DNA from: an uncultured Phascolarctobacterium sp.
GTDB lineage: Bacteria > Bacillota > Negativicutes > Acidaminococcales > Acidaminococcaceae
Direction of reading: 5' to 3'
DNA: 64,000 bases
Assembly: GCA_947630795.1 (NCBI GenBank)
Contig: CANRJC010000003.1
Coordinates: 62,001 to 126,000 of the forward strand
Numbering within the stretch: position 1 is the stretch's first letter; each line of letters begins with the position of its first letter. The notes under the pieces were generated by a model, which worked only from the letters and a program-made list of their open reading frames with translations, was not told the origin of the DNA and did not search any database. Shown in pieces: positions 1 to 64,000 of the stretch. Both the position numbers and the translations under genes were made by a program.

Positions 1-1
1 C

Positions 2-871
2 CCGGGCGGCAAATTCGCCATCGCCAACAGCATCATGGATAACCCCGGGGACGCAAAATACGGCATGACCCACGCCCAATTGTTAGAGGCGTACAAAATA
101 CTCAAGACTAAAGGCGTCAAACGTTTCGGTCTGCACGCTTTTTTGGCGTCCAACACGGTCACCAACGCTTATTATCCCGAGTTGGCCTCCATCCTTTTCA
201 AATTGGCGGTGGAGATCAAAGAAGAAACGGGCATCGAGCTGGACTTTGTCAATCTTTCCGGCGGCATAGGCGTGGCCTACAGGCCGGAGCAGACAGACAA
301 CGATCTGGCAGTGATCGGCGAAGGCGTGCGGCAGGCTTACGAAAATATTTTGGTGCCCGCCGGCCTCGATAAAGTGAAGATCTTCACGGAACTGGGCCGC
401 TTCATGCTGGCGCCTAACGGAGCTTTGGTCACACGAGTCATCCACATGAAGCACACTTACAAAGATTACGTAGGCTGCGATGCCTGCGCCGCCAATTTGA
501 TGCGGCCGGCCATCTACGGGGCCTATCATCACATCACCGTTTTAGGCAAAGAGACCGCACCTTGCAATCACAAGTACGACGTGACCGGGGGCTTGTGTGA
601 AAATAACGATAAATTCGCCGTCGATCGCTCGTTGCCCGAAATAGAGAAGGGCGACCTTCTCTACATCCACGACGCCGGGGCTCACGGCTTTGCCATGGGC
701 TACAATTATAACGGCAAATTACGCAGCGCCGAGCTTTTGCTGAAAGAAGACGGCAGCGTGCAAATGATCCGCAGGGCGGAGACCCCGGCCGATTATTTCG
801 CCACTTTCGACACGGGTGCTTACGCGGAGGCCTTGACTGCTTCCACGAAGGCAGCGGAAAAATGCCGCTAG
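2..871 (+). CDS. lysA: diaminopimelate decarboxylase, 3' part (start outside window)
   Basis: PLP-dependent fold-III decarboxylase that converts meso-diaminopimelate to L-lysine. The reading frame is open from base 2, so the N-terminus with the PLP lysine lies upstream. Visible motifs are a glycine loop SGGIGV (about 254-274), a phosphate-binding TELGRF (387-404, where most family members have EPGR) and GGLCENND (586-609), which carries the cysteine and glutamate that reach into the partner's active site. It ends in a run-out C-terminus and is followed by a terminator facing the convergent DUF362 gene. The ELGR and GGIG variants mark a divergent LysA branch. A related acyclic-amine decarboxylase such as carboxynorspermidine decarboxylase is less likely but cannot be excluded from this fragment. 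Confidence 0.8.
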   Translation, partial: PGGKFAIANSIMDNPGDAKYGMTHAQLLEAYKILKTKGVKRFGLHAFLASNTVTNAYYPELASILFKLAVEIKEETGIELDFVNLSGGIGVAYRPEQTDNDLAVIGEGVRQAYENILVPAGLDKVKIFTELGRFMLAPNGALVTRVIHMKHTYKDYVGCDACAANLMRPAIYGAYHHITVLGKETAPCNHKYDVTGGLCENNDKFAVDRSLPEIEKGDLLYIHDAGAHGFAMGYNYNGKLRSAELLLKEDGSVQMIRRAETPADYFATFDTGAYAEALTASTKAAEKCR

Positions 872-930
872 CTCTCACAAAAATTTAAGCAGAAAATTGC
901 CGCCGGCTCTCACAAAAATATAAAAGCAAA

Positions 931-988
931 AGGCAAAAGGCTGTCGCCTCACCGAAAAAGATTTCGGGAAGCGGCAGCCTGCTTTTTT
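931..988. terminator. bidirectional intrinsic terminator between convergent genes
   Basis: AGGCTGTCGC (938-947) pairs with GCGGCAGCCT (971-980) over 10 bp with one G-U. It is followed by a T run on the plus strand, and an A-rich flank upstream gives a T-rich tail on the minus strand. It can end both lysA and the DUF362 gene. Confidence 0.75.
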
Positions 989-1004
989 TAATAAGAGAAA
1001 AATT

Positions 1005-2144
1005 TTAAACGATCTTCACTTTGATCAACTCGTAGTCGCGGGAGCCCAGGCCGATCTTTTCGCCGTGAGCCAATTGGGTCTCCCATTCGATGTCGGGATG
1101 GCTGTTGACGAAGTGATCGTGATGATCGACGAAGTCGGGGGCGGCCATGTGCTCGGCCAGCATGCTGCCGGGCAGAGGCGTTGCGGCCAGACAGGCATCG
1201 GCACAGGCCTGATCCAAAGCTACGGGGTCGAAAGAGGCGAACATGCCGATGTTGGGGAGAATGGGTGCATCGTTTTCAGGGTGGCAGTCGCAGTTGGGGG
1301 AAACGTCTACGACGAGGGAGAGATGGAAATTGGGACGGCCGGCGCAAACTGCTTTGCTGTATTCGGCCATCTTGGCGTTGAGCACGGGGATGGCTTGGTT
1401 TTGAGCGAAGTCGATGGCGTCGAAGTTGCAGGCGCCCAAGCAGCGGCCGCAGCCCACGCAGTTTTCTGTCACGACTTGCATTTTACGGGTGGCCTCGTCG
1501 AAGTGAAGGCCGCCGTTGGCGCACTCCCGCTGACAGCGGCGGCAGCCCCGGCACTTGGAAGTTTTGATGAAGGGCTTGCCGTTGGAGTGTTGATCTTTTT
1601 TGCCGGCCCGGGAACCGCTGCCCATGCCCAAATTTTTGATGGTGCCGCCGAAGCCGGTCATCTCGTGGCCTTTGAAGTGAGTGAGCGAGATGATGATGTC
1701 GGCGTCCATGATGGCGCGGCCGATGCGTGCTTCTTTCGTATAAACACAGCCCTCTAAAGGCACGGCCACATCATCGGTGCCCTTTAGACCGTCGGCGATG
1801 ATCACCGGGCAGCCCACGGTGAGGGGAGTGAAGCCGTTTTGCCAGGCGCATTCCAAATGTTCCAGCGCATTTTTGCGAAAACCGGGATACATGGTATTGC
1901 AGTCGGTGAGGAAGGGTTTGCCTCCCAGAGACTTCACCAGATCCACGATGGCCCGGGCATAATTGGGCCGCAGGTAGCTGATGTTGCCCAATTCGCCGAA
2001 ATGGAGCTTGATGGCTACGAACTTGCCATCCATATCGATGCTTTCGATGCCGGCTTTTTGCGCCAGCTTCGCCAATTTGCCGGGCAGGCCGGTGCCCATG
2101 TAGGCGGTGCGAAAATCGGTGAAATAAACTTTAGACTTTGCCAT
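1005..2144 (-). CDS. DUF362 domain protein with two [4Fe-4S] ferredoxin motifs
   Basis: A 379-residue cytosolic iron-sulfur protein. Residues 1-190 form the DUF362 domain (HFGELGN at 48-54, FKGHEMTGFGGTIKNLGMG at 157-175). Two CxxCxxCxxxC clusters follow at C198/C201/C204/C208 and C229/C232/C235/C239, then a C-terminal DUF362 portion containing DPVALDQACAD. Members are widespread in strict anaerobes and are thought to be electron-transfer proteins, but no substrate is established. It is monocistronic: its own promoter lies about 140 bp upstream and a bidirectional terminator follows. The start is supported by GAAAGGAACTGAGACC directly before the ATG. The specific function is unknown. Confidence 0.85.
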   Translation of the reverse strand: MAKSKVYFTDFRTAYMGTGLPGKLAKLAQKAGIESIDMDGKFVAIKLHFGELGNISYLRPNYARAIVDLVKSLGGKPFLTDCNTMYPGFRKNALEHLECAWQNGFTPLTVGCPVIIADGLKGTDDVAVPLEGCVYTKEARIGRAIMDADIIISLTHFKGHEMTGFGGTIKNLGMGSGSRAGKKDQHSNGKPFIKTSKCRGCRRCQRECANGGLHFDEATRKMQVVTENCVGCGRCLGACNFDAIDFAQNQAIPVLNAKMAEYSKAVCAGRPNFHLSLVVDVSPNCDCHPENDAPILPNIGMFASFDPVALDQACADACLAATPLPGSMLAEHMAAPDFVDHHDHFVNSHPDIEWETQLAHGEKIGLGSRDYELIKVKIV

Positions 2145-2287
2145 GGTCTCAGTTCCTTTCTGAAAATGATCGCAAGCAGAAAAATAATTTTGAAAATATT
2201 TTAAAGCACAGCTTCACACCGCACTCTAAAGTCTGTATGTGTCTCGAACTCATAATGAACTTTAAAGCGCGCCGGGCTCACATTTTC

Positions 2288-2317
2288 ATTATAAAGGAAA
2301 AAATGCGGGCTAGTCAA
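2288..2317 (-). promoter_or_regulatory. sigma-A-type promoter for the DUF362 gene
   Basis: On the minus strand, TTGACT, an 18-nt spacer and a perfect TATAAT. It predicts a 5' UTR of about 135 nt in front of the DUF362 gene, within which I see no recognisable riboswitch. Confidence 0.7.
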
Positions 2318-2381
2318 TGTTAAAGCAGAGGCGAAGCTTTGTCAATTTCCTGTGAAATCGGGCGGGGCTCGGCCGCCGCTC

Positions 2382-2410
2382 TTTACATTTGCAAAAAAGC
2401 GTGATAACAT
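2382..2410 (+). promoter_or_regulatory. promoter for serine acetyltransferase
   Basis: TTTACA, a 17-nt spacer and TAACAT. The expected start of transcription, near 2417, lies downstream of an alternative in-frame GTG at 2352. This supports translation from the ATG at 2442. Confidence 0.6.
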
Positions 2411-2441
2411 GGGCACAAAAAGATGCGGACGAGGGAGAAAA

Positions 2442-3377
2442 ATGGAGCTCAAAAAAGATGCCGCTTTGGAAGAAGCGGTGGCAGCCATCACCGACAACAT
2501 CATCAAAGATTACGACAATGACAGAGACATCGATCGTTTGGATTTTTACGCCAGCGTGGACCGCTCTGCCATCGAAGATATAGTGCACAAATTGCGGCGC
2601 ATCATTTATCCCGGCTACTATCGAGACAGAGCCTATTACATTTACAATGCCCGCAACAATGTGGCCGCCCTCATCGAGGACGTGATGTATCGTCTGCATC
2701 AGCAGATCTCCACGGTGCTGAAGTACGGAGCAGCTCCCGACGCCGCCATCGAAGAAGAGGCGAGGCGCATCACTCTGGAATTTTTCCGCCGCATCCCTTT
2801 GATAAGAGAATATTTGGACACCGATCTTGCGGCCACTTTGGACGGCGACCCTGCGGCCCAGAGCAAAGACGAGATCATCTTCGCTTACCCGGGCATCTTG
2901 GCCATCACAGTCTATCGTTTGGCTCACCAGCTTTACGAATTGAAGGTGCCTCTCATCCCCCGCATCATGACCGAATACGCTCACACTCTCACCGGCATCG
3001 ACATCCATCCCGGGGCCACCATCGGCAAACATTTCTTCATCGATCACGGCACCGGCATCGTGATCGGCGAGACGACCCACATCGGCCACCATGTAAAAAT
3101 TTATCAGGGCGTGACCTTGGGCGCCCTCTCCACCCGCGCCGGGCAGCGCTTGAGAGGCAAGCAGCGCCACCCCACCATCGAAGATAGAGTGACCATCTAT
3201 TCGGGCGCTTCCATTTTCGGCGGCGAGACCGTCATCGGCCACGACTCGGTGATCGGCTCCAATGCCTTCATCACTTTCAGCGTCAAGCCCAATTCCCGCA
3301 TCAGCATCAAGAATCAGGAACTGGATTACGGCGAAGGCGACCCGGCGGTGTTCGATCAAGCTTTGAAAAAAGACTGA
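2442..3377 (+). CDS. cysE: serine O-acetyltransferase (long EpsC/SatA-type form)
   Basis: Acetylates L-serine with acetyl-CoA to give O-acetylserine, the precursor of cysteine. It has 311 residues. The N-terminal 130 residues are helical. A left-handed beta-helix of hexapeptide repeats follows (about 180-290), including GIDIHPGATIGKHFFIDHG and GIVIGETTHIGHHVKIYQG; the histidines in DHG and near GETTHIG are the usual catalytic and binding positions. The ATG at 2442 is preceded by GAGGGAG and fits the promoter at 2382-2410, giving a leader of about 25 nt. No cysteine-synthase gene adjoins it and no T-box or leader peptide is visible. Sugar O-acetyltransferases share the beta-helix, but the long helical N-terminus argues for the serine enzyme. 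Confidence 0.85.
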   Translation: MELKKDAALEEAVAAITDNIIKDYDNDRDIDRLDFYASVDRSAIEDIVHKLRRIIYPGYYRDRAYYIYNARNNVAALIEDVMYRLHQQISTVLKYGAAPDAAIEEEARRITLEFFRRIPLIREYLDTDLAATLDGDPAAQSKDEIIFAYPGILAITVYRLAHQLYELKVPLIPRIMTEYAHTLTGIDIHPGATIGKHFFIDHGTGIVIGETTHIGHHVKIYQGVTLGALSTRAGQRLRGKQRHPTIEDRVTIYSGASIFGGETVIGHDSVIGSNAFITFSVKPNSRISIKNQELDYGEGDPAVFDQALKKD

Positions 3378-3540
3378 CGAAGAAAAACAGCGACGCTTAA
3401 AAAGAAAAAGCGCCGGCGTAAAAGCTTCGAGAAAAATATCTGCGGCATAAAGAAAAAAGATCTCTTGAGCAAACTTTTAAAAAAAAGCGGCGGCGGCAAA
3501 GAAAAAGAGCGGGCGGCTGAAGGCAAACGAGAAAATTTTC

Positions 3541-3570
3541 TTGCCTTTGGCCTCGGGACTGTGATATACT
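3541..3570 (+). promoter_or_regulatory. promoter for rpmE
   Basis: TTGCCT, an 18-nt spacer and TATACT. The 160 bases before it (3378-3540), after the serine acetyltransferase stop, are purine-rich; I see no gene or clear terminator in them. Confidence 0.55.
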
Positions 3571-3589
3571 GTTTAAGCGCTAATCGTGA

Positions 3590-3608
3590 GGCCGATGGAT
3601 CATCGGCC
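3590..3608 (+). promoter_or_regulatory. short perfect hairpin in the rpmE 5' leader
   Basis: GGCCGAT, a 5-nt loop and ATCGGCC form a perfect 7-bp stem about 57 nt before the rpmE start. Leader hairpins in ribosomal-protein genes often mediate autoregulation, but nothing here identifies the ligand. It has no U tract, so it is not a terminator. Confidence 0.4.
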
Positions 3609-3665
3609 CTATCATAAGAAAGCCGCTTATGTTTTTATCGCAAAAAAGAAAAGAGGTGTTACAGT

Positions 3666-3866
3666 ATGAAGGAAAAGATCCATCCTAAATACCAGATCGT
3701 CAAGGCCACCTGCGCCTGCGGCAATACGTTCATGACCGGCAGCACCAAGGGAGAGATAAGAGTGGATGTTTGCTCCAAGTGCCATCCCTTCTTCACCGGG
3801 CAACAAAGAAGCGTAGCTGCCAGAGGGCGGATCGAAAAATTCAACAAGCGCTACAACAAAGAGTAA
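3666..3866 (+). CDS. rpmE: 50S ribosomal protein L31, zinc-binding form
   Basis: Ribosomal protein of the large subunit and intersubunit bridge, 66 residues, the usual length. The zinc-binding set C16/C18 (CAC) and C36/C39 (CSKC) is complete, so this is the C+ type, which needs zinc, rather than the zinc-free paralogue made under zinc starvation. It starts with MKEKIHPKY, typical of the family, and has an RBS (AAAAGAGGTG) before it. It heads the conserved rpmE-DUF1385-prfA-prmC order found in many Firmicutes and is probably co-transcribed with them, with a possible attenuating hairpin after the stop. Confidence 0.97.
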
Positions 3867-3878
3867 AAGCAAATACCT

Positions 3879-3904
3879 GGCAGAGCTTCTTACGGGGCTC
3901 TGCC
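3879..3904 (+). terminator. weak terminator or attenuator after rpmE
   Basis: GGCAGAGC pairs perfectly with GCTCTGCC across a 10-nt loop. The following GTATTTATAT is a poor U tract, so partial termination between L31 and the DUF1385 gene is more likely than a full stop. Confidence 0.4.
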
Positions 3905-3941
3905 GTATTTATATGCGGAAAAATTCCGCGGGAGAAAATAA

Positions 3942-4853
3942 ATGAGTGAAAAAAAGACCTGCCCGTCCTTCACCGTGGGCGGACAGGCGGTGATAGAAGG
4001 GGTCATGATGCGGGGCCCGGAGAAACTGGCGGTGGCCTGCCGCCTGCCGGACGGCAGCATCAGCTTGGAAGTGCGGCCCGTCAACAGTTTGCGGCAACGC
4101 TACCCGGTGTTGAACTTGCCCCTGCTGCGGGGAGTGGTGGTCCTCTTCGAATCGTTGGCCGACGGCATGAAGGCTCTGGCCCGCTCCGCTCAGCTGGCGG
4201 GAGAAGAAGGAGAAGAGCCGGACGGCAAAGAGACGGCCCTCACCATCGCTGCGGCGGTGGCCTTGGCAGTGGGCCTCTTTATTGTCATACCCACTTGGTC
4301 CATGCGTTTTCTTCACAGCCTCACAGCCGATCCTCTGCGTTTGAATTTGGCTGAAGGGCTTTTGCGTTTGGCTATTTTTTTGATCTATATCGCCGCTATC
4401 AGCAGCATGGAAGATATCCAACGGGTCTTTCAATATCACGGGGCGGAACACAAAAGCATCTATGCTTACGAAGCGGGGCTGCCTCTGACTCCCGACAGCG
4501 CCCGCCCCTTCACCACCCTCCATCCCCGCTGCGGCACCAATTTTTTGATGATCGTGATGCTGATCAGCATTTTCAGCTTCGCTTTTTTAGGCTGGCCCGA
4601 TCTTTTGACTCGCATCCTCTCGCGGGTGCTCTTGATGCCGGTGATCGCCGGCATCAGCTACGAAGTGATCCGCTTTGCGGGAAAACACGCGGCCGATCCT
4701 CTGGTCCATGCGGCCATCATGCCCGGGCTCCTCTTGCAAAAGCTCACCACCCGGCAGCCGGATGACAGCCAGTTGGAAGTGGCCCTGGCCGCTTTGAAGG
4801 CGGTGCTTCCCGAAAAAGTTGCTGACGAAAGCAAGATAGGCGAAAAATTTTAA
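3942..4853 (+). CDS. DUF1385 family membrane protein (YqhQ-like)
   Basis: A 303-residue protein of unknown function. The N-terminus carries the family hallmark GGQAVIEGVMMRGPE (about 13-27). Hydrophobic segments lie near residues 84-103, 128-150 and 205-235, and HGAEHKSIYAYE (about 167-178) is a second conserved block. Its place between rpmE and prfA is conserved in many Firmicutes, but this proximity has not revealed a function. A GGGAG RBS sits 8 bases before the ATG. The C-terminal 50 residues are charged and probably cytoplasmic. I find no catalytic motif that would justify a more specific name. Confidence 0.85.
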   Translation: MSEKKTCPSFTVGGQAVIEGVMMRGPEKLAVACRLPDGSISLEVRPVNSLRQRYPVLNLPLLRGVVVLFESLADGMKALARSAQLAGEEGEEPDGKETALTIAAAVALAVGLFIVIPTWSMRFLHSLTADPLRLNLAEGLLRLAIFLIYIAAISSMEDIQRVFQYHGAEHKSIYAYEAGLPLTPDSARPFTTLHPRCGTNFLMIVMLISIFSFAFLGWPDLLTRILSRVLLMPVIAGISYEVIRFAGKHAADPLVHAAIMPGLLLQKLTTRQPDDSQLEVALAALKAVLPEKVADESKIGEKF

Positions 4854-4918
4854 GCGAGCTCTTTCGATATATTTTGAAATTTTTAAGATAACACGAGAAA
4901 GTAGAGACGTTACGAGCG

Positions 4919-5986
4919 ATGATGTCAGATAAATTGCAAGCCTTGGAAGATCGTTATATGGATCTTGAGATGGGCTTGAGCGATCCCGAGGTGCTGGCCG
5001 ATCAAGAAGAGTGGCAAAGACGAATGAAGGCTCACGCCAAATTAGAGCCGGTGGTGACAGAATATCGCCGCTATCGCGAGCTTTTGAAGCGACAAAAAGA
5101 AGCTTTGGAACTGGCGGCCGATAAAGATGAAGAATTGGCGGCCATGGCCAAGGAAGAACTGAAGGAACTGCGGCCGGCCATAGAAGATCTGGAAGAAAAA
5201 CTCACTATTTTGCTGCTGCCCGGCGATCCCAACGACGAGAAAAACGTCATCGTGGAGATCAGGGCCGGAGCGGGCGGCGAAGAAGCGGCTCTCTTTGCCG
5301 GCGTGCTGTATCGCATGTACAGCCATTATGCCGAGGCCCGGGGCTGGCGCTCGGAAGTTTTAGACATGAGCCCCACCGAATTGGGCGGCTTCAAAGAGAT
5401 CGTCTTTCAAGTCAGCGGGCAGGCAGTGTACAGCCGCATGAAATTCGAAAGCGGCGTCCACCGGGTGCAGCGGGTGCCCGAGACCGAGTCCCAAGGGCGC
5501 ATCCACACCTCCACCTGCACCGTGGCGGTCCTGCCGGAAGCGGAAGAAGTAGAGGTGGAGATCAATCCTCAGGACCTGCGCATCGACACTTATCGGGCCG
5601 GAGGCGCCGGCGGTCAATATGTGAACAAAACAGAATCGGCGGTGCGCATCACCCACATCCCCACGGGGATAGTGGCCCAGTGTCAGGACGAAAAGTCGCA
5701 ATTGAAAAACAGAGAGAAATGCATGCGGGTGCTGCGGGCCAGGCTGTTGGAAGCCAGGCAGGAAGAGCAGCGCAGCGCCACTGCCCAAGATCGGCGCAAT
5801 CAGGTGGGCAGCGGCGACCGCAGCGAACGCATCCGCACTTACAACTATCCCCAGGGGCGGGTGACCGATCATCGCATCGGTCTCACTCTCTATAAATTGG
5901 AAGCGGTCTTGAACGGCGATCTGGATGAACTGACCAACAGTTTGATCGCCGCCAAGCAAAGTCAGTTGCTGAAAGAGATGAAATAG
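4919..5986 (+). CDS. prfA: peptide chain release factor 1
   Basis: Class I release factor that reads UAA and UAG and hydrolyses peptidyl-tRNA. It has 355 residues, the family's normal length. The codon-recognition P-x-T tripeptide is present as PET inside [10 protein letters not shown], and the catalytic GGQ lies in [16 protein letters not shown], where most RF1 proteins have GGQHVN. The glutamine is the target of PrmC, encoded 5 bp downstream, so enzyme and substrate are co-expressed. Two tandem ATGs (4919 and 4922) make the exact start uncertain, and the RBS is weak. RF2 is excluded because its SPF tripeptide is absent. Confidence 0.96.
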
Positions 5987-5991
5987 GCTCC

Positions 5992-6882
5992 ATGTGGACC
6001 GTCTTGAGCATCCTCAAACAAAGTCAGAGCTATCTGGCCGCCAAGGGAGTAGAAAACCCCCGCTTGGAGGCGGAGGTATTGCTCTGCGCCGTTTTGAAAT
6101 GTGAGCGGATCAAACTCTATGTGGATTTCGAGCGGCCTCTCACCGCTGGCGAAGTGGCTAAGTATCGCACTTACATAGCACAGCGGGGAACTAGACAGCC
6201 GGTGGCCTACATCCTCGGCCGCAAAGATTTTATGGGCTTGGAGCTGCGTATCACTCCCGCCTGCTTGGTGCCCCGGCCCGAAACTGAACTTTTGGTGGAG
6301 CAAGCAGCTCATTTGATCAAAAATGTCGGGCCTAAACAGCCGAAGTTGCTGGACCTGGGCACCGGCAGCGGCGCTATCCTCATAGCTCTGCTCACTTTGT
6401 TGCCCGAGGCTTTGGGCATCGGCAGCGATATCTCGCCGGCGGCGCTGGCGGTGGCGAAGGAGAACGCTCTTAATTTAGGCGTGAAAGAACGCTGCGGCTT
6501 CGTGGTCAGCGATCTCTTCGGGCAGCTGCCTCGCAGCCGCACTTACGATGCGATAATTTCCAATCCTCCCTATGTGAGGCGAGGCGACTTGCCCGGCCTC
6601 GACCCCGAGGTAAGAAAAGAACCTCTTCAAGCTTTGGACGGAGGGATCGACGGCTTAGACTTTTATCGCCGTTTGACGAAGGAAGTCCCTCGGCATTTGA
6701 GCGCCGCCGGTCTCTTGGCTATGGAGATCGGTGCAGAGCAGGGCGAAGCGGTGAAGGCTCTTTGCTATGATGCCGGCCTGAAGGCGGCGGCAGTGAAAAA
6801 AGATCTTGCCGGCCTCGATCGAATGGTTTTGGCAGCTAAGGAGGACAGCCCTTATGCAAACCTTCTATTGGCAGCTGGATGA
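5992..6882 (+). CDS. prmC: release factor glutamine methyltransferase
   Basis: SAM-dependent N5-methylation of the GGQ glutamine in RF1 and RF2. It has 296 residues: an N-terminal helical substrate-binding domain (1-90) and a Rossmann methyltransferase domain with the SAM loop DLGTGSG (121-127) and the catalytic NPPY (191-194). It starts 5 bp after prfA and its last 29 bp overlap the next gene, so the three genes are certainly one transcript. The start ATG has no strong Shine-Dalgarno sequence and translation is probably coupled to prfA. Confidence 0.95.
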   Translation: MWTVLSILKQSQSYLAAKGVENPRLEAEVLLCAVLKCERIKLYVDFERPLTAGEVAKYRTYIAQRGTRQPVAYILGRKDFMGLELRITPACLVPRPETELLVEQAAHLIKNVGPKQPKLLDLGTGSGAILIALLTLLPEALGIGSDISPAALAVAKENALNLGVKERCGFVVSDLFGQLPRSRTYDAIISNPPYVRRGDLPGLDPEVRKEPLQALDGGIDGLDFYRRLTKEVPRHLSAAGLLAMEIGAEQGEAVKALCYDAGLKAAAVKKDLAGLDRMVLAAKEDSPYANLLLAAG

Positions 6883-7966
6883 TAAAAAAGACAACAGCGC
6901 CGTCATCCGACAGGCGGCTTATTTTATCCGCCGAGGGGAAGTGGTGGCCTTTCCCACGGAAACGGTGTACGGCTTGGGAGCGGATGGGCTCGATGCCGAG
7001 GCGGTGAAAAAAATTTATGCCGCCAAGGGAAGGCCTGCCGACAATCCTCTCATTTTGCACATCGCCGCCTGCGATGAAATAAAAATTTTGGCCGGCGAAC
7101 TCAACGCCAATGCCAAAGAGTTGGCCGCCCGTTTTTGGCCCGGCCCCCTCACTCTGGTAGTGCCTAAGTCTGCCGCAGTGCCTTCCATAGTCAGCGCCGG
7201 TCTGAGCACAGTGGCAGTACGCTGCCCCTCTCACCCCGTCGCTCGGGCTTTGATTGAGGCCGCCGGCCGGCCCATCGCCGCTCCTTCCGCCAATATCAGC
7301 GGCCGGCCCAGCCCCACCACCGGCAAAGATGTTTTGGAAGACATGGACGGGAAGATCGCCTGTGTTTTAGACGGCGGGCCCTGCGGCATAGGCCTCGAGT
7401 CCACCGTGGTGGACACCACCGGCCCTCTGCCCTGCATCTTGCGGCCGGGGGGCATCACTTATGAAATGTTGGAAGAAGTTTTGGGGGCGGTAGAGATCGA
7501 CCCGGCTCTGGCGGGAGCGGAAAGTCTCAGGCCGAAAGCGCCGGGGATGAAATACCGCCACTATGCGCCGCAAGCTCCTCTTTATATTTTGGAAGGAGAG
7601 GCAGGCGAGAAATTGCCGCAAATGATCGCTCACGCATTGAAAGCAAATTTGCGAGTAGGTGTGCTCACCGATGAAAGAGGAGCGGCGAAAGTGAAAAAAC
7701 TTTTCGGCGCAAACTCCGCTCTGATCTTAAAAAGTTTCGGAGAAAACAAAAAGGAATTGGCGGCGGGCCTCTTTTACTTTTTGCGGGACTTCGATCGGCA
7801 GGGGCCCGACGTCATCTTGGCGACGGGGGTAGACGAAAAAGGCTTGGGCCTGGCCATCATGAACAGAATGAGAAAGGCGGCGGGGCAGCAGTCTTTAGTA
7901 CTTCGCGACGGCCGCTTGCTTTTACGAAACGGGGCGGCTCTTCCTCCTTGGCTTTCTCTCGAATAA
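6854..7966 (+). CDS. ywlC: threonylcarbamoyl-AMP synthase (Sua5/YwlC)
   Basis: Makes threonylcarbamoyl-AMP from threonine, bicarbonate and ATP for the t6A37 modification of ANN-decoding tRNAs. It has 370 residues: a YrdC domain (about 20-205, with AAKGRPADNPL and the phosphate-binding SANISGRPSPT) and a C-terminal Sua5 domain (about 240-365), so it is the two-domain form. TAAGGAGG lies 8 bases before the ATG at 6854, which decides the start over an in-frame ATG at 6806. The gene overlaps prmC by 29 bp. The partner genes tsaB, tsaD and tsaE are not in the window. Confidence 0.93.
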   Translation: MQTFYWQLDDKKDNSAVIRQAAYFIRRGEVVAFPTETVYGLGADGLDAEAVKKIYAAKGRPADNPLILHIAACDEIKILAGELNANAKELAARFWPGPLTLVVPKSAAVPSIVSAGLSTVAVRCPSHPVARALIEAAGRPIAAPSANISGRPSPTTGKDVLEDMDGKIACVLDGGPCGIGLESTVVDTTGPLPCILRPGGITYEMLEEVLGAVEIDPALAGAESLRPKAPGMKYRHYAPQAPLYILEGEAGEKLPQMIAHALKANLRVGVLTDERGAAKVKKLFGANSALILKSFGENKKELAAGLFYFLRDFDRQGPDVILATGVDEKGLGLAIMNRMRKAAGQQSLVLRDGRLLLRNGAALPPWLSLE

Positions 7967-7989
7967 TTATACTCACGGCTCTTAACGTG

Positions 7990-7998
7990 TGATAAAAT
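7990..7998 (+). promoter_or_regulatory. possible extended -10 promoter for rpiB
   Basis: TGATAAAAT, an extended -10 element, lies 70 bp before rpiB in the only sizeable gap between ywlC and rpiB. No convincing -35 is visible, so this is tentative. Confidence 0.35.
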
Positions 7999-8067
7999 AA
8001 AGATATATTCGCTGCCGACCGACTTTCGGCCAATGCCCGGGGCCGGCTGAAGAAGGGAGAGAGGAAA

Positions 8068-8562
8068 ATGCCTGAAGAGCAGATCGCTCTCGCAAGCGAT
8101 CACGGCGGCTTTCGCTTAAAGGAACACTTGAAAAAATATTTAGAGCAAGAGGGCTATGCCGTGAAAGATCTGGGCACATACAGTGAAGAAAGCTGCGATT
8201 ACCCGGATATAGCGGAAAAATTGGGCGCTGAAGTGACGAAAGAAGCAGGGGAGTGCCGGCGAGGCATCCTCATCTGCGGCACCGGCATCGGCATCTCCAT
8301 CGCCGCCAATAAAATAAAAGGCATCAGAGCGGCCCTGTGCGGTGATGTTTATTCTGCCCAAAAAAGCAGGGAGCATAACGATGCCAACGTGCTCTGCTTG
8401 GGAGGCAGAGTTTTGGGGACGGGCTTGGCCGAGCTCATCTGCCGCACTTTTTTGAACACGGCCTTCGCCGGCGGCCGTCACGCCCGCCGAGTGGCGAAGA
8501 TTGCGGCTTTGGAAGAAAAAAAGCAGGGAGGCTGCCATGTTGATGCCGGAAGATCTCTATAG
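8068..8562 (+). CDS. rpiB: ribose-5-phosphate isomerase B
   Basis: Interconverts ribose-5-phosphate and ribulose-5-phosphate in the pentose phosphate pathway. It has 164 residues of the RpiB/LacAB fold: SDHGGFRLKEHL (about 10-21) binds the sugar phosphate, and LICGTGIGISIAANK (about 68-82) holds the catalytic cysteine and the anion hole. A GAGAGGAAA RBS precedes the ATG. The last 26 bp overlap ywlG. The order rpiB-ywlG-glyA is common in Firmicutes. The alternative of an allose- or galactose-6-phosphate isomerase is unlikely without a sugar operon around it. Confidence 0.92.
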   Translation: MPEEQIALASDHGGFRLKEHLKKYLEQEGYAVKDLGTYSEESCDYPDIAEKLGAEVTKEAGECRRGILICGTGIGISIAANKIKGIRAALCGDVYSAQKSREHNDANVLCLGGRVLGTGLAELICRTFLNTAFAGGRHARRVAKIAALEEKKQGGCHVDAGRSL

Positions 8563-9106
8563 GGAAATCGCTCTCAAGGCAGCTTTTGCCGCACAAGAAC
8601 TCATCGCCGAGGCTCAGCCCCGAGCGGGCGGCATCTTCGTAGTTGGCTGCAGCACCAGCGAGATCTTGGGTTGTAAGATCGGGACCTGCGGCAACGAAGA
8701 AATAGCGGCTGCTCTTTGGGAGGCACTTTTTGCCGTGGCCTGCGAACATGAACTTTTTCTCGCTGCCCAATGCTGCGAGCATTTGAACAGGGCCCTTGTC
8801 ATCGACAGAGCTGCTCTCCATCGTTATTCTTTGCAAGAAGTGACGGTGCGGCCGGTGCCTCACGCCGGGGGCAGTTTTGCCGCCGCAGCCTATGACGGCC
8901 TGAACGACCCGGCAGTGGTGGGGCAAGTGCAGGGGCAATTGGGCATGGACATCGGGCAGACTTTGATCGGGATGCACTTAAAGCCGGTGGCGGTGCCGGT
9001 GCGGCTGAGCATGAAAAAGATCGGCGAAGCGGTGCTCACCGCGGCCCGCACCCGCCCGCCTTTGATCGGCGGCGCAAGAGCCTGCTATCCCCGGGACATT
9101 CGTTGA
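8537..9106 (+). CDS. ywlG: TIGR01440 / DUF436 family protein (YwlG-like)
   Basis: A conserved Firmicutes protein of unknown function, 189 residues from the ATG at 8537, which follows a GGGAGG RBS. Conserved stretches are GGIFVVGCSTSEILGCKIGT (about 31-50) and the C-terminal VRLSMKKIGEAVLTAARTRPPLIGG region, with a central QCCEHLNRALV block. There is no signal peptide or membrane segment. It overlaps rpiB by 26 bp and is followed 38 bp later by glyA, so translation is probably coupled. The link to serine, folate and pentose genes is positional only. Confidence 0.85.
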   Translation: MLMPEDLYREIALKAAFAAQELIAEAQPRAGGIFVVGCSTSEILGCKIGTCGNEEIAAALWEALFAVACEHELFLAAQCCEHLNRALVIDRAALHRYSLQEVTVRPVPHAGGSFAAAAYDGLNDPAVVGQVQGQLGMDIGQTLIGMHLKPVAVPVRLSMKKIGEAVLTAARTRPPLIGGARACYPRDIR

Positions 9107-9144
9107 ATCTTTCATAAAAATATAAAGCCGAAGGAGGAAGGCAA

Positions 9145-10395
9145 ATGAATTTAGCAAAATTGGCGACAGCCGATCCCCAGGTGGCGGCCATCATCGGCAT
9201 GGAGCTGGAGCGGCAGCGGCATAAGATCGAACTGATAGCGTCGGAAAATTTCGTTACGCCGGCGGTGATGGAAGCCATGGGCACGGTGCTGACCAATAAA
9301 TATGCCGAAGGTTATCCGGGCCACCGTTACTACGGCGGCTGCGAACACGTGGACAAAGTAGAAACTTTGGCCATCGAAAGAGCCAAGAAATTATTCGGCT
9401 GTAACTTTGCCAATGTACAGGCTCATTGCGGGGCGAGCACCAACTTGGCCGTGTTCTTCGCCCTCACCAAACCGGGGGACACCATCATGGGCATGAACCT
9501 TTCTCAGGGAGGTCATCTCAGCCACGGGTCACCGGTGAACATCAGCGGCAAATATTGGAACATCGTTCCCTACGGCGTAGCCAAAGAAACGGAAACGATA
9601 GACTACGAAGAAGTGGAGCGTTTGGCGCAGGAGCATCGACCCAAACTGCTCATCGCAGGGGCCAGCGCCTATCCCCGCATCATCGACTTCGCCCGCTTGG
9701 CGAAGATAGCTCATGCGGCCGGAGCAAAACTTTTGGTGGATATGGCCCACATCGCCGGCCTCGTTGCCGCCGGGGTCCATCCGTCTCCCTTCCCTTGGGC
9801 CGATGTGGTGACCACTACGACTCACAAAACTTTGCGGGGACCTAGGGGCGGTCTCATCCTCTCCAACGATCCCGACATCGCCAAGGCTATCGACAAAGCC
9901 ATCTTCCCCGGCATCCAAGGCGGCCCGCTGATGCACATCATCGCCGCCAAGGCCGTGGCTTTGGGCGAGGCTCTGCAGCCGGAGTTCAAAGTTTACGCCA
10001 AACAGATCGTGGCCAATGCTCAAGCCTTGGCCGATACGCTGCAAAAAGAAGGGCTGCGGTTGGTGAGCGGCGGCACCGACAATCATCTGATGTTGGTCGA
10101 CACCCGCAGTGTGGGCCTCACCGGCAAAGAAGCGGAGCGGCTGTTGGACAACGTGGGCATCACCTGCAACAAAAACACCATCCCCTTTGATCCCGCTTCT
10201 CCTTTCATCACCAGCGGCATCCGTTTGGGCACTCCTCCCGGCACCACCAGAGGGTTCGGCGAAAAAGAATTCAAAGAGATCGGCTCCATCATCGCTTTGG
10301 TGCTGCATGCTCCCGATAGGCCCGAGGCCCAGCGGGAAGCGGCGGCCAGAGTGGAAGCGCTTTGCAAAGCCTTCCCTCTTTATCCCGAAAGGTAA
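9145..10395 (+). CDS. glyA: serine hydroxymethyltransferase
   Basis: PLP enzyme that converts serine and tetrahydrofolate to glycine and methylene-THF, the main source of one-carbon units. It has 416 residues, normal length. The PLP lysine is K228 in [36 protein letters not shown] (about 32-51) and the YPGHRYYGG substrate loop (57-65) are intact. AAGGAGGAAGG lies just before the ATG. It is followed 5 bp later by a deoxycytidylate deaminase; the two share the thymidylate pathway, in which methylene-THF and dUMP meet. Confidence 0.97.
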
Positions 10396-10400
10396 GAGCG

Positions 10401-10850
10401 ATGGACAGGCCTGATTGGGATCAATATTTCATGGAGATCGCCAAGGTGGTGAGCAAACGCTCCACCTGCCTGCGCCGCCAAGTGGGGGCCCTCATCGTCA
10501 AGAACAAACAGATCGTAGCCACCGGTTACAACGGCAGCCCCAAGGACATGGCTCACTGCTCCGAGACCGGTTGCCTGCGGGAGCAGCTAAAGGTGCCCAG
10601 CGGGCAAAACCACGAACTGTGCCGGGGTATCCACGCCGAACAGAATGCGGTGGTGCAGGCGGCCTATCACGGTGTATCGGTGCAGGGAGGCACTCTCTAC
10701 TGCACTCATCAGCCCTGCGTGGTGTGCACGAAGATCTTGCTCAACGCCGGCATACGCCGCATCGTTTATGCCAATCCTTATCCCGACAAACTGGCGGAAG
10801 ACATGCTGGCCGCTTCGGGGATAAAGGTGGAAGTGGTGCCTGCCCCCTGA
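10401..10850 (+). CDS. deoxycytidylate (dCMP) deaminase, ComEB-like
   Basis: Zinc enzyme that deaminates dCMP to dUMP for thymidylate synthesis. It has 149 residues. The zinc site is complete: HAE (78-80) with the catalytic glutamate, and PCVVC (105-109) with both cysteines. [20 protein letters not shown] (about 28-47) and the family-specific insert with C53, C58 and C74 ([11 protein letters not shown]...HELCRG) fit dCMP deaminases rather than cytidine or tRNA deaminases. The ATG at 10401 follows the glyA stop by 5 bp. A strong terminator follows, so this ends the operon. Confidence 0.92.
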
Positions 10851-10910
10851 AAAAAATATCTTCGCGGCTCCACGGCTCTATAAAAATAAAAAATGTTTTC
10901 TCTTCAGGAG

Positions 10911-10947
10911 GGCCTTGCGAAATTTTTTCGCAAGGTCTTTTCTTTTG
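10911..10947 (+). terminator. intrinsic terminator after the glyA operon
   Basis: CCTTGCGAA pairs perfectly with TTCGCAAGG across a T-rich loop, followed by TCTTTTCTTTT. Confidence 0.9.
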
Positions 10948-11312
10948 TATTTTTTTCAAAAAAGTCGAAGGCGAAAAAGAGCGGGCGAAAAAGCTCGCAT
11001 GAAAATTTTTCAAGCGGCCTTTTTAAAAGAGAGCGTGAGCCGCTCGCCGCAATATTTTGAAAGAGGAGAAAAAAATCTTCGCTTGCTTTTCAAAAACATA
11101 GAAAAGACACATTATAGTGATATGCTTTTCTACGTAAAAGATAGTATAATACATAAAAGGGAAAAAGCAGAGGGCGAAGGAGACGGGACGAAAAGAGCGG
11201 GCCCGCAGGAAAAAGCCCTCGCCCTTTGAGCCCTGCGGCGAAGGAAAAAGCGCCGGCCGCAGGGGGCGGAACTTTCGGAAAAAGCAAAGACCTGACAGCA
11301 GGGGGTGCAGCG
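10948..11312 (+). other. intergenic region before the exporter operon
   Basis: No convincing gene. It is A- and purine-rich. A TATAAT at 11145-11150 without a clear -35 is the best promoter candidate for the macA-like gene. The short open frames here lack ribosome sites and family resemblance. Confidence 0.4.
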
Positions 11313-12386
11313 ATGCTCAAAGATTTTATTTTTCGCAACAAATACGCACTGGCCGCGGCCGCTTTGATCTTGACGGCAGCGTGGGGCGGCTGGGAATACT
11401 ATCAAAGCAGCAAAATGCCGGAAGAGACCGTTAAGGTGGGCACGGTGACCAGAGGCGAGCTGGTGAAGAGCATCTCCGCCACCGGCAGCCTGAGCGCAGT
11501 GGACAACGTGGACATCAGCTCCAAGATCACCGGCCGCATCGTAGAGGTGCTGGTGGAAGAAAATCAGCACGTGAAGGCCGGGGATGTGCTGGTGCGGTTG
11601 GATGCCACGGCTTTGGAGGCCACCATGCTCCAGAACAAGGCCCGTCTCGACTTGGCGGAAGTGCAGTATCTGCGCTATGAGAACCTGCTCAATCAAGGGG
11701 CGGTCTCGCAAGCGGAATACGATGCCGTCTATGCCGACTATCTGGTGGCCCGCAATGCTTACGAAAAAGCGGTGTCCGACGTGGAAGACACGGTGATCGT
11801 TACGCCTATCGACGGCTACATCATCGGCAAGCCCACTCCCGTAGGCCAGACCATCAGCTCCGGTATCAGCACGCCGCAGGTCATCATGTCCGTGGCCACC
11901 CTCGATAATATGCAGATCGAAACGCTGGTGGACGAAACGGATATCGGCCAAGTGAAGCCGGGGCAGCGGGTGCGTTTCACGGTGGACGCTTACAGCGACG
12001 AAAATTTCACCGGCAAAGTTCGTTCGGTGAGCAAGGCCGCTCAGACCGAGAACAACGTGGTCTATTATAAAGTTTATGTGGACGTGGACGATGCCAAGGG
12101 GAAATTGCTGCCCACCATGACGGCCCGCACCGAGATCATCGTCTCCGAAGCGCCCGATACCATGATGGTGCCCACTAACTGCATCTTCAGAGAAAACAAA
12201 CAAAGCTACGTGCAGGTCTACAATCAAGAGACCAAGGAGACCCGGCGGGTGAACGTCACCGTGGGCATCTCCAACGACAGCGAAGTGAGCGTCACCGCTC
12301 CCGAATTGAAAGAAGGGGAAGTGCTCTTGGTGCGCAAGGCAGTGGCCAGGCAGACCAATCAGCAGCGCCGCCCCATGAGACTGTAA
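11313..12386 (+). CDS. MacA-like periplasmic adaptor (HlyD/RND-type membrane fusion protein)
   Basis: The adaptor of an ABC exporter that spans the envelope. It has 357 residues: one N-terminal membrane segment (about 9-25), a biotinyl-lipoyl-like half motif (ISSKITGRIVEVLVEENQHV, about 66-85), a short coiled-coil hairpin (about 105-150), the second lipoyl half (VIVTPIDGYIIG) and beta-barrel domains to the end. The ATG at 11313 follows GCAGGGGGTG. The ATPase and permease follow directly. A MacA adaptor fits a cell with an outer membrane, although monoderm Firmicutes also carry such adaptors. No outer-membrane channel gene is nearby and the substrate is unknown. Confidence 0.88.
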   Translation: MLKDFIFRNKYALAAAALILTAAWGGWEYYQSSKMPEETVKVGTVTRGELVKSISATGSLSAVDNVDISSKITGRIVEVLVEENQHVKAGDVLVRLDATALEATMLQNKARLDLAEVQYLRYENLLNQGAVSQAEYDAVYADYLVARNAYEKAVSDVEDTVIVTPIDGYIIGKPTPVGQTISSGISTPQVIMSVATLDNMQIETLVDETDIGQVKPGQRVRFTVDAYSDENFTGKVRSVSKAAQTENNVVYYKVYVDVDDAKGKLLPTMTARTEIIVSEAPDTMMVPTNCIFRENKQSYVQVYNQETKETRRVNVTVGISNDSEVSVTAPELKEGEVLLVRKAVARQTNQQRRPMRL

Positions 12387-12429
12387 AAAGAGCCGAAACG
12401 AAGAGAGGGACGACGGCAGGAGGTTGATG

Positions 12430-13140
12430 ATGGGTACGGTAATAGAACTTAAAGACATCATGAAGACCTATGTGATGGGAGACAGTTTGGTCCACGCCCT
12501 CTTCCACGTGAACGTGAAGATCGATTTCGGAGAATTCACTTCCATCATGGGCCCCTCCGGCAGCGGCAAGAGCACCATGATGAACATCCTGGGTTGTTTG
12601 GACCGGCCCACTTCCGGCGAATATTACCTCGATGGCAAAGAGATAGCCGGCTATAACGACGATGAGCTGGCCCGCACCCGCAATGCCAAAATCGGCTTCG
12701 TCTTCCAAAATTTCAATTTGCTCAGCAAGTTGACGGCTCAGGCCAACGTGGCCCTGCCTCTGGTCTACGCCGGGGTGGGCGAAGAAGAACGGATGGAGAG
12801 AGCTAAAAAGGTGCTGACGGCGGTAGGCTTGGGAGAGCGGCTGGACCATCGGCCCTCCGAGATGAGCGGCGGACAAAGGCAGCGGGTGGCCATAGCCCGG
12901 GCCCTCATCAACAATCCGGCCATCATCATGGCCGATGAGCCCACCGGCAATCTGGACACCAAGTCCAGCTACGAGATCATGGATATTTTCAAAGCGTTGA
13001 ACGAGCAGGGCAAGACGGTGGTGATGGTCACCCACGAGCCGGACATCGCCCGCCAGACCAAACGGGTGCTGATCATGCGGGACGGAAAACTGAGCAGCGA
13101 CGATCGCATCCTGAAGGGAGAGTGGACCTATGCTGAATGA
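12430..13140 (+). CDS. MacB/LolD-type ABC transporter ATP-binding protein
   Basis: The nucleotide-binding subunit of the exporter, 236 residues. It has Walker [10 protein letters not shown] (41-49), the signature [15 protein letters not shown] (about 140-154) and Walker [13 protein letters not shown] (about 158-169). The EPTGNLD form is typical of MacB/LolD/FtsE ATPases. AGGAGG at 12418-12423 sits 6 nt before the ATG at 12430; the TTG at 12424 and the ATG at 12427 are too close to it. The gene overlaps the permease by 11 bp. In E. coli MacB these two functions are fused, whereas here they are separate proteins. Confidence 0.93.
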
Positions 13141-14344
13141 GTCCGTAAAGATGGCCTGGGAAGGCATGCTGAGCAATAAAATGCGCACCTTTCTCACTCT
13201 GCTGGGCATCATCATCGGCGTGGGCGCCGTCATCGCCATGGTGGGGCTGGGCCTGGGCGTGAAAGAAAACATCAAAGAAAACATCTCCCGCTTGGGCAGC
13301 AATCTTTTGATCATCACCAGCGGCGGCCGCACTGCCAGCGGCGCCCGCATCGCCGCCGGCGAAGGCGCCCGCCTCACGTGGGACGATGCGGAAGCCATCG
13401 GGCAGCAGGTGGACGACATCGCCGGCGTCACCGCCAGCGTGTCCCGCACCTATCAATTGGTGGTGGGCAATCAAAACTGGACCAGCCGCGTGGAGGGCAC
13501 CACTCCCGCCAACTTCAGCATCCAAAGTTACGAAGTGAGCGAAGGCCGCTTCTTTTATCAGCGGGACATCAACAGCCGCAATCGGGTGGCCGTCATTGGC
13601 AAGACCGTGGCCGACGCCCTTTTCCCCGACAGCGACCCCGTGGGCCAGATCATGAGGATCAACAAGGCGCCTTTTCAGGTGATCGGTCTTTTGAAGAGCA
13701 AAGGGCAGTCGGGCTCGGGCATGGACCAAGACGACATCGTCTTCATACCTCTCACCACCGCCCAGAGCCGCATGATGGGCATCACCTATGTGCAGCGGAT
13801 CACCGTGCAGGCCGCCAACGAAAATGTCATCAACGACGTGCAGGCGGAAGTGGAGCAGGTGCTGCGCACCCGCCACAAGATCAGGGACGGGGAAGATGAC
13901 GACTTCACCGTGGGCAACATGGCGGCAGTGATGGACACGATGATGGAGACGGCCAACAGCATCACTCTGCTTTTGGGCTGTATCGCCGCCATCAGCCTTT
14001 TGGTGGGCGGCATCGGCATCATGAACATCATGCTGGTGTCCGTCACCGAGCGGACCAGAGAGATAGGCATCCGCAAAGCGCTGGGAGCGACTTACAATAA
14101 CATTTTGCTCCAATTTTTGATGGAGGCCATGGTCATCGGCGTCATCGGCGGCTTCATGGGCGTGGTGCTGGGCGTGGCGGCCAGCGTCTGCATCAGCAGC
14201 TTCGCCGGCTGGAACACGGTGATCTCGGGGGCGGCCATCGTCGTCGCCGTGGTCTTCTCCGTGGGCATCGGCCTTTTCTTCGGCATCTACCCGGCGAGAA
14301 AGGCGGCGCTTTTGGATCCTATCGATGCTCTGCGCTATGAGTGA
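13130..14344 (+). CDS. MacB-type ABC transporter permease
   Basis: A 404-residue permease with FtsX topology: one N-terminal membrane helix (about 20-42), a large extracytoplasmic MacB core domain (about 50-245) and three C-terminal helices (about 280-305, 330-355, 365-390). The cytoplasmic coupling motif TERTREIGIRKALGATYNNI lies at about 306-325 and the PARKAALLDPIDALRYE tail is typical. A GGGAG RBS lies inside the ATPase gene. With the adaptor and ATPase it forms a complete tripartite exporter apart from an outer-membrane channel. Candidate cargoes are antibiotics, peptides or lipoproteins; the sequence does not choose among them. Confidence 0.92.
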   Translation: MLNESVKMAWEGMLSNKMRTFLTLLGIIIGVGAVIAMVGLGLGVKENIKENISRLGSNLLIITSGGRTASGARIAAGEGARLTWDDAEAIGQQVDDIAGVTASVSRTYQLVVGNQNWTSRVEGTTPANFSIQSYEVSEGRFFYQRDINSRNRVAVIGKTVADALFPDSDPVGQIMRINKAPFQVIGLLKSKGQSGSGMDQDDIVFIPLTTAQSRMMGITYVQRITVQAANENVINDVQAEVEQVLRTRHKIRDGEDDDFTVGNMAAVMDTMMETANSITLLLGCIAAISLLVGGIGIMNIMLVSVTERTREIGIRKALGATYNNILLQFLMEAMVIGVIGGFMGVVLGVAASVCISSFAGWNTVISGAAIVVAVVFSVGIGLFFGIYPARKAALLDPIDALRYE

Positions 14345-14531
14345 TGCAAAAACGATGGAGGGAAAAAAGAAGGCACCTAAGCTCAAATTCACAGCCTATC
14401 TGCGGGCCTGCTCGGAGTATCTGAGGAGGCCCAAGACTGTTTTCGATCTTAAAGACAGAAGCAAAGCGCTGCTCTTATTGACGGCGGCGGTGATAATCCT
14501 GCAGACCCTTGTAAGATGGCTGTGCCCTTGA
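14337..14531 (+). CDS. small basic protein with a C-terminal membrane segment
   Basis: A 64-residue open frame starting at an ATG inside the permease stop region, overlapping it by 8 bp, which suggests translational coupling. The first 40 residues are strongly basic (MEGKKKAPKLKF, RACSEYLRRPKT), and residues about 43-60 (ALLLLTAAVIILQTLVRWL) are hydrophobic, so it would be tail-anchored with a basic cytoplasmic domain. I recognise no family. It could be a small regulatory subunit of the exporter or a fortuitous frame. The nadD promoter lies within its last 25 bases, which weakens the case slightly. Confidence 0.45.
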   Translation: MSDAKTMEGKKKAPKLKFTAYLRACSEYLRRPKTVFDLKDRSKALLLLTAAVIILQTLVRWLCP

Positions 14532-14537
14532 TATAAT
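14509..14537 (+). promoter_or_regulatory. promoter for the nadD operon
   Basis: TTGTAA, a 17-nt spacer and a perfect TATAAT, 38 bp before the nadD start. Confidence 0.75.
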
Positions 14538-14574
14538 TAGTTAAGACTCGAAGACCCGACGGAGGGGAAAGGCT

Positions 14575-15183
14575 GTGGCAGGCAGTTTAGGCATCATGGG
14601 CGGGACTTTCGATCCCATTCATTGGGGACATTTGGAAACGGCCCGGGCAGTAGCTCAACAGCTGGAGTTGGAGCAAGTGCTCTTCATCCCGGCGGCGACA
14701 GCTCCTCACAAACAAGGCTTGGACTGCGCTCCCGCTTGCGATCGCTATGAGATGGTGAGGCTGGCCTTGGCCGCCTATCCCCGCTTCGCTTTAAGCGATA
14801 TGGAGCTGAGGCGGGCGGGAGTGTCCTATACCGTAGATACTTTGCGAGAATTGAAACGGCTCTATCCCGACAAAAAACTTTTTTTCATCATCGGCGCCGA
14901 CAGCCTCGATCAATTGCCCTCGTGGCATTGCATCGAAGAGCAGCTGAAGCTGGCCACCTTCGTGGCCGCAGGCAGGCCCGGTTACGGGGAACGGCTGGAC
15001 GGTCTGAAGCCTTTATTGGCGGGAGCCAGAGAAGGGCGCATCAAATTGCTGGACACACCGGCCTTCGATATCTCCAGCACCAGGATAAGGCAGGCGGCGG
15101 AGCAGCGAAAAAGTTTGAGCGCACTGGTGCCTGCCGCCGTAGAAGAATATATCTATCGAAGAGGCCTTTATAGGGGAGGATGA
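14575..15183 (+). CDS. nadD: nicotinate-nucleotide adenylyltransferase
   Basis: Adenylates nicotinate mononucleotide in NAD synthesis. It has 202 residues. The nucleotidyltransferase hallmarks are GGTFDPIHWGHL (about 9-20), PAATAPHKQ for the substrate, and ISSTRIRQ (about 163-170) near the C-terminus. The start is a GTG at 14575 with GGAGGGG 8 bases upstream; no ATG precedes GIMGGTFDP. It lies 1 bp before yqeK, the usual Firmicutes partner, and leads the nadD-yqeK-LCP-rsfS operon. Confidence 0.95.
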   Translation: MAGSLGIMGGTFDPIHWGHLETARAVAQQLELEQVLFIPAATAPHKQGLDCAPACDRYEMVRLALAAYPRFALSDMELRRAGVSYTVDTLRELKRLYPDKKLFFIIGADSLDQLPSWHCIEEQLKLATFVAAGRPGYGERLDGLKPLLAGAREGRIKLLDTPAFDISSTRIRQAAEQRKSLSALVPAAVEEYIYRRGLYRGG

Positions 15184-15184
15184 C

Positions 15185-15766
15185 ATGGATATCGACGAGA
15201 TGACAGCTCTTTTGAAAAAGTCGCTGCCCTCAAAACGCTTCAAACATTCGGTAGGGGTCTATAAAACAGCTTTAGATATGTGTGCGCACTACGGGCTCTC
15301 TCCCGCCGAACGGGAGCAGGTGGGCGTCTGCGCCCTCCTTCACGACTGCGGCCGCGAAGTGGGCAGCAAAGCCAGCCTCGCTTTGGCTCGGCAGCTGGAT
15401 ATAGCGGTGGAAGACATCGAAGAAAAGCAGCCCATCCTTCTTCATCAGAAGATCGGCGCTTATTACGCCCGCAGCAAATACGGTGTGACGGACGAAGCTA
15501 TCCTGCGGGGCATCCGCTATCACACTACCGGCACTTTGAACATGACGCTTTTGGACAAAATAGTTTTTCTGGCCGATCTTATCGAGCCGGGCCGAGACTG
15601 CGACTGGGCGGAAGAACTGCGCCGCGTCAGCTACATAGACTTGAACAAAGCCATGCTTTGCGCTTACAGGCACACCATAGATCACCTGGTGGCAGACGGA
15701 CTGTTTATCCATCCGGACTGCATCGCAGCCTATAATCAGCTGCTCATGGAAGAGAAGGGACAGTAA
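15185..15766 (+). CDS. yqeK: YqeK, HD-domain diadenosine tetraphosphate hydrolase
   Basis: A symmetrical Ap4A hydrolase of the HD superfamily that removes stress-linked dinucleotides. It has 193 residues. Metal-binding residues are visible: KHSVGVYKTA (first histidine, about 20-29), LLHDCGRE (the HD pair, about 52-59), the histidine of LLHQKIGA, and YHTTG (about 119-123). LADLIEPGRDC (about 138-148) is the conserved aspartate region. It directly follows nadD and precedes the LCP and rsfS genes, as in Bacillus. There is no signal peptide. Confidence 0.9.
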   Translation: MDIDEMTALLKKSLPSKRFKHSVGVYKTALDMCAHYGLSPAEREQVGVCALLHDCGREVGSKASLALARQLDIAVEDIEEKQPILLHQKIGAYYARSKYGVTDEAILRGIRYHTTGTLNMTLLDKIVFLADLIEPGRDCDWAEELRRVSYIDLNKAMLCAYRHTIDHLVADGLFIHPDCIAAYNQLLMEEKGQ

Positions 15767-15821
15767 GCACGCCGGCTCTCGCAAAAAGCGGGGCAGAAAA
15801 AGATGCGACGGAGTTTCATGA

Positions 15822-16895
15822 ATGGATGAAGAGCGGCGGGAAACGCCGAAAGATAAAAGTCAAACGGAAAAAACCGAAGGGCAACAGCCGAAGGATAGGC
15901 CGCCTCGCCGAACGCGCAAAAAGATACGCTGGGGCAGAGTGGTGCTGTGTTTGGCTATCGCCGCCGCTTTGGCTTGGGCCATCTTCAAAGGCACTGTGTT
16001 CCTTTACGGCCTGCTGCACCCGGCCTCTCAACAGGTGGGGATCAAAACGAGCGAGACCAAAACGGAATTGGGGCAGAAGCTTTCTGCTTCGCAGCGGCTC
16101 AATCGGCGGATCAATGTGCTGCTTTTGGGCATAGACGACGGCGACAGCGAAGCGGCGGAGAGCGAGCCCAAGCGGACCGACGCCATTTTGCTGGTAAGTT
16201 TCGATCCTGAAAACGCTCAGGTGAGCATCCTTTCCATCCCCCGCGACACGAAGGTGGTGTTGCCGGGCCACCGCGACCCGGACAAGATCAATTCCGCTTA
16301 CACCTACGGCGGAGTGCTCATGGCCAAGCAGACGGTGGAGAATTTGTTGGAGGTGCCCGTCCACTACTATGCTCTCGCCAATTGGCAGGGCTTCATCGAC
16401 GTGGTGGATAAGATCGGCGGCGTGGATCTTTACGTGGACAACGACATGCACTACGAAGACCCCTATGCCGATCTGGTCATCGATATCAAGAAGGGCTCTC
16501 AGCACATGGACGGCAAAGCGGCAGGCAAATATGTCCGCTTCCGCAGCGACGAATTGGGAGACATAGGCCGCGTGCAGCGGCAGCAGCGCTTTTTAAAAGC
16601 AGCGGCCAAACAATTGGTGTCGGTGCAGAACCTCACCAACATCGGCTCTCTTCTGGCCACGTTGGAAAAATACGTGGAGACGGACATGGACACTCTCACC
16701 ATGCTGAAGGCCGCCAACAGCTTCAAACTTTTCGGCGAGAGCACGGTGAAGAGCTGCATGCTCTACGGCCGCTTCGACGACACCGGCGGCATCAGTTATT
16801 GGGCCGTGGACAGAGAGTCGGTGCGCAAAAGTTTGGACGAATTGGGCATACCCTATCTGCCCGATGAGGCCAAAGAAAAAGCGAAGGCCGAATGA
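15822..16895 (+). CDS. LytR-CpsA-Psr (LCP) family glycopolymer transferase
   Basis: Attaches undecaprenyl-linked glycopolymers to the cell wall. It has 357 residues: a very polar, basic N-terminal tail (1-38), one membrane helix (about 39-62) and an extracytoplasmic LCP domain (about 100-260). Conserved blocks are RTDAILLVSFDP, SILSIPRDTKV with the phosphate-binding arginine, and DKINSAYTYGG. The second arginine set is in YVRFRSDELGDIGRVQRQQRF (about 229-249). The substrate polymer cannot be read from the sequence. In a Negativicute it may be a peptidoglycan-linked or envelope polysaccharide rather than teichoic acid. Confidence 0.9.
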   Translation: MDEERRETPKDKSQTEKTEGQQPKDRPPRRTRKKIRWGRVVLCLAIAAALAWAIFKGTVFLYGLLHPASQQVGIKTSETKTELGQKLSASQRLNRRINVLLLGIDDGDSEAAESEPKRTDAILLVSFDPENAQVSILSIPRDTKVVLPGHRDPDKINSAYTYGGVLMAKQTVENLLEVPVHYYALANWQGFIDVVDKIGGVDLYVDNDMHYEDPYADLVIDIKKGSQHMDGKAAGKYVRFRSDELGDIGRVQRQQRFLKAAAKQLVSVQNLTNIGSLLATLEKYVETDMDTLTMLKAANSFKLFGESTVKSCMLYGRFDDTGGISYWAVDRESVRKSLDELGIPYLPDEAKEKAKAE

Positions 16896-16979
16896 AAGGC
16901 CGGCGAAAGTCTTCGCGAAAACAAAGGACGACAAGACTAAACAGGCTAAAAGATAAAGAACTTCAGGAGGTAAGACCGG

Positions 16980-17336
16980 ATGGACAGCAAAGAATTGGCA
17001 AGAAAGATAGCGAAATACGCCGACGCTAAGAAGGCCAGAGATGTATTGATCTTAGATGTAAGAGAACTTTCGCCGGTGACGGACTATTTCGTCATCGGCA
17101 GCGCCAACAACAACATCCTCACCCGAGCCATCGTCGACAACATCGAAGACGAATTGGCCAAGGAGGACTGCCATCCCCTGCATAAGGAAGGCTACGGGGA
17201 AGGCAACTGGGTGCTGCTGGACTACGGCGATGTGGTGGCTCACATCTTCATCGAAGACGAGCGGGATTTTTACAATTTGGAGCAATTGTGGGCCGACGCT
17301 CCCTCCGAAGCCTACGAACCCGACGAGGAGCAATAG
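16980..17336 (+). CDS. rsfS: ribosomal silencing factor
   Basis: Binds L14 and prevents subunit joining when nutrients are scarce. It has 118 residues, normal length. The family core runs from DVRELSPVTDYFVIGSANNN (about 26-45) to GNWVLLDYGDVVAHIFIEDERDFYNLEQLW (about 76-105). CAGGAGGT lies 8 nt before the ATG. It sits at the end of the nadD-yqeK-LCP group, as in many Firmicutes, and the next start codon directly abuts its stop. Confidence 0.96.
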   Translation: MDSKELARKIAKYADAKKARDVLILDVRELSPVTDYFVIGSANNNILTRAIVDNIEDELAKEDCHPLHKEGYGEGNWVLLDYGDVVAHIFIEDERDFYNLEQLWADAPSEAYEPDEEQ

Positions 17337-18359
17337 ATGCGGGAAAGAGAAAAAATTTTTAAGGAGAACAGCGCCGGGCCCGGCAGTTTTGCAAAAGGCA
17401 GGCTCGACGATGCTCAACATAAAATAAAAAAAGAAAAGCCTCTCGCTCAGGCCGAAACGGCGGGGGACGCACCGTTGAAAGCCGGCGGCGCCAAACCCGG
17501 CGACGTGGTCACCCTGCGGGTGGCGCGTTTGGGAGAGAACGGCGCCTTTTTGGACGCCGGCACCGGCAACACTTCCGACGATATTTTGCTGCATCGTTTT
17601 CAGCAGACGGAGCCGGTGACGGTGGGGCAGGAAGTTAAAGTCTACCTCTATTTGGATCCGGCCAAAAGGCTGACGGCCAGCATGAAGCTGCCTAAGCTGA
17701 AGGAAGGGCAGGTGACCTACGCCCGGGTCATCAGCGTCACCAGAGACGGAGGCTTCGTGGACCTGGGGGGCGAGCGGGGCGTCTTTCTCCCTTACAGCGA
17801 GATGCGGGGCTACGTTCGGCCGGAGCAATTGGTGTGGGTGAAATTATATAAGGACAAGAGCGGCCGGCCCGCTGTCACCATGCGGGTGGAAGAAGAGCTG
17901 CAAAGAGCGGCCAAGCCCGCCGAGAACGTGCGGGTGGGCGACAAACTGGAAGGCATCGTCTACAACATCGTGCCTGAAGGCTTTTTCCTTTTCAGCAAAG
18001 AACGCTACATCATCTTCCTGCATCGGGAGCAGGTGCCGGGAGGCCGCTTGGATTTCGGCCAAAAAGTGGAGTGCCGGGCCACCTTCATCCGTCCCGACGG
18101 CCGGGTGAACGCTTCTTTGCGCCCGCCTAAAGAAGAAGCTCTTTATCTGGACGCACAGAGGCTGGAAAAATATATGCAAGAGAGAGGCGGCAGCATGCCC
18201 TACGGCGACGGCACGCCGCCTGAGATCATCAAGCAAAAGTTCGATCTCTCCAAAGCGGCTTTCAAACGGGCTTTGGGCCATTTGCTGAAAGAAGGGAAGA
18301 TCAGCCAAGAGGACGGCTGGACCCGTCTCGTGCAAGACAGCGAAGACGGCGAGCTTTGA
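17337..18359 (+). CDS. cvfB: CvfB-like S1-domain RNA-binding protein
   Basis: A 340-residue cytosolic protein. After a charged N-terminal extension of about 45 residues there are S1-like beta-barrels (about 50-100, 125-172 and 195-262) and a C-terminal winged helix (about 280-335, PPEIIKQKFDLSKAAFKRALG followed by LLKEGKIS). This is the CvfB/YitL layout. In Staphylococcus the protein affects virulence-gene expression through RNA, but its molecular role is not settled. The start codon directly follows the rsfS stop. The N-terminal extension has low complexity, so a later start is possible. A strong terminator follows. Confidence 0.88.
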   Translation: MREREKIFKENSAGPGSFAKGRLDDAQHKIKKEKPLAQAETAGDAPLKAGGAKPGDVVTLRVARLGENGAFLDAGTGNTSDDILLHRFQQTEPVTVGQEVKVYLYLDPAKRLTASMKLPKLKEGQVTYARVISVTRDGGFVDLGGERGVFLPYSEMRGYVRPEQLVWVKLYKDKSGRPAVTMRVEEELQRAAKPAENVRVGDKLEGIVYNIVPEGFFLFSKERYIIFLHREQVPGGRLDFGQKVECRATFIRPDGRVNASLRPPKEEALYLDAQRLEKYMQERGGSMPYGDGTPPEIIKQKFDLSKAAFKRALGHLLKEGKISQEDGWTRLVQDSEDGEL

Positions 18360-18439
18360 CGACGGTCTCCCACAGCTCGCGCCGCTCTGAAAAAGACGGC
18401 TGCCGCAAGAGGCGGCTTCAAATGAAAAAAAGAAAGGAT

Positions 18440-18492
18440 TTTCGGGGCATCGCAGCTGCTTTCGCTCAGCTGCGGGAGCCCCGAAATTTTTG
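18440..18492 (+). terminator. intrinsic terminator of the nadD-cvfB operon
   Basis: TTTCGGGGC (18440-18448) pairs with GCCCCGAAA (18478-18486), with an inner GCAGCTG/CAGCTGC stem, followed by TTTTTG. It isolates the mad promoter, which starts 13 bp later. Confidence 0.85.
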
Positions 18493-18504
18493 AAGAAAAA
18501 GGGC

Positions 18505-18533
18505 TTGACAAACAAATGCTTATTACATATAAT
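18505..18533 (+). promoter_or_regulatory. near-consensus promoter of the mad (malonate) operon
   Basis: A perfect TTGACA, a 17-nt spacer and a perfect TATAAT. The predicted RNA start is near 18540. Such a strong promoter implies that control acts later, in the roughly 620-nt leader before the first gene. That leader (18540-19158) contains no recognisable coding gene. Confidence 0.9.
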
Positions 18534-18540
18534 CTAGGCC

Positions 18541-18566
18541 GTAGAGTTCGAGAGCAAGAGAGAGTT
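18541..18566 (+). promoter_or_regulatory. purine-rich NAG element A, at the 5' end of the mad leader RNA
   Basis: UAG followed by GAGAG, AAG and GAGAG runs, at the very start of the predicted transcript. It shares GAGAGCAA and GAGAGUU with element B and the UAG-N5/6-GAGAG layout with elements B and C. HutP proteins are known to bind repeated NAG triplets, so this is a candidate binding site (inference). Its AAGAGAG could also pair with CUCUUUU of the terminator at 18600-18643. Confidence 0.55.
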
Positions 18567-18599
18567 ACCCCATTTGTGAGGCCGACATCGCAAATAGTG

Positions 18600-18643
18600 G
18601 AGATTGAGTGATTGAGGATCATTCAGTCTCTTTTTTGTTTTTT
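18600..18643 (+). terminator. leader terminator T1 of the mad operon (attenuator)
   Basis: GAGATTGAGTGAT (18600-18612) pairs with ATCATTCAGTCTC (18618-18630): 13 bp including two G-U, a 5-nt loop, then TTTTTTG and more Ts. It lies 60 nt after the predicted RNA start and ahead of any gene, so it must be bypassed to express mad. A competing hairpin, CCCCATTTG with CAAATAGTGG (18569-18600), touches the foot of its stem. Confidence 0.85.
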
Positions 18644-18681
18644 GCGGGCCCTGGCTGTATCTCAAGACCTGTTCGGCAGTG

Positions 18682-18708
18682 TATAGTGAGATGAGAGCAA
18701 AGAGAGTT
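18682..18708 (+). promoter_or_regulatory. purine-rich NAG element B in the mad leader
   Basis: TATAGTGAGATGAGAG followed by CAAAGAGAGTT. It matches element C over TATAGTG..ATGAGAG, and element A over GAGAGCAA and GAGAGTT. It is downstream of T1 and is not itself followed by a terminator. TATAGT could be misread as a -10 box, but no -35 sits 16-18 nt upstream. Confidence 0.5.
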
Positions 18709-18930
18709 CAAGCTGAATAGTTGTTGGGCAAAAAGTTCCGGAAAAATGATCGAGACACCGCAAAATGAGCGCCGCTTCAAACGGCGGCTCCCTAGGTGCA
18801 AAGGCAGTGAGCTGCCGCGACGATCACGCCGCTGTGATGCTTTTTGACGAAGTCAGGTCAGGTCTTAATTCGTGCAGCGTTCTGCGAGCGGCGGAATGTG
18901 CAAGCCCACAACAGAGAGCCCGGTCGTTTT

Positions 18931-18998
18931 GACAGCCGCAGCTCGGCTCTCGGCAAAGTTTGCCGAGTCGAGTTGCCTTCGAACAGACTGCGGCTGTC
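18931..18998 (+). promoter_or_regulatory. long structured RNA hairpin in the mad leader
   Basis: A perfect 11-bp outer stem, GACAGCCGCAG (18931-18941) with CTGCGGCTGTC (18988-18998), encloses an inner hairpin: CTCG/CGAG plus CTCGGCAAA/TTTGCCGAG (18942-18972). A further short GTT/AAC pairing gives a junction-like layout. I match it to no known riboswitch class. Being just before terminator T2, it is a candidate sensor or anti-antiterminator. Confidence 0.55.
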
Positions 18999-19033
18999 CT
19001 CCCGGCAGTCACAAGGGAGATATCGGCGCTTTG

Positions 19034-19072
19034 TACCCTTTTCCGTTTGTCGCGGAAGAGGGTATTTTTGTT
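19034..19072 (+). terminator. leader terminator T2, just upstream of the first mad gene
   Basis: TACCCTTTTCCG (19034-19045) pairs with CGGAAGAGGGTA (19053-19064): 12 bp with one G-U and a 7-nt loop, then TTTTTGTTG. It is 87 bp before the first start codon, with no promoter that I can see in between, so it acts as a second attenuator. Confidence 0.85.
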
Positions 19073-19158
19073 GTCTGCGGTGTCCGGAAACCGACGACGG
19101 CAATAATATAAACGTTTTCATCCCGATAAATCTTTACAGTCGAAAGGAGAAATTTGTG

Positions 19159-19287
19159 ATGAGCGTTGAGATCTACGCACTATTCTCTTACGCATTCACA
19201 GCGGCGATCGCCCTTTTCATGATCGCCATCGTCGTATTGTTGAACAAACTCATGGGCGGCTCTGACAGTGAAGGAGGCGAGCAATAA
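19159..19287 (+). CDS. 42-residue single-span membrane protein, candidate small subunit of the decarboxylase pump
   Basis: A first gene of 42 residues with one hydrophobic helix (about 8-31) and an acidic tail (GGSDSEGGEQ). AAAGGAG lies 9 nt before the ATG, and the stop overlaps the madB start by one base, so it is tightly coupled to the sodium-pump subunit. Its position and shape resemble the small OadG/MmdD/GcdD-type gamma or delta subunits that anchor such decarboxylases, but it is too short to assign by sequence. It was identified here from its ribosome site, coupling and composition. Confidence 0.65.
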   Translation: MSVEIYALFSYAFTAAIALFMIAIVVLLNKLMGGSDSEGGEQ

Positions 19288-20501
19288 TGGATGCATCTTT
19301 CATCGCTGAATTATTCCCCGGCATAGCATCTCTTCTGGTGCAAGACCCTACCATCGCCATCGCCCGTATCTTCTTGGTGGCCTTCGGCTTCGTGCTGGCC
19401 TACTTGGGCTTTAAACGGGTGCTGGAACCTTTGATCATGGTGCCCATGGGCGTGGGCATGATCTGCATCAACTGCGGCGTCCTCTTCTTGGAAGGCGGCA
19501 AGTTGGGCACTCTTTTCCTGGATCCTCTCGTGAGCGATCCCAAACAATTGGTGGACATCATGCAGGTGAACTTCCTGCAACCCATCTACAACCTGACTTT
19601 CTCCAACTCTCTGGTAGCCTGCATGGTCTTCTTGGGCGTAGGCGCCATGTGTGAGATCGGCTTCATTCTGGCCAACCCCTGGACCAGTATCATCATCGCC
19701 ATTTTCGCCGAGGCCGGCACTTTCGCCACTTTGGTCTTGGGCGTGCATCTGGGCCTGACTCCTCCCGAGGCTGCGGCTGTGGCCTCCATCGGCGGCGCCG
19801 ACGGTCCCATGGTGCTGTTCACTTCTTTGATGCTGGCGCCGCATCTCTTCGTGCCCATCAGCGTCATCGCCTACCTCTATCTGTCTCTCACTTACGCCGG
19901 CTACCCCTGGCTGCTGAAAGCTTTGGTGCCGGAAAAATACAGAGGCAAAGACATCATCTTCGATGCTCCCGAAGTTCCCAAATCCAAAAAATTCATCTTC
20001 ATCCTCATCTGCTGCGGTCTGCTCTGCCTGCTGCTGCCCATGGCCGCTCCTCTGATCATGAGCTTCTTCTTGGGCTTGGCCATCAAAGAGGCCGAGATCG
20101 TTCCCTATCAGGATCTGCTGGAAGGCGCTCTGCTCTACAGCGGCACTTTGATGCTGGGCCTGCTGCTGGGCACTCTGTGCGAAGCCTCCACCCTGCTGAA
20201 CCCGAAAGTTGCTCCTCTTATCGTGCTGGGCGTTTTGGCTCTGACCGTGTCCGGTGCCGTAGGCATCTTGGGCGGCTGGGTAGTTTACTGGTTCAAGAAG
20301 GGCAACTTCAACCCGGTAGTCGGCGTGTCCGGCGTATCCTGCGTGCCCACCACCGCCAAGATCGCACAGCATGCTGCTGAGGACGTGGACATGTTTGCCG
20401 TAGTAATGCCCGTAGCTATGGGCGCCAACATCGCCGGCGTCATCGTTTCGGCTATCGCCTGCGGTGTGTTCATCGCTACCATCGGTATGGTAAAAGTTTA
20501 A
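19287..20501 (+). CDS. madB: MadB, sodium-translocating carboxybiotin decarboxylase subunit (OadB/GcdB family)
   Basis: The membrane subunit that decarboxylates carboxybiotin on MadF and uses the energy to export Na+. It has 404 residues with about ten hydrophobic segments. The re-entrant ion-site motif GGADGPMVL (169-177) holds the conserved aspartate D172, equivalent to the essential one in oxaloacetate decarboxylase beta. The second half contains NPKVAPLIVLG and VGVSGVSCVPTTAKIAQ, matching the second conserved loop with its serine. It follows a 42-residue membrane protein and is separated from birA by a perfect palindrome. The context makes it the malonate, not oxaloacetate or glutaconyl-CoA, pump subunit. 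Confidence 0.93.
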   Translation: MDASFIAELFPGIASLLVQDPTIAIARIFLVAFGFVLAYLGFKRVLEPLIMVPMGVGMICINCGVLFLEGGKLGTLFLDPLVSDPKQLVDIMQVNFLQPIYNLTFSNSLVACMVFLGVGAMCEIGFILANPWTSIIIAIFAEAGTFATLVLGVHLGLTPPEAAAVASIGGADGPMVLFTSLMLAPHLFVPISVIAYLYLSLTYAGYPWLLKALVPEKYRGKDIIFDAPEVPKSKKFIFILICCGLLCLLLPMAAPLIMSFFLGLAIKEAEIVPYQDLLEGALLYSGTLMLGLLLGTLCEASTLLNPKVAPLIVLGVLALTVSGAVGILGGWVVYWFKKGNFNPVVGVSGVSCVPTTAKIAQHAAEDVDMFAVVMPVAMGANIAGVIVSAIACGVFIATIGMVKV

Positions 20502-20518
20502 AAAAGTCTTGCCCCTTT

Positions 20519-20540
20519 GGCCTCGGCCTAGGCCGAGGCC
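20519..20540 (+). repeat. perfect 22-bp palindrome between madB and birA
   Basis: GGCCTCGGCCTAGGCCGAGG plus CC is fully self-complementary; as RNA it gives a 9-bp stem with a CTAG loop. A partial third copy, GAGGCCGAGG, follows. No U tract follows, so it is more likely an mRNA-stabilising or processing hairpin than a terminator. Confidence 0.6.
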
Positions 20541-20565
20541 GTGAGGCCGAGGACAGGGATATCGC

Positions 20566-21306
20566 ATGGATATCAAACTCTGTTTTTACGACCTGCTGAG
20601 ATCGACCAACGAGACGGCCGCCGCTGCCGCTGCCGAAGGAGCAGCCGAAGGCACCGTCATAGTCGCCGCCCGGCAGAGCGGCGGCAGAGGAAGGCTCACC
20701 AGACACTTCGTTTCTCCCGAGGGCGGGCTCTACTTCTCGCTGATCCTGCGCCCCGCTATCGATCCGGGCTGTGCCGCCCAGCTCACTTTACTGGCCGGCG
20801 TAGCGGTAGCGGAGGCTGTCAACTATCTGTACGAAACAGATAAGGCGCAGATCAAATGGCCCAACGACATCCTCTGGCAGGGACGAAAAGTTTGCGGCAT
20901 CCTCTCCGAAGCGGCTCTGAACGAAACGGGCATCGACTATGCGGTGATCGGTGTCGGCGTGAACGTCGCTTTAAAGGCGGAAGATATCCCGGCCGATCTG
21001 CAAGGCATCGCCGCCTCCCTTTCGGTCGAGACAGGCAGGGAAGTGACGCCCCGCTGTGTGTTGGACGAGATATTGCGGCGTTTCGACGACCTTTACGAAG
21101 AATGGCTGCAAAAAGGAGCGGCGCCGATGCTGGAGCGCTGGCGGCGCTTGAGCTGCACCTTGGGCGCACAGGTCCGGGTGCTGGACGACGGCCGCGAACT
21201 ATGCCGAGGCACGGCCGTTGCCGTCGATGCAAGGGGAGCTCTGCAGATTTGCGATGAGCAAGGCAGTTGCAAGACCTTCGATTTCGGTGAGATCAGCCTG
21301 CGTTGA
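20566..21306 (+). CDS. birA: biotin-[carboxyl-carrier] ligase without DNA-binding domain
   Basis: Attaches biotin to a lysine of carrier proteins through biotinyl-AMP. It has 246 residues. The catalytic domain starts almost at once (FYDLLRSTNETA, about 7-18), with the ATP/biotin loop QSGGRGRLTR (about 42-51), KWPNDI (about 101-106) and a C-terminal SH3-like cap (about 195-246). The N-terminal winged helix that lets many Firmicutes BirA proteins repress biotin genes is absent, so this one is purely enzymatic. Its place inside the mad operon, ahead of two biotin carriers, suggests it is dedicated to MadF. Confidence 0.92.
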   Translation: MDIKLCFYDLLRSTNETAAAAAAEGAAEGTVIVAARQSGGRGRLTRHFVSPEGGLYFSLILRPAIDPGCAAQLTLLAGVAVAEAVNYLYETDKAQIKWPNDILWQGRKVCGILSEAALNETGIDYAVIGVGVNVALKAEDIPADLQGIAASLSVETGREVTPRCVLDEILRRFDDLYEEWLQKGAAPMLERWRRLSCTLGAQVRVLDDGRELCRGTAVAVDARGALQICDEQGSCKTFDFGEISLR

Positions 21307-21377
21307 CCGCCGGCTCATAAAGGAGCCGCCGAGTGAGCGCACCGCAGGCGTTTGCTGCAGGGAGGAACGTATAGCAA

Positions 21378-21818
21378 ATGAGTAACGCGGATTATATCGA
21401 CAACAGCATGAGAGGGGTAGGTTCCGTTGCTATGCTCATCGCTCTGACCAAGACCCTGTTGGATGAGCAAAGGCTGAAAGACACCGCCATGCGGCTGGGC
21501 TACCGTGTGGTCGTCACGGAAGTAGGCGGCAGGGCCGGTTTCGACGGCTTCGACGAAAAGGTCATCAAAGCGGTGGTGGGCGCCGGCCTCAACGGCGGCA
21601 TCATCGCCAAACAGAGCAACGAGATCCATGCCTTGGTCCATGCCACCGAAGAAGCCAAGAAGGGCATACTGATCAGCGTGAGCCGCACCAGCAGTTTGGC
21701 CATGAAGGTGGTCATCGCTCGGGACGAGCACTGGCTGGCAGTGGCCATGTTCGGCCTTTCCGCCCTGCACTACATGACCAATCACGAGCGGGCGGGGCTG
21801 GGCATCATGCACATTTGA
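21378..21818 (+). CDS. HutP-family RNA-binding antiterminator in the malonate operon
   Basis: A 146-residue protein related to HutP, the Bacillus protein that binds L-histidine, Mg2+ and NAG-repeat RNA to prevent termination in the hut operon. The metal and ligand histidines align: IHALVHATEEA has H84 and H88 (the H73/H77 pair of HutP) and the C-terminal GLGIMHI has H145 (H138 of HutP, whose end is GVGINHI). GYRVVVTEVG (41-50) corresponds to the HutP strand before its RNA face. No histidine genes are nearby. A terminator with a NAG-rich arm lies immediately downstream and similar elements lie in the leader. I infer it controls mad expression; the ligand is unknown. RBS GGGAGGAAC. Confidence 0.85.
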   Translation: MSNADYIDNSMRGVGSVAMLIALTKTLLDEQRLKDTAMRLGYRVVVTEVGGRAGFDGFDEKVIKAVVGAGLNGGIIAKQSNEIHALVHATEEAKKGILISVSRTSSLAMKVVIARDEHWLAVAMFGLSALHYMTNHERAGLGIMHI

Positions 21819-21851
21819 TCGGCCCCCTCACCTGAAAAAGCCTCACAACTT

Positions 21852-21876
21852 TATAGTGGAATGAGAGAGATGAAAG
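21852..21876 (+). promoter_or_regulatory. purine-rich NAG element C overlapping the terminator before madA
   Basis: TATAGTGGAATGAGAGAGAT then GAAAG. It matches element B at TATAGTG and ATGAGAG. Its AGAGAGA (21864-21870) is itself the left arm of terminator T3, so a protein bound to the NAG triplets would block stem formation. That is the geometry expected for HutP-type antitermination. Confidence 0.6.
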
Positions 21877-21911
21877 CGGAACCACCGCCTTGGTCTCTCT
21901 TTTTGTTTTTT
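21864..21911 (+). terminator. intercistronic terminator T3 between hutP-like gene and madA
   Basis: AGAGAGAT (21864-21871) pairs with GTCTCTCT (21893-21900) with a wobble at the end. After internal mismatches, GCGG pairs with CCGC, then TTTTTGTTTTTT follows. It sits inside the operon, so it can separate expression of the small protein-madB-birA-hutP block from madA onwards. Confidence 0.8.
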
Positions 21912-21960
21912 CCGGGTTATCGGTTCCAAGACTTTTTCTATTAGGAAAGGAGAGACTGTA

Positions 21961-23634
21961 ATGGAGTTTCAAAAAGTCACTCGCGAGTGGGATACTCGCA
22001 AGAAAGACACACTGGCCCGCCTTAACGCAGCAGCTCCGCTGGTCAAGGAAGGGAAGATCGTCGATGCCAAGGATGCGGTTGCCCTGTTGGAAACTGTCAT
22101 CAAACCTTTCGACAAGGTGAACATCGAGGGCAACAACCAGAAGCAGGCCGATTTTCTGGCTCAGTGCCTGTGCAAGGTGGACCCCGGCAAGGTGCACGAT
22201 CTGCACATGGTGCAGTCGGTGCTGACCCTGCCCGAGCATCTGGATGTTTTCGAAAAAGGCATCGCCAAGAAGCTGGATATGTCCTTCTCCGGCCCTCAGG
22301 CCGGCCGCATTGCCGAATTTTTGCAAGCCGGCAAACTGGAATTGGGCGCCATCCACACTTACCTCGAACTCTACGGCCGCTACTTCCTGGATCTTACTCC
22401 CAAGGTAGCTTTGGTAGCAGCCACCATGGCCGACCGTGACGGCAATCTCTTCACCGGCTTCAGCACCGAGGATACCCCCGCCATCGTGGAAGCCACCAAG
22501 TTCCGTCAGGGCATCGTGGTGGTACAGGTCAACCAGATCGTAGACAAACTGCCGCGGGTGGACATCCCCGGCGACTGGGTAGACTTCGTTATCCAATCTC
22601 CCAAACCTTTCTATATCGAGCCTCTCTTCACCAGAGACCCCGCTTTGATCACCGATGCTCAGGTACTGAAGGGCATGATGGCCATCAAAGGCATCTACGG
22701 TGAGTATCAGGTCGAATCCATGAACCACGGTATCGGCTTCGATACCGCCGCCATCGAGCTCTTGCTGCCCACTTACGGCGAGCAGCTGGGCCTGAAGGGT
22801 AAGATCTGCAAGAACTTCATCCTCAATCCCCATCCTTCCCTCATCCCCGCCATCGAGACCGGCTGGGTAGAATCCGTTCACTGCTTCGGCGGCGAGCTGG
22901 GCATGGAAGACTATGTCGCCGCCCGCAGCGATATCTTCTTCGTAGGCCCCGACGGCTCCATGCGTTCCAACCGCGCTTTCTCGCAGACTGCAGGCCACTA
23001 TGCCATCGATATGTTCATCGGCGGCACTCTGCAGATCGATCCTTACGGCAACTCTTCCACAGCCACCGCCAACCGTGTGGCAGGCTTCGGCGGTGCTCCC
23101 AACATGGGCTGCGACCCCAAGGGCCGTCGTCATTCCTCTTATGCCTGGCTGAAATGCGGCGAGGAGTACGGCATCAAAGAGCAAATGTGGGGCCCCGTGC
23201 ACCGCGGCAAACGTTTGGTAGTGCAACTGGCCGAGACCTTCCGCGAGAAGCTGGCCCCCGGCTTCGTAGAAGAGCTGGATGCTTTCAAGCTGGCTAAGAA
23301 CGCCAATCTGGCCATCGAGCCCGTTATGATCTACGGCGACGACCTGACTCACGTCATTACCGAAGAAGGCATCGCTTATCTGCACAAATGCCGCACCATG
23401 GAAGAGCGCACCGCCGCTATCCGGGGTATCGCAGGCTTTACCGAAGTGGGCATGAAGGCCGACCCCAAGGAGACCAAGAGGCTGCGTGAAGCCGGCATCA
23501 TCAAGACTCCGGCCGATCTGGGCATCGATATCTCCAAGGCTACCCGGTCCATGCTGGCAGCCAAGAACGTTCACGACCTGGTAGAATGGTCCGGCGGTCT
23601 TTACAATCCGCCTGCTAAATTCAGGAACTGGTAA
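21961..23634 (+). CDS. madA: MadA, malonate decarboxylase alpha subunit (acetyl-S-ACP:malonate ACP transferase)
   Basis: Exchanges acetate for malonate on the ACP subunit, giving malonyl-S-ACP and free acetate. It has 557 residues and is homologous to MdcA and citrate-lyase-type CoA transferases. It begins with the family's REWDTRKKDTLARL (about 9-22) and contains GFSTEDTPAIVEATKFRQG (about 162-180) and conserved glycine-rich NRVAGFGGAPNMGCDPKGRRH (about 364-384). AGGAAAGGAGAG precedes the ATG. The gene follows terminator T3 and heads the catalytic block madA-madE-madC-madD. No frameshift or truncation is visible. Confidence 0.95.
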   Translation: MEFQKVTREWDTRKKDTLARLNAAAPLVKEGKIVDAKDAVALLETVIKPFDKVNIEGNNQKQADFLAQCLCKVDPGKVHDLHMVQSVLTLPEHLDVFEKGIAKKLDMSFSGPQAGRIAEFLQAGKLELGAIHTYLELYGRYFLDLTPKVALVAATMADRDGNLFTGFSTEDTPAIVEATKFRQGIVVVQVNQIVDKLPRVDIPGDWVDFVIQSPKPFYIEPLFTRDPALITDAQVLKGMMAIKGIYGEYQVESMNHGIGFDTAAIELLLPTYGEQLGLKGKICKNFILNPHPSLIPAIETGWVESVHCFGGELGMEDYVAARSDIFFVGPDGSMRSNRAFSQTAGHYAIDMFIGGTLQIDPYGNSSTATANRVAGFGGAPNMGCDPKGRRHSSYAWLKCGEEYGIKEQMWGPVHRGKRLVVQLAETFREKLAPGFVEELDAFKLAKNANLAIEPVMIYGDDLTHVITEEGIAYLHKCRTMEERTAAIRGIAGFTEVGMKADPKETKRLREAGIIKTPADLGIDISKATRSMLAAKNVHDLVEWSGGLYNPPAKFRNW

Positions 23635-23649
23635 GAGGAGGAGAGTAAA

Positions 23650-23976
23650 GTGGCATTACAAACTTTAGAATTCACTTTTAAATCCGAAGCTACCCAAGGC
23701 ATCGCCAAGCCCTGGTCTCATCTGGGAGTTACCGGCAGCGGCGATCTGGAAGTTTTGATGGAGAAGAAGGACCTGGGCGGCGATGTCAAAGCCAAGGTCA
23801 TCACCCCCGTTAAAGGCTTCGACCAAGTTTGGGAGCGGATGCTGGCCAAATTCGTCAACGATACCGGAGTAGGCAATGTCAGCATCGAGATCAACGACGA
23901 CAATGCTACCCCCATCGTGGTCTACATGCGCTTGCGTCAGGCCCTGGCAGAAGCACAAGCAGAGGAGGCTGAATAA
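23650..23976 (+). CDS. madE: MadE, malonate decarboxylase acyl carrier protein
   Basis: The carrier that holds acetyl or malonyl groups on a 2'-(5''-phosphoribosyl)-3'-dephospho-CoA arm. It has 108 residues, normal for MdcC/MadE. GVTGSGDLEVLME (26-38) is the attachment motif and S30 is the expected modified serine. It starts at a GTG (23650) with GGAGGAGAG upstream, 15 bp after madA, and the next start lies 2 bp after its stop. MadG and MadK, encoded downstream, build and attach the arm and MadH acetylates it. Confidence 0.92.
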   Translation: MALQTLEFTFKSEATQGIAKPWSHLGVTGSGDLEVLMEKKDLGGDVKAKVITPVKGFDQVWERMLAKFVNDTGVGNVSIEINDDNATPIVVYMRLRQALAEAQAEEAE

Positions 23977-23978
23977 GA

Positions 23979-24938
23979 ATGAGATCCTGGAATGAGTTAG
24001 AGACCGGCAGTTTCTTTGATGCCAATGCCCGGGAAAGGGCCGTAGGCATGGTGGACAAAGGCAGCTTTACCGAACTGTTAGGGCCCCTGGACCGCTTCAT
24101 GAGCCCCCATCTGCCGGTGCTGGGCACCGCCGTGGAATTTGACGACGGCACCGTTACCGGCGTAGGCCTCATCGGCAAACACCCCGTTTTCGTTATCTCC
24201 ATGGAAGGCAAATTCATCGGCGGCGCCATCGGCGAAGTCAACGGCGCCAAGATGGTGGGCTCCATCCGTTTGGCTCTGAAGACCGCGGAAGATCTGAAAG
24301 CCGCCCATCCCGACGATTACGAAGAGCGCCGTCCCATGGTGGTCATCTCTTTTGAGACCGGCGGCGTGCGTTTGCACGAAGCCAACGCCGGCCTTTTAGC
24401 TCACGCCGAAGTTATGGATGCCTTCCAAGACTGCCGCAAGAAATTGCCTGTAGTATCCGTAGTAGGCTCTAAGGTGGGTTGCTTCGGCGGCATGGGCTTC
24501 GTAGCCGCAGCCACCGATGTGATCATCATGAACGAGCAAGGCCGTATCGGCCTCACCGGTCCCGAGGTGATCGAGCAGGAAATGGGCAAAGAGGAATTCG
24601 ATGCTTCCAACAAAGCTTTGGTATACCGCACCACCGGCGCCAAACACAAATACATCATCGGCGACTGCAACTATTTGGTGGAAGACAAGATCGGCGCCTT
24701 CCACGCAGCTTTGGCCGACGTGGCCGCTAAAAGCATGGAAGAGATCGAGGGCATGCGCCGCATCGGTTCTTTGAAACTGGTGCAGGAGCAGCAAGGCCTG
24801 GTCAAACTGGTCGGCGATATGCAGCCCAAAGATTCCATGGACCTGTGGAAATATTACGGCAACGAGGACCCGGCGGAATTGCCCGAACTGACTACCGAAG
24901 AGTTCCTGAAGGTTGTTAAACGCAGGGTGCGCCCCTAA
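23979..24938 (+). CDS. madC: MadC, malonate decarboxylase carboxyltransferase beta subunit
   Basis: With MadD it transfers the carboxyl of malonyl-S-ACP to biotin on MadF. It has 319 residues with a crotonase-like carboxyltransferase fold. Oxyanion-type glycine stretches are GKHPVFVISMEGKFIGGAIGE (about 68-88), FETGGVRLHEANAGLLAHAE (about 126-145) and GCFGGMGFVAAATDVIIMNE (about 167-186). In biotin-independent MdcD the homologous site decarboxylates directly; the biotin carrier and pump genes here indicate transfer instead. Tight spacing to madE and madD indicates a stoichiometric complex. Confidence 0.93.
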   Translation: MRSWNELETGSFFDANARERAVGMVDKGSFTELLGPLDRFMSPHLPVLGTAVEFDDGTVTGVGLIGKHPVFVISMEGKFIGGAIGEVNGAKMVGSIRLALKTAEDLKAAHPDDYEERRPMVVISFETGGVRLHEANAGLLAHAEVMDAFQDCRKKLPVVSVVGSKVGCFGGMGFVAAATDVIIMNEQGRIGLTGPEVIEQEMGKEEFDASNKALVYRTTGAKHKYIIGDCNYLVEDKIGAFHAALADVAAKSMEEIEGMRRIGSLKLVQEQQGLVKLVGDMQPKDSMDLWKYYGNEDPAELPELTTEEFLKVVKRRVRP

Positions 24939-24956
24939 AGCGAGGAGGTAACGAAG

Positions 24957-25847
24957 ATGGATGAAATGGACAACACTATGATAGGTCGCGGTCGTGACGC
25001 AATCGAGATGATTGTGGACGAAGGCACTTTCGTAGAAAACAAAGTAGGCGATGCCGACTTCGACCCCGAGTACGGGCCCGGCAGCGTAGTAGGTACCGCC
25101 AAGTTGGAAGGCACCACCTGCACCGTTATCGCCAACGACGCTTATGCTTTCAACGAGCGCTTCCCCGTAGTATTCGGCGGCGTTATCGGTTTGGAAGAAG
25201 GCTATAAGATGGCCACTGCCGTTTACCGCAGCATGGAAGCCGACGCCGACAAACCTCTGGCCGAGAAGCGGCCCCTGATCCTTATCGTCGACACCCCGGG
25301 CAACGGCCCCGGCAAAATGGAAGAGATCGCCGGCATGAACAAATCCACCGGCGGCTATCAGCTGGCTTTGGCCGAAGCCCGCAAGGCCGGTCATCCCGTC
25401 ATCGCCATGGTGATAGGCCGCGCCATCTCCGGTGCCTTCCTGTGCCACGGCTTGCAGGCCGACCACATTTTGGCTCTGTCCAAAGATTTCGGCACCATGA
25501 TCCACGTAATGCCCATCACCTCCATCTCCCGCATCACCAAGATGGATATCGAGCGCTTGGAAGAACTGTCCAAGGTCAACCCGGTATTCGCTCCCGGCGT
25601 AGACTTCTTCTACAATTTGGGCGGCGTGCAGGAGATAGTGAACAAAGTGGAAGACATGCGGCCGGTGATCGCCAAGCATGTGAAAGAAGTAGCCGCTTTG
25701 AAAGCAGCTGGCGAGTACGAAAAACTGGGGCCTTGGGGCCGCGGTCTTTTGGGCGACGAGCGGGGCGGCCGCGTCAGCCGTTTGAAAGCCATCGCCAAGA
25801 TGAACGAAGAGTTCGCCGCCGTAGCGGACAAATATCTCAACGCTTAA
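24957..25847 (+). CDS. madD: MadD, malonate decarboxylase carboxyltransferase gamma subunit
   Basis: Second half of the carboxyltransferase pair, 296 residues. It resembles MdcE and the biotin-binding halves of acyl-CoA carboxyltransferases. GNGPGKMEEIAGMNKSTGGY (about 115-134) and GRAISGAFLCHGLQADHILA (about 155-174) are the conserved active-site stretches. A GAGGAGG RBS precedes the ATG. It lies between madC and madH with gaps of about 20 bp, consistent with one transcript. The C-terminal GRGLLGDERGGRVSRL (about 262-277) is typical of the gamma subunit. Confidence 0.92.
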   Translation: MDEMDNTMIGRGRDAIEMIVDEGTFVENKVGDADFDPEYGPGSVVGTAKLEGTTCTVIANDAYAFNERFPVVFGGVIGLEEGYKMATAVYRSMEADADKPLAEKRPLILIVDTPGNGPGKMEEIAGMNKSTGGYQLALAEARKAGHPVIAMVIGRAISGAFLCHGLQADHILALSKDFGTMIHVMPITSISRITKMDIERLEELSKVNPVFAPGVDFFYNLGGVQEIVNKVEDMRPVIAKHVKEVAALKAAGEYEKLGPWGRGLLGDERGGRVSRLKAIAKMNEEFAAVADKYLNA

Positions 25848-25866
25848 GGGAGAAAGACGAGGTAGT

Positions 25867-26967
25867 ATGGCCGGTATCCTGCAGGAAATAAGCGCACTGG
25901 TAAAAGATTTCGGCTCTGCCCCCACCATGGAGGAGATGCCCCGCCGTCCTTTGGCGGCGAAAGGCATAGCCGGGCCGACGGCAGCGCACGTTATCGAGGA
26001 GGTCCATACGCCCCTCAACCTGAGCTATCTTACCTTCACTACCGGGTCTTCGGCTTTTCAAAACATCGTAGGCATAACCCATGCCGAGCTGCCCGCCCGA
26101 GTGGCCGCTTCTCACGAGGCGCTGCGGCGCTCGGGGGTGAAGCCTCACGATAAAGCGGTAGTGACCTATCCTCCTCTGGTAAATGTTTTCGCCGGAGAAG
26201 CTTTGAAGGCTTACGGTCTGGAGTGGTCGTTCTTGATCCGCTCCAGCCGGGACGCCTTTTTGGCCGCCCTTTACGAACAACAGCCCCAGGTGGTGGTGGG
26301 CGAGAGCTCTTTCTTGAGAGCGGCGCTGGAAGATGCGGTCCACATGGGCGTGGCGCAAGAGCTGCCCCAAGGCCTCATCCTCCTCACTGCCGGCACTCCT
26401 TTGGATCTGGAACTGCTGCCCGTGGCCGAGAAGGTCCTTAAAGCGAAGGTCCACGACCTCTACGGTTGTCAGGAATTCGGCTGGCTGGCTCTGGACGGAG
26501 TGCCGCTGCGGGACGATGTGGAGCTTTTGCCTTTGCCCGGCGGCAAAGGCATGCACGAACTGACAGTGGGAGGCCTGCCCATGGGCGACAGCTTCCCCGT
26601 CAGCGAGAGCGGCCACGTTTGCGATCGTTCGGGGCACATCATCACCTATCGCAGAGAGCGGACCTATCCGGAATTCGAAGTGATCGTCAAAGCCAGCACC
26701 TTGGCTTCGGCGACCACGTTGGGCCGGGTGGCCCGCACCATCCTCCGCATCAAAGGCAGAGTGGTGAAGATAGCTCCCGATGTAGTGCTGAAAGCTCCCC
26801 GCACGGTGCTGGAGCTGAGGCCCGACTGCATAGCTGCGGGCAGAGAACTGCCGGGCTATGTGATAGACGACCCGGCGAAGACAAAATTCTTCGACGATCT
26901 GGTGCAAGCTCAATTGGATTATCAACAAAACAGTAAGGCGGACCCGGTATGGACCAAGCGAAAGTGA
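25867..26967 (+). CDS. madH: MadH, acetate:[acyl-carrier-protein] ligase
   Basis: Acetylates the thiol of the MadE prosthetic group with ATP, priming the enzyme. It has 366 residues of the PaaK-like adenylate-forming fold: the phosphate loop TTGSSA (about 58-63), the substrate region YGCQEFGWLALDG (about 199-211, standing for the YGxTE motif) and ITYRRERTYPEFEVIVKAS (about 259-277). It is short for an adenylating enzyme, and the usual C-terminal lysine domain is reduced. The position between madD and madK is the same as in the Malonomonas cluster (known order), which supports the name more than the motifs do. Confidence 0.82.
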   Translation: MAGILQEISALVKDFGSAPTMEEMPRRPLAAKGIAGPTAAHVIEEVHTPLNLSYLTFTTGSSAFQNIVGITHAELPARVAASHEALRRSGVKPHDKAVVTYPPLVNVFAGEALKAYGLEWSFLIRSSRDAFLAALYEQQPQVVVGESSFLRAALEDAVHMGVAQELPQGLILLTAGTPLDLELLPVAEKVLKAKVHDLYGCQEFGWLALDGVPLRDDVELLPLPGGKGMHELTVGGLPMGDSFPVSESGHVCDRSGHIITYRRERTYPEFEVIVKASTLASATTLGRVARTILRIKGRVVKIAPDVVLKAPRTVLELRPDCIAAGRELPGYVIDDPAKTKFFDDLVQAQLDYQQNSKADPVWTKRK

Positions 26968-27638
26968 AAAGACACAACCTGGCCTATGTTACGGCAGCCG
27001 GCCGTCGGGCTGTTTACGAAGAAGCGGCGCCCCATTACCAAGGCGAGTTTTTGGCCATGGCAGAGGCGGCGCTGTTGGGCGAAGCCGACATCCCCGGCAT
27101 CATGCGGCGGGGGAGCAGAGGCAACGGCCTCCTCCCTGTGGGCTTCGTTCATTATAAAAGAGCGGAGGACGGGCAGCGGCTGCGCCTGCCGGCCTTTGTG
27201 CCGGAGACGGAAGTGGAGGCTGTGATCACACCTTACGACTTGCTGGCGGGCCGCATCTACAGCAAAGATGCTTGGACGCCGCGCACCCGTTGTTTGGAGG
27301 TGGCTGCCTCTATTTTCGAGGCGGCAGTCGATCTGGGCCTGCAAACGGGCCTCTTGGGCTCCGTGGGCTTGGAACTGGCCACCGGGCTGCCCTATACCGA
27401 CGACGCTTCCGATCTGGATATTTTAGTGCAGGCAGCTCCTCTCGCCGCTTTGCAGGAATTGTTCGTCAAAGCACGAGCCCTCTCCATGGGAACGGCCCTC
27501 GACTTTGAGGTGGACCTGCCCAACGGCTACGGGGTAAAGCTGGCGGAACTCTTTATGGACACCGGCACGGTGTTGGGAAAGAGTTTGGATGATGTCCAAC
27601 TGCTGTCCAAAAAGGACACGCTGGAATATTTAAAGTAA
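26949..27638 (+). CDS. madK: MadK, malonate decarboxylase holo-ACP synthase (MdcG family)
   Basis: Transfers the phosphoribosyl-dephospho-CoA arm from its triphosphoribosyl precursor to the serine of MadE. It has 229 residues of the nucleotidyltransferase fold, with LGSVGLELATG (about 136-146) and the metal-binding DDASDLDILVQA (about 150-161). It overlaps madH by 19 bp, so translation is coupled. MadG, which makes the precursor, is encoded seven genes on in the same operon. It is followed by the two biotin carriers. Confidence 0.9.
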   Translation: MDQAKVKRHNLAYVTAAGRRAVYEEAAPHYQGEFLAMAEAALLGEADIPGIMRRGSRGNGLLPVGFVHYKRAEDGQRLRLPAFVPETEVEAVITPYDLLAGRIYSKDAWTPRTRCLEVAASIFEAAVDLGLQTGLLGSVGLELATGLPYTDDASDLDILVQAAPLAALQELFVKARALSMGTALDFEVDLPNGYGVKLAELFMDTGTVLGKSLDDVQLLSKKDTLEYLK

Positions 27639-27652
27639 AGGAGAGTTTTACT

Positions 27653-27862
27653 ATGGAAATCAAATCTCGCGTACCCGGAAAGATCGTTCGTTTCGAGAAA
27701 CAAGTGGGCGACAGCGTGAAGGTCAAAGACGTGCTGATCGTTATGGAAGCCATGAAGATGAAACAATTGGTTCCGTCTCCGGTGGCAGGCGTGGTCAAAG
27801 AGTACAAAGTGCAGCCGGGCGACCGTGTGAGCGCCGGCGCCGTTTTGGCCATCGTCGAGTAA
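27653..27862 (+). CDS. madF: MadF1, biotin carboxyl carrier protein (first copy)
   Basis: A free-standing biotinyl domain of 69 residues that carries CO2 from MadC/MadD to MadB. EAMKMK (32-37) is the biotinylation motif and K35 is the acceptor. Unlike most decarboxylase carriers it has no Ala/Pro linker and is essentially the naked domain. AAAGGAGAG lies before the ATG. It is followed 50 bp later by an almost identical copy that differs by one residue (K23 here, N23 there). Confidence 0.95.
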   Translation: MEIKSRVPGKIVRFEKQVGDSVKVKDVLIVMEAMKMKQLVPSPVAGVVKEYKVQPGDRVSAGAVLAIVE

Positions 27863-27912
27863 AAAGTTTCGTCGAAAATTTGCAAAACATTTGAGCAAAG
27901 GAGAGCAACATC

Positions 27913-28122
27913 ATGGAGATCAAATCTCGCGTACCCGGAAAGATCGTTCGTTTCGAGAAACAAGTGGGCGACAGCGTAAACGTTAAAGACGTGCTGATCG
28001 TTATGGAAGCCATGAAGATGAAACAATTGGTTCCGTCTCCGGTGGCAGGCGTGGTCAAAGAGTATAAAGTGCAGCCGGGCGACCGTGTGAGCGCCGGCGC
28101 CGTTTTGGCCATCGTCGAGTAA
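27913..28122 (+). CDS. madF: MadF2, biotin carboxyl carrier protein (second copy)
   Basis: Identical to MadF1 except N23 for K23. At the DNA level I count five differences in 210 bases, four of them silent. It has its own RBS (AAAGGAGAG) 9 nt before the ATG. K35 in EAMKMK is intact, so both copies can be biotinylated. The second copy may raise carrier dosage, or one may pair preferentially with a different complex; the sequence does not decide. Recent duplication or ongoing gene conversion explains the near identity. Confidence 0.95.
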   Translation: MEIKSRVPGKIVRFEKQVGDSVNVKDVLIVMEAMKMKQLVPSPVAGVVKEYKVQPGDRVSAGAVLAIVE

Positions 28123-28193
28123 AAAGTTCGAACTGTTTTAAACAGCTGTGAGCAAAAATTTCAGATAAAACATATTGATTCCTTTAGTTGTTT

Positions 28194-28220
28194 CACCGCC
28201 TGCCCGGGCGGCAGGCGGTG
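28194..28220 (+). repeat. strong hairpin between madF2 and madL
   Basis: CACCGCCTGCC and GGCAGGCGGTG form a perfect 11-bp stem with a 5-nt loop, followed by an A-rich tract rather than Ts. It is a likely mRNA stability or processing element dividing enzyme genes from transporter genes. Confidence 0.6.
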
Positions 28221-28252
28221 ATAATAAAAAATTGTACTGAGGAGAGATACAT

Positions 28253-28609
28253 ATGGTAATTTACGGTGTAGGTTTGCTGGCTTTCTGCTATTTGACCGGC
28301 ATGTATATCGGCGATGTGCTGGGCGCCCTGCTGGGCGTTAAGGCCAACATCGGCGGCGTGGGCTTCGCCATGCTTTTCCTTATCCTTTTGAGCAATAAGG
28401 GCATCGACGCCGGCTGGCTGGACAAAAAATCTCAGGAAGGCATCGCCTTCTGGGCCGCAATGTACATTCCTATCGTTGTAGCGATGAGCTCTATCCAAAA
28501 CGTGGCAGCAGCCGTCTCCGGCGGCATCGTGGCTTTCTTGGGCGGTCTCTTGGGCTCCGCTCTGGCCTTCCTGCTGATCCCCGTGCTCAGCTCGTTCGCT
28601 AAGAAATAA
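28253..28609 (+). CDS. madL: MadL, malonate transporter small subunit
   Basis: Hydrophobic protein of 118 residues with about four membrane helices (4-24, 32-48, 61-82, 86-112). It is one half of the two-component MadL/MadM malonate:Na+ symporter. FCYLTGMYIGDVLGALLGVKAN (about 11-32) is typical of the family. GAGGAGAGAT precedes the ATG and madM starts 20 bp after its stop. The pairing with madM and the location after madF are as in Malonomonas. Confidence 0.9.
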   Translation: MVIYGVGLLAFCYLTGMYIGDVLGALLGVKANIGGVGFAMLFLILLSNKGIDAGWLDKKSQEGIAFWAAMYIPIVVAMSSIQNVAAAVSGGIVAFLGGLLGSALAFLLIPVLSSFAKK

Positions 28610-28629
28610 GTAGGATAGGAGGTATCATC

Positions 28630-29385
28630 ATGAATTTCGGTGCGATGTTCGGCAAAGTCCTGATGTCCAACGGTTTGATCACCGCTTTCGTTATTATCGC
28701 CATCACCAACCTTATCGCTTATAAATTGGCCGGGCTGTCCAAAGGCCGTATCCACGGCAGCGCCGTGGCCATCCTCTTCGGCCTGGTATTGGCCTATATC
28801 GGCGGCGGCTCCAAAGGTATCGCCACCATTCCTCTTTTCGCAGGCATCGGTATGATGGGCGGCGCTATGTTCCGCGATTTCGCCATCGTATCCACTGCCT
28901 TCGGCGCCGATCTGCGGGAGATCAAAAAAGTGGGCATCGTAGGCGTGCTGTCTTTGGTGTTCGGTCTCATCACTTCCTGGATCGCCGGTGTTGTGGTAGC
29001 CTTCGCTTTGGGCTATCGGTCCAGCGTTGATCTGGTGACCATCGGCGCAGGTGTTGCCACCTTCGTGGTAGGCCCCGTTACCGGCGCTGCTTTGGGTGCA
29101 TCCAGCGAAGTTATCGCCATCTCTATCGCCGCCGGCGTTGTGAAATCTTTGGCGGTAATGATCTTCACTCCTTTCGTGGCCAAGCCTTTGGGCATCAATA
29201 ATCCTCAGTCCGCCATGGTCTTCGGCGGTCTGGCAGGCACCACCTCCGGCACTGCGGCCGGTATGGCGGCAGTAGACCCCAAACTGGTGCCTTATGCAGC
29301 TATGACGGCAACTTTCTACACCGGCTCCGGCTGCCTCACCTTCCCCTCTATCTTCTATTTCCTGACCAGAGCCATCTTCGGTTGA
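28630..29385 (+). CDS. madM: MadM, malonate transporter large subunit
   Basis: The second component of the malonate/sodium symporter, 251 residues, with about seven membrane helices. RDFAIVSTAFGADLREIKKVGIVG (about 80-103) and the small-residue-rich FGGLAGTTSGTAAGMAAVDPKLVPY (about 198-222) are conserved in the family. Na+ pumped out by MadB would drive malonate uptake through this carrier, so the operon closes a sodium cycle. An RBS (TAGGAGGT) lies before the ATG. Confidence 0.9.
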   Translation: MNFGAMFGKVLMSNGLITAFVIIAITNLIAYKLAGLSKGRIHGSAVAILFGLVLAYIGGGSKGIATIPLFAGIGMMGGAMFRDFAIVSTAFGADLREIKKVGIVGVLSLVFGLITSWIAGVVVAFALGYRSSVDLVTIGAGVATFVVGPVTGAALGASSEVIAISIAAGVVKSLAVMIFTPFVAKPLGINNPQSAMVFGGLAGTTSGTAAGMAAVDPKLVPYAAMTATFYTGSGCLTFPSIFYFLTRAIFG

Positions 29386-29418
29386 GCCGGGTCTCGTTTA
29401 TGCATCGATAAAAAACTC

Positions 29419-29467
29419 TCACCTCTTCGGGGCGGGCCTTTTTTAAAGGCAGGCCCCTGCGAGGTGA
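29419..29467 (+). repeat. long imperfect hairpin between madM and madG
   Basis: TCACCTC pairs with GAGGTGA and encloses GGGG/CCCC and GCCTTT/AAAGGC stems. There is no U tract after the outer stem, so it is not a classic terminator. Confidence 0.4.
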
Positions 29468-29495
29468 AGACAGCAAAGAAGGAGCTGAACGCTGC

Positions 29496-30440
29496 TTGAG
29501 CGAAGCTGTGACGGCAAAAAAATTTTTGAGCACCGAAGAGCCGAAGCAGGCAGCGTCTCAGTCTACTTCTTTTTCCTTTTCGGCAGAAGGCTTGGATAAG
29601 CTGAGCCTTTATCTCAGCCAAGCCATCATGCTGGAGGTGTGCGTCCACCCCAAACCGGGGCTGGTGACCCGCTGCAGCCGGGGAGCGCACACGGATATGA
29701 CCATCCTCACCTTTGCGGCGAGCAGCGCCGTGCTGGCCCATGCTTTTAAAAATTTATACGAATTGGGCCTCGCCTTCCCCCGAGGACCGCGGCAGCTTTT
29801 TGCCAAAGCCCGGGCGTTGGGGGCAGAGGCGGAAAAAGAATTGCTGAGGGCGACCAAAGGGGTCAACACTCAGCGGGGCATCTTGTTCAGCGGCGGCATC
29901 CTCTGCGCCGCGGCAGGGCATTGCCTCCGCGACGAACGGGAAAAGAGAGAACTTCTTGCCACGGTCCGAGCCATGACGAAGGGACTGACGGAGAGAGAAC
30001 TGCAAGAGGGGAAAAAAAGCAAAACAGCAGGAGAACTTTTATTTCAACGCTACGGGATCAAAGGCATAAGAGGAGAGATCGAAGCCGGTCTCCCCTGTGT
30101 GACGGGGCGGGGCCTGCCGGCTTTGGAAGAAGCCTTCGCAGCGGGCGCCGATCTTAACGATGCTTTGGTCCACGCTTTCGTCTGCCTGATGGCCGTGACG
30201 GAAGACAGCAACGTGATCTGGCGGGCAGGCCTTGAAGGCGCTCGGCAGGTGAAAGAGCAGGCGGAAAAAATTTTGAGCGCAGGCAGCGTCTTCACTGCTA
30301 AAGGCAGAGCGGCGCTGGCGGAGGCCGAAGATATTTTTGCGGCCCGGCGGATCAGCCCGGGGGGCAGCGCCGATCTTCTTTCCGTGACCATCGCTCTTTA
30401 TCTTTTGAAACATAAGGAGTTTCCCACTGCCATACTCTAG
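29496..30440 (+). CDS. madG: MadG/MdcB, triphosphoribosyl-dephospho-CoA synthase (CitG family)
   Basis: Makes 2'-(5''-triphosphoribosyl)-3'-dephospho-CoA from dephospho-CoA and ATP, the precursor of the MadE arm. It has 314 residues. VHPKPGLVTRCSRGAHTDM (about 49-67) and the C-terminal PGGSADLLSVTIAL (about 288-301) are the two family signatures. The start is a TTG at 29496, 11 nt after GGAG, so the exact start is less sure than usual. In Malonomonas madG lies upstream of madB; here it is at the far end, after the transporter. Confidence 0.88.
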   Translation: MSEAVTAKKFLSTEEPKQAASQSTSFSFSAEGLDKLSLYLSQAIMLEVCVHPKPGLVTRCSRGAHTDMTILTFAASSAVLAHAFKNLYELGLAFPRGPRQLFAKARALGAEAEKELLRATKGVNTQRGILFSGGILCAAAGHCLRDEREKRELLATVRAMTKGLTERELQEGKKSKTAGELLFQRYGIKGIRGEIEAGLPCVTGRGLPALEEAFAAGADLNDALVHAFVCLMAVTEDSNVIWRAGLEGARQVKEQAEKILSAGSVFTAKGRAALAEAEDIFAARRISPGGSADLLSVTIALYLLKHKEFPTAIL

Positions 30441-30500
30441 GGACAGGGGTGGGCAGTGCTCCTTAGAATAAAAATCTCTATCTTAACACCTCCTAAAAAG

Positions 30501-30536
30501 CACATAGGGTCTGCCGCAAGTGGCGGGCCTTATGTG
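30501..30536 (+). repeat. 15-bp hairpin between madG and the AEC transporter gene
   Basis: CACATAGGGTCTGCC pairs with GGCGGGCCTTATGTG with several G-U pairs and a 6-nt loop. The following TATTTAG is a weak U tract. It could lower read-through to the downstream transporter genes. Confidence 0.5.
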
Positions 30537-30569
30537 TATTTAGCAACGGCTGAAAGAAAGGATCGTATA

Positions 30570-31523
30570 ATGCTGAATTTTGTGCTACAGGCGTTGGAAG
30601 GCATCTTCACCATCGTCTTCATCGTGGGGATAGGCTACGTGCTGAGCGTGAAGGGCTGGTTCGACGAAAAGAGCAGCGCCCTCATCGCCCGCTTGGTCAC
30701 CACCATCTCCCTTCCCCTCTACATGATAGCCAGCCTCACGAAAAATTTTACGGCGGAGCAATTGGCCCGCTTGGCCCCCGATACGCTGCTGCCCATCTGC
30801 TCCATGCTGCTGGCCTTGATCGCAGGCAAAGCCGCCTCCCGCCTCTTTAAAGTGCGGCAGGGACGGCAGGGCATCTTCGCCACCAATTTTTTCATCGCCA
30901 ACACCATGTTCATCGGTCTGCCGGTGAACCAGGCCCTCTTCGGCGACGAGAGCATCCCCTCGGTGATGCTCTATTACATCGTCAACCTCGTTTTCTTCTG
31001 GACCCTGGGGGTGCAGAACATCGTGGCGGATGCGGAAGGGAAGGGGAGCAGCCTCTTTTCCGCCGCCGTTTTGAAAAAACTGTGGTCGCCGCCTTTGATG
31101 GCTTTCGCGGCAGCTCTGCTGCTCATCGTCTTCAGCATCCCTCTGCCTCGCTTTTTGATGAGAGGTTTTCAATATGTAGGCAATCTCACCACGCCCCTTT
31201 CTTTGGTCTTCATCGGCATCGAGATCAGCAAGATCAGCCTGCGCCGCTTTCACTTCGAGCGGGACATCGTGCTGGGCTTAGCGGGGCGCTTTCTCATCTG
31301 CCCTTTGTGCGTGCTGGCGCTGACCCCTTTTATAACGGTGGCGCCCATCTCCGTGCGGGTCTTCACTATGCAGGCAGCCATGCCCGCCATGACCCAGATG
31401 GCCATCGTCGCCAAACAGTACGGGGCGGACAGTTCTTTTGCCGCCGCTCTTAGCTTCATCACCATCTTGGGGGGCCTCATCGTCATCCCTGTTTACATGA
31501 CAGTGGTCAATCTTTGTTTTTAG
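30570..31523 (+). CDS. AEC-family transporter, probable malonate or dicarboxylate carrier
   Basis: Auxin-efflux-carrier family protein of 317 residues with about ten membrane helices, as in MdcF, the malonate carrier of biotin-independent decarboxylase operons. The N-terminal half contains GIGYVLSVKGWFDEKSSALIARL (about 21-43), and the C-terminal half PAMTQMAIVAKQYGADSSFAAALS (about 275-298). The ATG at 30570 follows GAAAGAAAGGATC. It lies 130 bp after madG, across a hairpin, and may be a second uptake route for malonate beside MadLM. Other organic acids remain possible. Confidence 0.82.
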   Translation: MLNFVLQALEGIFTIVFIVGIGYVLSVKGWFDEKSSALIARLVTTISLPLYMIASLTKNFTAEQLARLAPDTLLPICSMLLALIAGKAASRLFKVRQGRQGIFATNFFIANTMFIGLPVNQALFGDESIPSVMLYYIVNLVFFWTLGVQNIVADAEGKGSSLFSAAVLKKLWSPPLMAFAAALLLIVFSIPLPRFLMRGFQYVGNLTTPLSLVFIGIEISKISLRRFHFERDIVLGLAGRFLICPLCVLALTPFITVAPISVRVFTMQAAMPAMTQMAIVAKQYGADSSFAAALSFITILGGLIVIPVYMTVVNLCF

Positions 31524-31676
31524 GTCTTTCGTAAAAACGCCGGCGTTTCAACTTCAACATTAAAAATAAAAAGTCAACGGCAAAAAGCGGCGCCGCGAGA
31601 GCCCACATCTTTTCGAAAAAAGAAGGGGCTCCTCGCCTTACGCTGCCGCAAAAAAATAAAAGAACGGAGGTATTTT

Positions 31677-32102
31677 ATGGAGCCCGAGACCGTGATACGC
31701 AAAATGTGGAGCAGCAATGCATTTATGAACGTGTTGAAGATCAAGATCGAAGAAGTGCACTGCGGAGGCTGCACTCTTATAATGCCCATCGACTTCGATA
31801 TCCACACCAATCATTGGCTGGGGGTGCACGGGGGCGCCTTGGCTGCTTTCGCCGACTGCGTCAACGGCATCACCTGCGCTTCGGTGGGGAAGATGGCCGC
31901 CACTTTGAACATGAACATCAACTATCTGGCAGGCGCCAAAGGCTTCGAGGATCTTCGCTGCACCGCCGAGATAGTGCACAAGGGGCAGTCCACCATCAAC
32001 ATCCGCGCCCGCATCAGCGAAGGCGAGACCCTCATCGCCGAGGCTGCCAGCATCATGTTCGTGATGGGGCCGGTGGCGGAAAAACTGCCGGAAGAGTGGT
32101 AG
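31677..32102 (+). CDS. PaaI-family hotdog thioesterase
   Basis: A 141-residue hotdog-fold acyl-CoA or acyl-ACP thioesterase. HTNHWLGVHGGALAAFADCVNGI (about 42-64) holds the PaaI-type helix with the glycine pair and the catalytic aspartate, and NMNINYLAGAKG (about 80-91) is the second strand. ACGGAGG lies before the ATG. The 150-bp gap before it is A-rich and has no evident terminator, so it may be on the mad transcript, where it could clear stalled malonyl or acetyl thioesters; that role is inference. Confidence 0.82.
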   Translation: MEPETVIRKMWSSNAFMNVLKIKIEEVHCGGCTLIMPIDFDIHTNHWLGVHGGALAAFADCVNGITCASVGKMAATLNMNINYLAGAKGFEDLRCTAEIVHKGQSTINIRARISEGETLIAEAASIMFVMGPVAEKLPEEW

Positions 32103-32175
32103 ACTTTTTCTGAAAGGGGCCCGGGCGGCAGGAGCGGGCCTCCTCTTGTCGAAATGATAACGAGAGGAGGACAGT

Positions 32176-32910
32176 ATGAGCTTGACGATCTATGCGGTGG
32201 CCGCTTTGGCGGTGCTGGCCGCTTCTTTTTTCACCACGGTGAGCGGCTTCGGCTTCGCCCTCATCGCCCTGCCCCTTTTGACCTGCGTGCTCTCGGTGAA
32301 GACCGCCGTCATTTTGGTGCTGGTCCTCTCTATCGCCGCCCGCAGCTTCAACATGCTGCAGACCCGCAGTTCTTGGCAGGGGCGGGTAGTGTTCACTCTT
32401 TTTTCGGGAAGCATGATCGGTGCCTTGCCCGGGGCTCTGGCTCTTAAATATTTGCCCATGGCCGAGGCAGAGCTGCTTTTGGGCGGCGTCATCTTGCTGG
32501 CCGCTTTTTTTATGAACCGCCACACTTATTTTCCCGTGCAAAATAAAAAGCTCGGCCGCCTGGCGGCGGGCTTCGTCAGCGGGCTCTTCGGCACAGCCAC
32601 GGGGGTGAGCGGCCCGCCCATCGTCCTCTACTGCCTCAACGAGGGCATGGAGAAGAGCGCCATGCGCTCCAACATGATCTGGTATTTCGGCCTGCAGTCG
32701 TTTTTCACGCTGCTGGTGAACTATTGGGCAGGGAACACGAAAACGGTGACGGATTGGCTGCTCTTGACGGCTCTTTTGCCGGCCATGTTTTTGGGCGTGG
32801 TGCTGGGCAACAGAGCTTTTAAAAAGATCGATCAGGCTCTCTTTCAAAAACTGGCGCTGGCGGCGGTGGCCGCAGGCGGCGTCAGCCTCTTGGTGCACGG
32901 CCTGCTGTAA
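32176..32910 (+). CDS. TauE/SafE-family membrane exporter (former DUF81)
   Basis: A 244-residue membrane protein with about eight helices in two halves. FTTVSGFGFALIALPLLTCVLS (about 17-38) and the second-half GLFGTATGVSGPPIVLYCLN (about 136-155) are the duplicated signature. Members export or import sulfite, sulfoacetate, acetate-like or other organic anions. Next to a pathway whose product is acetate, an anion exporter is plausible, but the substrate cannot be read. AGAGGAGGACAG precedes the ATG. It ends the plus-strand run before the aro promoter. Confidence 0.82.
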   Translation: MSLTIYAVAALAVLAASFFTTVSGFGFALIALPLLTCVLSVKTAVILVLVLSIAARSFNMLQTRSSWQGRVVFTLFSGSMIGALPGALALKYLPMAEAELLLGGVILLAAFFMNRHTYFPVQNKKLGRLAAGFVSGLFGTATGVSGPPIVLYCLNEGMEKSAMRSNMIWYFGLQSFFTLLVNYWAGNTKTVTDWLLLTALLPAMFLGVVLGNRAFKKIDQALFQKLALAAVAAGGVSLLVHGLL

Positions 32911-33039
32911 AAGCCGAAAAAAGAGAGGCGGCGCCTACTGCCGAGGCCGCGGGCCCTCGTCTTTAAAAAGGCAACTGTAAACATTTTTACAGTCGCCCTT
33001 GAGCTTTAAGAAAAATGTAACAAATTTTCTGCTTTTCCC

Positions 33040-33068
33040 TTGACGAGACAGACGATATAAGATAAAAT
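33040..33068 (+). promoter_or_regulatory. promoter of the aromatic amino acid (aro) operon
   Basis: TTGACG, a 17-nt spacer and TAAAAT, giving an RNA start near 33075 and a leader of about 325 nt before aroF. The 130 bases upstream hold only a hairpin (ACTGTAAA/TTTACAGT, 32974-32993) without a T tract. Confidence 0.7.
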
Positions 33069-33119
33069 ATTCATAAATCGTTGGCTTCTGCCTTCGAACT
33101 ATCTTTACAGGTGGATCAG

Positions 33120-33215
33120 ATGGTCACTTCCGTACAGATCGCCACTGCCTATTACAGCTTTTATTACGCACCGGTCTTTAGCACCGGCGTTTTTGCACGG
33201 CGCAATCAAAGCTAA
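33120..33215 (+). CDS. Phe/Tyr-rich leader peptide of the aro operon attenuator
   Basis: A 31-residue frame, beginning MVTSVQIATA and continuing YYSFYYAPVF, then STGVFARRNQS. Four tyrosines and two phenylalanines fall within ten codons and another phenylalanine follows. AGGTGG lies 6 nt before the ATG, about 45 nt after the predicted RNA start. It has no other coding features. The composition is what a ribosome-stalling sensor of charged tRNA-Tyr and tRNA-Phe needs. Downstream are alternative pairings and an intrinsic terminator before aroF, whose product is DAHP synthase. Confidence 0.85.
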   Translation: MVTSVQIATAYYSFYYAPVFSTGVFARRNQS

Positions 33216-33258
33216 AAGGCAGCAGATCCGTAAAGAGTGGCCGAAGGTCGGGGCTTAT

Positions 33259-33318
33259 CCGGTCCGGACCGGCAAAGCAGCTTGCAGCAGGCTCATTTAC
33301 GTGGGCCTGCTTTTCTTA
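33259..33318 (+). terminator. attenuator terminator of the aro operon with upstream palindrome
   Basis: AGCAGGCTC (33286-33294) pairs with GGGCCTGCT (33303-33311), followed by TTTTCTTAT. Just upstream lies a perfect 14-bp palindrome, CCGGTCCGGACCGG (33259-33272). Its CCGG/ACCGG can also pair with CACCGGTC and CACCGGC within the leader-peptide codons, giving the mutually exclusive structures expected for attenuation. Exact antiterminator pairing needs folding software. Confidence 0.75.
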
Positions 33319-33400
33319 TAGGCAGAGCCCGCAGCGAGGGTCTAACCATCGGTAAAAGTGCGGTCAAGGCGGTCCCGAAGCAAGAAAAGGAGAGGAAATC

Positions 33401-34414
33401 ATGGTAATCGTATTCAAACCCGGCGCATCTCTGGAAAGCAAAAACAAGATCAGAGCCAATCTGGAGGCCAGCGGCTTCCAGATCAACGAGATCAACGGCG
33501 TCAACATGACCATCTTCGGCATCATCGGCGACACCAGCGTGCTGGACATCAACCAGTACCGGGTGGACGACAGTGTCGAGAAAGTGATGCGGGTGCAGGA
33601 GCCCTTCAAACGGGCCAACAGGATGTTCCATCCCGAAGACAGCATCGTGAAGGTGGCCGGTGTGCCGGTGGGCGGCAACAAACTGCAGGTGATCGCCGGG
33701 CCCTGCTCGGTAGAGAGCGAAGAGCAAGTGTGTCAGATCGCCGCAGCGGTGAAGATAGGCGGCGCCAGCATGCTGAGAGGCGGCGCCTTCAAGCCCCGCA
33801 CTTCCCCCTATTCCTTCCAAGGTCTGAAAGAATTGGGCCTCGATTATTTGAAGGCCGCCCGGGAGGCGACCGGCCTGCCCATCGTTACCGAGATCATGAG
33901 CGCCGATATGATCGAGCGCTATGTGGAAGACGTGGACCTGATCCAAGTGGGCGCCCGCAATATGCAAAACTTCAGCCTTTTAAAAGAGCTGGGCAAGATC
34001 AGAAAACCCATTTTGCTGAAGCGGGGCCTGTCCGCCACCATCGAAGAGTGGATCATGAGCGCCGAATACATCATGGCCGGGGGCAACGAAAACGTCATCC
34101 TCTGCGAACGGGGCATCCGCACCTTCGAGCAGTACACCCGCAACACTTTGGACCTGAGCGCCATCCCCGCCGTGAAAAAATTGTCCCATTTGCCGGTGAT
34201 CGTAGACCCCAGCCATGCCGCCGGCATGTGGTGGATGGTGGAGCCTTTGGCCAAAGCTGCGGTGGCAGTGGGAGCCGACGGCCTCATCATCGAAGTGCAC
34301 AACAATCCCGAGTGCGCTCTGTGCGACGGCGCTCAATCTTTGAAGCCGGAGCGTTTTGCCCGCCTCATGGGCGAATTGAAGGGCATCGCCCGCATCATAG
34401 GCAGAGATCTCTGA
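33401..34414 (+). CDS. aroF: 3-deoxy-7-phosphoheptulonate synthase (DAHP synthase, type I-beta with regulatory domain)
   Basis: First enzyme of the shikimate pathway: PEP plus erythrose-4-phosphate to DAHP. It has 337 residues. Residues 1-68 form a ferredoxin-like (FL) domain that confers feedback control in Thermotoga-type enzymes. The barrel follows with AGPCSVESEEQV (about 100-111), KPRTSPYSFQG (about 132-142), KRGLSATIEEW (about 208-218) and DPSHAAGMWW (about 269-278). It is the first gene of a nine-gene operon and is preceded by a Phe/Tyr attenuator, so it is controlled both by transcription and, probably, by Tyr/Phe binding. RBS AAAAGGAGAGG. Confidence 0.96.
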   Translation: MVIVFKPGASLESKNKIRANLEASGFQINEINGVNMTIFGIIGDTSVLDINQYRVDDSVEKVMRVQEPFKRANRMFHPEDSIVKVAGVPVGGNKLQVIAGPCSVESEEQVCQIAAAVKIGGASMLRGGAFKPRTSPYSFQGLKELGLDYLKAAREATGLPIVTEIMSADMIERYVEDVDLIQVGARNMQNFSLLKELGKIRKPILLKRGLSATIEEWIMSAEYIMAGGNENVILCERGIRTFEQYTRNTLDLSAIPAVKKLSHLPVIVDPSHAAGMWWMVEPLAKAAVAVGADGLIIEVHNNPECALCDGAQSLKPERFARLMGELKGIARIIGRDL

Positions 34415-34464
34415 CGAAAAGCTTTATGTAAAACTGTAGGACGGTAGGACGGAGGTAAAAAAAT

Positions 34465-35367
34465 TTGGACGGCGATTTTAAGGGCTTGGGCCCCGACGGC
34501 AGCATCTCTTTTGCAAGATCGTGCTTTGCCGTCATCGGCTTGGGCGTCATAGGCGGCTCTTTGGTGAAAGCATTGCGCTCTTTGGGGGCGGGGAAGATCA
34601 TCGGCTTAGACAGAGATGAAGCGACTCTTCGCGCGGCAAAAGAGCAGGGCCTTTTGGATGAGGCCCTCTCTGTTCCCGGGCCGGCTTTAAAAGAAGCGGA
34701 CGTGGTGATCTTGGCCATTTACCCCGAGGCCGTCCGCGCTTTTATCGAAAAAAATGCGGTCTGCTTTAAAAAAGATGTCCTCTTGACAGATGTGACCGGC
34801 ATCAAAGGCACGCTGCCCTATGATATCCAAGCTGTTTTGCCTGCGGGCATGGAATTCATCGCCGGACATCCCATGGCCGGCAGGGAAGCCAAAGGGCTGG
34901 CCATGTCTTCCGAGAAGATCTTTCACGGGGCCAATTACATCATCGTGCCCACAGAAAAAAACAGCCAGCGGGCCGTAAAGTGGCTCAACGCTTTTGCTCG
35001 CGCTTTGGGCTGCAAACACACGGTGGAGATAGACCCCGAAGAGCACGATGGGATCATCGCTTACGTGAGCCAGCTGACCCACGTGACCGCCGTGGCCTTG
35101 ATGGACAGCCCCTCCTACAACGAAAACACCCGCTATTTCATCGCCGGCAGTTTTCGGGACGGGACCAGAGTGGCCGACATCAACCCGGAGCTGTGGTGCG
35201 ATCTCTTTTTGAGCAACAGAGAGAAGCTGGCCGCAGAAGTGGAAAAATACATCGGGCAATTGCAAGCGTGGCACAAGGCGCTCACAGCCGGCGACGGCGA
35301 AGCCATGAAGGCCATGATGCGTTTGGCCGGCGAAAGAAGAAGAGGATTGAACAGTGATAAAGTTTGA
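34465..35367 (+). CDS. tyrA: prephenate dehydrogenase
   Basis: Oxidative decarboxylation of prephenate to 4-hydroxyphenylpyruvate, the tyrosine branch. It has 300 residues: a Rossmann domain with VIGLGVIGGSLVKAL (about 24-38), then GHPMAGREAKGL (about 134-145) and a helical domain with SQLTHVTAVALMDS (about 200-213). The start is TTG at 34465 with GGAGGT 8 nt upstream. It lacks a C-terminal ACT domain, so tyrosine feedback may be weak. It overlaps aroB by 14 bp. Arogenate as substrate is possible. Confidence 0.92.
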   Translation: MDGDFKGLGPDGSISFARSCFAVIGLGVIGGSLVKALRSLGAGKIIGLDRDEATLRAAKEQGLLDEALSVPGPALKEADVVILAIYPEAVRAFIEKNAVCFKKDVLLTDVTGIKGTLPYDIQAVLPAGMEFIAGHPMAGREAKGLAMSSEKIFHGANYIIVPTEKNSQRAVKWLNAFARALGCKHTVEIDPEEHDGIIAYVSQLTHVTAVALMDSPSYNENTRYFIAGSFRDGTRVADINPELWCDLFLSNREKLAAEVEKYIGQLQAWHKALTAGDGEAMKAMMRLAGERRRGLNSDKV

Positions 35368-36445
35368 CGGCCCGACGAGCAGCCTGAGAGTCGAACTGGG
35401 CGAGCGCTCCTATGATATTTATATCGGCGGCGGACTTTTAGACGAAGCGGGGGCGGCGACGGCTCGTTTGTTGCCCAAAACAAAGAAGGTCTGCATCATC
35501 AGCGACAGCAACGTGGCCCCTCTTTACGGCGAGCGCTTGCAAAAAAGTTTAAAAGCGGCAGGCCTCGTTCCCTTCCTTCTCACCTTTAAGGCAGGCGAAG
35601 AGAGCAAAAACCTCAATGTTTTGGGAAAACTTTTGGAAGCGATGGCCCAAGGGGGCCTCACCAGAAGCGACGCTCTCATCGCTTTGGGGGGCGGCGTGAC
35701 GGGAGACCTGGGCGGCTTTGCCGCCGCCTGCTACATGCGGGGCATAAGTTTCATCCAGGTGCCCACCTCTCTGCTCGCTCAGATCGACAGCAGCGTGGGA
35801 GGCAAGGTGGCCGTAGACCTGGCTGCGGGAAAAAATTTGGCCGGCGCTTTTTATCAGCCGAAGGCGGTCTTCATCGACACGGAGCTTTTAAGCACGTTGC
35901 CTCGCCGCTTTCTTCACGACGGCTGCGCCGAAGCTGTCAAGTACGGCTGTATCGAAGACGCAGAACTTTTCGCCCGTCTGAACGCCTGCGCAGACGAGGC
36001 CGCTCTGCTTGAGGCAGCGCCGGAGATCGTGGCTGCCTGCTGCGCCATCAAGGCCCGCATCGTAGAGCAGGACGAAAAGGACACCGGTCTAAGGGCCGTG
36101 CTCAATTTCGGCCACACCCTGGGCCACGCGGTGGAACAGCATTACGGCTACGGCACCTACACTCACGGCGAAGGCGTGGCCATAGGCATGTATCAGATCA
36201 CGAAAGGCAGCGAAGCACTGGGGCTGACGGCCCCGGGCACCGCCGCCGCCGTCAAAGAGATCTTGCTGCGCTATCGATTGCCCTTAGGTGACGATATCGA
36301 CAAAAAAGCACTTTTGGCAGTGATGGCCAAAGACAAAAAGAAACAGGGAGACAGCATCACCCTCGTTCTTTTAAAAAGGATAGGGGAGGCCGTCTTAAAG
36401 CGGCTCCCTTGGCAGGAAGTGCCTGCCTATATAGGTAGATCATGA
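35354..36445 (+). CDS. aroB: 3-dehydroquinate synthase
   Basis: Converts DAHP to 3-dehydroquinate; NAD- and metal-dependent. It has 363 residues. GGGVTGDLGGFAAACYMRG (about 111-129) binds NAD, PTSLLAQIDSSVGGKVAVDL (about 136-155) is the active-site loop, and metal ligands lie in the glutamate of CAEAVKYG and in FGHTLGHAVEQHYG (about 253-266) and HGE. It starts with GTG inside the tyrA end after AGAGGA and ends in a 4-bp ATGA overlap with aroA. Confidence 0.95.
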   Translation: MIKFDGPTSSLRVELGERSYDIYIGGGLLDEAGAATARLLPKTKKVCIISDSNVAPLYGERLQKSLKAAGLVPFLLTFKAGEESKNLNVLGKLLEAMAQGGLTRSDALIALGGGVTGDLGGFAAACYMRGISFIQVPTSLLAQIDSSVGGKVAVDLAAGKNLAGAFYQPKAVFIDTELLSTLPRRFLHDGCAEAVKYGCIEDAELFARLNACADEAALLEAAPEIVAACCAIKARIVEQDEKDTGLRAVLNFGHTLGHAVEQHYGYGTYTHGEGVAIGMYQITKGSEALGLTAPGTAAAVKEILLRYRLPLGDDIDKKALLAVMAKDKKKQGDSITLVLLKRIGEAVLKRLPWQEVPAYIGRS

Positions 36446-37752
36446 AAAAGATCCGCATTTACCCCGAAAAATTGCAAGGCACGGTGACGGTCCCTTCGTC
36501 TAAAAGCATGGGCCACCGTGAATTGATCTGCGCGGCCTTGGCTGCCGGCACCAGCAAAGTAGACAACATCAGTTTCTCTAAAGACATCGAAGCCACGTGC
36601 CGCTGTCTGCGGGCCATGGGAGTCAAGATCGCAGAAACAAAGAGCGCCTTTGAGGGACGCAGCGCTCTGCTCATCCATTCCGAAGGAAAGCTGGGCGGCA
36701 CGGAGCCGGGGGCCGACTGCGGCGAGAGCGGCTCCACGCTTCGCTTCTTCGTGCCTTTGGCCGCGCTTTTGGACAGGCCCTTCACCTTTACGGGAGGGGG
36801 CAAGCTGGCCGGCCGGCCTTTGGAGGCTTATTACAACATTTTCGCTCAACAGGGCATCAAGTATCATACGGAGGTGGCAACGACCGGGCTGCACCTGCCC
36901 CTCACCGTGGCGGGAAGATTGCGGCCGGGGCGCTTCTCTCTGCCCGGCAACGTGAGCAGTCAATACGTGAGCGGTCTGCTTTTTGCTCTGCCTCTTTTAG
37001 AGGGCGACTCGGTGATAGAGATCACTTCGCCTTTGGAATCTTCTTCTTATGTAGATCTCACACTTGCAAGCTTGGCTAAATACGGCATCAAAGTCGAAAA
37101 CGAAAAGGGCGAGCATCGCCGCTATTTGGTGCCGGGAGGCCAACACTACAGTCCGCGCTCGGCGGCTGTGGAAGGCGATTGGTCGCAAGCTGCTTTTTGG
37201 GCCGTGGCGGGAGCTTTGGGCGGTCCTCTTTCTTGCAAAGGGCTCGACCTCACATCTTTGCAAGGGGACAGAGTCGTGGCCGACTTGGTCGCTCGTCTCG
37301 GAGCGAAGATCGAGATAGGCTCCGACGGTCTGAGGGTAAAAAAAGGAGAGGGCAAAAGTTGCGTGATCGACGGCAGCAACTGCCCCGACATCATACCGGT
37401 GCTGACGGTGTTGGCGGCGGTGAGCCCCGGGCACAGCAGCATCGTCAATGCCGGGCGGCTGCGGCTGAAAGAGTGCGATCGTTTGGCCGCCATCAGCAGC
37501 GAATTGAACAAATTGGGGGCCAAGATCGAAGAATTGCCCGAAGGATTGGAGATAGAGGGAGTGCCTTTTCTTGAAGGCGGAGGAGAAGCGGAGGCATGGA
37601 ACGATCATCGCATCGCCATGAGCTTGGCCGTCGCTGCAGCCTGCTGCCGCCGGCCCTTCGTCCTCAACGGGGCCGACAGCGTGAAAAAATCTTATCCCGG
37701 TTTCTGGGAAGACTACGAAAAAGCAGGCGGTAAGATCGAGGTGTTAGCATGA
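36442..37752 (+). CDS. aroA: 3-phosphoshikimate 1-carboxyvinyltransferase (EPSP synthase)
   Basis: Adds enolpyruvyl from PEP to shikimate-3-phosphate. It has 436 residues, two inside-out alpha/beta domains. VTVPSSKSMGHRELICAALA (about 15-34) binds shikimate-3-phosphate, GESGSTLRFFVPL (about 94-106) binds PEP, and the C-terminal RLKECDRLAAISSELNKLGA (about 336-355) and DHRIAMSLAVAAA (about 391-403) are conserved. In the PEP loop this enzyme has GESGS where glyphosate-sensitive class I enzymes have GNAGT, so it falls with class II-like enzymes. ATGA overlaps occur on both sides. Confidence 0.95.
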   Translation: MKKIRIYPEKLQGTVTVPSSKSMGHRELICAALAAGTSKVDNISFSKDIEATCRCLRAMGVKIAETKSAFEGRSALLIHSEGKLGGTEPGADCGESGSTLRFFVPLAALLDRPFTFTGGGKLAGRPLEAYYNIFAQQGIKYHTEVATTGLHLPLTVAGRLRPGRFSLPGNVSSQYVSGLLFALPLLEGDSVIEITSPLESSSYVDLTLASLAKYGIKVENEKGEHRRYLVPGGQHYSPRSAAVEGDWSQAAFWAVAGALGGPLSCKGLDLTSLQGDRVVADLVARLGAKIEIGSDGLRVKKGEGKSCVIDGSNCPDIIPVLTVLAAVSPGHSSIVNAGRLRLKECDRLAAISSELNKLGAKIEELPEGLEIEGVPFLEGGGEAEAWNDHRIAMSLAVAAACCRRPFVLNGADSVKKSYPGFWEDYEKAGGKIEVLA

Positions 37753-38849
37753 GCGGGAGCATGGGCATGAACATGCGGGTGAACATTTTCGGCGAATCCC
37801 ACGGCGCTGCCGTGGGGCTCGTCATCGACGGGCTGCCGCCGGGTCTCCCTTTAGATCTGGACTTTGTTCAAAAAGAATTGGATCGGCGGGCCCCGGGCAA
37901 AAGCAAAACAGCCACGGCCAGAAAAGAAGACGACAAGGTGCAGGTGCTCAGCGGTTTTTTCAACGGCTGCACCACCGGCACTCCCTTATGTGCTGTCATT
38001 TACAATAAAGATCAGCATTCTCGCGATTACAGCGAGCTGGCCGCAAAGATGAGGCCGGGTCATGCCGATTATGCCGCTCACGTTCGCTATCAGGGGCACA
38101 ACGATCATCGCGGCGGCGGCCATTTTTCCGGGCGGCTCACCGCCCCCTTGGTGGTGGCCGGGGCCGTGGCCAAACAGGCCTTGGCTGGGGAGGGGATAGG
38201 GGTCTATGCTCACATCCTCAGCATCGGCGGGATAAAAGAAAGAGCTTTTTCTCCTTTGGGCGAGCCGGAAGAAAATTTGAAAAGTTTGGCGGCTCGGCCT
38301 TTCTGCGTCCTCGATGAAAGGGCGGGGCAGGCCATGGAAGAGGCCATCCTTGCGGCTAAAGAAGAACAAAACAGCCTGGGGGGCGTGGTGGAAGCGATGG
38401 TCCTGGGGCTCCCCGCCGGTTTAGGCGAACCTTTTTTCGATCCGGTCGAGAGCCGTTTGGCTCACGCTCTTTTCTCCGTGCCGGCGGTGAAAGGCGTGGA
38501 GTTCGGGGCGGGCTTCGCCTTGGCCGCCATGAAGGGGGCCGAAGCCAACGACGCCATGTATTACGATGAAGAAGGGAAAGTTCGCTGCTTCACCAATAAT
38601 AACGGCGGGCTGACGGGAGGGCTCACCAACGGCATGCCTCTTCTCTTCAGAGTGGCTGTAAAACCTACGCCTTCTATCGCCAGGACCCAGGCCACCGTGG
38701 ACGTAGTCAAAAAAGAAAATTGCCAGCTGACCGTCACGGGCCGGCACGACCCCTGCATCGTCCCGCGAGCGGTGCCGGTAGTGGAAGCGGTGGCGGCTTG
38801 GCAGCTGTACGATCTTTTATTGAATGCTAAAAAGTGGGTGAAACAATGA
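37749..38849 (+). CDS. aroC: chorismate synthase
   Basis: FMN-dependent 1,4-elimination of phosphate from EPSP to give chorismate. It has 366 residues. GESHGAAVGLVIDGLPPGL (about 14-32), DYAAHVRYQGHNDHRGGGHFSGR (about 98-120) and the C-terminal RHDPCIVPRAVPVVEAVAA (about 333-351) are the family signatures. The second signature reads HNDHRGGGHFSGRLT, where many have DxRxGGRxSxRxT; the histidine in GGGH replaces the usual arginine, which is common in anaerobes. It is coupled by ATGA overlaps to aroA and pheA. Confidence 0.94.
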   Translation: MSGSMGMNMRVNIFGESHGAAVGLVIDGLPPGLPLDLDFVQKELDRRAPGKSKTATARKEDDKVQVLSGFFNGCTTGTPLCAVIYNKDQHSRDYSELAAKMRPGHADYAAHVRYQGHNDHRGGGHFSGRLTAPLVVAGAVAKQALAGEGIGVYAHILSIGGIKERAFSPLGEPEENLKSLAARPFCVLDERAGQAMEEAILAAKEEQNSLGGVVEAMVLGLPAGLGEPFFDPVESRLAHALFSVPAVKGVEFGAGFALAAMKGAEANDAMYYDEEGKVRCFTNNNGGLTGGLTNGMPLLFRVAVKPTPSIARTQATVDVVKKENCQLTVTGRHDPCIVPRAVPVVEAVAAWQLYDLLLNAKKWVKQ

Positions 38850-39970
38850 TACCGGACAGAGATCTGGAAGAGTTGCGGCAAGAGATCGATCAGGTGGATC
38901 AGGACTTGGCCGACGTGTTGGAAAAAAGGCTGCAGCTGGTGATGGAAGTCGCCGCTCTGAAAAAATCCAAAGGGCTGCCGGTGAAAGACAAGAACCGGGA
39001 GGCCAAGGTCATCGCCAAAGTGGCCGGCTTTTTGGAGAATCAGGACTACAGCCTGGCCATCAAAAATATCATGCGGGGCATCATCGATCAAGCCTGCGTG
39101 CTGGAAGAGACGGCACTGGTGGAGATGGACGACAAAGTGGCCAAGGTGGCCTGCTTCGGCCCGGAGGGCTCTTTCACGCATCAGGCTCTGGAAGATTTCT
39201 TCAGCGATCGTCCCTTAGAGCGGCATCACTTCAACACTTTCGAAGAAGTCATCAGCAACGTGGCCTTGGGCCGCATGGACTACGGGGTGCTGCCCATCGA
39301 AAATTCTTCCACCGGCGGCATCACCGAAGTGTACGATCTTTTGCGCCAATACGACTGCCACATCGTGGGCGAACAGTGCGTGAAGATCGAGCAGGATCTT
39401 TTGGGAGTGGAAGGGGCGAGCATGGACAGCATCAAGACCGTCTATTCTCATCCCCAGGGCTTTAAGCAAAGCAAAGAGTTTTTCAAAAAATATCCCCACA
39501 TCGAGCAGGTGCCTTTTTTCAGCACCTCTAAAAGCGCGGAGGAAGTGGCGGCCAAGCAGGATATAACTTTGGCGGCCGTGGCGGGCAAAAAGGCGGCGGA
39601 GATCTACGGCCTCAAGATCATCGCACCGGCCATCAATTACGATTCCAACAACACCACCCGCTTCGTCATCATCGCCGGCCGGGCGGGAGCGGTGCCCAAT
39701 GCGGACAAGATAACGCTCATCGTGGCGGTGAAGCACGAGACCGGCTCTCTCTATAAAATGCTGGCCTCTTTCTATCACACGGGGCTGAATCTTCTCAACT
39801 TGGAGAGCCGGCCCATGGAAGGAAAGAGCTGGGAATATTTCTTCTACATCGACGTCACCGGCAATCTCTCCGATCCTTTAGTGGTGGACCTTATGGAAGA
39901 GATCGCCGGCAAGTGCACCTATTGCAAGATCTTAGGCAACTACAAGGCGTTCGAGCGCCGTCCCGGCTGA
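38846..39970 (+). CDS. pheA: bifunctional chorismate mutase / prephenate dehydratase (P-protein)
   Basis: Makes prephenate from chorismate and phenylpyruvate from prephenate, the phenylalanine branch. It has 374 residues: an AroQ-type chorismate mutase (about 5-90, DQDLADVLEKRLQLVMEVAA and KDKNREAKVI), prephenate dehydratase (about 95-275, FGPEGSFTHQALEDFF and NNTTRFVIIA) and an ACT domain (about 290-370) with the phenylalanine-binding ESRP. The ATG at 38846 forms an ATGA overlap with aroC, matching the other junctions; an in-frame GTG 12 bases earlier is a poorer start. The chorismate mutase also supplies TyrA. Confidence 0.94.
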   Translation: MIPDRDLEELRQEIDQVDQDLADVLEKRLQLVMEVAALKKSKGLPVKDKNREAKVIAKVAGFLENQDYSLAIKNIMRGIIDQACVLEETALVEMDDKVAKVACFGPEGSFTHQALEDFFSDRPLERHHFNTFEEVISNVALGRMDYGVLPIENSSTGGITEVYDLLRQYDCHIVGEQCVKIEQDLLGVEGASMDSIKTVYSHPQGFKQSKEFFKKYPHIEQVPFFSTSKSAEEVAAKQDITLAAVAGKKAAEIYGLKIIAPAINYDSNNTTRFVIIAGRAGAVPNADKITLIVAVKHETGSLYKMLASFYHTGLNLLNLESRPMEGKSWEYFFYIDVTGNLSDPLVVDLMEEIAGKCTYCKILGNYKAFERRPG

Positions 39971-40782
39971 TGGCCCCCCGTTTCGGCCTTGTGGGAGGCA
40001 AATTGGGCCACAGCCTCTCGCCGGCCATCCATCGGCTCTTCTTCGAGCTCACCGGCAAGAGGGGAGGGTACGATCTTTTGGAAGTGAGCCCCCAAGAGCT
40101 GCCCGCCTTCTTTCCAAAACTTGCCTCCTCTTACGGAGGCTGCAATGTCACCATCCCTCATAAAGTGGCGGTGCTGCCCTTTTTGCAAAAAGTGACGGGA
40201 GAAGCCGCCGCCCTAGGCGCAGTGAACACCGTAAAATTCACAGACGCGGGAGCCTGCGGCTACAACACCGATTATTTCGGCTTCAAACGTATGCTCGCTC
40301 ATTACGGACTGGCAGTGCAAGGAAAACGAGCGGCGGTGCTGGGCAGCGGCGGTGCGGCCCGAGCAGCGGTGAAAGTTTTGGCCGACGGCGGCATAAAAGA
40401 ACTTTATTTGGTGAGCCGCAAGGTCGATGCTATCGACCCCGCTTTTAAAATTTTGGCGCCCGACATTTCTTTTTTAAATTATAAAGAGCTGGGCGAAATA
40501 AAAGGCGATCTTTTGATCAACTGCACGCCGGTAGGGATGTACCCGGCAGCAGAGGAGTCGCCGGTAAACACAAGAGCGAGCGCCGCCTTTGCCGCTTCCG
40601 TCGATCTTATCTATAACCCGGCGGAGACTCTCTTCATGCGCCGGGCCAAAGAAGCCGGGAAGTTTTCCTGCAACGGTCTCTTCATGCTGGCGGCTCAGGC
40701 GGTGGCGGCCGAAGAGATCTGGCAGGGAGAGAGCTACCCCGACAGTTTGATCTTAAAGATAACGGAGGCGCTGACCGCATGA
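39970..40782 (+). CDS. aroE: shikimate dehydrogenase
   Basis: NADPH-dependent reduction of 3-dehydroshikimate to shikimate. It has 270 residues from the ATG that shares one base with the pheA stop. GKLGHSLSPAIHRLFFE (about 10-26) and NVTIPHKVAV (about 59-68, with the catalytic lysine) form the shikimate site. VLGSGGAARAAVKVLAD (about 122-138) is the NADP loop. It overlaps aroK by 4 bp. An upstream in-frame ATG inside pheA is rejected because it would lengthen the N-terminus beyond the family norm. Confidence 0.94.
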   Translation: MAPRFGLVGGKLGHSLSPAIHRLFFELTGKRGGYDLLEVSPQELPAFFPKLASSYGGCNVTIPHKVAVLPFLQKVTGEAAALGAVNTVKFTDAGACGYNTDYFGFKRMLAHYGLAVQGKRAAVLGSGGAARAAVKVLADGGIKELYLVSRKVDAIDPAFKILAPDISFLNYKELGEIKGDLLINCTPVGMYPAAEESPVNTRASAAFAASVDLIYNPAETLFMRRAKEAGKFSCNGLFMLAAQAVAAEEIWQGESYPDSLILKITEALTA

Positions 40783-41288
40783 AGAACTTGGTTTTGATCG
40801 GCCTGCCGGGCTGCGGCAAGACCAGCTTCGGCAAAAAACTGGCGGCGGCCTTGGGCCGGCCCTTCTACGATGCGGATGAAGTTTTGGAAGAGAGAGAAGG
40901 GCGCAGCATCAAAAGTTTTTTCGCCGAGAGCGAAGAAGCCTTTCGCCGAGCCGAGAGCAGGACGCTGGCCCATCTTGCCGCCTTAAAAGGCTGTGTCATC
41001 GCCTGCGGAGGCGGAGCCGTGAAGCGAGAGGAAAATATGGAAGTGCTGGGCAAAAACGGCTGCATCGTTTTTTTGGAGCGGAGCCCCCGAGCGATCTTGG
41101 CTGCAGGCAGCATCGACGGCGACGCACGGCCCCTTTTGGCGGCGGCGAAAGAAAAGATCTTTGCCCTTTACCGCGAGCGGATAGAACTTTATCGACGCTA
41201 CGGCGCCTACACCGTAGATAACGAAGGCTCGGAAGAAAACACGCTGGCGCAATTGCTGAAGATAGCGGAGCAGGAGGCAGGACGATGA
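40779..41288 (+). CDS. aroK: shikimate kinase
   Basis: ATP-dependent phosphorylation of shikimate at O3. It has 169 residues with a P-loop GLPGCGKTSFGK (about 6-17), the shikimate-binding DADEVLEER (about 31-39), CGGGAVKRE (about 72-80) and a lid region with the conserved arginine (DGDARPLL, about 113-120). ATGA overlaps with aroE and aroQ show strict coupling in the operon. Confidence 0.93.
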   Translation: MKNLVLIGLPGCGKTSFGKKLAAALGRPFYDADEVLEEREGRSIKSFFAESEEAFRRAESRTLAHLAALKGCVIACGGGAVKREENMEVLGKNGCIVFLERSPRAILAAGSIDGDARPLLAAAKEKIFALYRERIELYRRYGAYTVDNEGSEENTLAQLLKIAEQEAGR

Positions 41289-41716
41289 AGAAGATAGCTG
41301 TGTTGAACGGGCCCAACATCAACATGTTGGGCATCAGAGAAAAAGATGTTTACGGACGGCAGGACTACGCCGCCCTCTGCGCTTATGTGAAAGAGGCTGC
41401 CGCAAAAGCGGGCGTTGCCGTCGAGCTCTTTCAAAGCAATTCGGAAGGAGAGCTGGTGAGCCTCATCCAAAAAACTTACGGCAACTACGACGGCATCGTC
41501 ATCAATCCCGCCGCCTACACTCATTACAGCATAGCCGTTTTGGACGCGCTCAAAGCCGTGGCCCTGCCGGCGATAGAGGTGCATCTCTCCAACATCCACA
41601 GCCGGGAAGAATTTCGCCATCGCTCTGTCACCGCCGCCGCCTGCATAGGGCAGATCTGCGGCTTGGGCTTTAAAGGCTACGCTTTGGCCATCGAAGCGTT
41701 GGCCGAGCTGGAATAA
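41285..41716 (+). CDS. aroQ: 3-dehydroquinate dehydratase, type II
   Basis: Converts 3-dehydroquinate to 3-dehydroshikimate by the dodecameric type II enzyme. It has 143 residues. NGPNINMLGIREKDVYG (about 8-24) carries the catalytic tyrosine and arginine of the lid, INPAAYTHYSIAVLDAL (about 74-90) and EVHLSNIHSREEFRHRS (about 98-114) complete the site. It is the last gene of the operon and is followed by a strong terminator. With it the operon contains every step from DAHP to chorismate. Confidence 0.95.
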   Translation: MKKIAVLNGPNINMLGIREKDVYGRQDYAALCAYVKEAAAKAGVAVELFQSNSEGELVSLIQKTYGNYDGIVINPAAYTHYSIAVLDALKAVALPAIEVHLSNIHSREEFRHRSVTAAACIGQICGLGFKGYALAIEALAELE

Positions 41717-41739
41717 CATTACGCAAAAAAGAAAAAGAG

Positions 41740-41794
41740 ACCTCCCCGACAGTCGGCGCACAAAGGTTAGCGGCTGCGGGGAGGTGTTTTATTT
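41740..41794 (+). terminator. intrinsic terminator of the aro operon
   Basis: ACCTCCCCG (41740-41748) pairs perfectly with CGGGGAGGT (41777-41785), followed by GTTTTATTTT. Confidence 0.88.
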
Positions 41795-42005
41795 TCGAAA
41801 AAAGACAGCTCGGCGGGAAGGAAGAAGGCAAAAGGAGCGGCGGCGAAACAGCGGCGGAGCTTTTTCAAAAAACGAACGCGAGGGAAAAGGGCGAGAGAAA
41901 GAAAAATTTGTCGCTTCGCAGGCGACCCGTAAAAATAAAAAAGTTCCTATAATAAAGACATAGGGCGCAGAACTTGCGGAAAAATTTTTCGAAGGAGGAT
42001 GAAGA

Positions 42006-43391
42006 ATGTCGAGCTGTGATCTTAATGAGGTCCTCGCCAAAGCGGGCGCAGAGAACGATGCCGAAGCACAGTTCCGCTTGGGCGTATGTTTTTATTTGGG
42101 CCACGGCGTAAAACAAGATCTTGCCGCAGCCGTCAAATGGTATAAAAAGGCAGCCGAGCAAGGGCTGGCCGAAGCCCAAAGCAATTTGGGCGCTTGTTAT
42201 GCAGAAGGCCTGGGGGTGGAGCAAGACCTCGCCGAGGCCGTGAAGTGGTACAGAAAGGCCGCGCTGCAGGGCGCAGCAAAGGCTCAATATAACATGGGGC
42301 AAAGCTGCTTCTTCGGGGAGGGGCTGGAGCAAGATCTCGCCGAGGCCGTGAAATGGTATGAAAAAGCAGCGCTGCAAGGCTATGCTCCGGCCCAAAATAA
42401 TTTGGGACACTGCTATGAGGCCGGCAAAGGCGTCGCAAAAAACGGAGCAAAAGCAGCCGCCTGGTATGAAAAAGCGGCCCGGCAAGGCTATGCTCCGGCG
42501 CAAAACAATTTAGGCCAGCTCTGTCAAAAAGGCTCAGGAACAGAGCAAGATCATGTTAAGGCCCGCAGGTGGTTTCAAAAAGCAGCAGAGCAGGGCTATG
42601 CCAAAGCTCAGGACAACTTGGGGCTGTGCTGGGTCTGCGGCCTGGGAGGAGAGAGGGACCTTGCCAAGGCCTATGCCTGTTTCAAAAAAGCTGCCGAGCA
42701 GGACGAAGCCGTTGCCTGCTTTCATTTGGGCCTGTGCTGTCAGCAAGGCCTGGGGACAGAGCAAGACGTGGCCGCAGCGGTGAAGTGGTATGAAAAAGCC
42801 GCGGCCCAAGGCCGAGCCGACGCCCAATTCAACTTAGGCTTATGCTGTTTTTACGGCGAAGGAACGAGGCAGGACTTTCGAGAGGCGGTGAAGTGGTTCG
42901 CAAAAGCTGCCCGGCAGGGGAATGCGCCGGCTCAATGTAACTTAGGCATGCACTATTTGCACGGCTTGGGAGTGGAGCAGAACTACCGAGAGGCCTTTCG
43001 CTGGTTCCAAAAAGGCGCGGCCCGGAAAGATGCGGAGAACCAAAACAATTTGGGCGAGTGCTATCGCTTCGGGCAGGGCACAGAGCAAGATCATGCCGAA
43101 GCGGTCCGCTGGTATCTGTCGGCGGCGGAGCAAGGGCTGGCAGTAGCCCAAAGCAACTTGGGCGAATGCTATCGCGACGGCACGGGCGTAAAACAAGATT
43201 ATGCCGCAGCCCTGGCTTGGTTCGAAAAAGCGGCCCGGCAGGGGAATGCGGTCGCCCAATATGAAACGGCGCTTTGTTATTTAGAAGGCAGGGGCACGGA
43301 GATCGACCGCCCCGAGGGGCGCAGGTGGCTCGCTAAAGCCGCAAGGCAGGGTTATCCGCAAGCGCTGAAAAAGCTGAGAGAGCTGCGTTGA
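42006..43391 (+). CDS. Sel1-repeat protein, 12 tandem repeats
   Basis: A 461-residue protein made almost entirely of 36-residue Sel1 (TPR-like) repeats of the form AxxNLGxCYxxGxGVxQDxxxAVKWYxKAAxQG, from about residue 18 to 455. No signal peptide or membrane helix is present, so it appears cytosolic. Several repeats keep a cysteine after NLG (NLGACY, NLGHCY, NLGLCC), making the concave face unusually cysteine-rich. AGGAGG lies 9 nt before the ATG, and a TATAAT without clear -35 lies at 41948-41953. Sel1 arrays act as protein-protein scaffolds; the partner is unknown. An ADP-ribosylglycohydrolase gene follows 60 bp later. Confidence 0.9.
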   Translation: MSSCDLNEVLAKAGAENDAEAQFRLGVCFYLGHGVKQDLAAAVKWYKKAAEQGLAEAQSNLGACYAEGLGVEQDLAEAVKWYRKAALQGAAKAQYNMGQSCFFGEGLEQDLAEAVKWYEKAALQGYAPAQNNLGHCYEAGKGVAKNGAKAAAWYEKAARQGYAPAQNNLGQLCQKGSGTEQDHVKARRWFQKAAEQGYAKAQDNLGLCWVCGLGGERDLAKAYACFKKAAEQDEAVACFHLGLCCQQGLGTEQDVAAAVKWYEKAAAQGRADAQFNLGLCCFYGEGTRQDFREAVKWFAKAARQGNAPAQCNLGMHYLHGLGVEQNYREAFRWFQKGAARKDAENQNNLGECYRFGQGTEQDHAEAVRWYLSAAEQGLAVAQSNLGECYRDGTGVKQDYAAALAWFEKAARQGNAVAQYETALCYLEGRGTEIDRPEGRRWLAKAARQGYPQALKKLRELR

Positions 43392-43451
43392 AGGAAAGAA
43401 CTGCCTTCAAAAAGACAGGCAGAAGCGAAAAAAGAGAGGAAGGTCTTAAAA

Positions 43452-44261
43452 ATGATCGGTGCGATGATCGGCGACATAGTAGGCTCCCGTTTCGAAGGGA
43501 GAAGACGCAACTGCAAGTCCAAAGACTTCGACCTGTTCTCACCATGGTGTCATTTTACGGACGACACCGTGCTGACTGCGGCCGTGTGCTGCGCCTTGCT
43601 GAAATGCAAAGCAGACCGCAGCGACCTGAGCGAACTGGCCGCAAGAGCTCTCCGCGTTTTTTGGTATTTGTATCCCCATCGCGGTTACGGCGGCTACTTC
43701 AGACGGTGGGCGCTCTCTCCCGACCCGCAGCCTTACAACAGCTACGGCAACGGCGCCGCCATGCGTGTCAGCGGCTGCGGCTGGGCGGGGAAGACCATCG
43801 ACGAAGTCAAGCAGCTTGCCAAAGCCGTCACCGCAGTGACTCACGATCATCCCGAAGGGCTGAAAGGCGCCGAAGCTGCCGCCGTAGCCGTGTTCCTTGC
43901 CCGCAGCGGCAAAAGTCAAAGGGAGATATGCGACTATATCACGCAGAACTACTACCCGTTGGACTTTACCATCGACGGCATCCGCGACTCTTACAGCTTC
44001 GATGTGAGCTGTCAGGGCTCTGTGCCGCAAGCCTTAGAGGCCTTCTTGGAAGCCACCGATTTTGAGGATGCCGTAAGAAACGCTGTTTCTATCGGCGGCG
44101 ACAGCGACACCATCGCCGCTATCACCGGTTCCGTGGCCGAAGCATATTACGGCGTTCCCGACGGCATAAGAGCCGAAGCCCTCACTTTTTTGGACAAAAG
44201 GCTCTGCAATATACTGGCGGTGTTTGAAAGAAGGTATCCCTTCATACCGCAGCAACGGTAA
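43452..44261 (+). CDS. ADP-ribosylglycohydrolase family protein
   Basis: A 269-residue all-helical enzyme of the DraG/ARH family that removes ADP-ribose from proteins or other acceptors. Metal-binding motifs are intact: GDIVGSRFE (about 7-15), FTDDTVLT (about 35-42) and GGDSDTIAAI (about 216-225), which together hold the two Mg2+ ions. GAGGAAGG lies before the ATG. No nitrogenase, DraT or toxin gene is nearby, so the substrate is unknown. The only close neighbour is the Sel1-repeat gene, with which it may share a transcript. A bidirectional terminator follows. Confidence 0.88.
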   Translation: MIGAMIGDIVGSRFEGRRRNCKSKDFDLFSPWCHFTDDTVLTAAVCCALLKCKADRSDLSELAARALRVFWYLYPHRGYGGYFRRWALSPDPQPYNSYGNGAAMRVSGCGWAGKTIDEVKQLAKAVTAVTHDHPEGLKGAEAAAVAVFLARSGKSQREICDYITQNYYPLDFTIDGIRDSYSFDVSCQGSVPQALEAFLEATDFEDAVRNAVSIGGDSDTIAAITGSVAEAYYGVPDGIRAEALTFLDKRLCNILAVFERRYPFIPQQR

Positions 44262-44290
44262 AATTTTTGCCGTTATTTTTCGCTCCAAAA

Positions 44291-44358
44291 CAAAAATACC
44301 TCTCGACGAGCTGCGAGGGAGAAGCGTTCCCTCGGTCGTTCGAGAGGTATTTGCTTTT
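44291..44358. terminator. bidirectional terminator between ADP-ribosylglycohydrolase and mrp genes
   Basis: AAATACCTCTCGA pairs perfectly with TCGAGAGGTATTT over 13 bp, with an inner CGAGGGA/TTCCCTCG stem. Ts follow on the plus strand (GCTTTTTTG), and a T-rich tract follows on the minus strand. Confidence 0.9.
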
Positions 44359-44376
44359 TTGTTTGTTTGCACACGC

Positions 44377-45243
44377 TCACCCTTTTTGCTCCGGCAGCGT
44401 TTCCAAAAGAGCGTCGAGGCAGGCTTCCACGGCCGCCGAGCGCACCTCTTCGATCTTGCCGGCATCGCAGGCGGCAGCAAGAGCAGGCTCGATGGGGAGG
44501 CGGGCCAGCACTTTGAGGCCGTAAGCAGCGGCAGTCTCTTCCAAATGGCTGGGGCCGAAGAGCTCATAGCGCTTCCCGTTGTCCGGGCAGAGGAAGTAGG
44601 AATAATTTTCTACGAGACCGATGATGGGCACCTTCATCATTTGCGCCATCTTCACCGCTTTGCCCACGATCATGGACACCAATTCCTGAGGAGAAGTGAT
44701 CACCACGATGCCGTCCAAAGGCAGGCTCTGAAAAACGGTGAGGGGCACGTCCCCGGTGCCCGGGGGCAGGTCCACCAGCATGAAATCTACGTCGGTCCAG
44801 ATCACATCGCTGTAAAACTGCTTCACCATGTCGGCCAAAAGGGGGCCGCGCCAAATGACCGGCTCTGCGGGCGCAGGCAAAAACATATTGGCGGTGATCA
44901 CTTGGATGCCGCTTTTGCTGACGAAGGGAAAGACGCCCAGTTCATTGCCCTGCACTTTGCCGTGCACGGAAAAGAGATGGCCGATGCTGGGGCCGGTGAT
45001 ATCCGCATCCAAAACGGCGGTCTTTTGTCCCCGCCGGGCCAGAGCACAGGCCAAAAGGCCGGTGAGCAGCGATTTGCCCACGCCTCCTTTGCCGCTGACG
45101 ATGCCGATCACCCTTTTTACGGTGCTGAGGGGATTGAGCCGGGCGGCGAAGTCGTGCTGCTGCTGTTCTCTTTCAGCGGAAGGACAGCCTTCGCAGCTGC
45201 TGCGGCCGCAGCCGGTGTCGGAACAAAGTTTTTCTTCGGTCAT
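44377..45243 (-). CDS. mrp: Mrp/NBP35-family P-loop ATPase, iron-sulfur carrier
   Basis: A 288-residue MinD-like ATPase thought to bind and deliver [4Fe-4S] clusters. An N-terminal cysteine cluster (CSDTGCGRSSCEGC, about 7-20) precedes the deviant Walker A GKGGVGKSLLTG (about 51-62) and VDLPPGTGDVPLT (about 149-161). The C-terminal CPxC motif that binds the bridging cluster in bacterial Mrp is reduced here to a single cysteine (YFLCPDNGKRYELFG). Cluster binding may therefore rely on the N-terminal cysteines, as in eukaryotic Nbp35. The ATG at 45243 is an inner start chosen because it leaves the cysteine cluster near the N-terminus. Confidence 0.88.
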   Translation of the reverse strand: MTEEKLCSDTGCGRSSCEGCPSAEREQQQHDFAARLNPLSTVKRVIGIVSGKGGVGKSLLTGLLACALARRGQKTAVLDADITGPSIGHLFSVHGKVQGNELGVFPFVSKSGIQVITANMFLPAPAEPVIWRGPLLADMVKQFYSDVIWTDVDFMLVDLPPGTGDVPLTVFQSLPLDGIVVITSPQELVSMIVGKAVKMAQMMKVPIIGLVENYSYFLCPDNGKRYELFGPSHLEETAAAYGLKVLARLPIEPALAAACDAGKIEEVRSAAVEACLDALLETLPEQKG

Positions 45244-45261
45244 TTTTATCACCTGCAAAAG

Positions 45262-45290
45262 AGGCAAGGCTCCCGCAAGGGGAAGCCTTG
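45262..45290 (-). terminator. weak terminator after tyrS
   Basis: On the minus strand CAAGGCTTCC pairs with GGGAGCCTTG, followed by CCTCTTTT. It separates tyrS from mrp imperfectly. Confidence 0.4.
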
Positions 45291-45318
45291 TTTTCGAAAT
45301 AACTGAAAATTTTGAGGG

Positions 45319-46542
45319 TCAAGCTTTTACGACCAAGCGGAAATATTTTTTCTTGCCCTTGCGGATCAAAAGGCTTTGCTCGGCGTCGAAGAGCTGGGGG
45401 GCGAAGCAGGCTTCCGGATCTTTCACGACGGAGCCGCCTACGGTCAGGCCGCCCTGCACCATCAGCTGGCGGGCTTCTCTTTTGCTGGAGAAGAGGCCGG
45501 CAGCGGTCAGCACATCTACGATCTTGGCGGTCAGCGCCTGAGGGCCCACTTCCGTGACGGGGACGGTGCTGAGGTCGGCAGCCTGCCCGAAGAGAGCCTC
45601 TGCCGCCTGCTGAGCTTTCAAAGCTTCGTCTTCGCCGTGCACCAGTTTCGTCACTTCAAAGGCCAGCACTTTTTTCGCTTCGTTGATGCGAGCGTCTTTT
45701 AAAGCTCCCAAGCGTCTCACTTCGGTCATGGGCAAATAGGTGAGGAGGGCCAAACAATTTTCCACATCGCCGTCGTCTACGTTGCGCCAATATTGATAAA
45801 AATCGTAGGGGCTCGTCTTTTCCGCGTCCAACCACAGGGCGCCCTTTTCGGTCTTGCCCATTTTGCGGCCGTCGGCGGTGGTGAGGAGCTTACAGGTCAT
45901 GCAGTAGGCGGGGCGCTGCTCTTTGCGGCGGATCAGTTCTACCCCCGCCAGCATGTTGGACCACTGATCGTCGCCGCCCAATTGCATCACGCAGCCGAAG
46001 TCGCGGTTCAACTTCCAAAAATCGTAGCTCTGCATGATCATGTAGTTGAATTCGAAAAAGGTGAGGCCTTTTTCCCAGCGTTTTTTGAAACACTCGGCGG
46101 TGAGCATGCGGTTGACGGAAAAATGCACGCCCACCTCCCGCAAAAGATCCACGTAATTGAGCTTTAAGAGCCAGTCGGCGTTGTTCACCATCAAGGCCCG
46201 GCCGTCTTCAAAATCCACGAAACGGCTCATCTGCCGTTTGAAGCAGGCCGCATTGTGCTCGATGAAGTCGCCGGTCAGCATCTTGCGCATCTCGTCCTTG
46301 CCGCTGGGGTCGCCGATCATGCCGGTGCCGCCGCCGATGAGACAGATGGGCCGATGGCCAGCCTTCTGCATGTGGCTCATCAGCATCAAAGCGATGAAAT
46401 GGCCCACATGAAGACTGTCGGCAGTGGGGTCGAAGCCGATGTAAAAAGTTATTTTTTCTTCGTCCAAGAGCCGGGCGATCTCATCAGCGTGAGAGAGCTG
46501 CTTGATGAAGCCCCGCTCCTGCAGCAGGTCCAATACAGACAT
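45319..46542 (-). CDS. tyrS: tyrosyl-tRNA synthetase
   Basis: Charges tRNA-Tyr. It has 407 residues of the TyrRS class I fold: [17 protein letters not shown] (about 38-54) holds the HIGH-like HVGH, and [14 protein letters not shown] (about 228-241) the KMSKS-like KMGKT. The C-terminal S4 RNA-binding domain covers about 345-405. KMGKT-type TyrRS corresponds to the TyrZ/E. coli-divergent class. AAGGAGG lies before the ATG. It lies 19 bp after mscL and probably shares its promoter. No T-box leader is present here; the Phe/Tyr attenuator is at the aro operon instead. Confidence 0.95.
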
Positions 46543-46561
46543 GCCTAAAAGGCCTCCTTGA

Positions 46562-46993
46562 TTACAGTTGAGAAGTGCAATGAGGGCAGCGGGTGGCGTC
46601 GTCGGCTATGGGAGACTTGCAATAGGGGCAGAGCCTGGGCTCCGGCGCCGGAGCCTCCGGTGCTTTCATTTTGTTCATCTGGGTGATGAAGAGGAAGATG
46701 ACGAAGGCGACGATCAAAAAGTCGATGATCGTGTTGATGAAGGTGCCGTAGGCGATGACGGGGGCGCCGGCTTTTTTGGCAGCTTCCAAAGTAGCATACT
46801 GCTGCCCGTTGAGGCTGATGAAAAGATCGGCGAAGTTCACGCCGCCGGTCAAGAGCCCGATGGGGGGCATGATGATGTCGTTGACGAAGCCGGTGACGAT
46901 CTTGCCGAAAGCACCGCCGATGATAACGCCGACGGCCATATCGACCACGTTGCCCCGCATGGCGAACTTTTTGAATTCTTCAAAGAAGGACAT
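46562..46993 (-). CDS. mscL: large-conductance mechanosensitive channel MscL with C-terminal zinc ribbon
   Basis: A pressure-release channel. It has 143 residues: the N-terminal amphipathic helix ([22 protein letters not shown]), TM1 (about 14-42), an external loop (about 45-75), TM2 (about 78-98), then a Pro/Ala-rich linker and [20 protein letters not shown] (about 121-140), a four-cysteine zinc ribbon. Standard MscL ends in a helical bundle, so this zinc ribbon is unusual and may sense metals or partners or seal the pore. GGGAGG lies before the ATG at 46993. Confidence 0.92.
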
Positions 46994-47031
46994 GGTAAAA
47001 CCTCCCTTTTGCATATATAAAATGTGTGAAT

Positions 47032-47060
47032 ATTATACCAAAGAACAGAGCCGTTGACAA
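47032..47060 (-). promoter_or_regulatory. promoter of mscL-tyrS
   Basis: On the minus strand TTGTCA, a 17-nt spacer and a perfect TATAAT, 38 bp before the mscL start. Confidence 0.75.
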
Positions 47061-47147
47061 GAAAAAGACCGCCTGAGCCTTATAAAACGAAGAGCGAAGC
47101 AAAAAACCTCGAGCACTTTCTTTGCCGCCTCTTTTGAAAAAGACGCG

Positions 47148-47253
47148 AGCTTTAAATCGCCGGCTATTTTGGAAAAGGCAAAAAGCTCTATGTCGTCAAC
47201 TGTTTTGCAAAAGCGGCAAGCTTTAAGTCGTCGGTCCTTTGGCAAAAGTCAAG
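47148..47253 (-). repeat. three degenerate 35-36 bp tandem repeats
   Basis: Copies start near 47148, 47184 and 47219, each beginning AGCTTTAA or AGCTCTAT then TCG(T/C)CGG and a TTTTGGAAAAG-like end. Read on the minus strand they encode 12-residue periods of the type D-D-x-x-L-x-A-F-S-K in an otherwise unconvincing 70-codon frame without ribosome site. They look like a decayed coding or intergenic repeat, not a CRISPR array. Confidence 0.5.
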
Positions 47254-47314
47254 AGCGAAAAGACGCCGGCTCATCCCCAAAAAGTCGACCGTAAAAAGCT
47301 CTTCGCAAAAAAAA

Positions 47315-47399
47315 CGGCCCAAAGTTTTTCAGACTGCTCAAAATATTTTTAAGAGCGCACTTTTTCAGAAAGAAAATCCGGCTCTTCTATCTTGGGCCG
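47315..47399. other. inverted repeat with nested stem in the mscL-purA gap
   Basis: CGGCCCAA (47315-47322) pairs with TTGGGCCG (47392-47399), with a nested AAGAGC/GCTCTT. The 47061-47410 gap otherwise holds only the degenerate tandem repeats. It could be a small structured RNA or a fortuitous fold. Confidence 0.3.
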
Positions 47400-47410
47400 C
47401 AGAACTTAAA

Positions 47411-47463
47411 AAAAGAGAGGCCCCCTCACGTTCTTTGCCGCACGATAAAGACGCAAGGGGGCT
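47411..47463 (-). terminator. terminator of the purB-purA operon
   Basis: On the minus strand AGCCCCCTTG pairs with GAGGGGGC across a loop of about 25 nt, followed by CTCTCTTTTTTT. Confidence 0.75.
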
Positions 47464-47498
47464 GTCGTTTACATTTCGATCTTTTTCAATTCGCAGGC

Positions 47499-48788
47499 TC
47501 AGAAGAGATCTTTCAGCACGATGGTCTGCTCTCTGTTGGGGCCTACCGAGACGATGCCGATCTCTACGCCTGCCGCTTCGGACAAACGGGCGAGGTATTT
47601 TTTGGCGTTGGCGGGGAGGTCGTCGTAATTTCGTACGCCGCTGATGTCGGTGAGCCAGCCTTCGAATTCTTCGTACACCGGCTGCACTCTCGCCAAAACG
47701 TTCAGACTGGCGGGGATGTGCTTGATGGGCTTGCCGTCGATCTCGTAGCCCACGCAGATCTTCAATAGCGGCATGTGATCGAGGATGTCCAAGCGGGTGA
47801 CGGCCAAAAGATCCAAACTGTTGAGGCGGGCGCTGTAGCGGAGCATCACGCCGTCCAGCCAGCCGCAGCGGCGGGGCCGCCCGGTGACGGTGCCGTATTC
47901 GCGGCCGGTCTCTCTGATCTGAGTGCCGGGGCCGTCGCTGTCTAAAAGTTCGGTGATGAAGGGACCTTCGCCGACGCGGGTGGTGTAGGCCTTCACCACG
48001 CCCACCACGTGATCGATGAAGCGAGGGCCGATGCCGCTGCCCGTTGCAGCGTTGCCTGCCGTGGGGTTAGAAGAAGTCACATAAGGGTAGGTGCCGTGAT
48101 CGATGTCTAAGAAAGTGGCCTGAGCTCCTTCGAAGAGCACATTTTTGGCGGCGGCGAAAAGTTCGTCTAAGACTACGCCGGTGTCGGTGACGTAGGGCCT
48201 CAATCTTTCGGCATAGCCCAGATATTCTTTCAAGACGGCATCGTATTCAAAAGGTTCGCCGCCGTAGATCTTGGTGATGACGGCGTTTTTGGCGGCCAAA
48301 TTAACTTTCAATTTGGCGGCGAAAACAGCTGGCTCCATCAGATCGCACACTCTGATGCCCACCCGGGCGACTTTATCCATATAACAGGGGCCGATGCCTC
48401 CCTTGGTGGTGCCGATCTTGTTGGCGCCGAGGGCAGCCTCCTGCAATTCGTCCAGCCGCTGATGATAGGGCAGCACTACGTGGGCTCTGTCGCTGATATA
48501 AAGGTTGCGGCAGCTGATGCCCTTCTCCTTCATACCTTCGATCTCCGCCAGCACGACCCCGGGATTGATGACCACGCCGTTGCCCAGCACATTGGTCTTG
48601 TCGGGGAAAAGCACACCGGAGGGCAATAAACGCAGTTTATAGGCGATGTCGTTCACCACTACGGTGTGGCCCGCATTGGAACCGCCGGAATAGCGGACCA
48701 CCGCATCGGCCTTTTGGGCGAGATAATCGACGATCTTGCCTTTGCCCTCGTCGCCCCATTGGGTCCCCAGTACTATCACAGATGCCAT
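47499..48788 (-). CDS. purA: adenylosuccinate synthetase
   Basis: GTP-dependent joining of IMP and aspartate to adenylosuccinate, the first committed step to AMP. It has 429 residues. The N-terminal GTQWGDEGKGKIVDYLA (about 7-23) binds phosphate, GGSNAGHTVV (about 35-44) is the IMP loop, GTTKGGIGPCY (about 128-138) and GRPRRCGWLDGV (about 301-312) are diagnostic. It follows purB by 50 bp on the same strand, so the two AMP-branch enzymes are co-expressed. The start has GAAGG about 8 nt upstream. Confidence 0.96.
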   Translation of the reverse strand: MASVIVLGTQWGDEGKGKIVDYLAQKADAVVRYSGGSNAGHTVVVNDIAYKLRLLPSGVLFPDKTNVLGNGVVINPGVVLAEIEGMKEKGISCRNLYISDRAHVVLPYHQRLDELQEAALGANKIGTTKGGIGPCYMDKVARVGIRVCDLMEPAVFAAKLKVNLAAKNAVITKIYGGEPFEYDAVLKEYLGYAERLRPYVTDTGVVLDELFAAAKNVLFEGAQATFLDIDHGTYPYVTSSNPTAGNAATGSGIGPRFIDHVVGVVKAYTTRVGEGPFITELLDSDGPGTQIRETGREYGTVTGRPRRCGWLDGVMLRYSARLNSLDLLAVTRLDILDHMPLLKICVGYEIDGKPIKHIPASLNVLARVQPVYEEFEGWLTDISGVRNYDDLPANAKKYLARLSEAAGVEIGIVSVGPNREQTIVLKDLF

Positions 48789-48838
48789 TAGACTACCTTC
48801 TTTCCCGGCCGATAGCCGAGTTATTTGCTGTTATTTTC

Positions 48839-50131
48839 TCACAACCCGAAACGGGCGAAGATGCGATCGATGTGCCGCAGCATGGGCTGAGGATCGAAAC
48901 ATTTTTCCACTTCTTCGGCGGAGAGATATTTTTTGATGTCCGGGTCTTGCTCCACGTTGGTCTTGAAATCGGCGCCCTGCAGCCAACGGGCCATGGCGTT
49001 GCGCTGCACCCATTTGTAAGCGTCTTCTCTCAGCACGCCCTTAGAGACCAGAGCGATGAGCAGATTTTGACTGTAGATGAGGCCGCCGGTCTTGTTCATG
49101 TTGGCCAGCATGGCTTCGGGATAGACCAGCAGCTTATCGATGATGTCGGTGAATTTGCGCAGCATGTGATCCAAAGCGATGGTGGCATCGGGAAGGATGA
49201 CCCGCTCGACGGAAGAATGAGAGATGTCACGCTCGTGCCACAGAGGGACGTCTTCCAAAGCGGCGACGGCGTAGCCCCTCAGCAGCCGGGCCATGCCGCT
49301 CACCTTTTCGCAGGTGATGGGGTTGCGTTTATGGGGCATGGCAGAAGACCCTTTCTGCCCGGGAGCGAAATATTCTTCCGCTTCCCGAATATCGGTGCGC
49401 TGGAGGTTGCGGATCTCGGTAGCCATTTTGTCCAAAGAGGAGCCGATCACAGCCAAAACGGTGAGGAAATGAGCGTGACGATCCCGCTGGATGACTTGCG
49501 TGGCCAAACGGACGGGGGCGAGCCCCAGCTTTTCGCACACATATTCTTCCACGAAAGGATCTACGTTGGAGTAGGTGCCCACCGCTCCCGACAATTTGCC
49601 TACGGCCATGAAGTCGCGAGCCTGTTTTAAGCGGGCGATGTTGCGCTCCGTTTCGTCCAGCCACAGGCAGAACTTCAAACCGAAGGTCATGGGCTCGGCG
49701 TGGATGCCGTGAGTGCGGCCGATCATCACCGTGTATTTATGCTCGGCTGCCCGCCGCAACAGCACGGCGTGAAATCTATCCAAATGTTTCAGCAACAGGT
49801 CGGCGGCCTGCACCGTCATGTAGCAAAGGGCGGTGTCTTTCACGTCGCTGCTGGTCAAGCCCTTGTGGATGTATTTGGAAGCATCGCCCACATATTCGGC
49901 CACGTTGGTCAAAAAAGCGATGATGTCGTGATTGGTGACGGCTTCAATCTCTTTGATGCGCTCCAAGCGAAAGTCGGCCTTGGTCTGGATATCTTTTAAA
50001 GCGTCATCGGGGACGATGCCCAATTTATTCATGGCTTCGCAGGCTAAGATCTCCACCTTCAGCATGGTGCGAAATTCGTTTTCCAGCGTCCAAATGTTGC
50101 CCATCTCCGGATGGGTGTAGCGTTCTATCAT
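48839..50131 (-). CDS. purB: adenylosuccinate lyase
   Basis: Cleaves fumarate from adenylosuccinate and from SAICAR. It has 430 residues, the short PurB form. GRTHGIHAEPMTFGLK (about 138-153) holds the catalytic histidine region and the superfamily signature loop is GSSAMPHKRNP (about 262-272) with the general base serine. GGGAGGAAACGAA precedes the ATG. It is the first gene of a two-gene operon with its own promoter, downstream of dnaB on the same strand. The purine de novo operon itself is not in the window. Confidence 0.96.
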   Translation of the reverse strand: MIERYTHPEMGNIWTLENEFRTMLKVEILACEAMNKLGIVPDDALKDIQTKADFRLERIKEIEAVTNHDIIAFLTNVAEYVGDASKYIHKGLTSSDVKDTALCYMTVQAADLLLKHLDRFHAVLLRRAAEHKYTVMIGRTHGIHAEPMTFGLKFCLWLDETERNIARLKQARDFMAVGKLSGAVGTYSNVDPFVEEYVCEKLGLAPVRLATQVIQRDRHAHFLTVLAVIGSSLDKMATEIRNLQRTDIREAEEYFAPGQKGSSAMPHKRNPITCEKVSGMARLLRGYAVAALEDVPLWHERDISHSSVERVILPDATIALDHMLRKFTDIIDKLLVYPEAMLANMNKTGGLIYSQNLLIALVSKGVLREDAYKWVQRNAMARWLQGADFKTNVEQDPDIKKYLSAEEVEKCFDPQPMLRHIDRIFARFGL

Positions 50132-50194
50132 TTCGTTTCCTCCCGCTTTTTTGAAGGGCGCAAAGCAAAAAAAGCAAAGCTCCGCTCCTTTTCC

Positions 50195-50223
50195 ATTCTA
50201 TCATTTTCACCATGCCTGCGCAA
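50195..50223 (-). promoter_or_regulatory. promoter of purB-purA
   Basis: On the minus strand TTGCGC, a 17-nt spacer and TAGAAT, giving a 5' leader of about 60 nt. No purine riboswitch is visible in it. Confidence 0.55.
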
Positions 50224-50298
50224 GCATTACGGCTATTTTTTAGAGAGGCCCGCGAGGGCCTTTGTCTTTTTCCGAAAGAGCGAGGGCAAAAGAGGGGG

Positions 50299-50332
50299 AG
50301 CAAAAAGAAAAAGCCCCTCGTTTGCGAGGGGC
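50299..50332 (-). terminator. terminator after dnaB
   Basis: On the minus strand CCCCTCG, CAAA, CGAGGGG and then CTTTTTCTTTTTG; a textbook intrinsic terminator that ends the yybS-gdpP-rplI-dnaB transcript. Confidence 0.9.
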
Positions 50333-50342
50333 ACGGCTTTCG

Positions 50343-51707
50343 TCATTCTTTTTGTTTGGAAAAGCCGAGGAATTTTGTGTACTGCTTTTGGAAAAAGAGA
50401 TGGATGGTGTCGACGGGGCCGTTGCGATGCTTGGCGATGATCAATTCGGTGACGTTTTTGTTCTCGGTGTCGGGGTTGTAATAATCTTCCCGATAGAGAA
50501 AGGCCACGATATCCGCATCCTGCTCCAAAGAGCCGGACTCTCTGAGATCGCTCAAAAGGGGCCGCTTCACCTGCCGGCTCTCCACGCTCCTGCTCAACTG
50601 AGAAAGGGCCAGCACCGGCACGTCCAGTTCTCTGGCCAGCGCCTTCAGGGAGCGGGATATATCGGAAACTTCCTGCTGACGATTGTCGGCGGAAGGACCG
50701 GTGCGGCGGCCGCTGCCCTGCATCAGCTGCAGGTAATCCACCACGATCAGGTCCAGCCCGTGCTCGGCTTTCAAACGCCGGGCTTTGCTGCGCATCTCTA
50801 AGGCGGTGATGGCGGGGGTGTCGTCGATATAGATGCGGGCGCTGTTGAGGGCTTCGCAGGCATCCCAGAGACTATCCCAATCTTCATCTCTCAGTTCGCC
50901 GGTCCTCAGCCGTTGGGAATCCACATTGGCTTCCGAGCAGAGCATGCGGTGCACCAATTGTTCTTTGCTCATCTCCAGCGAAAAGAAAGCGACGGTGCGG
51001 GGCTGACCCTTCGTCGACTTGTGGGCCCGCAGGGCCACGTTCTCTGCGATATTCAGAGCCAGGGCCGTCTTGCCCATGGAGGGACGGGCCGCCAAAATGA
51101 TAAAGTCGGAAGGATGGAGACCGCTGGTGAGCCGATCGAGATCTTGATAACCGCTGGGCAGACCGGTGAGGCCGCCGCCGGCCTCCAGCAGATCGTTGAT
51201 CTGGGCGGGGATGTTGCGCACCAAGTCGCCCACCAAAGTGAAATCGTTGCGGCGTTTGCGGCCGGCGATCTCTAAAATGTTGGCTTCCGCCTGATCCAGC
51301 AGTTCTTCCACGTCGTCGTTTTCATCGTAGCCTTTGGCGGCGATGGCGGTGGCCGTGCGTATCAGCTGGCGCAGCACCGATTTTTTCTGTACGATGTCGG
51401 CGTGAAATCTCACGTTGGCGGCGGTGGGCACGGAGTTGGCCAGGCCGGTCAGGTAGGCGATGCCGCCGATGTCTTCCAGCCGACCGTTTTCCCGCAGGGC
51501 GTCGGTGACCGTGATCAGGTCCACTGCCTTATTTTTGTCGTACAGTTCCATCATGGCGGCAAAAATAAGTTTGTGGGCTTCACGATAAAAATCGTCGGCG
51601 GTCAAACACTCCCCGGCCTGGGCGATGGCTTCTTTATCCAGAAACATGGCCCCCAGGACCGATTGTTCCGCTTCTATGTTTTGAGGCGGTAAACGCTGCT
51701 GGTCCAT
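50343..51707 (-). CDS. dnaB: replicative DNA helicase
   Basis: Hexameric 5'-3' helicase at the replication fork. It has 454 residues: an N-terminal domain (about 5-110, PPQNIEAEQSVLGAMFLD), a linker helix and the RecA-like motor with Walker A ARPSMGKTALALN (about 208-220), Walker B LIVVDYLQLM (about 315-324) and an arginine-finger region (DLRESGSLEQDADIVAFLYR, about 388-407). There is no intein. It starts 1 bp after rplI, and the order yybS-gdpP-rplI-dnaB is the Bacillus order. Confidence 0.97.
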   Translation of the reverse strand: MDQQRLPPQNIEAEQSVLGAMFLDKEAIAQAGECLTADDFYREAHKLIFAAMMELYDKNKAVDLITVTDALRENGRLEDIGGIAYLTGLANSVPTAANVRFHADIVQKKSVLRQLIRTATAIAAKGYDENDDVEELLDQAEANILEIAGRKRRNDFTLVGDLVRNIPAQINDLLEAGGGLTGLPSGYQDLDRLTSGLHPSDFIILAARPSMGKTALALNIAENVALRAHKSTKGQPRTVAFFSLEMSKEQLVHRMLCSEANVDSQRLRTGELRDEDWDSLWDACEALNSARIYIDDTPAITALEMRSKARRLKAEHGLDLIVVDYLQLMQGSGRRTGPSADNRQQEVSDISRSLKALARELDVPVLALSQLSRSVESRQVKRPLLSDLRESGSLEQDADIVAFLYREDYYNPDTENKNVTELIIAKHRNGPVDTIHLFFQKQYTKFLGFSKQKE

Positions 51708-51708
51708 T

Positions 51709-52155
51709 TCATTCTCCGCTGACTTTTACGATGAAGGTCGCCGTCACGTCCTTGTGCAATTTGGCCACGGCGGTATAAGTGCCGGGGGCTTTGATCTGCT
51801 CTTTCAATTCTACTTTGCGCCGGTCTACGGAAAGACCGGTCTGTTTGTTCAAAGCATCGGCCACGTCTTTGGAAGTGACGGAGCCGAACATCTTGCCGCC
51901 TTCGCCCAGCCGCACTTTAAGATCGACGACGATCTTTTCCAACTGAGCGCCCAGCACTGTGGCTTCGTCTTTGGCCTGAGCGGCGCGATGAGCGGCGGTA
52001 GCCTGATCTTTTTTGGCTTGGTTCACATTGGCGGCGGAGGCCTCTTTGGCCAATTTGCGGGGCAAAAGGTAATTGCGGCAGAAACCCTCGGCCGCGTCGA
52101 CTATCTCACCCTTCTTGCCCAGGTTCACTACGTCTTGCAACAGGATCACTTTCAT
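51709..52155 (-). CDS. rplI: 50S ribosomal protein L9
   Basis: Large-subunit protein that binds 23S rRNA through its N-terminal domain. It has 148 residues. The signature GKKGEIVDAAEGFCRNYLLPR (about 13-33) is intact apart from the usual V for D/E variation, followed by the long connecting helix and C-terminal domain. The ATG at 52155 is favoured over a GTG nine bases earlier because AGAGGAGAG lies at the right distance. Its first 50 bp overlap the 3' end of gdpP, an unusually long overlap for this pair. Confidence 0.95.
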   Translation of the reverse strand: MKVILLQDVVNLGKKGEIVDAAEGFCRNYLLPRKLAKEASAANVNQAKKDQATAAHRAAQAKDEATVLGAQLEKIVVDLKVRLGEGGKMFGSVTSKDVADALNKQTGLSVDRRKVELKEQIKAPGTYTAVAKLHKDVTATFIVKVSGE

Positions 52156-54202
52156 TATTTTCACTCTCCTCTGATTGTTTTTGCACTAAAGATACCAGGA
52201 TGGGTTCCACATCCCAGGCCCGTTTGTTTTCCAACTGACCGCCGGCCACGGTCTGATGGCCGCCGCCTCCCAGCGCTTCCATCACCAGCTGCACGTTGAT
52301 GCTGCCGTCGCTGCGGGCGCTGATGCCCAAGTTGCCGTTGGTGTATTCCACGATGGTGAAGCCGCAGGAGATGCCCTCGATGGTGATGAGGGTGTCGGCC
52401 ACCTGGGCGGCCAAAACGCCGGCGGCGGGATCGGGCACGGCCTCGGGGTAAACGCAGATGGCCATGCCGGGGATGGGGCTGGTGGCCCGCGCCAAGATCT
52501 GCGCCCTTTCCAAGATCGACTGCATATCGTCTTTGAACATGCTCCGCACTAAATTGGGATCGGCGCCGCTGCGGCGCAAAAGAGCGGCAGCTTCGAAGGT
52601 GCGTTCGCCCACCTGCACGGAAAAACTTTTGGTGTCCAGCACGATGCCGGCATAAAGGGCAGTGGCCTCGGCGGGGCTGAACTCCAATTTATCGTCGAAA
52701 TAGCCGGTGAGCTCCGTCACCAGTTCGCTGGTGGAAGAGCTGGAAGGCTCAAGATAAAGCAGCTCGTGTTTGGCGATGAGGTCTTCGGCCCGGCGATGAT
52801 GATCGATGATGATGCGCTGCGGGATGCGCTCCAACACTTCTTGGCTGGCACAGAGAGAAGCGCGGTGATGATCCACCAGCACCAAGAGGCTCTTGGGTGT
52901 GATGTGAGGCAGCGCCGCTTTTTCTTCCAGCATGATATCGGTGTAGGAGGTGCTTTCTTTAAAGAGGCTGTCGCCGTCGGAGCCGGAGGCTCGGGCCACC
53001 TTTTTGAAAGAAGCGTTGGGACCGCTGATGACGATGTAAGTTTCTTTGCCCAAAGACAGAGCCAGCTTGGCCATGCCGATGGCGCTGCCGATGGCGTCGA
53101 AATCTTCGTCTTTATGGCCCATGACGAAAACATTTTCCGCCTGACGCAAAAGTTCTCTGATGGTCTGGGCAACGGTGCGGGCCCTCACCCGGGTGAAGGT
53201 GGAGCCTACGGCCTTGGTGCCGCCGAAATAAAGAGTGGTCTTGTCCTTGATGACCACGGCCTGATCGCCGCCTCTGCCCTTGGCTGCCGTGAGAGCTTTG
53301 TTGGCATTCATCCGCAGTTCTTCGAAGGTCACTCCTTCCGTGGCCACACCGATGCTGAGAGTGGGAGCTATCTTATTCCCGCAGCGGATCTCCCGCACCT
53401 GATCCAAAATGGAGAATTTGTCTTGGATGAGGTCCAGCACTGCGGCCCGGTTGAAACCGATGAGACAATTTTCTTTGTTCATGCGGCAGAGGAAGCCGTG
53501 CTGCCGGTCGACCCAGCCGGTGAGGGCTTCGTTCACTTCGCCGGTGAGATTGGCGACGGCGGCCTCGCTGAGGCCCCGGGCTACGTCGTCATAATTGTCG
53601 AAATTGGCGTAGGCCAGGCAGAGCCTTTCGTTGTCGTAGCGCTGCTTCAAAAGCTCCAGCTCCGTAACGTCCGTCAAATAGATGATGAGGCCGCTGATGT
53701 TGCCCCGGGCCTGATTGACGGAACGCTCTTGGGTCTGCACCCGAAAGTGAGAGAGCCTGAAGTAGCGGTCGTCCATGGTGATGAGCCGCTCGCCGTCTCG
53801 AAGCAGCATCATGTTGAAAGAATTTTCTTCCAAAGGCAGGACTTCTTCCGGCAATTTTCCTTCCAATTTCGTTTTGCCCACCCACTCGGCGAAGAGGGGG
53901 TTGCGCCATTGCAGCCTGCCGTCTTTGGAGAAGACCGCTATGCCTATGTTCATTTTGCGGACGGCGAAATAATTGCTCCGCTCGATGTTGCGGATGATGT
54001 TGTCCAAATAACCGGAGAAGCTCAGCTCCTGACTGGCGGTGCTGCGGCGGGCGAAGTAAAAGGTGAGGCCCAAGATGACCAGGGCCGGGGGGATCAAAAA
54101 GGGCTCCAGATAGCACGCCACCAGAGCGAAAAGAATCAGCAGCGCCAAATAAACGGTGCTGTCCACGCGAGGATCGGGTTTGTGATAGAACTTGATAGCC
54201 AT
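52106..54202 (-). CDS. gdpP: GdpP-type cyclic-di-AMP phosphodiesterase
   Basis: Membrane-bound hydrolase of c-di-AMP to pApA, controlling K+ and osmotic balance. It has 698 residues: two N-terminal helices (about 17-50), a PAS-like domain (about 80-150), a degenerate GGDEF domain (about 170-305) and DHH/DHHA1 (about 335-680). The DHH motifs are HKDEDFDAIGSAIG (about 361-374), VDHHRASL and the DHHA1 GGGGHQTVAGGQ (about 658-669). The C-terminus is extended with acidic residues (EESENNESDPVARRSEP) and overlaps rplI by 50 bp. It is adjacent to yybS, as in Bacillus. Confidence 0.94.
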   Translation of the reverse strand: MAIKFYHKPDPRVDSTVYLALLILFALVACYLEPFLIPPALVILGLTFYFARRSTASQELSFSGYLDNIIRNIERSNYFAVRKMNIGIAVFSKDGRLQWRNPLFAEWVGKTKLEGKLPEEVLPLEENSFNMMLLRDGERLITMDDRYFRLSHFRVQTQERSVNQARGNISGLIIYLTDVTELELLKQRYDNERLCLAYANFDNYDDVARGLSEAAVANLTGEVNEALTGWVDRQHGFLCRMNKENCLIGFNRAAVLDLIQDKFSILDQVREIRCGNKIAPTLSIGVATEGVTFEELRMNANKALTAAKGRGGDQAVVIKDKTTLYFGGTKAVGSTFTRVRARTVAQTIRELLRQAENVFVMGHKDEDFDAIGSAIGMAKLALSLGKETYIVISGPNASFKKVARASGSDGDSLFKESTSYTDIMLEEKAALPHITPKSLLVLVDHHRASLCASQEVLERIPQRIIIDHHRRAEDLIAKHELLYLEPSSSSTSELVTELTGYFDDKLEFSPAEATALYAGIVLDTKSFSVQVGERTFEAAALLRRSGADPNLVRSMFKDDMQSILERAQILARATSPIPGMAICVYPEAVPDPAAGVLAAQVADTLITIEGISCGFTIVEYTNGNLGISARSDGSINVQLVMEALGGGGHQTVAGGQLENKRAWDVEPILVSLVQKQSEESENNESDPVARRSEPGQEG

Positions 54203-54243
54203 GGCACACCTCTTGCCGAAGCGATGAGAAAATTTTTGCGGCC

Positions 54244-55203
54244 TTACTTTTTACGGTGCCGCAATTTGCGAAAGTCCGCCACCATGTCGAAGGCGCCCAC
54301 ATAGATCATCAGCTGTCCCAAAAGGGGGACGAAGAGCACGAGAGCGGTGCCCACATTGGCCCACCAAGTGGGCTTGCCTTTGGTCTGGCAGTACCAGTAG
54401 AGCAGCACGACGGCCTGAAAGAGGAGGAGGAAACTGGTCAAGGTCTGCACGTTCACGGCGATGAGATAGGGCCAGCCCTGCTGCTGCCCCGTCTGATAAA
54501 AATAGGTGACGGCGAAAAGAGAAAGGACGAAGGGATAGAGGACCCAAGCGGGCACCGTCAGTTCTCTGAAAGGAGGAAAGGGGGGAAAACTGTCGCCCAG
54601 CTTCACCATGATGGCTTTGGCGGCCTGATAGTTGATGAAGGCAAAGCAAGGAGCGCTGAGCAAAAAGGCGGCGGGCATGATGATGCGCATCAATTTCAGC
54701 ATGTTCCTGTAATCGTTGAGGGAAGCGGCCAGTTGTTCGGAAGAAAAGTTATGAGAGCGGTAGAAGTCTTCCACGTAGCCGAGGCTCTCGTTGAAAGAGG
54801 CGAAGATGGTCTCTACGGGATCGATGCCCAGCACCCAAAAGCAAAGGAGGATATTGATGACGAAGGCCAAGCCGGCGCCGATAGAGCCGAAGAACATCAG
54901 CCTGAGCGGCGGCAGGTGGCGGCGCATGCATTCGCCTAAAATGATGCCCATGACGCCGAAGATGGCGCAGAGAAAGAAAGCCTGGACGGGGCTGATGACG
55001 GCGGCGATGATGACGGAGGCCACCAAAAGGGACATGATGCTGTATTTGAGACCGTGGCGGCAGCCGCACACCACGATGGGCAGGGGCCAGACGAAATTGA
55101 GCAGCGTGCCCAGCACGGGGACGTAGACGCCGATGAGAGACATGACCACGGCGACGGCGGCGAGGATGCCGGCCTCCACCATGGCAGAAGTCGTTCGCAA
55201 CAA
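54244..55203 (-). CDS. yybS: YybS-like membrane protein (DUF2232)
   Basis: A 319-residue integral membrane protein of unknown function with about eight hydrophobic segments: the first at about 8-30, the last at about 280-300. The start is read as TTG at 55203 because AAGGAGGG lies 6 nt upstream of it. An in-frame GTG 21 bases earlier would place the ribosome site inside the gene. It is the first gene of the yybS-gdpP-rplI-dnaB set and its promoter is identified just upstream. DUF2232 proteins have been linked to c-di-AMP signalling only by their neighbour gdpP. Confidence 0.83.
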   Translation of the reverse strand: MLRTTSAMVEAGILAAVAVVMSLIGVYVPVLGTLLNFVWPLPIVVCGCRHGLKYSIMSLLVASVIIAAVISPVQAFFLCAIFGVMGIILGECMRRHLPPLRLMFFGSIGAGLAFVINILLCFWVLGIDPVETIFASFNESLGYVEDFYRSHNFSSEQLAASLNDYRNMLKLMRIIMPAAFLLSAPCFAFINYQAAKAIMVKLGDSFPPFPPFRELTVPAWVLYPFVLSLFAVTYFYQTGQQQGWPYLIAVNVQTLTSFLLLFQAVVLLYWYCQTKGKPTWWANVGTALVLFVPLLGQLMIYVGAFDMVADFRKLRHRKK

Positions 55204-55236
55204 AGAGAGCCCTCCTTCAGACACTTTTGTTCCTCT

Positions 55237-55265
55237 ATTTTACACTAAGCGCGGTGAAAAAGCAA
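55237..55265 (-). promoter_or_regulatory. promoter of the yybS-gdpP-rplI-dnaB operon
   Basis: On the minus strand TTGCTT, a 17-nt spacer and TAAAAT, about 34 bp before the TTG start of yybS. Confidence 0.6.
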
Positions 55266-55453
55266 AGGGCAGCGCGCAAGACCGCCTTCGCAGAAAGAGG
55301 CGGGAGCCGCGGCGCGACTCGTTCGGAAAATTTACGAAAAAATTTTTTCTCGTGCATTTTAAGAAAAGACGGAAGCTGCGTGAGGGCAGGGCGAAAAATT
55401 TTTCTTTTTTCAAAATGCCGGCGGTGCAAAAGCCGGCGTCCTTAAGAAATATG

Positions 55454-55482
55454 TTTACAAAATGAGCGCAAAACACTAAAAT
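55454..55482 (+). promoter_or_regulatory. promoter of the ABC importer operon
   Basis: TTTACA, a 17-nt spacer and TAAAAT, giving a leader of about 60 nt. No T-box or riboswitch can fit there. The 55266-55453 stretch is purine-rich and holds no gene I can support. Confidence 0.6.
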
Positions 55483-55549
55483 ATAAGTATATATCTTTAC
55501 AGCCCAAGTCAAAAAGATCATTTGTAAAACGGAAGGACGGTAGTGAAAA

Positions 55550-56566
55550 ATGTTATTCTCAAACAAAAACATCCTTAAAGGCGGCCTCGCTCTCATGACG
55601 GCGGCCTTGATCGCCGGCTTGGCCGGCTGCGGCGGTTCCGACAAAAAGGCCGAACAGCCGAAGGCAGAGCTGAAGAAGGTAGGCATCGTGCAATTGGTAG
55701 AGCACGAGGCTTTGGATGCGGCCTGCAAAGGTTTCATCGACGGCTTGGCCAAAAACGGTTTCGTCGAGGGCAAGAACGTGACCTTCGATAAGCACAATGC
55801 TCAGGCCGATCAGTCCAATCTGCAGAACATCGCTCATCGTTTCGTGAACAACAAGGCAGATCTTATCTGCGCCATCGCCACGCCCGCGGCGCAAACGGTG
55901 GCCAATGCCACTTCTGATATCCCCATCGTGGCCACGGCCGTTACCGATTATAAAGCGGCAAAATTGGTGAAAGATGCGGCCAAGCCCGGCACCAACGTGA
56001 CCGGCACCACCGACATGAATCCCGTAGCGGATCAGCTGGAGCTGCTCACCCAGATCGTGCCCAAAGCAAAGACCGTGGGCGCCGTCTACTGCTCCAGCGA
56101 AGTTAATTCTCAGCTGCAGGTGGACATTTTGAAGGCCGCCGCCGCTAAGAAAAACATCGCAGTGAAAGAAGCCACTGTCTCCACCGTCAACGACATCCAG
56201 CAGGCGGTGCGCAGCCTGATCGGTCAGGTGGACGCTATCTACGTGCCTACGGACAATGTGCTGGCTTCCGCCATGCCCACCCTTTCCATCGTCACCCGGG
56301 AAGCAAAATTGCCGGTGATCTGCGGCGAGGGCAACATGGTCAAAGCCGGCGGCTTGGCCAGCCTCGGCATCGACTACTACAAGCTGGGCCTGCAGACCGG
56401 CGAGATGGGCGCTGCCATTTTGGCAGGAAAGGCTAAACCCGCCGAGATGCCCATCCAAGCCCAGAAAGAATTCCAGATCATCGTCAACCTGAAAGAAGCC
56501 GAGCTCATCGGCGTGAAGATCCCCGAGGCGCTGACCAAGGCAGAGGGCGCTGTGTTGATAAAATAG
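55550..56566 (+). CDS. ABC importer substrate-binding lipoprotein (TrpX/PF04392 family)
   Basis: A 338-residue extracytoplasmic receptor. The signal peptide ends in the lipobox LAGC (24-27), so C27 would be lipidated. The mature part is a two-lobe type I binding fold (ABC_sub_bind): KKVGIVQLVEHEALDAACKG (about 41-60), NADLIC-like ADLICAIATPAAQTVAN and GDMGAAIL-like TGEMGAAILAG (about 283-293). Family members adjoin permease and ATPase genes in the same order as here, and some are linked to tryptophan or other aromatic uptake by T-box control. No such control is visible, so the ligand is open. Confidence 0.88.
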   Translation: MLFSNKNILKGGLALMTAALIAGLAGCGGSDKKAEQPKAELKKVGIVQLVEHEALDAACKGFIDGLAKNGFVEGKNVTFDKHNAQADQSNLQNIAHRFVNNKADLICAIATPAAQTVANATSDIPIVATAVTDYKAAKLVKDAAKPGTNVTGTTDMNPVADQLELLTQIVPKAKTVGAVYCSSEVNSQLQVDILKAAAAKKNIAVKEATVSTVNDIQQAVRSLIGQVDAIYVPTDNVLASAMPTLSIVTREAKLPVICGEGNMVKAGGLASLGIDYYKLGLQTGEMGAAILAGKAKPAEMPIQAQKEFQIIVNLKEAELIGVKIPEALTKAEGAVLIK

Positions 56567-56597
56567 AGCGCACCGGCGCGAGAGGAAATTTGAACGT

Positions 56598-57482
56598 ATG
56601 ATCAGTGTGTTGGTGCCTACCGTCGCACAGGGGCTTTTGTGGGCGGTCTTGGCCTTGGGAGTGTACATAACTTTTCGGGTCCTGGATATCGCAGACTTGA
56701 CCGTGGAGGGGAGCTTCCCTCTGGGAGCGGCGGTGGCCGCCGCTCTCTTGTCTTGCGGTCACGGCCCGCTGCTTTCTTTTGCCGCGGCGGCTCTCGCAGG
56801 TATGCTGGCGGGAGTGGCTACGGGTCTTTTGCATACCAAGATGAAGATACCGGCCCTTTTGGCGGGCATCCTTACCATGATAGCCCTCTACTCGGTGAAC
56901 CTGCGGGTTATGGGGAAGGCCAACCTTTCCCTTTTGGGGACCGACACCACCTTCACCATCGTGAGGAAAATGCTGGGCCTGGATATGGCTCAGACCACGC
57001 TGGCCGTGGGGCTGGCCGTGGTGGCCCTGCTCTGCGCCGTCACCTATTGGTTCTTCGGCACGGAGATAGGAGCCGCCATCCGCGCCACCGGTTTCAATCA
57101 GCAAATGATCAGAGCTCAGGGCGTCAACACCGACGTGACCGTCATTTTGGGCCTGCTCATCTCCAATGCGCTGGTGGCTCTTTCGGGCGCCCTGGTCGCG
57201 CAAAGCAACGGCTTCGCCGACGTGGGCATGGGCACGGGCACCATCGTTATCGGCTTGGCCAGCGTCATCATCGGCGAGGTGCTCTTCGGCACCCGCTCTT
57301 TTTGGAACAGTTTATTGTCGGTAGTGCTGGGCAGCGTGGTCTATCGTCTGGTCATCGCTTTCGTGCTGTATCTGGGCATGCCCCCCAACGATCTGAAACT
57401 TTTCACCTCCATTCTGGTGGCCGTGGCTTTGGCTCTGCCTCTTTTGAAAGAGAAGGCCGGCCTGGGCAAGAGGAGGCGCTGA
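56598..57482 (+). CDS. ABC importer permease (BPD_transp_2 family)
   Basis: A 294-residue membrane protein with about eight helices, of the branched-chain/ribose-type permease family found with PF04392 receptors. FRVLDIADLTVEGSFPLGAAV (about 28-48) and the central cytoplasmic loop GAAIRATGFNQQMIRAQGVNTD (about 157-178), which contacts the ATPase, are recognisable. It lies between receptor and ATPase, with only a single base separating it from the ATPase gene. The start ATG has GAGAGGAAAT upstream. Confidence 0.9.
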   Translation: MISVLVPTVAQGLLWAVLALGVYITFRVLDIADLTVEGSFPLGAAVAAALLSCGHGPLLSFAAAALAGMLAGVATGLLHTKMKIPALLAGILTMIALYSVNLRVMGKANLSLLGTDTTFTIVRKMLGLDMAQTTLAVGLAVVALLCAVTYWFFGTEIGAAIRATGFNQQMIRAQGVNTDVTVILGLLISNALVALSGALVAQSNGFADVGMGTGTIVIGLASVIIGEVLFGTRSFWNSLLSVVLGSVVYRLVIAFVLYLGMPPNDLKLFTSILVAVALALPLLKEKAGLGKRRR

Positions 57483-57483
57483 T

Positions 57484-58278
57484 ATGTTACGGGCGGAAAA
57501 GATCTGCAAAACTTTTTTCCCGGGCACCATCAACGAAAAGAGAGCTCTTACGGACCTCTCTCTTCATTTGCTGCCGGGAGATTTCGTTACGGTCATCGGC
57601 GGCAACGGGGCCGGTAAATCGACCCTGCTCAATGCGGTGGCCGGGGTGTGGCCGGTGGACAGCGGCAGGATCGTCATCGACGGCACAGACATCACCAAAG
57701 AGCCGGAGCACAAAAGGGCCCGCTACATCGGCCGCGTCTTTCAAGACCCCATGCTGGGCACGGCGGCCGGCATGATGATCGAAGAAAATTTGGCCATAGC
57801 CAGCCGCCGAGGGCAGCAGCCCGGCCTGCGCTGGAGCAGCAGCGAAGCTCAGCGGGAATATTTTCACGGTCTTCTGAAAGAACTGCACCTGGGCCTGGAA
57901 GAAAGGATGACGGCGAAGGTGGGGCTTTTGAGCGGCGGTCAGCGCCAGGCCCTCACCCTTTTGATGGCCACCATCAAAAAACCGAAGCTGCTGCTTTTGG
58001 ACGAGCACACGGCGGCTTTGGACCCCAAGACGGCGGACAAGGTGCTGGACCTCACGAGAGAGATCGTGGAAAAAGACAAGCTCACCACTTTGATGGTCAC
58101 CCACAACATGAGGGACGCTCTGCGTTTGGGCAACCGCCTGATCATGCTCCACAACGGCCGCATCATCATCGATGTGGGCGGAGAAGAAAAGAAGCACTTG
58201 GGCATCCCCGATCTTTTGGCCATGTTCGAAAAGGCCAGCGGCGATGTTTTGGACAGCGACCGTCTGCTCCTCGGGTAA
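57484..58278 (+). CDS. ABC importer ATP-binding protein
   Basis: The 264-residue nucleotide-binding subunit. Walker A GGNGAGKSTLL (about 40-50), signature LLSGGQRQALTLLMA (about 149-163) and Walker B LLLLDEHTAALDP (about 169-181; DEHTAALD instead of DEPTAALD is typical for this importer family). The switch histidine is in MVTHNMRDA (about 204-212). It completes the three-gene importer. About 100 bp of A-rich sequence separate it from the next small gene. Confidence 0.92.
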   Translation: MLRAEKICKTFFPGTINEKRALTDLSLHLLPGDFVTVIGGNGAGKSTLLNAVAGVWPVDSGRIVIDGTDITKEPEHKRARYIGRVFQDPMLGTAAGMMIEENLAIASRRGQQPGLRWSSSEAQREYFHGLLKELHLGLEERMTAKVGLLSGGQRQALTLLMATIKKPKLLLLDEHTAALDPKTADKVLDLTREIVEKDKLTTLMVTHNMRDALRLGNRLIMLHNGRIIIDVGGEEKKHLGIPDLLAMFEKASGDVLDSDRLLLG

Positions 58279-58378
58279 ACGGGCAAAAGCGGCAAAGAAA
58301 GATCTTCTCGCGTATATTTTGAGCGAAGGCTCTTTTTAAAAAGCAGCGGAGCCGGCGAGGGGGAAGGTGAGCCGCGAC

Positions 58379-58744
58379 ATGACAGAGCGTCAAGAACAGG
58401 ACTACACAGACTTGGTGCGGGCTTTTCATTTGACCTGGGACAGTTTCCCCGGGGCCGCCCGCATCATCGATAGCTTTAATCGCACCATAGCCGTCAATAA
58501 ATTTGCCGCAGCTTCAGGCATGAAGGCAGGAGAGATCTGTGCCCTGCGCCCCTCTCCCGAACAGCATCGGGGCTGTTTGAAAAGAAAAGCTCTGCTCACC
58601 GGGGCCCCTCAATTCGACCGCACCTTCACGGGAAAGATCAGAGGCTGGCTGCCGCTAGAAGGCTATCCCGACGCAGTGGTGCATTTTTCCATCGCCGTTC
58701 CCGAAAAGATAACAGGCGAAGAGAAAAGCGGCTCCGCTAAATAA
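58379..58744 (+). CDS. small PAS-like protein of unknown function
   Basis: A 121-residue cytosolic protein. FHLTWDSFPGAARIIDSFNRTIAVNKFAAASG (about 14-45) looks like the start of a PAS fold (a residue pair then a hydrophobic sensor strand). CALRPSPEQHRGCLKRKALLTG (about 50-71) contains two cysteines and a histidine that could bind metal or heme. The fold call is by eye only. The ATG at 58379 is preferred to a GTG 12 bases earlier, which would collide with its own ribosome site. It stands alone between the importer and rubrerythrin. Confidence 0.6.
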   Translation: MTERQEQDYTDLVRAFHLTWDSFPGAARIIDSFNRTIAVNKFAAASGMKAGEICALRPSPEQHRGCLKRKALLTGAPQFDRTFTGKIRGWLPLEGYPDAVVHFSIAVPEKITGEEKSGSAK

Positions 58745-58757
58745 ATAACAATAATTA

Positions 58758-58786
58758 TTGACAAGATGAGCTCCTTCCTATAAGAT
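58758..58786 (+). promoter_or_regulatory. promoter of rubrerythrin
   Basis: A perfect TTGACA, a 17-nt spacer and TAAGAT, about 70 bp before the start. No obvious PerR-type palindrome overlaps it, although ATAATTATTG just before -35 is AT-rich. Confidence 0.7.
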
Positions 58787-58864
58787 AGAGGGCGGGGGGC
58801 ACAGGCAGCCCCCGCGAACAAGAGAGCAAGGCAAAGATGCCGTAAGATGAAAGGAGAGCTTACC

Positions 58865-59410
58865 ATGACCAAGAAGAACATCTACGCCGGGACCCAGACC
58901 GAGAAAAATTTGGAAGCCGCTTTTGCCGGCGAGTCTCAGGCCAGAAACAAGTACACCTATTTTGCTTCCGTTGCCAAGAAAGAGGGCTATGAGCAGATCT
59001 CCGCTCTCTTCCTGAAGACGGCCGACAACGAGAAAGAGCATGCCAAGCTGTGGGCGAAAGAGCTGCAGGTGATCGGCAGCACCGCCGAGAACTTGGCTGC
59101 CGCCGCCGACGGCGAGAACTACGAGTGGACCGACATGTACGAAGGCTTTGCCAAGACCGCCGAGGCCGAAGGCTTCCCCGTGCTGGCTCATAAGTTCCGC
59201 ATGGTGGCCGCCATCGAGAAGCATCACGAAGAGCGCTACAGAGCTCTCTTGAAGAACATCGAGACGGCCGAAGTTTTCGCCAAGAGCGAAGTGAAAGTTT
59301 GGGAGTGCCGCAACTGCGGCCACATCGTAGTAGGCACCGCCGCTCCCGAGGTGTGCCCGGTGTGCGCTCATCCTCAGGCTTTCTTCGAGATCAACGCCGC
59401 CAACTATTAA
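58865..59410 (+). CDS. rbr: rubrerythrin
   Basis: Peroxide reductase of anaerobes. It has 181 residues: a ferritin-like di-iron domain (about 1-140) with the ExxH/ExxE ligands (NEKEHAKL and [12 protein letters not shown]), and a C-terminal rubredoxin-type Fe site CRNCGHIV and [10 protein letters not shown] (about 151-174). The ATG at 58865 has AAAGGAG 8 nt upstream. It is monocistronic with a strong promoter and a terminator, typical of an abundant oxidative-stress protein, and indicates an anaerobic host. Confidence 0.95.
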
Positions 59411-59474
59411 GAGCAGGAGCCGCCCCGCTTTTCGAGGCGGGGAGCAAAAATATTTCCTTTGCGAGCTGAAAAGA

Positions 59475-59513
59475 CGAGTGAGAAGCGAGCTGCTCCTCAC
59501 TCGTTTTCTTTTT
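59475..59513 (+). terminator. intrinsic terminator after rubrerythrin
   Basis: CGAGTGAG pairs perfectly with CTCACTCG, followed by TTTTCTTTTT. The remaining gap to the next gene (59514-59740) is purine-rich without a gene I can support. Confidence 0.8.
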
Positions 59514-59740
59514 GCCGCGCAAGAGAGCTATGCGGAAAAACAGGGCGATAGCAAAATAAAATGCTTTTTGAGCATAAACAGGCGATACATATCAAGTATT
59601 TGCAAGAAAGCGACTCAGCATGTATCATGGAAGCGGATGAAGAGAAGGAGCGCAGGCGGTCTTCACGGACCGCCGCAACAGCGGCTCCCGCAAAAATTTT
59701 GCGAAAACTTGAAGGCAGATCGAAGGCAGGAGGCGAAAAC

Positions 59741-60244
59741 ATGAAAAAAGCATTCGTTTGCGTTTTGCTGACAGCTTTTGCTTTGGCTCTTGCCGCCTGC
59801 GGACAAAAAGAGGCGGCGGCCCGGCCCGAGCCGGCGCCGGCGGCTGCAAGCGTTAAAGAAGCGGAGCAAAAGGAGCAGGATATGAAGATAAAAGTGACGG
59901 ACGGAAAGCACACGGTGGTGTTCGTCCTCAACAAAAGCAAGGCGGCCGCTTCTCTTTACGGGCAGCTCCCCCTCACCGTGCAGGTGGAAAATTATTCGGA
60001 CAACGAAAAAATTTTTTACCCGCAGAAATTGAACACCGAGGGGGCAGAGCGGGCCGTCCCCAAAGAAGGGACCTTGGCCTACTTTGCACCCTGGGGCAAT
60101 GTAGTGATGTTTTACCGCGAGCACAGTTCTACCCACAGCGGGCTGTTGGACTTGGGACAGGCGGTGTCCGGCAAAGAGGTCATCAAAAATTTGTCCGGCA
60201 CCTTGAAGATAACGAAAGCAGAAGAACAGGAGGCTGAAAAATGA
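59741..60244 (+). CDS. lipoprotein with cyclophilin-like fold
   Basis: A 167-residue protein. The signal peptide MKKAFVCVLLTAFALALAAC gives a lipobox LAAC with C20 to be lipidated, and an Ala/Pro/Glu-rich linker follows. The remainder (about 50-160) resembles bacterial cyclophilin-like proteins: AAASLYGQLPLTVQVENYSD then YFAPWGNVVMFYRE. These lack peptidyl-prolyl isomerase residues and are often adjacent to flavin or carboxymuconolactone-decarboxylase-like proteins. AGGAGG lies before the ATG, and the stop overlaps the next gene by 4 bp. Confidence 0.75.
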   Translation: MKKAFVCVLLTAFALALAACGQKEAAARPEPAPAAASVKEAEQKEQDMKIKVTDGKHTVVFVLNKSKAAASLYGQLPLTVQVENYSDNEKIFYPQKLNTEGAERAVPKEGTLAYFAPWGNVVMFYREHSSTHSGLLDLGQAVSGKEVIKNLSGTLKITKAEEQEAEK

Positions 60245-60999
60245 GCGGGAAGATCACGCAGACAGCAGGCAAAACACAATTGGGCGATTTCGCTCCCGAT
60301 TTCGCTCACTATAACGACGACGTACTTTTCGGAGAAAATTGGAACAGCGGCGGCATCGACCTGAAGACCCGCTGCATCGTCACCGTGGTGGCGCTGATGT
60401 CCAGCGGCATCACCGACTCTTCCTTGACTTATCATTTGCAGAACGCCAAGGCTCACGGCGTCACCCGAGCCGAGATAGCGGCCATCGTCACTCACGTGGC
60501 CTTTTACGCCGGCTGGCCCAAGGCGTGGGCAGTGTTCCGTCTGGCCAAAGAGGTGTGGAAGGAAGAAGAGCCGCTGCTCACCGCCAAGGATGAGCATCAG
60601 CAGTCCCTCCTTTTCCCCATCGGCGCCCCCAACGATGCTTATGCCAAATATTTCATAGGTCAAAGCTATTTGGCTCCCGTCTCCAAAGAACAGGTGGGCA
60701 TCTATAACGTGACCTTCGAGCCCGGCTGCCGCAACAATTGGCACATCCATAAAGCCGCCAAAGGGGGAGGGCAGATCTTGCTCTGCATCGGCGGCAGAGG
60801 CTATTATCAGGAATGGGGCAAAGAAGCCCGAGAGCTGAAGCCCGGCGACTGCGTCAACATCCCCGCCGGCGTGAAACATTGGCACGGGGCTGCCCCCGAC
60901 AGCTGGTTCTCTCATTTGGCCGTGGAAGTGCCGGGAGAAGCCACCGCCAACGTTTGGCTGGAGCCGGTGACGGACGAAGTTTACGGCAAATTAAAATAA
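60241..60999 (+). CDS. carboxymuconolactone decarboxylase (AhpD-like)-cupin fusion, cytosolic copy
   Basis: A 252-residue fusion. The N-terminal half (about 20-115) is a carboxymuconolactone-decarboxylase/AhpD-like helical domain (DLKTRCIVTVVALMSS, YHLQNAKAHGVTRAEI), lacking the CxxC of AhpD peroxidase. The C-terminal half (about 145-245) is a cupin, with metal ligands NWHIHKAAKGGGQ and GVKHWHGA. Such fusions are annotated as cupin/CMD proteins of uncertain substrate. The start forms an ATGA overlap with the lipoprotein gene. A second, exported copy follows. Confidence 0.85.
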   Translation: MSGKITQTAGKTQLGDFAPDFAHYNDDVLFGENWNSGGIDLKTRCIVTVVALMSSGITDSSLTYHLQNAKAHGVTRAEIAAIVTHVAFYAGWPKAWAVFRLAKEVWKEEEPLLTAKDEHQQSLLFPIGAPNDAYAKYFIGQSYLAPVSKEQVGIYNVTFEPGCRNNWHIHKAAKGGGQILLCIGGRGYYQEWGKEARELKPGDCVNIPAGVKHWHGAAPDSWFSHLAVEVPGEATANVWLEPVTDEVYGKLK

Positions 61000-61092
61000 A
61001 GACGAAATTTTGCCGCCCCCTTTTTGAGCGGCGTTGCGGGAAAAGCAAGGGCGGCACGATCTGTAAAAAACAAAAACGAAAGGAGCTCCACC

Positions 61093-61950
61093 ATGTTCAA
61101 AAAGACTACGGCCCTCTTTTTAGCCACTCTTCTCTGCGCGTCCTGTTCGGCCACGGCCTTGGCAGCCGCCGGCAACGGGAAGGCAGCGGCTCCCGCCCAA
61201 AAGATCGTCCAGACGGCGGGCAGAGACCAATTGGGCGATTTCGCTCCCGCTTTCGCTCATTACAACGACGACGTCCTTTTCGGAGAGAATTGGAACAGCG
61301 GCGGCATCGACCTGAAGACCCGCACGCTCATCACCGTGGTGGCCTTGATGTCTTCCGGCATCACCGACTCTTCCCTGACTTATCATTTGCAGAACGCCAA
61401 GGCGCACGGGGTGACGAAGGAAGAGATGGCGGCTTCCATCACCCACGCTTCCTTTTATGTAGGCTGGCCCAAGGCTTGGGCAGTGTTCCGCATGGCCAAA
61501 GAGGTGTGGAACGAAGCAACGCCCGCTCAAAGCGATAAAGAAAAATATCAGCAGAGCATCTTCTTCCCCATCGGCGCGCCTAACGATGCTTATGCCAAAT
61601 ATTTCATAGGCCAAAGCTATATTGCTCCTATCTCCGGGCAGACTTTCCCCATGTTCAACGTGACTTTCGAACCGGGCTGCCGCAATAATTGGCACAGGCA
61701 CGACGCCAAAACAGGCGGCGGGCAGGTGCTCATCGCCGTGGGCGGCCGGGGCTGGTATCAAGAGTGGGGCAAGCCGGCGCAGGAGCTGACGCCGGGCAGC
61801 GTGGTGACTATCCCTGCCGGCGTGAAACATTGGCACGGGGCGGCGGCCGACAGCTGGTTCTCTCACATCTCTATCGAGATCCCCGGCAGCGAGTGCGCCA
61901 ATGTTTGGCTGGAACCTGTCGGCGACAAAGAGTACAACAAACTGAAATGA
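61093..61950 (+). CDS. carboxymuconolactone decarboxylase-cupin fusion, exported paralogue
   Basis: Paralogue of the previous gene over its whole length (for example NWNSGGIDLKTR and GAPNDAYAKYFIGQSY are shared) with an added N-terminal signal peptide. The hydrophobic stretch (about 6-24) ends in ATALA|AAG for signal peptidase I; the cysteines at 16 and 19 do not form a standard lipobox. It has 285 residues. The cupin ligands read NWHRHDAKTGGGQ and GVKHWHGA. AAAGGAG lies before the ATG. One cytosolic and one exported version side by side suggest processing of a substrate on both sides of the membrane. Confidence 0.85.
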   Translation: MFKKTTALFLATLLCASCSATALAAAGNGKAAAPAQKIVQTAGRDQLGDFAPAFAHYNDDVLFGENWNSGGIDLKTRTLITVVALMSSGITDSSLTYHLQNAKAHGVTKEEMAASITHASFYVGWPKAWAVFRMAKEVWNEATPAQSDKEKYQQSIFFPIGAPNDAYAKYFIGQSYIAPISGQTFPMFNVTFEPGCRNNWHRHDAKTGGGQVLIAVGGRGWYQEWGKPAQELTPGSVVTIPAGVKHWHGAAADSWFSHISIEIPGSECANVWLEPVGDKEYNKLK

Positions 61951-61987
61951 GCCGAGACGGCGGCGCAGTTTAAAAAAAGCTACTGCA

Positions 61988-62023
61988 AAAAAGGCACAGC
62001 CTGCGGGTTGGGCCTTTTTCTTT
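61988..62023 (+). terminator. terminator after the cupin gene cluster
   Basis: AAAAAGGC, then CAGCC/GGTTG and GCCTTTTT form a stem, followed by CTTTTG. Confidence 0.75.
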
Positions 62024-62162
62024 TGGGGGAAGAAAAGGGAAGGGCTGTAAACGGAAAAATTTTCGGGGAGGGGGCGAATATTTTAACCGTGTGCATTTGG
62101 AAACGGTTAAAAAGGGAAGAGAGGTGCAGAATTTGTCCAAGTGGCGGAGATAAAGGGCGTTG

Positions 62163-62171
62163 TGGTATAAT
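62163..62171 (+). promoter_or_regulatory. extended -10 promoter for hsdM
   Basis: TGGTATAAT, an extended -10 element, about 95 bp before hsdM. No strong -35. The 62024-62160 stretch before it contains AACCGT...ACGGTT (62086-62107), a possible inverted repeat for a regulator. Confidence 0.5.
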
Positions 62172-62264
62172 GTTTATAAAAAGCGCTACGGTGTATCGCA
62201 TCGCGAGTTTTTGATGTGATATAAACAAAAAAAGAGAGAACGCAAAGGGACGGTGGACTTATAA

Positions 62265-63869
62265 ATGGCGAAGAAAGTTGCCGAAAGAGCACTGAATTTG
62301 GACAACATCTTGTTCAATTGCCGAGATATATTGAGGAACGCAAGAAATTCGGGCTCCTTCTTTGAAAAGCGGGATATGATGCTCACCCTTATCTTTCTGC
62401 GCCTTATGGGAGAAAAGTATGAGGACGGGGTCATCAGATTGCGCCAACAGCTGAAAGAAGACGGGCTAGACCCCGATGATGAAAACATCAAAGCGGCCTT
62501 TTTTGACGACGCCACTTTTCCGGACGGCACCTACAACTTGCCTCCGGAAGCAAGGTGGGGGGCTATCATCAATACGCCTGCACCCAGACTGAATACGGTG
62601 TTGGACACTGCTCTGCAGCGTATAGCTGCCACCTCCGAACAGCTGAAAGGCTGCTTCATCGAGGGCACTTTCACCACTCGTAACCTTGGGGCGAACGATA
62701 TCAAAAAACTGGTGGACGAAGTAAACAAAATAAGTCATAAAGCTTTCGGAGAAGAAAAAGACCTCATCGGCAGAGTATACGAATATTTTTTGAAAGAGTT
62801 CGCGGTGAACGCCACCAAGGAAGAAGGAGAATTTTACACGCCTCATGATGTGGTGCAACTTATCGCCACGATGATAGAACCCTTTGACGGCACTTTATAC
62901 GATCCTGCCTGCGGCAGCGCCGGCATGTTCATCCAATCGGCGGCGTTGGTGGAAGCAAGACAGGGAGACACTAACCGCATCAACATTTACGGGCAGGAAA
63001 AAGATGCCGCCACCTACCGTCTTGCGAAGATGAATTTGGCTTTGCGGGGGCTCAGCCATAATTTGGGCGGGACGAACGATTCTACTTTCACCCACGATCT
63101 GCACAAGGGCCTCTATTTCGATTACATAATGACGAATCCGCCTTTCAATTTAAAGGGTTGGTACGATGCCAATCTGGCAAACGATCCTCGTTGGGCCGAT
63201 TATAAAACACCGCCGGAGAGCAATGCGAACTATGCGTGGATCTTGCACATACTTTCGCATTTGAAGAAGACGACGGGGGTGGCGGGCTTTTTGCTGGCCA
63301 ACGGCGCTCTCAACGACAGCGACACCTTGGAGATACGCAGAAAATTGATCCTAAACGACAAAGTGGAAGCTATCATCGTGCTGCCCCGAGAACTTTTTAT
63401 CACGACAGATATAAGCGTTACCCTTTGGATATTGGATCAAAACAAAAAGGGCGGGCTGTACCACGGAAGAAGGTTGCGCAAGCGTGAGCACGAGATACTT
63501 TTTGTCGACCTGCGCACTTGGACGGAAAATGCGGTGAAGGGAGAAAACAAAAAGAAGGTGCGCCTCGATACGCAGCAGATAGAGAAGGCTGCCGATATTT
63601 ATCACACTTGGCAGAAGGAGGGCACCGACGGCAAAAATTACGAAGTGCCGGAACTTTACCGCAGCGTGGGGATAGACGAGATAGAGGCCAACGGCTGGGC
63701 CCTCACCCCCAGCAAATACATCCGCTTCATCGATCACGACTTGGAGATAGATTACGATAAAGAGATGGGCCGCATCCGCACGGAGATGAAGGAACTGCTC
63801 AAAAGGGAAAAAGAGTCGCAGGCCATGTTGGAAGAGGCTTTCAGGGGGATAGGGTATGGGATCGAGTAG
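62265..63869 (+). CDS. hsdM: type I restriction-modification system methyltransferase subunit
   Basis: N6-adenine methyltransferase subunit of a type I restriction system. It has 534 residues: an N-terminal helical HsdM domain (about 10-150), the SAM-binding DPACGSAGMF (213-222) and catalytic NPPF (291-294) in the N6-Mtase core, and a C-terminal coiled-coil that joins the specificity subunit (about 490-525). The sequence is full length. The overlapping hsdS gene follows; hsdR is not in view and may lie beyond the window. GC and codon use are somewhat less biased than in the aro and mad genes. Confidence 0.95.
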   Translation: MAKKVAERALNLDNILFNCRDILRNARNSGSFFEKRDMMLTLIFLRLMGEKYEDGVIRLRQQLKEDGLDPDDENIKAAFFDDATFPDGTYNLPPEARWGAIINTPAPRLNTVLDTALQRIAATSEQLKGCFIEGTFTTRNLGANDIKKLVDEVNKISHKAFGEEKDLIGRVYEYFLKEFAVNATKEEGEFYTPHDVVQLIATMIEPFDGTLYDPACGSAGMFIQSAALVEARQGDTNRINIYGQEKDAATYRLAKMNLALRGLSHNLGGTNDSTFTHDLHKGLYFDYIMTNPPFNLKGWYDANLANDPRWADYKTPPESNANYAWILHILSHLKKTTGVAGFLLANGALNDSDTLEIRRKLILNDKVEAIIVLPRELFITTDISVTLWILDQNKKGGLYHGRRLRKREHEILFVDLRTWTENAVKGENKKKVRLDTQQIEKAADIYHTWQKEGTDGKNYEVPELYRSVGIDEIEANGWALTPSKYIRFIDHDLEIDYDKEMGRIRTEMKELLKREKESQAMLEEAFRGIGYGIE

Positions 63870-64000
63870 GTATAGGTTATTTGAACTACTTGAATTATTA
63901 AATATTCAAAATTCAGATTCTAAATATGGAATTGAATACGTCCGCGGTGTAAATAATCAAAAAAAATTGATGCCTACAAAGGCTGATTTGTTAGAAAGGG
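63856..64000 (+). CDS. hsdS: type I restriction specificity subunit, 5' end (runs off window)
   Basis: The frame starts with ATG inside the last codons of hsdM, after AGGGGGATAGGG, and remains open to the window end (48 codons). The visible residues include EYVRGVNNQKKLMPTKADL, which matches the start of an HsdS target-recognition domain. Base composition drops sharply to A+T-rich with many TTA, AAT and AAA codons, unlike all neighbours. This is typical of exchanged target-recognition domains. The remainder and any phase-variable repeats lie outside. Confidence 0.85.
   Translation, partial: MGSSRYRLFELLELLNIQNSDSKYGIEYVRGVNNQKKLMPTKADLLER

Follow-up and report, generated by a model that had tools for sequence, protein, structure and literature searches.

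What does a regulator of the HutP family do in an operon for malonate decarboxylation? The HutP protein of Bacillus subtilis, together with L-histidine and Mg2+, binds clusters of NAG triplets and prevents terminator formation (PMC7430163, PMC8934654). Work on HutP has so far dealt with its part in sensing histidine for a single operon. The window analysed here, a stretch of 64,000 nucleotides from an uncultured Phascolarctobacterium, carries a hutP gene within a Na+-pump malonate decarboxylase (mad) operon. As the original prediction had it, the gene lies between birA and madA, and both flanking genes match their family models (TIGR00121 and TIGR01110, respectively).

The mad operon and its host genome

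The features of the operon are collected in Table 1. Relatives come from Phascolarctobacterium, and a promoter-like sequence is readable at the equivalent place in several relatives. The small membrane ORF that opens the operon has no match in Pfam, and the madH-like gene (25867-26967) owes its name to its position, an NCBIfam search having given no match. Two nearly identical biotin carrier genes stand in tandem at 27653-28122 (starts at about 27653 and 27913), the second copy alone being the basis of the Pfam assignment.

Table 1. Coordinates of operon features within the window
Feature	Position	Strand	Basis
Sigma-70 promoter of mad operon (TTGACA, 17 nt, TATAAT)	18505..18533	+	12/12 consensus bases
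Proposed HutP site I, GAG-rich leader start (TAGAGTTCGAGAGCAAGAGAGAG)	18542..18564	+	NAG triplets 8 nt apart
Proposed HutP site II of leader (AATAGTGGAGATTGAGTGATTGAG)	18593..18616	+	kept in relatives; one of the genome's two pattern matches
Leader terminator, 5' arm within site II	18599..18637	+	fold -18.5 kcal/mol
Further GAG-rich stretch (likely element B of the original prediction)	18682..18706	+	sequence
42-aa membrane ORF, first gene of operon	19159..19287	+	ORF conserved before madB
madB, carboxybiotin decarboxylase Na+ pump subunit	19287..20501	+	TIGR03136 above cut-off
birA, biotin-protein ligase	20566..21306	+	TIGR00121 above cut-off
hutP-family gene (candidate antiterminator)	21378..21818	+	PF09021 match, HutP fold
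Proposed HutP site II, hutP-madA gap (TATAGTGGAATGAGAGAGATGAAAG)	21852..21876	+	conserved in mad loci; mad-only pattern
Terminator before madA, 5' arm within gap site	21863..21911	+	fold about -21 kcal/mol
madA, acyl carrier protein transferase subunit	21961..23634	+	TIGR01110, 971 bits
ACP, beta, gamma, madH-like, mdcG, biotin carriers, madL, madM, mdcB/citG	23650..30440	+	NCBIfam, Pfam matches

Neither hutH nor hutU has a match anywhere in the genome (1.91 Mb, listed as 100% complete), the controls, B. subtilis among them, being positive. The absence of histidine-utilisation genes that had been remarked for the window therefore extends to the whole genome.

The HutP protein of the operon

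The ORF encodes a protein of 146 amino acids that covers the whole of the Pfam HutP profile (PF09021, positions 1-128 of 128) at 103 bits, against a cut-off of 25 (E=1.8e-29), and a sequence search of the PDB with it finds B. subtilis HutP (1vea/1wmq) at E=3.4e-5. An AlphaFold monomer model, built from 16 unaltered homologues (mean pLDDT 88.6), has the HutP fold: its 10 significant matches in the PDB are HutP chains only, with a best E of about 1e-9 and TM scores of 0.66-0.77. Profile and predicted structure thus agree with the original prediction of a HutP homologue at this place. That said, the protein scores 36.2 bits against NF002838, the NCBI hut equivalog, whose cut-off is 155, and it is therefore a HutP-family protein, not a hut orthologue.

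Comparison with the hut protein of B. subtilis (1vea, 1wmq, 1wpv) reveals both likeness and divergence. The fold and the three metal-site histidines are alike, but identity in a structural alignment is about 28%, and positions 55, 56, 88, 98 and 137 are changed. The B. subtilis triad H73/H77/H138 aligns with H84/H88/H136. Two of the three key histidines proposed earlier (H84 and H88) stand; the third, H145, was rejected, since it aligns with B. subtilis H147 and the ligand position falls on H136. The triad positions are histidine in 16, 16 and 15 of the 16 mad HutPs, and the triad is likewise kept in the HutPs of the CoA-transferase clade described below (9/9) and in those of the hut clade, while the symporter clade reads G, G, L.

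The presumed ligand and RNA contacts follow a different pattern. R88 and R98 of B. subtilis HutP, which we take to serve in histidine binding, are kept in hut-type HutPs and replaced in mad HutPs by V/I and A/T/S, respectively. E55, T56 and E137, presumably RNA contacts of the B. subtilis protein, are also altered in the mad clade, and RNA recognition must therefore differ.

Association of hutP with mad genes

The link between hutP and mad is not peculiar to one genome. With one genome scanned per species, 14 relatives of the window's hutP came to light, all of them inside mad operons just before madA. They include those of Clostridia MAGs, in which no birA separates madB from hutP. Full-length mdcA is present in 20 of 251 genomes of the class, and in every one of the 15 with an mdcA of at least 949 bits (G211 and G154 included) a HutP match lies directly upstream. 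The remaining five genomes, with seven mdcA loci of one family at 866-909 bits, have no hutP in that position. Among 399 genomes of the phylum there are two more mad loci with hutP, one of the hutP genes being apparently frameshifted; a diverged mad clade in the same survey (G604, G584) has none. The co-occurrence implied by the original prediction thus takes in all high-scoring mdcA loci of the class, as well as the Clostridia MAGs.

The mdcA genes of family f35 were weighed as counter-examples and rejected, as the three inspected (L080, L106 and L107) have mdcA without other decarboxylase genes. These genes, accompanied by madL/madM in L106 and otherwise lacking the rest of mad, possibly encode stand-alone malonate CoA-transferases. 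Some relatives (L005:6979, L006:7065, L009:4345, L012:6971 and L008:1919) encode an extra, fast-evolving HutP immediately ahead of the mad leader, and the window has no such gene.

Terminator-fused RNA elements

The operon leader and the hutP-madA gap share one arrangement, in which AUAGUGGNGA..GAGAGA is continuous with a terminator's 5' arm, and the same arrangement is found in relatives. The consensus across relatives reads AUAGUGG-N-GA-(A)-N-GAGAGA, followed by a hairpin and a U-tract; GAG-rich leader starts are present in relatives too. Terminators and NAG-rich sequence had been described on both sides of hutP, and they are indeed seen at 18593-18637 and 21852-21911, with a likeness to each other far above chance. 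Predicted folds place the sites within the terminators: holding site II single-stranded abolishes the leader terminator, and the same constraint on the gap site leaves a fold of -4.1 kcal/mol and a U-tract without an adjoining hairpin. The hairpin is lost in this way in 8/8 elements folded.

MAFFT aligned the variable hairpins poorly, and the element was defined by the pattern AGTGGN{1,5}NAGNGAN{12,42}CTTTTT, counted on both strands, together with terminator folding. The 22 matches in 2.13 Mb of fetched DNA all lie within mad operons; the pattern was derived from the relatives' elements and is circular on those loci, and the matches include L108 and L110 from outside the building set. The organism's own genome holds exactly two matches, namely the two mad sites, and since the reversed pattern gives six matches there, the count alone is meaningless and it is the location that matters. 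Elsewhere in the class, matches are about as frequent as those of the reversed-pattern control, lie mostly outside mad and give no evidence of a regulon of trans targets. A second exact match of a first, looser pattern in the same genome (L019) was rejected as apparent coding sequence without a terminator.

The further GAG-rich stretch of the leader fared less well. The sequence on which the original prediction drew is real, but no terminator follows it and most relatives have not conserved it; it is perhaps a decayed second attenuator. Two attenuators are present in the mad leaders of L005, L006 and L012. Cobalamin riboswitches above the Rfam gathering score occur in three other mad leaders (L004:7536-7675, L007:252-392 and L008:3619-3748), where the operon may respond to two signals at the level of RNA, and the window may hold a degenerate copy, unrecognised by Rfam, at about 18760-18900.

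Spacing of the NAG triplets

The proposed sites hold about 2-9 NAG triplets each, and the hutP-madA elements seldom hold a strict series (2/14 at 8 nt). Taken over leaders and gaps of mad and CoA-transferase loci, an 8-nt spacing is favoured (17/43 sites versus 11/404 control leaders, p about 2e-12), and symporter leaders also favour it (6/11 versus 10/365). Such p-values are only guides, since more than one spacing was tried and related loci do not count as independent. A 7-nt register was rejected for the mad and CoA-transferase sites, where it stands near background (3/43 versus 13/404). It is present at hut loci: the hut-clade loci L177-L185 all have NAG triplets at 7-nt spacing after hutP, which we take to be the spacing of the B. 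subtilis hut operon, and loci L186-L190 of that clade, mostly second copies from further along the operon, lack it. This contrast between hut and non-hut registers within one class is a stronger point than the p-values.

Related HutP clades and their targets

In a tree, the window's HutP groups with HutPs of mad and CoA-transferase loci, and B. subtilis HutP with hut-linked HutPs (support 94). The deep branches of this quick tree are weak (support 37), and no clade is therefore claimed as ancestral. Where a genome lacks mad, its closest HutPs (L068-L075 and L079) mostly precede a family-III CoA-transferase gene, the neighbour of L079 not having been read gene by gene. The order at such loci is promoter, GAG-rich start, hutP, terminator-fused GAG-N5-GAG-N5-GAG and target gene. 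The targets are nearest to succinate-hydroxymethylglutarate, glutarate, mesaconate and oxalate CoA-transferases, though they fall under all equivalog cut-offs, and at L075 citF lies just upstream of the hutP and CoA-transferase genes.

The CoA-transferase clade as a whole (L068-L075, L079, L204-L206 and L209) is closest to the mad HutPs. It shares with them the metal triad, the layout of gene, terminator and target, and mostly the same residues at positions 56, 66, 99 and 137; it differs in that the target is a single CoA-transferase gene and the sites are stricter. No description of this clade was found in the open literature.

Elsewhere in the phylum, related hutPs precede genes for acyl-CoA carboxyltransferases (L193, L207 and, by likeness, L200), a family-I CoA-transferase (L201), the beta subunit of a Na+ pump (L195, L196), an ammonium transporter (L213) and an ABC transporter (L214). 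P-II genes have a HutP-family gene upstream of them at L211 and L208; at L211 they stand next to a nifH-like gene, and RNA-level control of nitrogen fixation is possible there.

The class has further HutP clades, whose genomic partners are Na+ symporters, thrS-infC, tyrosine decarboxylase or true hut genes, and single genomes may combine several, G116 and G140 each having HutPs of the hut, CoA-transferase and symporter clades. In one group of genomes (L094, L101, L102 and L105) a HutP-family gene directly follows thrS, mostly before infC, rpmI and rplT-like genes. At L078 and L077 such genes stand beside those for tyrosine decarboxylase, an amino-acid permease and antiporter-like proteins, and L078 has three HutPs in repeated cassettes. 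Symporter leaders across the class carry UAGGAUGG repeats, often with a terminator. The single other HutP of the organism studied here is of this kind (L017:9557-11416, C12): its gene lies next to and downstream of a Na+:solute symporter gene, its product lacks the metal histidines, and CAGTATGGAAGGAAGGTAG, with a NAG every 8 nt, immediately precedes the symporter start codon.

A model for the mad operon and its alternatives

Antitermination of the mad genes had been put forward as the simplest reading of this locus, and a conserved terminator-fused element at both expected positions, as judged from sequence, supports it. The layout is also that of the B. subtilis hut operon, where hutP stands just before the terminator and the first catabolic gene, and NAG-rich sites are fused to terminators; it differs in having malonate rather than hut genes, two attenuated points per operon and sites in an 8-nt rather than a 7-nt register. 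HutP here is probably an antiterminator specific to the mad operon, acting at both terminators in a manner that depends on a metal and an effector. Without effector, RNA polymerase would halt at the terminator just past the promoter, and again in the hutP-madA gap. Once a metal ion and a small effector are present (the likeliest effector being malonate or a close carboxylate or CoA-ester relative), HutP, probably as a hexamer, would bind the GAG-rich sites and occupy the 5' arms of both terminators; hairpin formation would be blocked and polymerase would pass on to transcribe the mad genes. Because hutP lies behind the first terminator, a positive feedback loop is proposed.

An opposite action seems unlikely, namely that HutP represses the operon when malonate use is unneeded, by promoting termination or covering ribosome-binding sites. 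The first GAG-rich site of CoA-transferase loci does overlap hutP's own ribosome-binding region, and at symporter-type loci NAG repeats immediately precede the start codon, so that translational effects are possible at both. At mad, however, the sites make up the 5' arms of terminators, and binding should disrupt these; the family precedent is antitermination (PMC7430163).

The antiterminator might still sense histidine, and so tie malonate use to histidine or nitrogen status. The retained metal triad would fit such a sensor, as would the related hutPs that precede nitrogen genes, with P-II and nifH-like genes at L211 and an ammonium transporter at L213. Yet histidine is unlikely as the effector, given a genome without hutH or hutU and the replacement of residues equivalent to R88 and R98, which hut-type HutPs keep. 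For antitermination by the mad HutPs, the favoured candidate effector is malonate or a related carboxylate; the carboxylate and CoA-ester theme among targets of related hutPs makes such an effector plausible.

That the terminators are constitutive or belong to an RNA-only switch, with hutP a conserved passenger in some other role, is very improbable. A cobalamin riboswitch does share the leader in some relatives, and RNA-only control therefore exists there. Rfam, however, gives no match in the window, nor in its leader with E values of up to 1 allowed; the unpaired 5' motif shows more conservation than a hairpin requires; and a related motif recurs with this hutP clade, including at CoA-transferase loci without mad genes.

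Implications for the HutP family

TRAP recognises spaced NAG triplets in leaders in a ligand-dependent manner (PMC4347634), and the binding proposed here for HutP is alike in these respects. TRAP has an unrelated fold, however, takes 9-11 repeats and stabilises the terminator rather than blocking it; a TRAP-like reading of the window's protein was rejected on its HutP fold and its fewer repeats per site. No paper joining HutP with malonate decarboxylase was found in the open literature, and neither HutP-family wording nor PF09021 appears in the open literature searched, subscription papers lying outside the scope of both searches.

The comparisons suggest a diversified HutP family, broader than its one textbook example, a view that is supported, not proven. 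In its fullest form, to which we give about even chances, HutP would be a large Bacillota family of metabolite-dependent, RNA-binding attenuator proteins in clades dedicated to particular operons: hut; malonate decarboxylase, CoA-transferase and acyl-CoA carboxyltransferase; Na+ symporters; tyrosine decarboxylase; and thrS. Several clades would have cis NAG sites in a clade-specific 7- or 8-nt register and changed or lost metal and ligand pockets, with the mad clade sensing malonate or a related carboxylate. If this is true, an RNA-binding fold of known structure has been adapted to other metabolites and RNA spacings, and the clades would offer a natural series from which to learn how a ligand pocket and an RNA register evolve. 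Many unannotated regulators would then be linked to their target genes, and malonate use would be under RNA-level control in a common gut genus.
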